Shown: positions 1 through 35,179 of the stretch, piece after piece | Layout of the letters: each line of letters starts with the position of its first letter | How positions within the stretch are numbered: the stretch's first letter is position 1 | NCBI GenBank assembly: GCA_026388545.1 | Contig: JAPLJS010000024.1 | Coordinates: 1-35,179, forward strand | DNA from: Deltaproteobacteria bacterium | GTDB lineage: Bacteria > Desulfobacterota > Syntrophia > Syntrophales > UBA2185 | DNA: 35,179 bases | Direction: 5' to 3' | Translations under genes and position numbers: made by a program | The notes under the pieces: model-generated | What the model saw: only the letters and a program-made list of their open reading frames with translations | Told to the model about the DNA's origin: nothing | Databases searched by the model: none

Positions 1-1
1 G

Positions 2-7
2 GAATGA
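2..7 (+). other. Predicted intron-binding site IBS1 in the 5' exon
   Basis: GAATGA lies immediately before the intron's GTGCG. It is the perfect reverse complement of TCATTC at 184-189, the predicted EBS1. IBS2 would lie left of the window and cannot be seen. Confidence 0.6.
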
Positions 8-183
8 GTGCGCCTGGGAGCAGGCGCGATTGGGGAGGTGAAAGTCTTCTCCTGGGAGAATGCCCACTCCCGGTAGCCGAAGGTAACTGCGTCGCTGTGA
101 GGCGGGGTGGAGAGCAACCGGAGGCGAACATGCAGTCCGTAGGATAACGAACACGATTCGGCCTTGTGGTGCGGCGAGCCTTC

Positions 184-189
184 TCATTC
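184..189 (+). other. Predicted exon-binding site EBS1 of the intron
   Basis: TCATTC sits within domain I of the intron, roughly where EBS1 loops occur, and pairs perfectly over six bases with the 5' exon end at 2-7. It is called from complementarity and position only; domain I was not folded. Confidence 0.55.
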
Positions 190-464
190 AAGGTGAAGCC
201 TGACCCATTGAGCGAGAAACATGGGCGTCTGTCGTGCTGGAGGGGCAGCGATAAAGCGCCGACAGAGCATGCTGGGTGGTTGGTGACGGAATGCATGGAA
301 GGTCGTGCCGTGTGAACCAGGGAGACCTGCCCGTGACAAGACGGGAGTTCATTGCCCCTGATAAGGGTACGAAGAGCCCGCCGGGCAGGAGTCAGAGCGT
401 CCATAGTAGTGAAGAAGCGGCGTAATGGTCGTGGAGCGAAGGGACGCAGGAAGGTGGATGCGAG

Positions 465-1802
465 ATGTCGATAGAGAGCGAGATGATCCCCGTGGCAGTG
501 CCGGAGACGGCTAAACAAACGGGAGAAGCCCGACCTCTGGATTGGGTGGAACGTTCCATATGGACGGATCGCATGCTGGAGGCCCTCGATAAGGGGGTGA
601 AAGGAGGCGTTTGGTTCAGCTTGATCGATAAGGTGTACCGGCCAACGACCCTTCACGCCGCCTGGCAGGCGGTCAGAAGGAACAGAGGCAGTGCCGGGAC
701 GGATCATGAAAGCGTGGAGAAGTTTGAGCAGAATCTTGTTGATAACATTGCCCGATTGGAAGAAGATCTTCGTACAGGGAGATACCGACCGCGACCGATC
801 AAGCGAGTCTATATAGACAAGCTTGGCAGTAAAGAGAAGCGGCCCTTGGGGATACCCGCCGTGCGTGATCGAGTAGTCCAGACGGCTTTGCGGCTGGTTA
901 TGGAGCCTATTTTTGAGATAAGATTCCGACCTCACAGTTACGGTTTCAGGCCAAACAGAGGATGCAAGGATGCCTTGCGGGAAGTAGACCGATTTCTGAA
1001 GGCCGGTTACACCCATGTGGTGGATGCCGATCTGAAGGCCTACTTCGACAGCATCCCCCATGAAGGACTGATGGGGGAAGTACGCCGGTATATCGCCGAT
1101 GGATGTCTGCTGGAGTTGATCGAGCGATTTCTCGGTCAAGACATCTTGGAAGGGCTGTCCCGATGGACGCCTGATCAAGGAACACCCCAGGGCGCCGTCA
1201 TCAGCCCCCTGTTGGCCAACCTCTACCTCCATCCCGTCGATGAAGCGATGGAGGCGGCAGGTTTTCAGATGATCCGATATGCCGATGACTTTGTCATTAT
1301 GTGTCGTGACGAGACGGAGGCGAATAATGCCCTGCACCAGGTGCATCAACTGATTACAGGAAGGGGTCTGGTATTGCACCCCGAGAAGACCCGCGTGGTG
1401 GATACCACTGTGGCGGGTCAGGGGTTTGACTTCCTCGGATACCACTTCGAAGGAGGCACACGTTGGCCTCGCAAGAAGAGCCTGAGGAAGATCAAGGACG
1501 TCATCCGTACCCATACCGGTCGCACCAACGGCAATAGTCTGTCCGTTATTACAGCAAATGTGAATCGTACGCTTAAGGGATGGTTTGAGTATTTCAAACA
1601 TAGCCATAAGTGGACGTTTCCGGCGCTCGACGGATGGATCAGGCGGCGATTGCGCAGCATTCTGCGGAAACGCAGCAAAGGGTCTAAAGGTATCAGTGGC
1701 AATATGGATCATTTTCGCTGGCCAAATAAATTCTTTCGGGAACATGGGCTTTTCAGTCTTGTGGAAGCCCATCGTAGATTGCTCCAGTCCTCAATGAGGT
1801 AA
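465..1802 (+). CDS. ltrA: Group II intron-encoded reverse transcriptase/maturase (LtrA-like), no endonuclease domain
   Basis: This 445-residue protein helps its intron fold and splice and copies it during retrohoming. The N-terminal region is followed by RT0/RT1 (around residues 57-115), the fingers and palm with the TPQG motif, and the catalytic YADD motif at residues 272-275. A maturase X domain follows, ending in an R-W-P-x-K-F-F plus S-L-x-x-A-H-R signature seen in several bacterial maturases. It stops there: no HNH/En zinc-finger domain follows, so it belongs to an endonuclease-minus class, which usually primes from nascent strands at replication forks or inserts at structured sites. The ATG follows an AGGAAGG Shine-Dalgarno-like stretch. 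The ORF lies in domain IV and ends 14 bases before domain V. No frame damage is seen, so the element could be active. Confidence 0.95.
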   Translation: MSIESEMIPVAVPETAKQTGEARPLDWVERSIWTDRMLEALDKGVKGGVWFSLIDKVYRPTTLHAAWQAVRRNRGSAGTDHESVEKFEQNLVDNIARLEEDLRTGRYRPRPIKRVYIDKLGSKEKRPLGIPAVRDRVVQTALRLVMEPIFEIRFRPHSYGFRPNRGCKDALREVDRFLKAGYTHVVDADLKAYFDSIPHEGLMGEVRRYIADGCLLELIERFLGQDILEGLSRWTPDQGTPQGAVISPLLANLYLHPVDEAMEAAGFQMIRYADDFVIMCRDETEANNALHQVHQLITGRGLVLHPEKTRVVDTTVAGQGFDFLGYHFEGGTRWPRKKSLRKIKDVIRTHTGRTNGNSLSVITANVNRTLKGWFEYFKHSHKWTFPALDGWIRRRLRSILRKRSKGSKGISGNMDHFRWPNKFFREHGLFSLVEAHRRLLQSSMR

Positions 1803-1816
1803 AACCGCCGACTGGA

Positions 1817-1849
1817 GAGCCGGATGCGGGAAAACCGCCAGTCCGGTTC
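1817..1849 (+). other. Group II intron domain V (catalytic hairpin)
   Basis: The lower stem pairs GAGCCGGA (1817-1824) with TCCGGTTC (1842-1849). An upper GCGG/CCGC stem is closed by an A-rich GNRA-like loop. The catalytic AGC triad is at 1818-1820. Domain VI follows at about 1851-1890, with GGGG pairing to CCCC and an unpaired A on its 3' side as the likely branch point. Confidence 0.85.
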
Positions 1850-1940
1850 GGAGGGAGGGGCGATACAAACCAATGTATAGTTCCTACCCCTATCAATTTG
1901 AGGCGAAACCCGACTTTTTACGTAACTGTAAAATTTTAAT

Positions 1941-1967
1941 TTGTCATTTTATTGAGAATGGTATAAC
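1941..1967 (+). promoter_or_regulatory. Possible uvrB promoter between intron and uvrB
   Basis: TTGTCA at 1941-1946 and TATAAC at 1962-1967 are separated by 15 bases, a little short, in an AT-rich stretch upstream of uvrB. The rest of the 1894-1999 interval shows nothing else that I recognise. If real, it would let uvrB be expressed without transcription through the intron. Confidence 0.35.
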
Positions 1968-1999
1968 TCCTCAATGAAGAGAATTTATAAGGCGGTTTT

Positions 2000-4003
2000 A
2001 TGAATCAGTTCCGTATCGTTACCGAATTTGAGCCGAAAGGTGACCAGACAAAAGCCATCGCGGAGCTTATCGATGGTGTTGAGAAAGGGGCTCCCCACCA
2101 GGTTCTCCTGGGTGTGACGGGTTCAGGGAAAACCTTTACCATCGCCAATGTCATAGAGGCCGTTCAGAGACCGGCATTGGTAATTGCACACAACAAGACC
2201 CTGGCGGCACAGCTCTACGGTGAGTTTAAAACCCTGTTCCCTGAGAATGCCGTCGAGTATTTCGTCAGCTATTATGACTATTATCAGCCTGAGGCCTATA
2301 TCCCGAGTACGGATACCTATATTGAGAAAGATTCTGCGATCAACGAGGAAATCGATAAACTGCGCCATTCCGCGACGCATTCACTATTGGAACGCAATGA
2401 CGTCATCATTGTGGCGAGCGTTTCCTGCATTTACGGTCTCGGTTCCCCCGATGCCTATTATGGTATGATGCTCCTCCTGGAAGAAGGTATGGAAATTCCG
2501 CGGGATGAAATGCTGAGCCGTCTGGTTGAGATTCAGTATGAAAGAAACGATATTGATTTTCATCGGGGAACATTCCGTGTCCGGGGTGATGTCGTGGAAA
2601 TCTTTCCACCTTATGAAGAAGAAAAAGCAATAAGGGTTGAATTTTTCGGGGATACTGTCGAATCCATCTCCATGGTAGACCCCCTTCGGGGGAGAAAACT
2701 GAACGCCGTCCGAAAGATGGCCGTCTATCCCGGAAGGCACTATGTGACGACAAAAGACAATATGAACCGTGCCATTTTTGCTATCAGGGGTGAGCTTGAG
2801 GAGAGGCTTCGGGTGTTGTATGGGGAGAACAAGCTTGTTGAGGCCCAGAGACTGGAACAGCGAACAAAATTTGATATTGAAATGATGGAGGAAATGGGTT
2901 ACTGCCAGGGTATTGAAAATTATTCCCGTCACCTTACAGGCAGGAAACCGGGGGAACCGCCTCCTACCCTTATGGAATACCTTCCTGAGAATGCGCTGAT
3001 CATCATTGATGAAAGCCACGCCACTGTTCCTCAACTGGGCGGGATGTACCGGGGCGACCGATCACGGAAGGAGACGCTGGTGAATTTTGGTTTTCGCCTC
3101 CCTTCCGCCCTGGATAACCGGCCTTTGATGTTTGCCGAATACGAGGGTTTCAGGAAGCAGAGGATTTATGTATCGGCCACACCTGCTGAGTATGAATTGA
3201 AAAAGGCCGGGAAACGAGTTGTGGAGCAGATCATACGGCCAACCGGTTTGATGGACCCGGAGATTTTCGTGAAACCGGTAAACCACCAGGTCGACGACCT
3301 CCTTTCGGAAATACGTGACAGGGAGAAAAAAGGCGAGCGGGTTCTGGTAACCACTCTCACCAAGCGGATGGCGGAAAATCTGGCTGCCTACTACCAGAGT
3401 CTCGGTGTCAAGGTGAAGTATCTGCATTCCGATATACACACCCTGGAGCGGGTCAGCATCATTCGGGATCTGCGCTTGGGTGAGTTCGATGTCCTGATCG
3501 GGGTCAACCTGTTGCGGGAGGGGCTCGATATCCCGGAGGTGTCTCTGGTTGCCATCCTGGATGCGGATAAAGAAGGTTTCCTCCGCTCCGAGCGCTCCCT
3601 GATACAGACGAGCGGGAGGGCCGCCAGAAATATAGCGGGGCAGGTGATCATGTACGCCGATAAAATAACGAAATCGATCCAAACCTGTCTTAATGAAACA
3701 AAAAGACGGAGGAAGATACAGGGACGGTATAATGAAGAACACAATATAACACCGGAATCTATTAAAAAATCCATTCATGATATCCTTGCTTCGGTTTATG
3801 AGGCCGATTATGTGACGGTGCCCGTTGTCTCAGAAGACAGGAAGGTATATTCCTCAGAGAAAGAACTGCCGGTGATGATCAAGAGATTAAAAGAAGAGAT
3901 GAAACAGGCCGCGAAAAATCTTGAATTTGAGAAGGCAGCGGAACTCAGGGACCGGATCAAGGAACTCACTGAAATATTGATCGAAATGGGGGGAGAGTTT
4001 TGA
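2000..4003 (+). CDS. uvrB: UvrABC excinuclease subunit B
   Basis: UvrB is the damage-verifying helicase-like subunit of nucleotide excision repair. It is loaded by UvrA and recruits UvrC. At 667 residues it has the normal full length. Visible hallmarks are the Walker A motif G-V-T-G-S-G-K-T at residues 38-45, the damage-probing beta-hairpin rich in tyrosines around residue 92-101 ([12 protein letters not shown]), the DESH Walker B box around residue 338, the helicase motifs with QTSGRAARN, and the C-terminal UVR coiled coil (about residues 628-660) that binds UvrC. The ATG follows an AAGGCGG ribosome-binding site. It is the first gene of a same-strand run with an L,D-transpeptidase and uvrC. 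Its TGA overlaps the TTG start of the next gene, which suggests translational coupling. I see no LexA box. Confidence 0.98.
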
Positions 4004-5703
4004 AATTGCATAGTATGGACAGGTTCATTTCACTTATCACGATATTCATAAGTATTGCTATTTTTATTTTTTCGGAGTTGTCATATGCTGAAAATCCGGC
4101 AGATCAGGTAAAGAGGCAAATTCAGGAGAGAATTAACACGGCGCAAGAATCATCTCAGGGTGCGTGTAGAGATTCTGTAGTATGCAAATCAACATTGCTG
4201 CCAAAATTGTATACTGAACGTGAATATCTGCCGGCATGGAGTGATGATTATGGTCCGTTTCCCTATGTGGAGGATTTTGTAGAAGTGATCCGCAATGCAT
4301 ATCGTGAGGGACTGAGGCCGGAGGACTATCATCTCTATAAAATAGAAGCGGCCCTTTCCGGACTGTATACAAGTCTGATCGGAGGGGAAACCCCGGACAG
4401 TGCAAAGGTTGCAGAACTCGATCTCATGGTAACGGATGCTTTTCTCCTCTATGCTTCTCATTTAGTGAACGGCCGAGTGGATCACCGAAGAGTTTATCCC
4501 GATTGGGTTGTTAACCAGCGGGCTGTTGACCTGACCGCCGTACTTCACAGAGCCCTTTCATCGGGAGAGATAGAGGAGGAACTGGCCGATCTGGCGCCTC
4601 ATTACCCCGGTTATGTCAGGCTGAAAGAGAAATTGATGGAGTATCGGGGTATTGCCGAAAAAGGTGGGTGGCAGCGGATTCCTCAAGGTTCCAAACTGCA
4701 AAAGGGCTCCCGCGGTGAGCGAGTAGCAATACTCAAACAGCGACTCATGGTATCGGGCGATCTTGAGTCGCTGGCAGAAAATAAGCACGGCATCTTTGAT
4801 CATGATCTGGAGGCAGCGGTCAGAAAATTCCAGAAAAGAAATGGTTTGAAAATCGATGGAAGAGTTGGCAGATCAACACTGGAGGCCCTGAATGTTCCTG
4901 TTGAAAAACGCATACGACAGATCGCTTTGAACATGGATCGGCTACGCTGGCTTCCGGATGATCACGGGGATCGAAACATCTTCGTGAATATTGCTGATTT
5001 CTCACTGGACGTTATTGAAGATGAGAAGTCAGTAATGGCGATGCGGATCATCGCGGGGAAAAATAATTGGCGCAGTTGTGTGTTGAGCGCGAAAATGACG
5101 TATCTGGAATTAAACCCTTTCTGGAAAGTACCGGACAGTATTGCCACGAAGGAGATATTGCCCCATATTAAGAAAGATCCTGATTATCTGACGAAAAAAA
5201 ACATAAAGGTTTTAAGGGACTGGAATGATAAGGCAAAGACAATAGATCCGAGGACAGTTGATTGGTCCCGCGCCAAGGTCAGCAACTTCAGGTATAAGTT
5301 CCGTCAGGAGCCCGGTCCCGGTAACCCCTTGGGGAGGATAAAGTTTATATTCCCCAACGACTGCGAAATATACCTCCATGATACACCGACACGCCACCTG
5401 TTCGGGAGGGCCCGCAGGGATTTCAGTCATGGGTGCATCCGTATTGAAAAACCTGTTGAACTGGCAACATACCTCCTGCAGAACAAGGAAACGTGGACGC
5501 GTAAGAAAATACTGGCCGAGATCAGAAAGGGCAAGAGGCAGGTCGTGATGCTTCCCGATCCGATCAACGTCCTCATTTTCTACGGGACGGCATGGGTAGA
5601 TCGTGAGGGAGTAATTCAATTTCGCAATGATATTTATCGCATCGATGAAATACCCTATGAATTGCCGGCCGGCAGAACAGGGGCTTCCGCGGCGGCAAAC
5701 TAA
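4000..5703 (+). CDS. L,D-transpeptidase of the YcbB/LdtD type (murein cross-linking)
   Basis: This periplasmic enzyme would make 3-3 cross-links in peptidoglycan or attach proteins to it. The 567-residue protein starts with a hydrophobic signal sequence (about residues 8-30). It then has an alpha-helical scaffold domain of the YcbB family, a peptidoglycan_binding_1 domain around residues 230-305 ([10 protein letters not shown] to [10 protein letters not shown]), and a YkuD catalytic domain from about 325. The signature SHGCIR is present with catalytic Cys479. The TTG start at 4000 overlaps the uvrB stop and has a GGGGAGAG Shine-Dalgarno directly before it; a later ATG at 4015 lacks one. Its place between uvrB and uvrC suggests co-transcription, though no functional link to DNA repair is known to me. 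Confidence 0.93.
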
Positions 5704-5724
5704 AAATCTATGGAACTGTGAGAA

Positions 5725-7554
5725 ATGGCCGATGAATTGATGGACAGGGTAAAAAATGCTCCCGCATTACCGGGCGCCTATCTTATGAGGGACAGGGATG
5801 GCAAGGTCATTTATGTCGGTAAGGCAAACAATCTGAGAAACCGCGTTAGGGCCTATTTCGGAAGGACGGACTCGCGATTCATGGTTCCCTTTCTTGTTTC
5901 TAAGGTTTACGACGTAGAATTCATCGTTACGGAAACGGAAAAAGAAGCCCTGATCTTAGAGAACACCCTGATCAAGGAACACCGGCCCCGCTACAACGTC
6001 ATCTTCAAGGATGATAAAACCTACTTCAATATCCGGATGGATCCGGCCGCTCCTTTCCCGCGGTTCCAAATGGTCAGACGTCCGAAAAAAGACGGGGCCC
6101 ACTATTTTGGCCCGTACCCGTCGAGCGCTTCGGCAAAGGAGACCCTCCGTTTTCTTCAGTCCATATTCCCCCTTCGAACCTGCAAAGATCAGGAATTGAA
6201 ATCAAGGAAAAGACCGTGCCTTGAATATGAGATCAGGAGATGTCTCGCGCCCTGTGTCGCACATATTGATGCACCATCGTATCAGAGATTGGTAAAAGAC
6301 AGCATGGCGTTTATGGAAGGGCGTGAGAAGAAGCTGATTGCCGATCTTCGTGCGCGAATGAACGCAGCATCGGAGCAGTTGCATTTCGAAGATGCGGCTG
6401 TTTTGAGGGACAGAATCGCGGCTATTGAGGAAACACTGGAGAAACAGAGTGTGGTATCCATGTCTTTCAAGGATCGTGATGTATTTGGCGTCTACCGCGA
6501 AGGAAACCTGACCGAGATATGTGTCTTGTATGAAAGAAAAGGTAAGATTATCGGGATAAAAAATTTCCCCCTCCTCAAGATAGGGGATGAGTCTCCTTCG
6601 ATACTATCGTCGCTTATGAAGCAATACTATGACGGCGAGGTAAACATTCCTGATGAGATCATCATACCGGAAAGTATTCCTGACCATGCAGTTGTAAAGG
6701 AATGGCTCTCGGATAAAAAAGGGAAAAAGGTTTCGATAGTCGTACCGAAAAGGGGTGGGGCGGTTGAACTCCTCCATATCGCTAAAAACAACGCAGAAAG
6801 CATGTTCGAAACGCAAAAACATGCGGCTGATCAGGAGGAAACAATCTATACGCTTGCCAGAGTGCTCAGGTTAAAGAATATGCCGCCGTTCCGGATAGAA
6901 TGCTTTGATATTTCGAATATTGGCGGAAAGCATGCAGTAGGTTCCATGGTAACTTTTGTGGATGGAAAGCCGTGGAATGCAGGGTACAGACGGTTCAAGA
7001 TCAAGACCGTTCCCGGAGCCGATGATTATGCCATGATGTATGAAGTCTTGAACCGTCGTTATAATAAAAAGGAAAACCTCCCGGATCTGATCGTCGTGGA
7101 TGGGGGGAAAGGACAGTTGGGTGTGGCAGTCTCTGTTCTGAAAGATTTAAACAGAGAAGGCATAGATGTTATCGGTCTTGCGAAAGAGGGTAAAGAAAGG
7201 GGGGGTGATAAGGTACATGATCGTGTTTATTGTATCGGGAAAAGAGATCCGGTTAACCTTTCAAAATGGCCTGAAGTCCTTTTTTTACTCCAGAGGATGA
7301 GGGATGAAGCGCACAGGTTTGCCGTTACATACCACCGGAAGTTAAAGAGGAAGCAGGACTTCCGGTCCGTGCTGGATGCTATTCCGGGGATCGGTGCATC
7401 CAGGAAAAAGGCGTTGCTGAGGTTCTTTGGTGATATCAGACAGATCAGAGAATCCTCGGTGGAGACACTGCAAAAGGTTGATGGTATCGGCAGACAAGCG
7501 GCTGAAAAAATCCATACCTTTCTCAGGGGAGAGAAGGGAGAAAAAAGGGAATGA
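5725..7554 (+). CDS. uvrC: UvrABC excinuclease subunit C
   Basis: UvrC makes both incisions around a lesion in nucleotide excision repair. The 609-residue protein has all expected parts. These are the GIY-YIG nuclease for the 3' cut (about residues 12-95, with PGAYLMRD and VIYVGKA), the UVR motif that binds UvrB (about 205-240), the RNase H-like domain for the 5' cut (about 380-535, with ECFDISNIGG and LIVVDGGKGQL), and a C-terminal double helix-hairpin-helix (AIPGIGASRKKALLRFFG and DGIGRQAAEKI). It starts 21 bases after the transpeptidase gene and overlaps mntP by four bases, so the genes are probably one operon. Confidence 0.98.
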   Translation: MADELMDRVKNAPALPGAYLMRDRDGKVIYVGKANNLRNRVRAYFGRTDSRFMVPFLVSKVYDVEFIVTETEKEALILENTLIKEHRPRYNVIFKDDKTYFNIRMDPAAPFPRFQMVRRPKKDGAHYFGPYPSSASAKETLRFLQSIFPLRTCKDQELKSRKRPCLEYEIRRCLAPCVAHIDAPSYQRLVKDSMAFMEGREKKLIADLRARMNAASEQLHFEDAAVLRDRIAAIEETLEKQSVVSMSFKDRDVFGVYREGNLTEICVLYERKGKIIGIKNFPLLKIGDESPSILSSLMKQYYDGEVNIPDEIIIPESIPDHAVVKEWLSDKKGKKVSIVVPKRGGAVELLHIAKNNAESMFETQKHAADQEETIYTLARVLRLKNMPPFRIECFDISNIGGKHAVGSMVTFVDGKPWNAGYRRFKIKTVPGADDYAMMYEVLNRRYNKKENLPDLIVVDGGKGQLGVAVSVLKDLNREGIDVIGLAKEGKERGGDKVHDRVYCIGKRDPVNLSKWPEVLFLLQRMRDEAHRFAVTYHRKLKRKQDFRSVLDAIPGIGASRKKALLRFFGDIRQIRESSVETLQKVDGIGRQAAEKIHTFLRGEKGEKRE

Positions 7555-8108
7555 GTTTTTCGTCCATTTTGGTCCTTGCCATCGGCCTGGGCATGGATGC
7601 TTTTTCGGTAGCTATCGGCGTGGGAGCCGGTTACCGGGTAATATCCTTCGGGCCTGTCTTCAGGCTTTCCTTTTTCTTTGGATTGTTCCAGGTTCTTATG
7701 CCCATTGCGGGGTGGTTTGCCGGAGTATCGGTGGCCGGTATCATTGCCGGTTATGATCACTGGGTTGCCTTTGGACTGCTTGCCTTTGTGGGTGGGAAAA
7801 TGATCCTGGAGTCATTTAATGAGGAGGCAAAAGTTCACACGACGGACCCGACGAAAGGGTTCACCCTCATTATACTGTCAGTGGCGACGAGTATTGATGC
7901 CTTAGCCGTTGGTCTCAGCTTTGCCTTCTTGAAAATACCCGTTTTCTATCCTTCTATAATTATTGGTATCGTCGCCTTTTTCATGACCATGGTAGGGATG
8001 TTTTTCGGGGAGAAAATTGGAAAGGTAGTCGGCAGGAGGGTAGAAATGTTGGGTGGTCTTATCCTGATCGGTATTGGTGTGAAAATATTGATCGAACACA
8101 TGTCATAA
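7551..8108 (+). CDS. mntP: Manganese efflux pump MntP family protein
   Basis: This is a small inner-membrane protein of 185 residues with about six hydrophobic segments, the usual size for MntP (formerly DUF204). The two repeated transport motifs are visible: G-L-G-M-D-A-F-S-V-A-I-G near residue 13 and a matching S-I-D-A-L-A-V-G in the second half, each with the conserved aspartate. In characterised bacteria the family exports Mn(II). Its ATG overlaps the uvrC stop (ATGA), indicating translational coupling. No yybP-ykoY-like leader is visible, as expected for a gene inside an operon, so manganese control of this copy is not evident. Confidence 0.92.
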   Translation: MSFSSILVLAIGLGMDAFSVAIGVGAGYRVISFGPVFRLSFFFGLFQVLMPIAGWFAGVSVAGIIAGYDHWVAFGLLAFVGGKMILESFNEEAKVHTTDPTKGFTLIILSVATSIDALAVGLSFAFLKIPVFYPSIIIGIVAFFMTMVGMFFGEKIGKVVGRRVEMLGGLILIGIGVKILIEHMS

Positions 8109-8130
8109 TGATAAGAGGGCTTTGATAAGT

Positions 8131-8685
8131 ATGAAATCTGTGTATTATTCTTCGGCCGGCAGTGCCTTCGGTAATGTCGGAATTGTCTGGAGGCAGAAAA
8201 ATGATACTCCGACAGCAGTGAGCATTTTTCTCCCCTCTGAAAGTGAGGATATGGATGACCTTGTACGGCAATCCTTTCCCGGCGTCATCAAACAGTCGCA
8301 TGATATTATAGATGGGATATGCACGGGCATTCAGGATTTTCTTTCAGGGCGGGAGGCTGCATTTTCTGAAGAAATTCTCGATATGAGCCTATGTGAAGAA
8401 TTTCAGCGAAAGGTTCTCAGCCAGTGCATGCTGATTCCGAGAGGAAGGGTGAGCACATACGGACGGCTGGCGGCGAGAACCGGAATTCCTAAAGGTGCAA
8501 GAGCAATGGGGCGTATCCTTGCGAGAAATCCGTATCCCCTCATTATTCCCTGTCACCGTGTCATACGGGCCGATGGGGATTTATGCGGTTTCGGAGGCGG
8601 TTTGAAGATGAAAAAAGCCCTCCTCGGTATGGAGGGCATTGTATTCAATTCGAAAGGAAGGGTGTTGCCGAAATTTTTCTGGTAA
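8131..8685 (+). CDS. ogt: Methylated-DNA--[protein]-cysteine S-methyltransferase
   Basis: This suicide repair protein removes alkyl groups from O6-alkylguanine. The C-terminal half carries the helix-turn-helix and active site: GRVSTYG, then ARNPYPLIIPCHRVI with acceptor Cys141, then the G-F-G-G-G-L loop. The N-terminal third is a poorly conserved RNase H-like domain. I place the start at the ATG at 8131 because AGAGGG at 8114-8119 is a suitable distance away, whereas an in-frame TTG at 8122 is too close. It closes a repair-rich run (uvrB, uvrC, ogt). It converges on proB, leaving only 12 bases between them, and its last ~70 coding bases contain the proB terminator. Confidence 0.93.
   Translation: MKSVYYSSAGSAFGNVGIVWRQKNDTPTAVSIFLPSESEDMDDLVRQSFPGVIKQSHDIIDGICTGIQDFLSGREAAFSEEILDMSLCEEFQRKVLSQCMLIPRGRVSTYGRLAARTGIPKGARAMGRILARNPYPLIIPCHRVIRADGDLCGFGGGLKMKKALLGMEGIVFNSKGRVLPKFFW
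8611..8637 (-). terminator. Intrinsic terminator for the rplU-proB direction, inside the ogt 3' end
   Basis: Read on the minus strand, GCCCTCC and GGAGGGC (8631-8637 and 8617-8623) form a perfect 7-bp stem with a 7-base loop, followed by six T residues (8616-8611). It lies about 60-90 bases after the proB stop and entirely within ogt coding sequence. Confidence 0.8.
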
Positions 8686-8697
8686 ATGGCGATAGTA

Positions 8698-9849
8698 TCA
8701 GACAGGAGTTTTTGATTTTTGGACTTCTTTCGTCACCGCCAGGTTATCACGATGAATGATCTCATCATAATCTTTGTACCCTAAAACCTGTTCAATCCTG
8801 GATGACTTCAGTCCCATAATCTTCCTGATTTCCGAAGAGCTGTAGTTAACCAGCCCCTTGGCCAACTGAGTTCCTGCCATGTCGACGCAGGTTACCGGAT
8901 CCCCGATACTGAAATCACCCTCCACATTGAGTATGCCTGACGGAAGCAGGCTTTTTCCTTCCTCAATAAGAGCCATTTTAGCCCCGTCATCAAGAAACAG
9001 TTTGCCCCGTGATCTCAGGGTAAAGGCTATCCAGTACTTTCTGCTGCTCAGGTGTTCGCTCGCGGGCAAAAAGAGGGTTCCTATTTCTTTACCCGCAAAT
9101 ATGTCATGCAGAACGCCCTTCTTCTTGCCGGGAGCTATCATGCATGGGATACCCGCTGACGTTACCGCTTTTGCGGCAATCACCTTGCTTTTCATGCCCC
9201 CTAATCCGACCGATGTTGTCTCATCTGTTGCAGCCGACTCTATCTCTTCCGTAAACTCTTTTACCAGCGTGATGAGCTTTGCTTTTTTTGATTCCGAGGG
9301 GCTCCGGTCATACAGGCCTTCTGTGCTGGTCAAATTGATCAGAAGGTGGGCATCAATAATATTGGTGATCATGGCGGCAAGATGATCATTATCGCCGAAT
9401 TTAATTTCATCTACGGCCACAGTGTCATTCTCGTTGATAATGGGGATAACGCCCCAGTCAATGAGCGTGGATAGGGTATTGCGGACATTTAAGTATCGTT
9501 TTCTGTCCGTCAGGTCACTCATGGTCAGGAGGATCTGGGCGATGAAAATGCCGTATTTTCCGAAAGAATTGGAATAGACCCTCATGAGCCTGCTCTGTCC
9601 GATGGCCGCGGCAGCCTGTTTCTGAGGCATGTTTTTCAACTTGCCCGTTATCCCCATTCTATGTTTGCCGGAGGCAATAGCACCTGAGGTGACAATCACA
9701 ATCTGGCGCCCCTCTTTCGTGAGTTGTGCTATCTCATCAACCAGTTGCTCAATAATGTGAAGATCAAGGCCGTCTTCGCCTGTTAACACAGCGCTCCCGA
9801 TTTTAATGAGAACACGTTTGACATTTACCAGGATTTCTTTCCGCGCCAT
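8698..9849 (-). CDS. proB: Glutamate 5-kinase
   Basis: ProB phosphorylates glutamate in the first step of proline synthesis. The 383-residue protein has the amino-acid kinase domain (residues ~8-265), with KIGSAVLT near the N-terminus, VTSGAIASGKHRMG, and the substrate segment NENDTVAVDEIKFGDND. A C-terminal PUA domain follows (~290-370), so this is the long ProB form. It follows obgE by nine bases in the same orientation, a common pairing in deltaproteobacteria. proA is not in this window. Transcription probably ends at the hairpin in the ogt 3' end. Confidence 0.97.
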   Translation of the reverse strand: MARKEILVNVKRVLIKIGSAVLTGEDGLDLHIIEQLVDEIAQLTKEGRQIVIVTSGAIASGKHRMGITGKLKNMPQKQAAAAIGQSRLMRVYSNSFGKYGIFIAQILLTMSDLTDRKRYLNVRNTLSTLIDWGVIPIINENDTVAVDEIKFGDNDHLAAMITNIIDAHLLINLTSTEGLYDRSPSESKKAKLITLVKEFTEEIESAATDETTSVGLGGMKSKVIAAKAVTSAGIPCMIAPGKKKGVLHDIFAGKEIGTLFLPASEHLSSRKYWIAFTLRSRGKLFLDDGAKMALIEEGKSLLPSGILNVEGDFSIGDPVTCVDMAGTQLAKGLVNYSSSEIRKIMGLKSSRIEQVLGYKDYDEIIHRDNLAVTKEVQKSKTPV

Positions 9850-9858
9850 GATTTTAAT

Positions 9859-10863
9859 TCACCTTTTCAAATGCAGATTATTTGTAATTTCATTTATCAC
9901 GGTGTTAATTCCTTCCCCGGTTATGGCGGAAAATGCTAACACCTTTACGCCTTTTCTCTCAAATATGTCAATTTCTTTTTTGATTCTTTCCCTGGTGATG
10001 GGAAGATCAATTTTATTGATGGCAACGACCTGGGGCTTTTCCATAAGATCCGGACTGAAAAGAGCGAGTTCGCGGTTGACAGTTTCAAAATCCTGCCAGG
10101 CATCACTGTATGATTCATTGGAAATATCGAGTATATGAAGCAGAACAGATGTTCTTTCAATGTGGCGGAGAAAACGCGTTCCCATTCCCATTCCACTATG
10201 GGCGCCTTTGATCAATCCGGGAATGTCGGCGATGACAAAAGTTTCGAGGTTTCCATATTGTACGACACCTAAATGCGGTACCAGCGTGGTGAAAGGATAA
10301 TCGGCGATTTTAGGTTTTGCGGCAGAGACTCTGGATATGAATGTCGATTTTCCAACATTGGGTAAACCGATAATGCCCACATCGGCTAAGAGCTTCAGCT
10401 CAAGGGTAATCCAGCGTTCCTCGCCCTTTCTCCCCTCCTGGGCATAACGGGGCGCCTGATTGGTTGCCGTGGCAAACCATGCGTTACCTTTCCCGCCTAT
10501 CCCCCCCTTGGCGACAATGAAAACCTGTCCATCAACGGCGAGATCGGCCAGAATCTCATGCGTTTCTGCGTCTTTAACCAGTGTGCCCACGGGGACGATG
10601 ATTTCCACATCGGGAGAATCCCCGCCGGTTCTGTTATTCCCTTTTCCATGTCCGCCATGTTTTGCCACATGGTGCTGCTTGTACTTTAAATCAAGCAGGG
10701 TCCTGTGGCTGCTCACGGCACGGATAATTATATCCCCTCCCTTGCCGCCATTACCACCATCCGGCCCGCCGCGGGGAATGAACTTTTCCCTTCTGAAACT
10801 TACACAACCTCGTCCGCCGTCGCCCGCATGTATGTAGATTTTTGCCTCGTCGATAAATTTCAT
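9859..10863 (-). CDS. obgE: GTPase ObgE/CgtA
   Basis: Obg is an essential GTPase involved in 50S ribosome assembly and stress signalling. Residues 1-158 are the glycine-rich Obg fold (GDGGRGCVSFRREKF, GGPDGGNGGKGGD). The G domain follows, with G1 GLPNVGKST, switch region DYPFTT, G3 DIPGLI, and G4 NKID. At 334 residues it lacks the variable C-terminal OCT extension found in some homologues. It is next to the L21/L27 genes, as usual, but here a cold-shock gene and a strong terminator separate it from rpmA. Confidence 0.97.
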   Translation of the reverse strand: MKFIDEAKIYIHAGDGGRGCVSFRREKFIPRGGPDGGNGGKGGDIIIRAVSSHRTLLDLKYKQHHVAKHGGHGKGNNRTGGDSPDVEIIVPVGTLVKDAETHEILADLAVDGQVFIVAKGGIGGKGNAWFATATNQAPRYAQEGRKGEERWITLELKLLADVGIIGLPNVGKSTFISRVSAAKPKIADYPFTTLVPHLGVVQYGNLETFVIADIPGLIKGAHSGMGMGTRFLRHIERTSVLLHILDISNESYSDAWQDFETVNRELALFSPDLMEKPQVVAINKIDLPITRERIKKEIDIFERKGVKVLAFSAITGEGINTVINEITNNLHLKR

Positions 10864-10877
10864 AAAAGAAGCTCTTT

Positions 10878-10908
10878 AAAAAAAAGAGGCACTTGAATTA
10901 AGTGCCTC
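10878..10908 (-). terminator. Strong intrinsic terminator between the cold-shock gene and obgE
   Basis: On the minus strand GAGGCACTT (10908-10900) pairs perfectly with AAGTGCCTC (10894-10886) around a five-base loop, followed by eight T residues (10885-10878). Only 14 bases separate the T tract from the obgE start codon, so no promoter fits between them. obgE must depend on readthrough or RNA processing. Confidence 0.9.
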
Positions 10909-10973
10909 AAAGGAATTCACCTGTCCGACAGAAATTTTCCGGCCATTTTCACGCATGGCCTGTAAAACCCATT

Positions 10974-11183
10974 TTATAATTTGCGTACATTCACGGCCGC
11001 CTGTCCTTTATTGTCCTGCTTTACCGTGAACTCTACGCGTTCTCCTTCTGCTAAACTGCGAAAGCCCTCCCCGACAATTGATGTGTAGTGTACAAAAACA
11101 TCTTCTCCCGAGTCCCGAGAGATAAAACCAAAGCCCTTCTTGTCGTTAAACCACTTAACAACGCCGGTTTCACACTCGTCCAT
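10974..11183 (-). CDS. Cold-shock-domain protein (CspA family)
   Basis: This 69-residue single-stranded nucleic acid-binding protein is the usual size for CspA-like RNA chaperones. RNP1 is visible as KGFGFI and RNP2 as VFVHY, within one OB fold starting [13 protein letters not shown]. The start codon is preceded by AAAGGAAT at close range, with a further AGGAGG upstream. It sits between rpmA and obgE, an insertion into an otherwise standard ribosomal-protein cluster, and is followed by a strong terminator. It may act as an RNA chaperone or anti-terminator for its own operon, but that is inference. Confidence 0.95.
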
Positions 11184-11219
11184 ATTCCTTTAAAGCCTCC
11201 TGTTTATTTATAAAGCTGG

Positions 11220-11474
11220 CTATGAAGCGTAAACGCTTACTTTTTTTCTTTTCTTGTCCAGCCTTTCATACATTACAATGCCGTCAATCTTAGAAAATAG
11301 TGTATAGTCTTTTCCAAGACCGACATTATTGCCGGGATGGATCTTTGTCCCGACCTGACGGACGATGATAGAGCCGGCATTAATTCTCTGGCCGCCAAAC
11401 ACCTTAACGCCCCGCCTCTGGGCGTTGCTATCCCTTCCGTTCCGGGTACTGCCTTGTCCTTTTTTATGTGCCAT
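11220..11474 (-). CDS. rpmA: 50S ribosomal protein L27
   Basis: L27 lies near the peptidyl-transferase centre and contacts the tRNA acceptor end. The 84-residue sequence shows the conserved N-terminus [23 protein letters not shown] and the [17 protein letters not shown] core. It has no Firmicutes-type cleavable extension. It follows rplU by 11 bases and is surely co-transcribed with it. Confidence 0.98.
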
Positions 11475-11485
11475 GCTATCCCCCG

Positions 11486-11797
11486 CTAAATGGAAATTTC
11501 CTTTATCTTCATCCTTGTCAATTTCTGACGGTGTCCTGTTTTCTTCTTAAACCCTTTCCTTCTTTTCATTTTAAAGACATTAATTTTCTTCGCCTGTGTC
11601 TGATCGATAATTTCGCCGCTAACCTTTACACCTTCGAGAAAAGGGGTACCCACTTTGATGTCTTCTCCTCTGGAGACCATCAGTACCTCATCGAAAATAA
11701 CGGTTTCTCCCTTACCACCGCTTACTTTTTCGATCGCGATTTCGTCGCCTTCCGAGACTTTATGCTGTTTTCCGCCTGTTTTTATAACCGCATACAT
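11486..11797 (-). CDS. rplU: 50S ribosomal protein L21
   Basis: L21 is a 23S-rRNA-binding protein of the large subunit. The 103-residue length and the signatures [13 protein letters not shown] at the start and [16 protein letters not shown] near the end are typical. It is the first gene of the rplU-rpmA-csp-obgE-proB cluster and lies just downstream of a good sigma70-type promoter. Confidence 0.98.
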
Positions 11798-11831
11798 ACA
11801 ATCTAATCCTTATGAAAAAAATTTGAGGTGC

Positions 11832-11861
11832 ACTGTATCTAAAAAAAATACAATTTGTCAA
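11832..11861 (-). promoter_or_regulatory. Sigma70-type promoter of rplU operon
   Basis: On the minus strand TTGACA (11861-11856) and TACAGT (11837-11832) are separated by 18 bases in an AT-rich region. The likely start is near 11825, leaving a short leader of about 28 bases before rplU. Confidence 0.7.
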
Positions 11862-11927
11862 CATAATTTATTATATTTTCCTTCTTAAAGAATTTCAGTA
11901 GTAGCCCGATTTTTTTATAATTACCCT

Positions 11928-12359
11928 TCAGGAAGGTTTTTCTTCAAAGAAAGAACGGTACTTGTACCGGTTTTTCTCGATCTCCCAGTACTTGGACAGG
12001 GCAAAACTGCGAGGAAATGTCGGTTTTGAAAGGTATGGGAGCGAGTCTTTCTTGAATGCAACCAGCAGTTCTTGAAAAACTGCATCTTTTTTTTTATTGT
12101 TAACGAAAGCACGCTCTTTGGTGTATTCGAAGAAAATTTCCGGTCCCATAATATTCCTCACGAGTTCGAAGTGTTCAGGCTTGATGAAATAGGATGGTTG
12201 AAGTTCAATCTTAGTCCTGATTAATAGTTGTACCTTCGTCGTATCCGCCGCGATAGAGATGGATTTATCCAATACTTCTACTATAAGGCCGTTGGAAAGG
12301 GGTATTTCTTCTACACTTCTCATGACGATCTGTTTATCATCTTTATCCTTGACCTGCAA
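11928..12359 (-). CDS. Conserved hypothetical protein, 143 residues
   Basis: I do not recognise a family. The protein is soluble, with no signal peptide or membrane segment. It has a beta-rich first half (NGLIVEVLDKSISIAADTTKVQLLIRTKI) and a charged, aromatic C-terminal half rich in Lys, Phe and Tyr. I chose the TTG at 12359 because GAGGAA lies seven bases upstream; the next ATG is 13 codons in. It is transcribed away from the Cys-rich gene at 12485, so the two share an intergenic region with a palindrome. Codon usage looks like that of its neighbours and no long competing ORF is seen, so it is probably a real lineage-specific gene. Confidence 0.7.
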   Translation of the reverse strand: MQVKDKDDKQIVMRSVEEIPLSNGLIVEVLDKSISIAADTTKVQLLIRTKIELQPSYFIKPEHFELVRNIMGPEIFFEYTKERAFVNNKKKDAVFQELLVAFKKDSLPYLSKPTFPRSFALSKYWEIEKNRYKYRSFFEEKPS

Positions 12360-12411
12360 ATATATTCCTCATATAAAGGGGCATAAAATTGGTTTGCATA
12401 TTTAAGGATGG

Positions 12412-12432
12412 GCCTCGCCAAGCTGGTGAGGC
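12412..12432. promoter_or_regulatory. Palindrome between divergent genes (possible operator)
   Basis: GCCTCGCCA (12412-12420) and TGGTGAGGC (12424-12432) form an inverted repeat with one mismatch around AGC. It lies between the starts of the divergent genes at 12359 and 12485. There is no T tract, so it is not a standard terminator. A regulator-binding site is one possibility. Confidence 0.4.
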
Positions 12433-12484
12433 TTCATCGGGAATAGAGAATTTCAACGTATGGCGCCAAAACTATTGTCTTTGA

Positions 12485-13303
12485 ATGAAGGATGATATAT
12501 TCATCCACCTTTGCCAGCCGGATGCATATAAATCATGCGGGGCATGTTGTGGATCCTATAATTACGCCGACAGCACAAAGGAATCTCTGGTCGGGAGATT
12601 GAAAAGCAGGACTGATCTGTTCCACAAAACCGTCACGCGTCCGGAAGACTTGGCGGGCTTTTCCGAGATGGTAAAAATATCTGAAGACCAGGCAAAAATA
12701 TTCGAAGTCATCTATTGCTGCGAATATTTCGGTTTTCTTGATGACGAGGAAAGAAAAGTGGGCTGCCTCCTCCATCCACACCGAAACAAAGGCGTGGATC
12801 TGAGAGAATCTTCCTTTTACGGGAGGGAGTTGTGTGAGGGGCACCTCTGCCCCAGTTATCATTACCTATCGAGAGAAGAGAAACTGGCTCTGATCAATAT
12901 TATTACAGACGACTGGTACCTTTATGGCCTCTGTGTGACCGATATTGATCTGGTCAAATCATATTTTCGCTTGATCAGCGAGAGGGTTTGCGAAATGCCG
13001 CCGCCTGACAGATTCAGGGAGAACGTTCTCAGGGAGATCGCCCTTCGTTTCTTTTCCTACAAGACTTCATGGCCTTTTCGGTCATATGCAACCAATCGTT
13101 TCGGCAAGTATTATTTCGATGGTTCGGAATACATGATAAAGCACATTAACTATGAGACCCTTGGCTGTGAGAAATCACGATTTGACAGTATTTTCCGGAG
13201 CCTTTCTTCCGAATTTAAAAATGTACGGGAATTAAAAGAGGGGGAGAAACTGATACAGGCAAACATCGATGAACTTACTCGTACTTATGAACGGTTTGTC
13301 TAA
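12485..13303 (+). CDS. Cys-rich protein, YkgJ/UPF0153-like putative metal-binding
   Basis: This is a 272-residue soluble protein. Its N-terminal half has eight cysteines in a spaced pattern: C10, C18, C21-C22, C78-C79, C94, and C117 with C122 (CEGHLCPSY). The arrangement of CGACC, then a C-E-Y-F-G-F segment, then G-C-L-L-H-P and a final C-x4-C-P resembles the Zn/Fe-cluster-type YkgJ (UPF0153) family. The usual CxxCxxCC is incomplete here, so the assignment is tentative. The C-terminal half is helical and unrecognised. The ATG at 12485 has a weak ribosome-binding site, but an in-frame stop directly upstream excludes a longer form. hpt starts 14 bases after its stop. Confidence 0.8.
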   Translation: MKDDIFIHLCQPDAYKSCGACCGSYNYADSTKESLVGRLKSRTDLFHKTVTRPEDLAGFSEMVKISEDQAKIFEVIYCCEYFGFLDDEERKVGCLLHPHRNKGVDLRESSFYGRELCEGHLCPSYHYLSREEKLALINIITDDWYLYGLCVTDIDLVKSYFRLISERVCEMPPPDRFRENVLREIALRFFSYKTSWPFRSYATNRFGKYYFDGSEYMIKHINYETLGCEKSRFDSIFRSLSSEFKNVRELKEGEKLIQANIDELTRTYERFV

Positions 13304-13317
13304 AAAGGAGGTATCCG

Positions 13318-13842
13318 ATGGACAGGGTAAAAAGAGAGGTTCTTATTGCTAAAGCAGATATTGATAAGAGGGTTCAGGAACTGGCGGATGTTATTTCCCG
13401 GGATTATGAGGGGAAAGAGTTAATCGTTATCGGTATCCTTAAGGGTGCGTTTGTCTTTATGGCGGATCTGATCCGATCCCTTCGTGTTCCATGCATGATT
13501 GATTTTGTCAGACTGGCAAGCTATGGTACAGGAACTGTGAGCTCAGGCAGTATCATGATTACGAAAGATATTGAGACACCGATACTGGGCAGGGACGTTC
13601 TTGTTGTTGAAGACATCGTAGATACCGGTTTGACCCTGTCTTTTTTAGTCGACAGGCTCAAGGAAAGAGATCCGCAATCATTAAGAGTCTGCGTATTTCT
13701 TGATAAAAAGGAGAGAAGGAAGGTGCCGTTTGAAGCCGAGTATGTAGGCTTCGACATACCGGACCGTTTTGTCGTGGGGTACGGTCTTGATTTCAATGAA
13801 ATGTATCGTTTCCTGCCGGATGTCTGTGTCATAAAAGAGTAG
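13318..13842 (+). CDS. hpt: Hypoxanthine phosphoribosyltransferase
   Basis: This purine-salvage enzyme transfers the phosphoribosyl group of PRPP to hypoxanthine or guanine. The 174-residue protein has the type I PRTase PRPP loop V-L-V-V-E-D-I-V-D-T-G-L-T, the GILKGAFVFMADL segment, and the C-terminal F-D-I-P-D-R-F-V-V-G-Y-G-L-D motif typical of HPRT. An excellent AAGGAGGT Shine-Dalgarno precedes the ATG. It ends with TAG, which shows that TAG is used as a normal stop in this genome. Confidence 0.96.
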   Translation: MDRVKREVLIAKADIDKRVQELADVISRDYEGKELIVIGILKGAFVFMADLIRSLRVPCMIDFVRLASYGTGTVSSGSIMITKDIETPILGRDVLVVEDIVDTGLTLSFLVDRLKERDPQSLRVCVFLDKKERRKVPFEAEYVGFDIPDRFVVGYGLDFNEMYRFLPDVCVIKE

Positions 13843-13870
13843 CAGGGGATAGGTGATAGGGGAGAGAGAC

Positions 13871-14782
13871 ATGATCGTTCACTGTAAAAATTGCGGAACA
13901 AAATTCAGATTTGATGAAACCCTGATCGAGGGTGAAGGAATATGGGTCAGGTGTAACCAATGCAAAAATCTGTTTTTTCTCGATAATCCGGTAAAGAAAG
14001 AAACGGAACCCGTACCCGATCAGGAAAAAGATCGTGAGAGAACTCCATCTGAACCCAAAAAAATAGTTCAGGCGCAGATCTTTACAGATAGGGAGGAAGA
14101 TGCCGAGCGAAAGGAAGTTTTGCCTGTCGGGGATATTGAAAAGGATGTCCCTGACCTCGGTAAACATAAGTTAACCGGCGCCGACAAGGAAAAAGATGCG
14201 GAAACACATGATGATGAGGTTTCCGAAGAAGAGGTCGGAAAAAAACGAGTGACGCCTCGGGGGAGACAAGTGGCCTATTTATTTATCGTCCTCATACTCG
14301 GGTGTGTTTATCTCCTGTTTTTTGCCGAGACAGGTGGGCAGGCGTTATTTGAAAAGATACTCGGCACAGCTCAGAAAAGCGAGGAAGTTGGTCCCGCACA
14401 GGTCGAACTTACCGATGTAAGGCAGCGGATAGTCAATAACGTGCTCAGTGGGCCCATCCGGGTTGTTGAGGGAGCAGCAATCAATCAGTCTTCATTTCCT
14501 ATGACGAGGATCAAGGTCAAGGGGGAGATTACCGATGCCTATACAGTGGTTCTCGGAGTGCGGGAATCCTATTGCGGCAATCTCTTAACCGATAATGAGC
14601 TTGCGACCATGACGGAAGATCAAATCCAGAAGGAACTTTCCAATCCCCAGGGGAGCGATGTTTCCAATGACCGGATTGGACCCCAAGGCCAGATCCCTTG
14701 CATGATTGTGTTTACCCGTGAACCTGCAGGGGGTGTAAAGACATTTGTCATACCCGTGGGAGCGGAACGGTTGTTACCATAA
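13871..14782 (+). CDS. MJ0042-type zinc-finger protein with one membrane segment and DUF3426-like C-terminus
   Basis: The 303-residue protein opens with an MJ0042/zinc-ribbon motif: C5-x2-C8, then C28-x2-C31 (VRCNQCKNLFF). A long acidic and lysine-rich linker follows, then one transmembrane helix around residues 134-157, then a C-terminal domain of the DUF3426 type, with a beta pattern including VRVVEGAAINQS-like segments. Homologues are common in delta- and betaproteobacteria and their function is unknown. I start it at the ATG at 13871, which has GGGGAGAGAG just upstream, rather than the in-frame GTG at 13853. It follows hpt by 28 bases. Confidence 0.85.
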   Translation: MIVHCKNCGTKFRFDETLIEGEGIWVRCNQCKNLFFLDNPVKKETEPVPDQEKDRERTPSEPKKIVQAQIFTDREEDAERKEVLPVGDIEKDVPDLGKHKLTGADKEKDAETHDDEVSEEEVGKKRVTPRGRQVAYLFIVLILGCVYLLFFAETGGQALFEKILGTAQKSEEVGPAQVELTDVRQRIVNNVLSGPIRVVEGAAINQSSFPMTRIKVKGEITDAYTVVLGVRESYCGNLLTDNELATMTEDQIQKELSNPQGSDVSNDRIGPQGQIPCMIVFTREPAGGVKTFVIPVGAERLLP

Positions 14783-14853
14783 ACTATGGACCACTTCTAC
14801 TCGTTTACCGTTTAAAAGGGTTGATTTCCTTTCTTTGTATTAATTTATCTTAA

Positions 14854-15546
14854 GTGAAGACGATTTCTATAATATTGCCGGCGTAGAATGAGGAAGAGGG
14901 CGTTGTCGAAACCATAAGGAGCGTTCCTCTACAAAAGCTGAAAAATGCAGGATATGATGTGGAAATTCTGGTTGTAGACGGTGGGAGTACCGATAATACA
15001 GTTATGCTGGCAAAAAAGGCGGGTGCGCGGGTGATCTCTTCTGATCGAGGATACGGGAAACAATACAAAGTAGGCCTACAGATGGGAAACGGGGATATCA
15101 TTGTAACGGGAGATTCTGATGGCACCTATCCTTTTGAACATATAATGACCTATGTTCGTTATCTTGAGGATAATAGCATTGGTTTTATTACTATCAACCG
15201 GATGGATCAAATGGACAGCGGTGCAATGCATTTTTCCAATAAGATCGGCAATGTGGTGCTTACCTTTTTTACAAATTTACTCTTTGGGTTGCGATTAAAG
15301 GATTCACAGAGCGGTATGTGGATCCTGCGGAGGACAGTTCTGGAAAAATTAAACCTGAAATCTCATGGTTTTCCCTTCTGCCAGGAGTTTAAGATAGAAG
15401 CATTCCGGAAAGTCAGGAGCATTGAACTTAGTGGGAGCTACAAGAAACGTCTCGGCAAGTCAAAATTGCGAAAGAGTAGAGATGGAATTGGTAATTTATG
15501 TGCATTATGTAAGAAGCGGCTGGAAATTACCATAATGGGGGAATAA
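14854..15546 (+). pseudogene. GT2 glycosyltransferase (polyprenyl-phosphate sugar synthase-like) interrupted by one amber codon
   Basis: Read from GTG at 14854 the frame is open for 230 codons except for a single TAG at 14884-14886. The residues around it are ISIILPA-stop-NEEEG, where the GT2 family has an almost invariant Tyr or His (PAYNEE), so one base change from TAC or TAT explains it. The rest is a good GT2 fold: LVVDGGSTDNT around residue 45, then the D-x-D-like GDSDGTYP, and a DSQSGMW motif as in dolichol-phosphate mannose synthases. Such enzymes make lipid-linked sugars for membrane GT-C transferases, one of which lies convergently next door. Translation could restart at ATG or GTG codons further in, but that would lose the nucleotide-binding strand. 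It may be a pseudogene or a sequencing error. Confidence 0.8.
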
Positions 15547-15568
15547 ATTGTTAGAAATATTCTTTAGG

Positions 15569-17442
15569 CTACATGAAATCATAGAATAAGGAAATGTATT
15601 TTAGCTGCTCTTCCTCCTGCAATGCCTTTTTATTATCGATAGCCTTATAAATATCAATTAATTTCATCCGGGGTATTCTCTGACCGGAATTGATTTCGAG
15701 TGACCTTTCATATGCCTGAATAGCTTTTTCCCTTTGCCTCAGATACAGCAACAAATCCCCCAGGAGTTCGTACTTGGCGGCTGCTGTAAAGGAATCATCA
15801 GGGATCTTATCAAGATAAACGTTTCCCATTTGGATATTCCCTTTTGAGTAATATTTCTCTGCCAGGGCGAGGTTGGCAAAAGACGAAAAGGGTTTATTCA
15901 TGTCCGATGATCTCTTCCAGTAGGGAATGGCTTCATTTTCAAAACCTTTTGAATCAAGAATGATGGCATGGGTGTTATAGTAAGCAGTCACATCATCGGT
16001 TGCCTTTACGGGAATGAATTCAATAATCAAAAATGCCATGATGATTGCACACGATATGCCCGCCTGCCGGTATAATCTCTTCTTAAAAAATGAAAAAAGA
16101 TTACTGATACCAATGGCGGCAAAGGGGATCATGATTACCAGCAAGGGAAGCCTGTATCTTGCGTTTGTGTAAAAGACAATCAGTGTCAATCCATACAGAC
16201 CGGAAATGGTACCGAGAGCCCATGCCTTTCTGTAATGAAGACTGTATGCAATACCTGCCATGCCAAGGGGAAGGATACACCAGAAGTTGAAAAAGGGAAG
16301 TTTGAAAAATGCCACAAAATTACTGACAAAGGGGATGTGGTAATGGTCACAGGCCTCGAATTGATTAAACAGGACGAGCGTCTTCTGCCATAATTTCCAG
16401 CCAAATGCAACAGGATATTCCATTGCCGTGTTAACGACTTCTCTTGTCCAGTAGTGAGAAGCCTCTACGGGGGAAAGCCTTTCCTTCGTCCTTTTGCCCG
16501 CTTCTATGGTAAACTGGACCCCCTGCTCAAAAGGTGATGATGACGCAAAGGGTACAGGCCGGTAATAAGGGTCAGGATTCCGCAGGTTGTTACCGAGGTA
16601 AAGATTGAAACCGGCCTGAGATGTTGTCAGGGTGAATTCCCCGGCGATCCTGTAGTTTCGGATCATGAATGGCGATAAAGCGACAGCCATGCCTGCGATA
16701 TAGATGGCTAGGCTGACAATGAGCAGCTTCTGAGAATTTCTGTCCCTGTAGAAATTCCATAGAATGATCAGGGGCATCACCGGAATGATCAAAATGGCAT
16801 TTGGCCGGACGTTTAGCAACAGCCCGGCGGAGAGACCAAGGATGCCAACTTTCATCAGTAACTTTTTGTTAAACCCCTCTTTTTCTTCTAAAAAGGAATG
16901 TGAAAGAGTATTGTTGAGAACTGACACAAATAGCCATACCATGAGAGCAAACAAGAAAACTTCGAGAGATGTCTTCAACGGGACGATACTGTAGAAAATA
17001 AAGGCTTGTAGAGGCAGGCGATCAGGCAGGATGCAAGGCCGATTGTCCGGTTTACCAATTCCTTACCGATGAGATAGATAAGCCAGCAGGTCAGAACCCC
17101 GAGGATGATATTCATTACCCTGACATAGAAGGCATCCGGTGATAACAACTTGTAGATCAGTGCCGTGATATACGCGGGGAGGGAGGGGAATTCATAGACC
17201 GATGTGGATGTAAACGTTCCATCGGCGATCCTTCTGGCCCATTCGTGATAGATTCTTTCATCCCATAAAAGGAAATAAAAATAGACGCTTCCTTTCAGGT
17301 CAACGAGGGCGACAATTCTTAAGATAAGGGCAAGGAAGAGGAAGGCGGATACAAATAAATGGGCGTATTGATCAGCGAAGGAAGCAATCCCGGTGGATGC
17401 TTTAATGTTATCGATACTCTGTCTGCGTTTTTTTCTTGCCAT
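15569..17442 (-). pseudogene. Membrane GT39/PMT-like glycosyltransferase with C-terminal TPR, one frameshift
   Basis: Two overlapping frames make one gene. The N-terminal part (17442 down to about 17015) has several membrane helices and the LLWDERIYHEWA loop with the acidic pair typical of GT-C/PMT transferases. The rest (down to 15569) has further membrane helices, a periplasmic loop and a C-terminal TPR region (residues ~520-600). The frames join at about 17019-17024 if one G is restored in TACAAGCC (to TACAAGGCC), giving L-Y-K-A-F-I-F-Y. With that base the gene is 625 codons, a usual family length. GT39-like enzymes transfer sugars from polyprenyl phosphates in the inner membrane. The GT2 gene nearby could supply such a donor. 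The start is the ATG at 17442. Confidence 0.78.
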
Positions 17443-17482
17443 CAATCATCAGATGGGAATCGTAGAAAAGTTCACTGAATTG

Positions 17483-17516
17483 CAACAAAAGGGGGACTAT
17501 TGTCCCCCCTTTGTTG
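17483..17516 (-). terminator. Intrinsic terminator after the FecR-domain gene
   Basis: A 15-bp stem with one mismatch (17483-17497 with 17502-17516) around a four-base loop has a GGGGGAC/GTCCCCC core and an A/T-rich base. On the minus strand the core is followed by TTTTG. It sits 20 bases after the FecR-gene stop and separates that operon from the glycosyltransferase. It could work in both directions. Confidence 0.85.
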
Positions 17517-17536
17517 CTGATGTTTTGTTCGGCTCT

Positions 17537-19246
17537 CTATTTAGTCCCCTGGAAGATTCCGTGGGCCTTACCACCTTCGCCATACATATTCCATCTCCCC
17601 CCGATGGCCTCGCCGTTTTTTCCATACACTGAACCGGAAGCTGATCCCGAGGCGCCAGAGGTCCCGTCGAGTGTCCATGTACCGCCGGTGTTAAGGTTGA
17701 AATGGCTTGTATTTCCGGAGAAAGAACCTGTCTCATTCGCAATAGAGGCACCATGCCCCCCTCCTGAAACAGAGAGGTTGAAATTGGATATACTCGGGCT
17801 TACGAAATTAACGCTGCAACTGAACGTTCCATTCATATCTGCGCCCCCTGATGAGGTCCAGTAGGTACCGTGGGCATTGCCGGAATACGTCGCGGAAAGG
17901 CCGATACCCTTCAGACTGGCCATCTGGGGATTCGTAGTGACATCCCCCCAGATGTAGTAGCCTTTATTGTCAAAGTAGTAATAGTAAGGGCTTATATTCA
18001 CCGCCGTCGGCTGTGTCCACTGACCCCACTCGGTGTAGGCATTGTAGCCCAGTTCCGTTTTATTGATACCGTTAGATATTGCTCCGGAGGAAGTTTCGTA
18101 TATCGTTAGATTAGTAATACTTGGTGAATTAGTGGTGAAGTTTTGCACAGTCATATTATCTGAAGCCCCACCGACCGTTACTGACGCCGCTGTATCAAAA
18201 TTTTGGCGGTCGGATGAGGAAATGATATCATGCAGGTAATTCCCACCATATCCATAATTATACGTAACCAGGCCTGTCACATAGCCCACGTGCGTAGCGG
18301 GACGTGAGATAGTAAGGTTATTGGTGTTTTGATTCTGCGTGATACTGCTGGTGTCGATTGTCCCTGTTCCTATGCCATTACCGGTCCCCGTTCCTCCGGC
18401 TCCTCCGGTATCACCGGGGGTTGACCCTTCCGTACCCGCCTGGAAGCCCTGGGCCACACCGGGCGGTGTCGTAAATGAGCCGCCCAAACCGGCGCCCCCG
18501 GCGTTTAAACCCTGACCTTCGCCCAACGGCGTCGTCTGTCCTGTTATCGGTGAGGTCACCTGGATCTGTCCCTCAAAACAGTATACGTTTGTCTGATAAT
18601 TCGGCTGGTTTGCCTGTGCCAGTTGACGAAATCCCGTATCCGATACGTCCGCTACGATGATCGGCAATGAGGCCGTCGGCTTTCCTTCCAGTTCAATAAC
18701 CTCCACACCGAATTTGGTTCCCCTCACGCCGCATACAGCGGTCGGCGTTTCAACATTCATGGTGGAGCCCTTGTATTTAAACAGGCGCAACGAGTAATAC
18801 ATGGCTTTCCCCCTTACCATGTTGAACGTAGCGCTCTTTGTCTTCGCTATCCGGTTGTCGATAAATGATTTAATACCAACCTTCGCATTTTCGCCCATGG
18901 TAACAACATCTTCACCGTTGAGCCTGAACCGGCACCGGGAGGACTTCAAGGTGCAGACGACATCCTTTTCAAAGAGCTTGTCTCCCGGGGCGGCATAATA
19001 AGCTTGGCTCATATCTCCGCGGGCCACAACGACATGACCGACTACCGTGCGAATAAATCCTACTTCCTTTCCGGGAAAGCCGACGAAATAATCCCGTATG
19101 GTGACGTTTTTCAACTCTTCAGGGAGCTTCGCTTTCGATACCGCCCTGCCCCTGTTTGTGGCGGCATCTCCCGTGTAATTCAGGATCAACAATCCCATAG
19201 AGAAGAGTGTCAGGAAAAGAAACATTAACAATAGATGACGTTTCAT
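17537..19246 (-). CDS. Secreted FecR-domain protein with TbpB-like C-terminal beta-barrel (putative Slam/T11SS cargo)
   Basis: The 569-residue protein starts with a hydrophobic signal sequence (residues 4-22) without an evident lipobox cysteine. A FecR domain covers about 60-200: GHVVVARGD, then the NVETPTAVCGVRGTKFGV signature at ~164-181. A glycine/proline-rich linker (~245-310) follows. The C-terminal part is rich in Gly, Ser, Asn and Tyr, with alternating beta-strands. Its last 120 residues (GLSATYSGNAHGTYW, MNGTFSCSVNF, then GSVYGKNGEAIGG and a final GIFQG) resemble the eight-stranded TbpB-type barrel. In Slam-exported proteins that barrel is the recognition handle. The gene lies 18 bases after a Slam-like translocon, has an AGGAGG site before its ATG, and is followed by a strong terminator. 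The FecR call is firm; the barrel homology is by eye. Confidence 0.85.
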   Translation of the reverse strand: MKRHLLLMFLFLTLFSMGLLILNYTGDAATNRGRAVSKAKLPEELKNVTIRDYFVGFPGKEVGFIRTVVGHVVVARGDMSQAYYAAPGDKLFEKDVVCTLKSSRCRFRLNGEDVVTMGENAKVGIKSFIDNRIAKTKSATFNMVRGKAMYYSLRLFKYKGSTMNVETPTAVCGVRGTKFGVEVIELEGKPTASLPIIVADVSDTGFRQLAQANQPNYQTNVYCFEGQIQVTSPITGQTTPLGEGQGLNAGGAGLGGSFTTPPGVAQGFQAGTEGSTPGDTGGAGGTGTGNGIGTGTIDTSSITQNQNTNNLTISRPATHVGYVTGLVTYNYGYGGNYLHDIISSSDRQNFDTAASVTVGGASDNMTVQNFTTNSPSITNLTIYETSSGAISNGINKTELGYNAYTEWGQWTQPTAVNISPYYYYFDNKGYYIWGDVTTNPQMASLKGIGLSATYSGNAHGTYWTSSGGADMNGTFSCSVNFVSPSISNFNLSVSGGGHGASIANETGSFSGNTSHFNLNTGGTWTLDGTSGASGSASGSVYGKNGEAIGGRWNMYGEGGKAHGIFQGTK

Positions 19247-19264
19247 CGAGTCCTCCTGATATGG

Positions 19265-20711
19265 TTAGAAATAACATCCAAGACTTACAGTGTACGTTTT
19301 CTTGTCGAACGTGTACAGTTCCGTATTGGAATAATTGTCTATGTAATTAAACGCAACCGACGCGAAAAAGTATTTGTAAAACCCCTGGCTGAGCACCGCG
19401 GTGACGCTGTGTCGCCTGTCGATGCGATCTTCATTATAGAGCAGAGGTTTCGCCTTATAGTCTTTCTCTGCCCACTGGTATCTCAGGAAGACTTCAGTGT
19501 TCGTGGGAAATCTCACAAAGTAGGAGATACCGTAGAACGGGCTTTCATAGGTAAATCTTCTCTCCCGGGCATCGATATTTTCATATCCCGCGGTCAAGGA
19601 AATAATATGCTGCCGGTTGAAGAAATAGAAATTAGGGCCTATCTCATAACGCCTCGTTGTGTTGTCCAGGGCATTGTTGGTATCATCAACGAAACCTTCC
19701 TTGCTGTAAGTAAAGGCGCCTCTCAGGCTGAAAAACTGACTGAAGAAGTGTTCGTAGTTCGGATTGACATGGAAAATATAAGAAAGGCGCTCGCTCCCGA
19801 AATCCTGCAGTGCGTATCCGACGGGAACTTTAATGATGTCTTGACGACCCACCCACCAAGGGCCGGTATTTATGTCCGTCATAAGGTAGTTGAACTTGCC
19901 GTGATAAAAGTAGGCGCTGTTATAGAATTCGAGCGCAGTGTTCCACATGAGTCCCTGTTTGTCACCAATATCGTAGAGTACGTTGGCGCCGAAGTTTGTG
20001 ATCGATGCCGTCTTAATTTTTTTGATTCTTCGTCGAGGGTCAGCGTTCCACCCGATACGGCAAGATCCTTCTTGTCGGGCCCGGCGCTTATATTGGTGTC
20101 CCATTGAATGCCCTGGGAAAAACGGACATTCCAGAAGATTTTCCGGGTGCTCTCTTCAATGGCGGCAAGCAGCCGGTCAATATTCTTTTTTACCTCCTCA
20201 GGCGGACGGGCAGCCCTTACCGTTTCCAACTCGCGTTTGGCTTCCTCGTGACGGCCCAGCTCAAAATAGGTTGCGGCAAGTTCCAGGCGGACTCTGTGCA
20301 ACTGGGGATCAATTACGAGCATCTTTTTAAATTTTTCGACGGCTGTTCGGATCTGCCCGGATTTCATGGCGCTCGTACCAATCCACCACATGACGTCCAT
20401 CGTTTCCACCTTAGAAGCGATTTCATTAAAGATCGGAAGGCCTGGCCAAACTTGCCGTCATAATACAGCGTCAAAGCCTCGGCGAGCTTAGTATCCAGGG
20501 TTTCTATTTCTGCGGGCGTCATCCATTGAAGTATTGCGTCAGCTTCTTTATTTCCCTGCTTGAATTCGGTATCGCCGGTTGATTCAGCCGCTCTCTGTGC
20601 TAAAAAAAGCACTTTAGAGGATTGAGAATAGGCGGGCGAACTAACAAAAAGACTGAAAATGAGATAAAGGACAATTACCCAGCAGAGCCGATACCTGATA
20701 AGCATTAACAT
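19265..20711 (-). pseudogene. Slam-like (DUF560) TPR and outer-membrane beta-barrel translocon, two frameshifts
   Basis: Three consecutive frames encode one protein: signal peptide (residues 1-30) and first TPR (20711 to ~20435), more TPRs (KFKKMLVIDPQ, ELAATYFELGRHEEAKRELE; ~20435 to ~20020), and a beta-barrel (to 19265) with alternating aromatic strands and a C-terminal Phe, the usual outer-membrane assembly signal. The frames join if one base is restored at each of two homopolymers: GGG for GG at ~20435-20436 (giving A-F-P-I-F-N-E-I) and eight T for seven at 20017-20023 (plus strand). The restored length is 483 codons, in the usual Slam range. Periplasmic TPR plus 14-strand barrel is the Slam layout, and the partner gene looks like a Slam cargo. 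A generic TPR-porin is the alternative. Confidence 0.75.
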
Positions 20712-20811
20712 CGTTATTATCCTTTCAGCTCAGCAAACGGTATTTCAAAGGGGTTCTTTAAGTGAATATTCCAGAATAATCTTTGCCGTGGGAAGGTCAG
20801 TATTGTCTGTA

Positions 20812-20840
20812 TCTATACAATTTATTCCAATGCTCGTCAA
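20812..20840 (-). promoter_or_regulatory. Sigma70-type promoter of the Slam-like/FecR operon
   Basis: On the minus strand TTGACG (20840-20835) and TATAGA (20817-20812) have an ideal 17-base spacer. Transcription would start near 20805, giving a leader of about 95 bases before the ATG at 20711, which has GAAAGGAT as ribosome-binding site. I see no Fur-box or riboswitch in the leader. Confidence 0.7.
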
Positions 20841-20880
20841 AGGAAATTTCATTTTTTTGCTACAGAAGAAGTGATGTCGA

Positions 20881-21519
20881 TCATTTGTATTCAAGGACAT
20901 TGAGAATCAGGGAGTTGGAAATGGCTCCCTCCCGCAGAATCACCGGTGGATTGGCGGTTGTGTCGACGATCGTTGATCCTTTTCCTCCGGGGGCCCGTCC
21001 ACCGTCGATAACGGCATCGATTCGATCTCCTATGAATTCAATAATTTCATGAGTTGAAGTGCATTCACCTGCCCCGGAAGGGTTGGCGCTGGTTGCCGTA
21101 ACGGGGTGACGAAGGGCTTTTGCCAGAGCGGTTGCGATAGGGTGGCTGGAGATGCGAATGCCGATTTTACCGGTCCCTGCCGTTATGCGGGGAGAAACGT
21201 TTTGGGAAGCCGTAAATACGAGGGTAAGCGCCCCCGGCCAGAATTTGTCCATAAGGAGGAGAGCACATTGCGGGATCTCCTGGACAAGGTCTTTTAAATC
21301 ACCAAGGTCTCCAATCATAACGGAAAGGGGATTCTTTATATTTCTTCCCTTGATTAGGAAGATTTTTTCAATTGCATTTTCGTTTCGGCAGTCGGCGCCG
21401 AGTCCATAAAAGGTTTCTGTCGGATAAGCAACGACTCCTCCGCCCTCGAGAATATTTACCGCTTCAGCAATGAGGGATATGTCAGGATTTTGGGGATTGA
21501 TTTTCAGGATTTTCGGCAT
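20881..21519 (-). CDS. tsaC: Threonylcarbamoyl-AMP synthase (Sua5/YrdC/YwlC family)
   Basis: This enzyme makes L-threonylcarbamoyl-AMP, the precursor of the t6A37 modification in ANN-decoding tRNAs. The 212-residue protein is a single YrdC domain without the C-terminal Sua5 extension. Signatures are GGVVAYPTETFYGLGAD near residue 30, the KGRNIKNPLSVMI binding segment, and TSANPSGAGECTS. Its ATG overlaps the end of purE by 16 bases, so it is translationally linked to the purine operon, although it has no purine-synthesis role. Confidence 0.94.
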   Translation of the reverse strand: MPKILKINPQNPDISLIAEAVNILEGGGVVAYPTETFYGLGADCRNENAIEKIFLIKGRNIKNPLSVMIGDLGDLKDLVQEIPQCALLLMDKFWPGALTLVFTASQNVSPRITAGTGKIGIRISSHPIATALAKALRHPVTATSANPSGAGECTSTHEIIEFIGDRIDAVIDGGRAPGGKGSTIVDTTANPPVILREGAISNSLILNVLEYK

Positions 21520-22019
21520 GATGTGATGTTTTCCTGTTTTTTTTCAATCTCCCTGGCCATATTTTGAATAAATAAACGTAATTTTTTCTGAAGGCTGTCA
21601 TCTTCCAGGGCCAGGATGCGGATAGCAAGCAAAGCGGCGTTTCTAGCCCCCGCCTTGCCCACGGCCATTGTGGCAACAGGTACGCCGCCGGGCATTTGCG
21701 CAATAGATAATAGTGCGTCTATCCCGCCGAGCGCTGTTGCATCTATTGGTATCCCGATTACCGGGAGGAGTGACTGGGAGGCAATAACACCGGCCAGATG
21801 AGCCGCCGCTCCGGCGCCGACAATGATAATCTTGATGCCCCTCTGGGATGCCTTCTTCGCAAAGGAGGCTGTCCTTTCCGGCGAACGATGGGCTGATGTC
21901 AAAAAGACCTCGTGGGGAATTCCAAAGTCTTCAAGAATCTTGATGGTTTCGCTCATGATGGGAAAGTCGGAGTCACTCCCCATAACTACACTGACGATAG
22001 GCGCTAATAGTTCTTTCAT
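21504..22019 (-). CDS. purE: N5-carboxyaminoimidazole ribonucleotide mutase
   Basis: PurE converts N5-CAIR to CAIR in purine synthesis. The 171-residue length and the motifs G-S-D-S-D-F-P near residue 14, SAHRSPERT around residue 42 and the AHLAGVIAS segment fit the class I family. purK, its usual bacterial partner, is not in the window. The gene follows purH after a 113-base gap containing an imperfect inverted repeat, and overlaps tsaC. Confidence 0.96.
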   Translation of the reverse strand: MKELLAPIVSVVMGSDSDFPIMSETIKILEDFGIPHEVFLTSAHRSPERTASFAKKASQRGIKIIIVGAGAAAHLAGVIASQSLLPVIGIPIDATALGGIDALLSIAQMPGGVPVATMAVGKAGARNAALLAIRILALEDDSLQKKLRLFIQNMAREIEKKQENITSCRKS

Positions 22020-22050
22020 ATCGTTGTTCTCCCATTTAGCAGCACAAAAG

Positions 22051-22128
22051 ATCCAAGGATTCGAGGGTTCAAAGATTTGTTTCTAAGCATTTCACTCGAA
22101 TCCTTGATCCCTTCAATCCTTCTATCCA
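22051..22128. repeat. Dispersed GGATTCAAGG-type imperfect inverted repeat, copy A
   Basis: The interval between purH and purE has a left arm starting AAGGATTCGAGGGTTCAA (about 22054) and an inverted right arm at 22091-22120 whose complement reads AAGGATTGAAGGGATCAAGG and so on. A core TCAAGGATTCGAGTGAA, read as the complement of the right arm, is identical to part of copy B at 25290-25306. Confidence 0.75.
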
Positions 22129-22132
22129 TAGT

Positions 22133-23698
22133 TCAATGCTTGAAGTGCCTCGTTTCCGTAAAGATCATTGCCATGCCATGCTCATCCGCTGCCCTGATGA
22201 CTTCTGCATCCCTGACAGAGCCGCCGGGCTGGATAATTGCGGTAATACCCGCTTCTGCTGCCATATCAATGCCGTCTCTGAATGGGAAGAAGGCATCGGA
22301 CGCCAAAACACAGCCTTTTGTAGGCAGATTGGATTTCATCGTGGCGATTTTTACGGAGTCCACACGGCTCATCTGTCCTGCACCAACGCCGACCAGTTGG
22401 TCTCTTGTCGCATAGACAATGGCGTTTGATTTAACATGCTTCACTACCCGCCATGCGAAGTCTAATGCCTGGTATTCTTCTTCCGCAGGAGGCCTTTTTG
22501 TGACGACACGTGCTTTTTTTATGTCAAAATCGTCGATGTCCCTATCCTGAACGAGAAGCCCTCCTACGACCCGCCGGAAGTCATAACCTGCGGGGCGGGC
22601 TCCGGTCGAGGGAATTTCCAAAAGCCTCACGTTCTTTTTGGAACTCAATACAGCTTTCGCTTCTTCATCAAAGCCTGGGGCAATAATAACCTCCAGAAAA
22701 ATTTTGGTCATTTCTTCAGCCATTTTTTTGTCCACCGGCCGGTTCACGGCAACGATTCCCCCGAAAGCAGAAACGGGATCCGTTTCCATTGCCTTTCTGT
22801 AGGCTGTGGAGATATCGCTATCAGAGGTGGCTGCACCGCAAGGGTTGGCGTGCTTGACAATGACGGTTGCCGGTAATTCAAAATCAGACACCATCTGCCA
22901 CGCCGCATCGCTGTCCATAATGTTGTTATAAGACAATTCTTTTCCCTGAAGCTGACGCGCACCTGAGACAGCAGATATTGGCTGATCTGTTTCCCGGTAA
23001 AAAGCAGCGTGCTGATGGGGGTTCTCTCCGTAACGGAGATCCTGTGCTTTGACAAACTGAACGGTATACGTTTCAGGGAATGTTCTTTTTGCTCCTTCCT
23101 TGCTTATGCCGCTGAGATAATTGGAAATGGCAGCGTCGTATCTGGCCGTCAATTGAAAGGCTTTCGTCGCGAGAGTAAAGTTTGTACTCTCCGAGATCTT
23201 CCCTCCCGTGCTTTTCATCTCCTCCAGAATGGTAGAGTAGTCGCCAGGATCGGTAACAACGCTGACATACCGGTAATTCTTCGCCGCTGCCCGCAACATG
23301 GCAGGACCGCCGATGTCAATGTTTTCAATAGCCTCGTCGAAAGTACAATCTTTTTTTGCCACCGTATCTTCGAACCGGTAGAGGTTGATCACAATCATGT
23401 CAATCATATCGATATGGTGCTCCATTGCCGCTTTCATGTGCTCTTCATTGTTCCGTAATGCCAGAAGGCCGCCATGAATCTTTGGATGAAGCGTCTTAAG
23501 ACGTCCGTCCATCATTTCCGGGAAGCCGGTATAATCAGAGACGTCCGTCACTTTTATGCCGCCTGCTCTTAGCTGGGAAGCAGTCCCACCGGTAGAGAGG
23601 ATCTCTAAAGTAAAGCCCTTAAGCCCCCGTGCGAACTCGATGAGTCCTTTTTTATCGGTAACGCTGATAAGTATTCTTTTGATGGTATTCATATTCAT
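22133..23698 (-). CDS. purH: Bifunctional AICAR transformylase/IMP cyclohydrolase
   Basis: PurH performs the last two steps of IMP synthesis. The N-terminal MGS-like cyclohydrolase domain is seen at residues ~1-150 ([28 protein letters not shown]). The transformylase domain fills the rest, with the catalytic KHANPCGAA motif and a C-terminal [25 protein letters not shown] segment. I use the ATG at 23698, giving 521 residues, the usual length. The open frame extends to a GTG at 23740 overlapping purD, but those 14 extra residues are not family-like, and GAAAAG lies just before 23698. An ATG two codons later is also possible. Confidence 0.96.
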
Positions 23699-23736
23699 TT
23701 TCTTTTCCTGTGAATGTTTTGGAGGATCATACAACT

Positions 23737-25062
23737 TCACCCCCTGATTAGCTGCATGTGGCGGATTCTTTTTTCGATGAGCGGTTTCGTGCCGATGTCA
23801 GGTCTGTGGTCAACGGGGCCCTTGATCGCAGATACCGCTTTTTCAGCTATTTGTTCCGCTTCGCCGAGACTATCTGCGATGCCGACTACACCGATTGCCC
23901 GGGATGTGCTCATATACAATCCATCTGCCCTTTTATCAACTGATGCATAGTACAGACGAGCTTTCCCAACATCGCCCATCTCAATTTTTGCCGATGTCGA
24001 TTGGGCATCAGGATGGTCTTTGGGGAGACCGTATCCCTTCGGGACGATGTATTTACATACCGATGCCTTTTTCTCAAATTCGATGTTCAATCTATCCAGG
24101 GTTCCTTCAAGGATTGCCCTGCAGACATCGACGAAATCCGTTTTTAACAGGGGGAGTGTGTTCATTGCCTCAGGGTCGCCGAAGCGGGCGTTGTATTCCA
24201 GCAGCTTGATACCGGATTTCGTGATGATGAATCCGCCATACATGATCCCTTTGTAATATTCGCCCGTCTCTTTGTAAATTGCCTCTGCAACCTTCTGCGT
24301 AATCGCCAGACCTTCTGCGACGGCCTCCTGATCCATAAAAGGCAAGGCATGATCTTCACAGGAATACGAACCCATCCCTCCCGTATTTGGGCCCTTATCG
24401 TCGACAAACCGTCTCTTGTGATCCTGAACAGGAGGAGTTGCAACCACGGTTTTACCGTCGCTCAGACACTGCAGAGAGAATTCCTCGCCTTCCAGTCTTT
24501 CGTCAATGATGACACTCGGATGCTCGGTTAAAACCTGCTTGCAGTAGAGAAGTGCCTCTTCCTTGCTCTGAAAGTGATCTCCCTGAACCATGACACCTTT
24601 GCCGCCCGTCAGTCCATCCGGTTTTACAACGATGCCGTCAAGTTCATCGAGGAAGTCTTCTATTCCTTCTATGGATGTAAAAATTTTAAATTTTGGGTTT
24701 CCCGGTATGTTATATTTACTGAGAATATTTCTCGTGAAGGATTTTGAGGTCTCAAGACGGGCCAGGCTTTTCGTTGGACCTACAGAAGGAACGCCGGCCT
24801 CTTTCAAGGAATCAACAACTCCATTATTCAGAGGGTCTTCCGGTCCGATGATGGCGAAATCCACGCGGCACTCTTTTGCAAAGGCATTGACGGCAGCCAT
24901 GTCACTGTAGCTTCCAATAAAGACTTTTTCTGAGAGGGATGTAATGCCCGGGTTGTTGGCTTTCATGAAGGAAAAGAGTCTGGGCTGATGCTTCGATTGT
25001 ACAATTGCCTCAGCAATGGCGTGTTCACGGGCACCGTTTCCGATTAAAAGTACGTTCATCAT
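23737..25062 (-). CDS. purD: Phosphoribosylamine--glycine ligase (GAR synthetase)
   Basis: PurD joins glycine to phosphoribosylamine, the second step of purine synthesis. The 441-residue protein shows the family start [16 protein letters not shown], the ATP-grasp domain (about residues 105-320, with [13 protein letters not shown] and the NARFGDPEA metal site), and the usual C-terminal domain. The frame is open to 25077, but the GAGGAG at about 25066-25075 is clearly the ribosome-binding site of an ATG at 25062 (or 25059), so I start there. It is first in the purD-purH-purE-tsaC operon. I see no PurR or guanine riboswitch element upstream. Confidence 0.97.
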
Positions 25063-25160
25063 GACGTTTCTCCTCATACAATGTATTACGGCAGGGTTTA
25101 TAGCCTTTTCTTAAATCTTATGTTACATTAATTCTGAAACTTCCATCCTTTTTTTACTCC

Positions 25161-25189
25161 TCAATATCGGAAAAAATCATCCGAGTCAA
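25161..25189 (-). promoter_or_regulatory. Sigma70-type promoter of the purD operon
   Basis: On the minus strand TTGACT (25189-25184) and TATTGA (25166-25161) are separated by 17 bases. The spacer contains a small CGGA/TCCG inverted repeat that could be an operator. The rest of the 25063-25423 gap holds an AT-rich leader and repeat copy B. Confidence 0.55.
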
Positions 25190-25270
25190 ACAAATCTGAT
25201 CACGCATTTACATTAATAATTTGTCTTTACCACTTAAAATTTGATAAAGTACAATATATGCCGTCTTCAG

Positions 25271-25390
25271 GATTCAAGGGGTCAAGGAATCAAGGATTCG
25301 AGTGAATGTGAAGGGATGCTCAAGGCACTTGAAAAATAGTTGAAAAACAACCACCTGAACCCTGGAAACCTTGAATTCTCGAACCCTTTT
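25271..25390. repeat. Dispersed GGATTCAAGG-type imperfect inverted repeat, copy B
   Basis: The left arm at 25271-25308 contains several short GGATTC/AAGG units, and the right arm at 25361-25390 (TTGAATTCTCGAACCC) is its imperfect complement. The segment TCAAGGATTCGAGTGAA at 25290-25306 is identical to the complement of copy A between purH and purE. Between the arms lies about 50 bases of unique sequence. Confidence 0.75.
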
Positions 25391-25423
25391 TCAATTAAAT
25401 AAGAGGAGAACTTTAGATCAAAA

Positions 25424-26692
25424 TTGGATTACCTGATTACTTTAAAAATTGTATTGCTTGTTATTCTTTTTCTTTTGTCGGGATTTTTCTCCTGTTCAGA
25501 GGCCGCTCTTTTTTCACTTACTCCTCTTCATCTGCATAAGATGCAGGAAGAGAGATTCCCCTTTCTGTCTTCCATCCGCAGCTTGTTGAATTATCCTAAG
25601 AGGTTACTGATTACCCTCATCGTGGGGAACGAGGCCGTGAATATCGTCCTTTCCGTGCTGACGGCTTCTTTGTTCATCCAGTGGCTGGGGAACGACGGCC
25701 AGTGGGTGTCTATTGCCTTCACGACCATATTGCTTCTCATTTTTGGTGAAGCCGTTCCAAAAACCTTTGGCGTGACCTATCCGATACGCCTCTCTTTTGC
25801 AGCGGCGCCGTTTATTGCCATAGTATCATGGGTTGAGCGTCCCGTCGTTTGGATTCTGGAAACGGTGTCGGCCCTCATAGTATCACTATTTCCCAGCGGA
25901 CATTCGCGGGAAAGGGCTGCTGTAACAGAGGATGAATTCAGGACCCTTGTTGACACAGGTGAAAAAGAAGGGTCCATCGAGCCATCTCAGCGTGATCTCA
26001 TTCACGGGGTATTTGAACTGGGAGATAAACCGGTTTCTGAGGTCATGATCCCCCGGGTCGATATGTTTTGCCTTCCCGCTTCTTTAAGAATTGAAGATAT
26101 GGAAAGGGAAGTCATCAAGGCCCGCCATGAACGGATTCCGGTTTATGGAACAGACCGTGATGATATTCGGGGCATTCTCTTTGCCAAAGAACTTTTACAC
26201 CGCATGGCGAACGTTGGAAAGACAAGACAAATAGAGAAACTGCTGCGAAAAGCGTATTTTGTGCCGGAAGAGAGAAGCGCCGCAGCGATGCTGCGCGATT
26301 TTCAGACGATGAAAATCCAGATGGCAATTGTTGTGGATGAATATGGCGGCGTTTCCGGTCTAGTAACCCTGGAAGATATCCTTGAAGACCTGTTTGAAGA
26401 CATCTACGATAACTATGGTCTAAAGACAAACCTTTGGCAGAGGATTGACGAACAAACATTCCTCGTTTCGGGAAAGATGTCGATGGAAGAGTTCAGTAAA
26501 CTGACTGGTCTTGTCCTTTCCACGGAGGATTTCGACACGGTAGGCGGCTTTGTCTTTCATCTCTTTGGGAAATTGCCATCAAAGGGGGAAAGTGTCTGCT
26601 TTGAAAATTATGCATTTAGAGTGGAGAAGATGGGCGGCACGAGAATTCTGATACTGAGGGTCGAGAGAAAAGAGAAAACGCTTGATGGATAA
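25424..26692 (+). CDS. CNNM/CorC (HlyC-type) membrane protein with CBS pair
   Basis: The 422-residue protein has an N-terminal DUF21/CNNM domain with about four membrane helices (residues 1-150, including GFFSCSEAALFSL). A CBS pair follows at ~200-320 (VSEVMIPRVDMF, then VVDEYGGVSGLVTLEDILEDL), then a C-terminal CorC_HlyC domain with a DFDTVGGFVFHLFGKLP motif. Family members are tied to Mg2+/Co2+ efflux; the name haemolysin is historical. The TTG at 25424 is the only plausible start; GAGGAG lies about 15 bases upstream, rather far. The next gene is a paralogue overlapping its end. Confidence 0.92.
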   Translation: MDYLITLKIVLLVILFLLSGFFSCSEAALFSLTPLHLHKMQEERFPFLSSIRSLLNYPKRLLITLIVGNEAVNIVLSVLTASLFIQWLGNDGQWVSIAFTTILLLIFGEAVPKTFGVTYPIRLSFAAAPFIAIVSWVERPVVWILETVSALIVSLFPSGHSRERAAVTEDEFRTLVDTGEKEGSIEPSQRDLIHGVFELGDKPVSEVMIPRVDMFCLPASLRIEDMEREVIKARHERIPVYGTDRDDIRGILFAKELLHRMANVGKTRQIEKLLRKAYFVPEERSAAAMLRDFQTMKIQMAIVVDEYGGVSGLVTLEDILEDLFEDIYDNYGLKTNLWQRIDEQTFLVSGKMSMEEFSKLTGLVLSTEDFDTVGGFVFHLFGKLPSKGESVCFENYAFRVEKMGGTRILILRVERKEKTLDG

Positions 26693-27977
26693 CATGGTCA
26701 CGTTTATAGTCATCTTGCTGTGTTTATGCCTGGAAGGTTTGTACTCCGGGGGAGAGATTGCATTTATCTCCTCGGATATAAACCGTATCCGGTACAAGGC
26801 GAAGAAGGGTTCCCGATCCGCCCGGCTTGCCTTAAAACTTCTTGAATCGCCTGAATGGTTTTTAGCCACCACCCTGACGGGGACCAATGTGTCTATCGTG
26901 ACCAGCACAACCTTGGCAACGGCCCTTTTCATCACCATGCTGGGTACAGCCCGGGGCGAAATGGCTTCTATGCTGGTCATGGTTCCCACACTGCTGCTGA
27001 TGATTGTATCAAGAAGTCTCTTCCGGCAGCATGCGGAAACGATGGCTATAAAACTTGCCCACTTTATCTGGTATTCGTCCTTTCTCTTCTTCCCGGTGGT
27101 ATATCTCGTTGCGAAGCTCTCCCGGGGGACGTTAAAAATATCTACCGGTGAGGCCGGTCATCCATACTCATATGTTACGAAAAATGGATTGAAATATATT
27201 CTTGAAAAGCAGGGAGTAAACACCGATATTCTGAGTGTGGAAAAAGACATGGTTAGGAACATCATTGATTTTTCTGATGTAACGGTTGGCAGAATCATGG
27301 TTCCTCTATCAAAAATGATTTCCCTCCCCGTGACGGCAACATTACAGGAAGCTACAAAGCTTGCAGCAGAAAAAAATTATCTGCGCATTCCCGTTTATCG
27401 TGATCAGATTTTTAATATCATAGGCATTTTGCATTATTTCGATCTTCTGGAAAATCTGCGTGAACAGGTGGCAACTCGGTCAAATGTTTCAGAAAATGAA
27501 ACGATAGCATGTTGCTTGAAACCGGTGGTCTTTTATGTTCCGGAAACGAAAATCGCCAAGGATTTGCTGATTGAATTACATGTCCGGGGTGAGCGGATGG
27601 CCGTCGTCGTTGACGAATATGGAGGAGCTGTGGGTATTGTGACGGTAGAGGATATATTGGAAGAGGTTGTGGGGGAAATTGACGATGAATATGATACGGG
27701 TGAAAAATTGTATAAAAAGATAGGCCCGGGGAAATATCTCTTCAATGCCCAGATACATATTGACAAAGTGAAACAGGTTACTGCAGTTGAAATTCCTGAA
27801 GGTGATTATGAAACCCTTGGTGGTTTCTTGCTTTATGAGATGGGAAAGATACCCAAAAGGAGGGATGCATTAAGACATGGGAACATCCTTTTTGTAATAG
27901 AAGATGCAGACGCAAAATCCATCAAAGAGGTTTTAATTGAATTACCCCTCGATGTTGATATGGATGTCGAAAATTGA
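26685..27977 (+). CDS. CNNM/CorC (HlyC-type) membrane protein, second paralogue
   Basis: This 430-residue protein has the same layout as the gene before it: DUF21 membrane domain (~1-165, with LYSGGEIAFISSD), CBS pair (~200-330, with VGRIMVPLSKM and VVDEYGGAVGIVTVEDILEEVVGE), and a CorC_HlyC domain with DYETLGGFLLYEMGKIP. The two proteins are only moderately alike, so this is an old duplication, possibly forming a heteromeric transporter. I prefer the ATG at 26685 to the TTG one codon earlier. It overlaps the upstream gene by eight bases, which suggests tight co-expression. Confidence 0.92.
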   Translation: MDNMVTFIVILLCLCLEGLYSGGEIAFISSDINRIRYKAKKGSRSARLALKLLESPEWFLATTLTGTNVSIVTSTTLATALFITMLGTARGEMASMLVMVPTLLLMIVSRSLFRQHAETMAIKLAHFIWYSSFLFFPVVYLVAKLSRGTLKISTGEAGHPYSYVTKNGLKYILEKQGVNTDILSVEKDMVRNIIDFSDVTVGRIMVPLSKMISLPVTATLQEATKLAAEKNYLRIPVYRDQIFNIIGILHYFDLLENLREQVATRSNVSENETIACCLKPVVFYVPETKIAKDLLIELHVRGERMAVVVDEYGGAVGIVTVEDILEEVVGEIDDEYDTGEKLYKKIGPGKYLFNAQIHIDKVKQVTAVEIPEGDYETLGGFLLYEMGKIPKRRDALRHGNILFVIEDADAKSIKEVLIELPLDVDMDVEN

Positions 27978-28017
27978 AACTAACAGTTAATAAAAAAAAG
28001 GTGAACTGGGTGAATGA

Positions 28018-28773
28018 ATGAATGAATGTGAAAAAAGGAAGGTGAGTGCCATCATATTGGCTGCAGGAAAAGGGACAAGAATGAAGTCGGATATGGCGAA
28101 GGTTCTCCAGCCTCTCTGCGGTAAGCCTTTGCTGACGTATTCAGTCAATGTTGCAAGGGAAGTTGGCGTGGAAAAGATTGCGGTAATTATCGGTCATCAA
28201 GCGGATCTCGTCAGGGATGTTTTCAAGGATCAGGGGTTGATCTTTGTAGAGCAGCATGAGCAACTAGGAACAGGGCATGCTGTTCTTCAGGCGAAAGATA
28301 CATTCCGTAATTATGATGGTACGATCCTTATTTTATGCGGTGATGTTCCGCTATTGCTGTCTTCGACAGCCAGGGCTCTCCTTGAAGATCATATTTATGA
28401 AAAATCGGTTGTTACGGTTCTGACAACCATCCTCGATGATCCCTACGGTTATGGACGAGTGATTAAGGCAGGGGGAGAAGGGGAGGTAGTGCGGATTGTA
28501 GAAGAAAAGGATGCGTTGACTGACGAGAAGACAATCAAGGAGATCAATACAGGTATATACTGTGTTGAGTGTAATTTCCTCTTCGAAGCGGTTGCAGAAA
28601 TCGGCGATGAAAATGTTCAGAACGAATATTATCTTACGGATATCGTTGGCATCGCCTGGAAAAAGGGTTTCAAGAGCAGGTCATTCATCGCTGCAAATTC
28701 CGTTGAAGTAATGGGTATTAACACGCTTGGTGATCTCGGAAGGGCATCTGAACGTTTGATGATATGCAAGTAA
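28018..28773 (+). CDS. GlmU-like UDP-GlcNAc pyrophosphorylase, nucleotidyltransferase domain only
   Basis: The 251-residue protein matches the first half of GlmU: VSAIILAAGKGTRMKSDMAKVL at residues ~9-30, EQHEQLGTGHAVLQA, LILCGDVPLL, and NTGIYC followed by NEYYLTDIV. The left-handed beta-helix acetyltransferase half is absent. Nothing resembling it follows, since dusB overlaps the stop by ten bases, so this is not a frameshift. It would make UDP-GlcNAc from GlcNAc-1-P and UTP, with the acetyl step done elsewhere, or it may use another sugar-1-phosphate. The start lies inside four tandem AATG repeats (28013-28028), and only the ATG at 28018 is in frame. Confidence 0.88.
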   Translation: MNECEKRKVSAIILAAGKGTRMKSDMAKVLQPLCGKPLLTYSVNVAREVGVEKIAVIIGHQADLVRDVFKDQGLIFVEQHEQLGTGHAVLQAKDTFRNYDGTILILCGDVPLLLSSTARALLEDHIYEKSVVTVLTTILDDPYGYGRVIKAGGEGEVVRIVEEKDALTDEKTIKEINTGIYCVECNFLFEAVAEIGDENVQNEYYLTDIVGIAWKKGFKSRSFIAANSVEVMGINTLGDLGRASERLMICK

Positions 28774-29735
28774 AAATTGGAAATTTGACTCTAAAAAATA
28801 ACGTTTTTTTAGCACCCATGGCGGGCATTACAAATCTGCCGTTCCGGACTCTCGTGAGAGAATTCGGATGCGCATTAGCATTTACAGAGATGATCAGTGC
28901 CAATGGCCTCATCAGACGGACGGAGAAGAGTTATCGCTATCTTGATTCCTCACCGAAGGACAAGCCTTTAGGCGTCCAGATCTTCGGATCCGATCCGGTT
29001 GTTCTTTCAGAAGCGGCAAGAATAGTTACAGATCAGGGTGCCGATCTATTGGATATAAACATGGGCTGTCCTGTAAAAAAGGTCGTTAAGACGGGTGCCG
29101 GAGCAGCTCTGATGAAGGAACCTGGAAAGGTGTGTCTCATCCTTCAAGCAGTACGAAAGGCGACATCATTACCGTTAACTGTAAAAATTCGCTCAGGATG
29201 GAGTCAGGGTGAAATGAAAGCGCTGGAGATTGCTCATATAGCTGAAGATTGTGGAGTAAATGCAGTGATCCTGCATCCCCGCACAGCTGATCAGGGATTC
29301 AGTGGGGCGGCAGACTGGGGTATTATTGAGGCTGTAAAAAAGAACGTGTACATTCCTGTAATAGGAAGTGGGGATATAGGAAGTCCCGAGGGTGCTTGCA
29401 GAATGATAACCACAACCGGTTCCGATGGTGTGATGGTGGGAAGGGGGGCGCTTGGAAATCCTTGGATTATAAGAGATATCGTATCATATTGTGAGGATTG
29501 GAAGAATTCGCGGACGCCGCTCCCCTCAGAGAGAGAGGATGTTATAAGGCATCATATGGACATGGAAATAAAATACTCAGGGGAAAGTCTCGGTGTCAGG
29601 AATTTCCGGAAACACCTTCTCTGGTATACAAAGGGATTAAGAGGTGGCTCTCTATTCAGAGAAATGGTGGGTAGGATATATGATAAGAATACAATATTAG
29701 ATGTAATTCACCGTTTTTTGCACTCAGTCGTTTGA
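28764..29735 (+). CDS. dusB: tRNA-dihydrouridine synthase (DusB family)
   Basis: This FMN-dependent enzyme reduces uridines in the tRNA D-loop. The 323-residue protein is a TIM barrel starting with FLAPMAGITNLPFRTL, has the catalytic-loop cysteine in DINMGCPVKKVVKTGAGAALM, and ends with the helical tRNA-binding domain. NGDIGSPE-like and GVMVGRGALGNPW phosphate-binding segments are present. It overlaps the GlmU-like gene by ten bases. No Fis gene follows, unlike in gammaproteobacteria. No clear terminator follows it. Confidence 0.95.
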   Translation: MQVKIGNLTLKNNVFLAPMAGITNLPFRTLVREFGCALAFTEMISANGLIRRTEKSYRYLDSSPKDKPLGVQIFGSDPVVLSEAARIVTDQGADLLDINMGCPVKKVVKTGAGAALMKEPGKVCLILQAVRKATSLPLTVKIRSGWSQGEMKALEIAHIAEDCGVNAVILHPRTADQGFSGAADWGIIEAVKKNVYIPVIGSGDIGSPEGACRMITTTGSDGVMVGRGALGNPWIIRDIVSYCEDWKNSRTPLPSEREDVIRHHMDMEIKYSGESLGVRNFRKHLLWYTKGLRGGSLFREMVGRIYDKNTILDVIHRFLHSVV

Positions 29736-29771
29736 GGTCCTGATTGACCCATAATGGAGTAAAATAAGCGC

Positions 29772-29800
29772 TTGACTTTTATAGGCTGAATTGGCATAAT
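29772..29800 (+). promoter_or_regulatory. Sigma70-type promoter upstream of zapB-like/zapA/6S/rny
   Basis: TTGACT (29772-29777) and CATAAT (29795-29800) have a 17-base spacer. The start would be near 29807, leaving a leader of about 145 AT-rich bases before the zapB-like gene in which I see no other element. Confidence 0.65.
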
Positions 29801-29952
29801 TTAACCGAATTCATGATATAAAACTGAACGAAGGTTTCTTTGATAATCAGAATTTGGTTGCTCTTACAAAAATTACTCGTGTGCTTTCAAAATAAATTAA
29901 TTGTAAGAAGCGCGATCAAGAAACGTAAAACGTATGAAGGACATGGTGAGTT

Positions 29953-30180
29953 GTGGAACTTGTTAAATTTGAAGAATTAGAAAGCAAAATCAAGAATCTT
30001 ATCGAAGAACATACATTGTTGAAAAAAAAGAATCATGAGTTAGAAGAACTTCTTAAAACGAAAGGACGGGAGTTAGAAGAGGCGAACAATAAAATAGGGG
30101 GATTAAACGAGGGAAGGAATATAATACGCACGAAGGTGGACTCGCTGCTTGATTTGCTTCAGGATATCAATGTACCATAA
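29953..30180 (+). CDS. Small coiled-coil protein, ZapB-like
   Basis: The 75-residue protein is almost entirely a predicted coiled coil, with heptads of Leu and Ile and many Glu and Lys residues, ending with SLLDLLQDINVP. This size and composition, directly upstream of zapA, match the small ZapB-like cell-division proteins (formerly DUF904-like) that bridge ZapA and the chromosome or stabilise the Z ring. The GTG start has GGTGAG upstream. The assignment relies on context and coiled-coil character because such sequences carry little specific signal. Confidence 0.75.
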   Translation: MELVKFEELESKIKNLIEEHTLLKKKNHELEELLKTKGRELEEANNKIGGLNEGRNIIRTKVDSLLDLLQDINVP

Positions 30181-30201
30181 TTAGTAATTAGTATTAGGGT
30201 C

Positions 30202-30486
30202 GTGCATTTGGAAAAACATTTTAATATCAATATACTGGGGCAGGAATTGTCAGTTTTAACTGATTCAGGGGATGAACATGTAGCACGGGTTGTCAAGTAT
30301 GTCAATGACAAGGTAGAAGAGGTAGGAAAAACATCAAATAATATTAATACTTTGAATATTGTCATACTTGTCGCTTTAAACATTGCAGACGAATATTTTA
30401 AATTTAAGGGAGTCAAAGAAGATATTTGTAATCAACTAGAGGGTAGATCTGAGGAATTGCTTAATCTTATTAATGAGATAAGATAA
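30202..30486 (+). CDS. zapA: Cell division protein ZapA
   Basis: ZapA binds FtsZ and cross-links protofilaments in the Z ring. The 94-residue protein has the family layout: an N-terminal beta region (FNINILGQELSV), a segment DEHVARVVKYVNDKVEEV, and a long C-terminal helix containing LNIVILVALNIADEYFK. The start is GTG 30202 or the TTG at 30208, which has better spacing to TAGGG. It is followed directly by a 6S RNA, the same order as in many proteobacteria. Confidence 0.9.
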   Translation: MHLEKHFNINILGQELSVLTDSGDEHVARVVKYVNDKVEEVGKTSNNINTLNIVILVALNIADEYFKFKGVKEDICNQLEGRSEELLNLINEIR

Positions 30487-30500
30487 AATATAAATTAGTA

Positions 30501-30690
30501 TCCCCTGCGATGTGCGTGATTAACATTCGTTTTTTGAGCCAACACCTTGGAACCGGGGGCCTTTCCTTGTTAGCGGTGTGCATGTCTGCCGGCATCCCGT
30601 GAGAACGGGGGTGGAAAGCCTGAAGCAACAATAGGGTGCCCACCTTGTCAAAAGGTTCAAAAAGGTGGTTAACACGGCATAGGCGGGGGT
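30501..30690 (+). ncRNA. ssrS: 6S RNA
   Basis: About 190 bases directly after zapA fold in outline like 6S RNA, which mimics an open promoter and sequesters sigma70 RNA polymerase. The ends pair: CCCCTGC and GTGCGTG near 30502-30518 with CACGGCAT and GGCGGGG near 30673-30689. The middle contains GGAAAGCCTGAAGCAAC, like the GAGAAGCC region of the E. coli RNA, and ACCTTG followed by AAGGTTCAA near the 3' side. The zapA-ssrS order and the length (184 in E. coli) agree. Ends are approximate. A T-rich stretch follows at 30690-30696. Confidence 0.8.
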
Positions 30691-30866
30691 TTTGTTGTGT
30701 AACAGTACGGGGTTCCAATGGGTCAATTCTCATAGCCGCGCAGTCATTCAAATTCCTTCCGTCATAGTCCCATTAGTTTAATTCCATTTCGTACAATGAA
30801 CGTTATATCCATTACTGGCCTTGGATATTCTGTTCAATATCATAAAGATTAGGGAGGTAAAAGGCT

Positions 30867-32432
30867 TTGATATATAACAGTTTAATTATATTGATTATAT
30901 TCGGTTCTTTGGCTTTAGGTGCAGTGTTGGGATATGCTCTGAGACAAAAACTTTCCAAGAAAAAACTGGAATCTTCAGAAAACCTCTCGGCGAGAATTAT
31001 CGATGAGGCAAAAAAGGAAGCAGAAACAATAAAAAAAGAGGCATTACTTCAGGCTAAAGAAAATCTTCTCAAAACGAAAACCGAATTCGAAAAAGATACA
31101 AAGGAAAGGAAACTGGAACTCGACAATCTGGAAAGAAGGTTACGTTCCAAAGAAGAAAACATTGATAGAAGGATAGACTTGTTGTCTCAGAAAGAAACGA
31201 GTATTGAAAACAGGGAGAAAGGTCTGATTAACAAGGAATCGCAGATTAATGAGAAGCACGACAGATTAAATCGTATGCTTGAAGAGCAGAAAGAAAAGCT
31301 TGAGAAGATTGCAGGCATTTCCTCTGAAGAAGCAAAAAATTATCTTATCCAGTCCATGGAAGCTGTGGCAAAGCGGGAAGCAGCTATGACCATAAGAAAG
31401 ATAGAGGAAGAAACAAAACGGACTGCTGATAAAAGTGCTCGGGAAATAATCACCTACGCTATTCAAAGATATTCCAGTGAATATATTGCCGAAAATACGG
31501 TATCAGTAGTTAACCTTCCCAATGATGAAATGAAGGGGAGAATTATCGGGAGAGAAGGGAGGAATATTAGAGCAATAGAGGCTGCTACGGGGATAGATTT
31601 GATCGTTGATGATACACCTGAAGCGGTTGTCCTTTCAAGTTTTGATCCCGTCAGGCGTGAAGTAGCAAGAATATCCCTGGAAAGGTTGATTACAGACGGT
31701 AGAATTCATCCGGGGAGGATTGAGGATATAGTTAAAAAGGTTAAGACGGAAGTTGATACGATTATTGGTGAAACAGGAGAACGGACATCCTTTGATGTTG
31801 GGGTTCATGATCTTCATCCTGAAATCATTTATCTCCTTGGAAGTCTCAAGTATAGGACAAGTTTTTCACAGAATGTCCTTCAGCATTCTGTAGAGGTTGC
31901 CCACCTGACCGGCATAATGGCTGCCGAGCTGAAAATGAATGTTAAAGAGGCAAAAAGGGCAGGGTTACTTCATGACATTGGAAAGGCAGTGGACCACAAG
32001 GTAGAAGGAACTCATGCGTCGATCGGGGCCGATTATGCAAAGCGCTTTGGTGAATCTCCCAAAATAGTGCAGGCAATTGCCACTCACCATGATGACGGCC
32101 GGACCAATACGCTTTTGGGGATACTTATTCAAGCGGCTGATACTCTGTCTGCGGCGAGGCCTGGCGCTCGAAGAGAAATGCTCGAAACCTATGTAAAGCG
32201 TTTGGAAGAACTCGAAAATATCGCCAATTCTTTTAGCGGAGTTGATAAATGTTATGCCATACAAGCAGGAAGAGAAATCCGTATACTTGTAGAAAATGAA
32301 AAAATCTCGGATGATGATGCAGTTATGCTCTGCAAGGACATTATCAAAAAGATTGAAGCTGATTTAACGTATCCTGGCCAGATAAAAGTAACGGTGATTA
32401 GGGAAACGCGAGTTTCGGATTATGCAAGGTAG
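30867..32432 (+). CDS. rny: Ribonuclease Y
   Basis: RNase Y is a membrane-anchored endoribonuclease that starts mRNA decay. The 521-residue protein has one N-terminal membrane helix (residues 1-23), a long charged coiled coil (~25-205), a KH domain with [19 protein letters not shown] (~225-290), and an HD domain with [11 protein letters not shown] and ATHHDDG. The TTG start follows a strong GGGAGGT site. The 30691-30866 interval before it holds no other gene that I can see. It lies 11 bases before ymdB, the usual pair in bacteria with RNase Y. Confidence 0.97.
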
Positions 32433-32443
32433 AAATACAAAAT

Positions 32444-33229
32444 ATGAAGATATTATTCATTGGTGATATAGTAGGTAAACCCGGAAGGCAGGCAGTTCGT
32501 GAACTTCTTCCTGAAGTCATTTCAGAGCGCCGGATTGATTTTGTTATTGCGAATTGCGAGAATGCGGCTGCGGGGTTTGGTGTGACGAGAGATATCATTG
32601 AAGATCTATACAGTTATAACATCAACGTGTTGACTTCAGGGAATCATATATGGGATAAAAAAGAAATTAGAGAATTTGCTGAAGACTACGAAACACTTCT
32701 CAGGCCAGCAAATTACCCCGCGGGTTCGCCCGGATGGGGAACCGTAGTTATGCCTAATTCTTCGGGGATATCCGTTGGTGTAATTAATTTGATGGGAAGG
32801 GTCTTTATGAAGCCCCTTGATTGTCCATTCAGAACAGCTGAAAGAGAAATTGAAAAGATTAAGAACAAGGCAAAGATTATTATTATTGATATCCATGCAG
32901 AGGCGACATCTGAAAAAGAAGCTCTGGGGTGGTTTCTTGATGGTCGGGTCAGTGCTGTTCTGGGAACTCATACACATGTGCAGACTGCCGATGAAAGTAT
33001 ATTGCCTGGTGGTACTGCATATATTACAGACGTTGGGATGACGGGCCCGTTTAATTCGATTATCGGTATAAGGAAAGATGCAGTTCTTGAGAGGTTTTTG
33101 ACCCAACTGCCGAATAAGTTTGACGTGGCAAAAGATGATGTTCGACTTCAGGGTGTTGTTGTCGATGTTGATGGAAAAAGCGGCAGGGCCAAGGGAATTG
33201 AGAGATTGACGATAAATTTGAGAAACTGA
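32444..33229 (+). CDS. ymdB: YmdB-type metallophosphoesterase (TIGR00282 family)
   Basis: The 261-residue protein belongs to the calcineurin-like family whose Bacillus member is a cyclic-nucleotide phosphodiesterase. It shows the metal ligands in order: GDIVGKPGRQAV at the start, CENAAAGFGVT, SGNHIWDKKE, DIHAEATSEKEALGWF, and GTHTHVQTADE. Its position after rny is conserved widely and suggests a link with RNA turnover or signalling. The 118 bases between it and tyrS contain no further gene. Confidence 0.95.
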   Translation: MKILFIGDIVGKPGRQAVRELLPEVISERRIDFVIANCENAAAGFGVTRDIIEDLYSYNINVLTSGNHIWDKKEIREFAEDYETLLRPANYPAGSPGWGTVVMPNSSGISVGVINLMGRVFMKPLDCPFRTAEREIEKIKNKAKIIIIDIHAEATSEKEALGWFLDGRVSAVLGTHTHVQTADESILPGGTAYITDVGMTGPFNSIIGIRKDAVLERFLTQLPNKFDVAKDDVRLQGVVVDVDGKSGRAKGIERLTINLRN

Positions 33230-33347
33230 GAAAAAAATGAAACGATAATCGGCTGGTTGGTTACGATAATGGAAAATGCGATATGCTGGAATGTTATAGC
33301 AAGTCAAGCCATGTTAACCCCTCTCAGGTAGCTACGGAGAATGGAAA

Positions 33348-34631
33348 TTGAAGAGCGTATATGATGTTTTTACCGAAAGAGGATTTGTCGAACAGGTTTC
33401 GAACGAGATGGAACTCCGGAACATTCTGCAAAATAAGAATATTACTTGTTATATTGGTTTTGATCCAACTGCGACAAGTTTGCACATAGGGAGCCTTGTG
33501 CCGATAATGGCTTTGATGCATATGCAGAAATATGACCATAGGCCAATTATCCTGATCGGTGGGGGGACAGGTCTTATTGGCGATCCGAGCGGGAAATCTG
33601 AAATGCGTCAGATTCTTACACGTGATGAAATTGATTATAATGCGTCGTGTTTAAAAAGTCAGCTATCGAAATACATGGATTTTAAAAAGGACAGGACCAT
33701 ATTATTGAATAATGCGGAATGGCTGACTGAACTTAAATATATTGAATTTTTGAGGGATATAGGGAGACACTTTAGTGTAAACAAAATGCTGGCGGCAGAG
33801 AGCTACAGGATTCGTCTGGAAACGGGACTCAATTTTATCGAATTTAATTATATGCTGCTCCAGGCCTATGATTTTTTGTATCTGTTCAAAAATTATGGTT
33901 GTGTTCTCCAAATGGGTGGAAATGATCAGTGGGGTAATATGCTGGCTGGCAGTGATCTTATAAGGAGGATTGATGGAAGAAACGTTTTCAGCATGACATT
34001 TCCTCTCATTACAACATCACATGGACATAAGATGGGTAAAACGGAAAGGGGAACTGTCTGGCTGGATCCAAAACTGACATCTCCTTATGAGTATTATCAA
34101 TTTTGGATCAACACAGATGATTCCGATGTGGAGAGATTTCTGGCATTGTTTACCTTTTTGCCAATGGAAGAAGTGAGAGAAGTCCGAAGTCTGGCCGATT
34201 CAAGGCTGAACATGGCCAAGGCCGTCCTGGCTTTTGAGGCGACGAAGATAACCCATGGCCAAGAGGCTGCGATTGCTGCGTGGATGGCTTCTGCAACGGC
34301 CTTTAATACAAAACCTGTCGGAAAGGGGCTTTTTCCTTCAAGCAATATTCCAAGAGAGGATGCCACGCGTGACGTGTCAGCTATTCCCTCGACTGAGAAA
34401 TCAAAGTCAGAACTCGAAAGGGGCATCCCCGCCTTTAAACTTGCCTGTGAAACCGGTTTAGCCGGAACCAGTGGAGATGCGAGACGCTTGATTGCCCAGG
34501 GTGGGATATATGTCAATGACCGTCCGGTAGAGAGGTTCGATGAAAAGATTAACATTAGCCATCTCAATGAACATGGGGAAATCCATCTGAGAAAAGGCAA
34601 GAAAAAACACGTCGTTATCACTGTTAAATAA
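33348..34631 (+). CDS. tyrS: Tyrosyl-tRNA synthetase
   Basis: TyrS charges tRNA-Tyr. The 427-residue protein has the class I signature with HIG in FDPTATSLHIGSL near residue 46, the GGGTGLIGDPSGK segment, the tRNA-binding QAYDFLYLF and GGNDQWGN regions, and K-M-G-K-T at about residue 228 in place of KMSKS. A C-terminal S4 domain follows (GDARRLIAQGGIYVND). The TTG start is preceded by CGGAGAA. I see no T-box leader upstream. Confidence 0.97.
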   Translation: MKSVYDVFTERGFVEQVSNEMELRNILQNKNITCYIGFDPTATSLHIGSLVPIMALMHMQKYDHRPIILIGGGTGLIGDPSGKSEMRQILTRDEIDYNASCLKSQLSKYMDFKKDRTILLNNAEWLTELKYIEFLRDIGRHFSVNKMLAAESYRIRLETGLNFIEFNYMLLQAYDFLYLFKNYGCVLQMGGNDQWGNMLAGSDLIRRIDGRNVFSMTFPLITTSHGHKMGKTERGTVWLDPKLTSPYEYYQFWINTDDSDVERFLALFTFLPMEEVREVRSLADSRLNMAKAVLAFEATKITHGQEAAIAAWMASATAFNTKPVGKGLFPSSNIPREDATRDVSAIPSTEKSKSELERGIPAFKLACETGLAGTSGDARRLIAQGGIYVNDRPVERFDEKINISHLNEHGEIHLRKGKKKHVVITVK

Positions 34632-34764
34632 TTATTAATAATTTCTTAAAATATATCTTGACTATTGTTTAAATAGTATGTAGAAAGCTATCCGTTTTGG
34701 TTGTTGACAGAAATTTTTAGTACTATAATGGTATTAAAAATGATGTTTGAAATTTTTTTACTTT

Positions 34765-34873
34765 GTCATTGCAGTGAACTGAAACCTCGAATGTACCATG
34801 GGGTGAGTTGAGTAATCTCAAAAGCTATTGATAAGCAATAAGATAACCGCAGTTCTTCGTACCTCGCAACGAC
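34765..34873. repeat. Degraded REP/MITE-like inverted repeat upstream of the rRNA operon
   Basis: The ends GTCATTGC (34765-34772) and GCAACGAC (34866-34873) are inverted repeats with one mismatch. Inside, AGTAATCTC and a TTCTTCGTACCTCGCAACGAC stretch recall the GTCATTGCGAGG...GCAATCTC palindromes that are common in many bacterial genomes. Similarity is by eye and the inner arms are eroded. The rest of the 34632-35046 gap holds the rRNA promoter and leader. Confidence 0.4.
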
Positions 34874-34913
34874 GCGTTAAGTAATTTTCAAAGGTCTTAT
34901 AAAAAAATAATAC

Positions 34914-34942
34914 TTGACAGCAAGGATAAGTTGAATTATCCT
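34914..34942 (+). promoter_or_regulatory. Ribosomal RNA operon promoter
   Basis: TTGACA (34914-34919) and TATCCT (34937-34942) have an ideal 17-base spacer. An A/T-rich tract (34891-34912) directly upstream could be an UP element. Transcription would start near 34949, about 100 bases before mature 16S. A boxA-like TTCTTTGGAAATTGAA (34964-34979) lies in the leader, as expected for rRNA anti-termination. Confidence 0.8.
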
Positions 34943-35046
34943 AACAGCTCGCTTATAGATTCGTTCTTTGGAAATTGAATAGTGGGATAATAGATTTGTG
35001 GGTCCTTTTCTTTTGAAAAGATAGAGAGAAATCTCTACAAGGATTA

Positions 35047-35179
<133 letters not shown>

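Follow-up and report, generated by a model that had tools for sequence, protein, structure and literature searches.

Two genes lie one behind the other on the minus strand of the window, by which we mean the whole analyzed stretch of 35,179 nucleotides from a syntrophic deltaproteobacterium. In the direction of transcription, the order is a Slam-family translocon gene (20711-19265), an 18-base gap, a gene for its candidate cargo (19246-17537), and a terminator hairpin (17491-17509). The features are as follows.

19268..20711, minus strand: Slam / T11SS outer-membrane translocon gene (SlipAM, DUF560), stop codon at 19265-19267; from tblastn, Pfam, and profile A5
20439..20711, minus strand: Slam piece 1, signal peptide and first helical part; from the open reading frame and relatives, profile match at 20436-20690
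20011..20442, minus strand: Slam piece 2, periplasmic TPRs and start of the barrel; TPR_19 at 40.9 bits, TPR_Slam at 34.1 bits, frame taken from relatives
19268..20014, minus strand: Slam piece 3, outer-membrane beta-barrel ending in Phe; SlipAM at 26.1 bits, cut-off 22
19247..19264, minus strand: intergenic gap of 18 bases with AGGAGG at 19252-19257; from the sequence
17540..19246, minus strand: FecR-lobe cargo gene, 569 aa, stop codon at 17537-17539; from the intact frame, FecR match, and relatives
19160..19246, minus strand: putative signal peptide, residues 1-29; read by eye, helix 2-22 in the model
18422..19078, minus strand: FecR passenger domain, residues 57-275; Pfam match at 96-182, PupR match
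18290..18421, minus strand: Gly/Ser/Thr-rich linker, residues 276-319; pLDDT <50 at residues 279-316
17540..18289, minus strand: TbpB-like lobe, residues 320-569, a handle and then an eight-stranded barrel; from profile, model, and fold matches
17540-17896, minus strand: barrel within the lobe, about residues 451-569; model strands 451-568
17491..17509, minus strand: terminator hairpin 3' of the cargo gene; from the terminator scan

The original prediction, made without database searches, had described this arrangement as an operon with its own promoter and a strong terminator. The 18-base gap is where it was placed and contains an AGGAGG ribosome-binding site, the second gene at 17537-19246 is an intact frame of 569 aa, and the terminator expected near 17483-17516 was recovered as a strong hairpin before T-rich tails. 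The promoter proposed at 20812-20840 fared less well: it is absent from the list produced by the scan, and the window holds 4 promoter-like sites against a chance mean of 4.9.

One frame suffices for the cargo gene, and for each of about a dozen neighbors having relatives for comparison. Whole neighbors include purD, purH, purE, a Sua5/YrdC gene, and a phosphoribosyltransferase gene, and several of these genes also adjoin the Slam-cargo pair in related MAGs (L047, L048, L052, and L071). A PMT-type glycosyltransferase gene at 15569-17445 (minus strand) appears to be split into two overlapping frames, the first of 156 aa with PMT_2 and the second of 469 aa ending with TPR. Among the neighboring genes identified, no TonB receptor or haem gene adjoins the pair, and none near the cargo gene encodes a sigma factor.

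The translocon gene and its reading frames

The upstream gene had been read as encoding periplasmic TPRs followed by an outer-membrane barrel ending in Phe. This layout stood, including a signal peptide and the C-terminus ...TYTVSLGCYF; what did not stand was a single open frame, as there are three. A need for frame correction had been allowed for, and alignment to relatives locates two breaks. Every intact relative of 470-500 aa maps onto the gene by tblastn as three segments, each abutting the next but in a different frame; the frame changes near 20440 and again near 20010, and no coding sequence is missing at the joints. One of the changes adjoins a run of seven A, no in-frame stop occurs inside any of the three pieces, and identity to relatives reaches about 68%.

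Membership of the Slam family is clear from the computed matches. Profile A5 scores 401, 262, and 55 bits on the gene; within the pieces, SlipAM scores 26.1 bits against the Pfam cut-off of 22, and TPR_Slam scores 34.1 bits, just under its cut-off of 35.2. All 11 intact relatives (470-504 aa) carry TPR_Slam and 10 of them SlipAM. The comparison with Slam families that had been recommended for the upstream protein thus gave matches above or near the cut-offs, and not porins alone. The model of one relative, L080 (pLDDT 87), places TPR helices at residues 52-190; the strands that come after them number about 14, as counted by eye from DSSP. This matches the layout given for Slam1, a TPR part followed by a 14-strand barrel (PMC5449769).

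TPRs followed by a barrel are a common layout, and the solved structures nearest to the L080 model (Foldseek against the PDB) are BcsC and PelB. Both points would suit a polysaccharide-export protein of the BcsC, PelB, or PgaA type that has nothing to do with its FecR neighbor, a reading that we consider highly improbable. A sequence search of the PDB for Slam gave TPR proteins only. In the 11 relatives, the families assigned by Pfam are SlipAM and TPR_Slam, and a barrel of the BcsC or PgaA type is named in none. The strand number of about 14 also speaks against such a porin, as do the near-perfect pairing with a TbpB-like lobe described hereunder and the fact that no glycan synthesis genes were seen pairing with the translocon. 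We disfavor the porin identity since the sequence families separate Slam from BcsC/PelB despite the similar fold layout.

The two frame changes may reflect either an assembly error or a recent pseudogene, and the sequence is compatible with both. Relatives of the gene in Syntrophales-type MAGs are intact. This genome has no second SlipAM gene elsewhere, and the frame-broken Slam is its only copy; unless sequencing mistakes account for the breaks, the pair may therefore not function in this strain. Another reading is that the locus is the decaying remnant of a former Slam system, with a translocon that in this lineage has truly become a pseudogene and a cargo that is now idle. Two frame changes in one gene and the apparently split glycosyltransferase next door are in its favor, but the cargo is intact, the Slam pieces are stop-free and up to about 68% identical to relatives, one break lies beside a homopolymer typical of sequence error, and other genes in the window are whole. 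On balance, we regard decay as rather unlikely. In another genome, at L192:6002-7337 (minus strand), another Slam gene lies in two frames beside an intact cargo.

The candidate cargo: FecR domain and TbpB-like lobe

The cargo begins with a hydrophobic core followed by small residues, with no lipobox Cys; judged by eye from the sequence, it and its relatives appear to have a Sec-type N-terminus. The relatives, which are 30-50% identical to it, share its plan of signal peptide, FecR domain, low-complexity linker, and one or two units of ~245 residues, as in known Slam cargos, TbpB included, which carry one or two lobes (PMC5449769). From 25 alignment rows, AlphaFold modeled the window cargo at an average pLDDT of 79, and at about 89-97 in the blocks that begin with residue 430.

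The front part has the FecR fold. Pfam scores FecR at 34.3 bits over residues 96-182, and the corresponding part of the model matches PupR (6ovk) with Z 15.8 over residues 92-275 (VIA-align), as well as another anti-sigma periplasmic domain (Foldseek/VIA-align). The FecR domain comes after the signal peptide, and the window cargo contains neither a cytoplasmic anti-sigma part nor a transmembrane anchor. As there is also no sigma-factor gene among the identified neighbors, we rejected the identity of an anti-sigma regulator. We likewise set aside an iron or haem function, the default suggested by the name FecR, given that no TonB receptor or haem gene was seen among the identified neighbors of the pair.

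The last ~120 residues of this secreted protein had been likened to a TbpB-type barrel, with a recommendation to compare residues 320-569 with such barrels, and here the expectation was borne out. Residues 320-569 are modeled as a TbpB-like handle and an eight-stranded barrel, the latter with strands at 451-568. Against all PDB sequences, a profile of 23 lobe units found TbpB (4.3e-7), NHBA, LbpB, and little else, and aligned the TbpB C-lobe of 3pqu and 4o3w over nearly the whole unit; a reversed control with six units gave nothing below 0.06 and no TbpB. In structure, the best match to the lobe model is NHBA (6cuj, Z 16.6 by VIA-align). The TbpB C-lobe (5kkx) gives Z 15.1 over 195 residues spanning 317-569 (VIA-align) and fHbp a Z of about 13, and HpuA and hemophilin are among the Foldseek matches.

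Pfam finds TbpB_B_D in 5 of 10 cargo relatives, and FecR and TbpB_B_D both exceed their cut-offs within one chain in the divergent loci L183, L188, L192, and L193. In the window cargo itself, TbpB_B_D gives no match even at E 10. Please note that its probable link to TbpB is accordingly drawn through relatives, profile, and model.

Gene pairing, passenger exchange, and the proposed export route

A first contig search with the window cargo alone as the query returned nothing, and the alignment query returned 23 loci. The named relatives are Deltaproteobacteria, Syntrophaceae, and Syntrophales MAGs. Among 155 genomes of the class, this type of Slam occurs in 15 and the lobe in 18, with both present in 15 of 15 Slam genomes (hypergeometric p about 3e-18, with shared descent ignored); in the three lobe-only genomes, the matches are fragments at contig ends. 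A phylum sample of 395 genomes gave a Slam match in 14 of the 17 lobe genomes (p 4e-19, shared descent again ignored) at a cut-off of E 1e-20 or better, which excluded weak TPR-only matches at E near 1e-5, seen in most of 228 genomes.

The original prediction had called for a survey of this FecR gene next to DUF560 genes, and the result is tight pairing. Counting the window, 33 lobe genes have upstream sequence, and 30 of them lie directly 3' of Slam on the same strand. Of the remaining three, one has Slam just downstream, one shares its Slam with a first cargo, and one has the Slam of its genome on another contig.

Other arrangements occur. At L090:902-9756 (plus strand), one Slam gene is accompanied by a pair of FecR-lobe cargos, the latter of them lying 5.7 kb downstream. 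Other SlipAM genes in the class (L068, L069, L073, L074, and L076) adjoin lobe-less FecR-type proteins of 330 aa or about 1900 aa, FecR being scored by Pfam in L068, L073, and L074 only; the occurrence of FecR next to Slam is therefore wider than that of the lobe. SlipAM-like barrel genes at L072 and L075 sit in apparent capsule or exopolysaccharide clusters; next to each is a gene for a small secreted protein, and these two proteins (about 190-210 aa) have a sequence pattern in common. On plasmids, nothing matched the lobe; the matches were confined to the N-terminal region of a divergent cargo, which includes FecR. Viral structures yielded FecR proteins from uncultured phages and nothing else.

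We conclude that the locus is probably a type XI secretion pair whose FecR cargo is exported by way of its TbpB-like lobe, which was the overall reading of the original prediction and is supported by the Slam families, the lobe model, the profile, and the pairing. The cargo would be made with a cleavable Sec signal, cross the inner membrane, and be kept unfolded in the periplasm by an OmpH/Skp-type holdase, a gene for which is present in this genome. The TPR part of Slam would recognize the C-terminal lobe, the cargo would pass through the Slam barrel, and the lobe would fold outside, bringing FecR to the cell surface or into the medium as a non-lipidated protein. In published systems, Skp holds the cargo unfolded in the periplasm, a C-terminal motif or barrel is recognized, and Slam moves the cargo out (PMC9090332, PMC5449769). 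That FecR might bind a ligand or surface outside the cell is our guess, and there is no pointer to iron.

The lobe unit is constant across cargos and the front part varies: it is FecR in most and other sequence in L195. The protein at L044:6243-8372 (minus strand) joins the lobe to a TPR/CsgG front with a possible lipoprotein signal and no FecR, in a genome that additionally carries a FecR-type pair, and the one at L085:7284-9647 (plus strand) has an OmpA domain, FecR, and TbpB_B_D in one chain. Exchange of the passenger with retention of the lobe, as in L044 and L085, fits the role of a targeting domain for the lobe.

Divergent Desulfobacterota offer a different perspective. CHASE2 domains are sensors that sit on the outer side of the inner membrane. 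In L183, L185, L186, L188, and L190-L193, the genes run in a row as Slam, FecR-TbpB_B_D cargo, and CHASE2-adenylate cyclase (L190 begins inside the cargo, so that cargo and cyclase alone are visible), and at L187:1909-5598 (minus strand), FecR, CHASE2, and adenylate cyclase are fused in one chain directly behind a Slam-family gene. Operons of other bacteria encode LysM-FecR proteins with CHASE2 kinases (PMC5192318). Taken together, the rows, the fusion, and these operons suggest that FecR may remain in the periplasm while the lobe exits; the OmpA fusion in L085 and the cyclase fusion in L187 likewise make a periplasmic FecR possible, which would limit export to the lobe.

Carried over to the window, Slam would export the lobe alone, the linker, disordered in the model, would lie through or at the channel, and FecR would signal from the periplasm to a partner in the inner membrane, for instance a CHASE2 cyclase. 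We think this unlikely. To our knowledge, export of the known T11SS cargos involves the entire protein. The window cargo is without a membrane anchor, and no CHASE2 gene adjoins the pair in the window's clade. Both CHASE2 genes of this genome are on other contigs than the window, and no FecR gene is evident beside the one whose surroundings were read most fully. It also seems improbable to us that Slam in the wider Desulfobacterota family builds an envelope-spanning sensor, with the lobe outside and a periplasmic FecR signaling to the CHASE2 cyclase or another partner. If it did, a secretion system would double as the outer half of a signaling chain.

Relation to known systems

Our preferred reading, export of the FecR cargo through Slam, would make the pair a variant of a known system: apparently a new cargo class, TbpB-like lobe plus FecR, in anaerobes not known as host-associated. 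The literature searched, mostly open-access, yielded no paper in which DUF560 and FecR appear together, and the main text of two T11SS surveys contains no mention of FecR. Published T11SS work concerns the host-associated cluster 1 and the marine cluster 3, and no protein has been characterized in the remaining clusters, whose members come mostly from organisms of water and soil (PMC8406197); cluster 3 is rarely found with a recognizable barrel cargo (PMC12282271). The pair is predicted to represent an environmental, anaerobic Slam branch with a clear cognate cargo, whose passengers are exchangeable and whose TbpB-type targeting lobe, present once or twice, is conserved. This supports the idea that the lobe may serve as a transferable export signal that predates the piracy of host metals, and it provides a way to test the role of FecR when not an anti-sigma factor.

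The FecR/PupR periplasmic domain shares its fold with residues 92-275 of the window cargo (Z 15.8), but the cargo lacks the cytoplasmic anti-sigma part and transmembrane anchor, and has no identified sigma-factor gene nearby. The LysM-FecR operon (PMC5192318) resembles the divergent Slam loci in placing a FecR protein beside a CHASE2 receptor; it has neither Slam nor a TbpB lobe, and its receptor is a kinase where the Slam loci have a cyclase. The C-terminal barrel of NHBA (GNA2132) is the best structural match to the window barrel (Z 16.6), although NHBA is a meningococcal lipoprotein without FecR.

In the Slam1-TbpB and Slam2-HpuA pairs of Neisseria (T11SS cluster 1A), a TPR and 14-strand barrel protein is likewise encoded beside a handle-barrel cargo of one or two lobes, the C-terminal lobe having the TbpB fold. 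In contrast to these, the window cargo has no lipobox, its passenger is FecR and not a transferrin or haemoglobin binder, the hosts are anaerobic and environmental, and no TonB receptor is among the identified neighbors. HrpB-HrpC with hemophilin (T11SS cluster 1B, PMC8406197) also combines a Slam-family protein with a cargo that has a single C-terminal TbpB-type barrel, and that cargo is soluble with a Sec signal, as predicted for the window cargo; but hemophilin binds haem, is without FecR, and belongs to host-associated gammaproteobacteria. In having no lipobox, the window cargo is more like hemophilin, a soluble type (PMC8406197), than like TbpB, which is lipidated.
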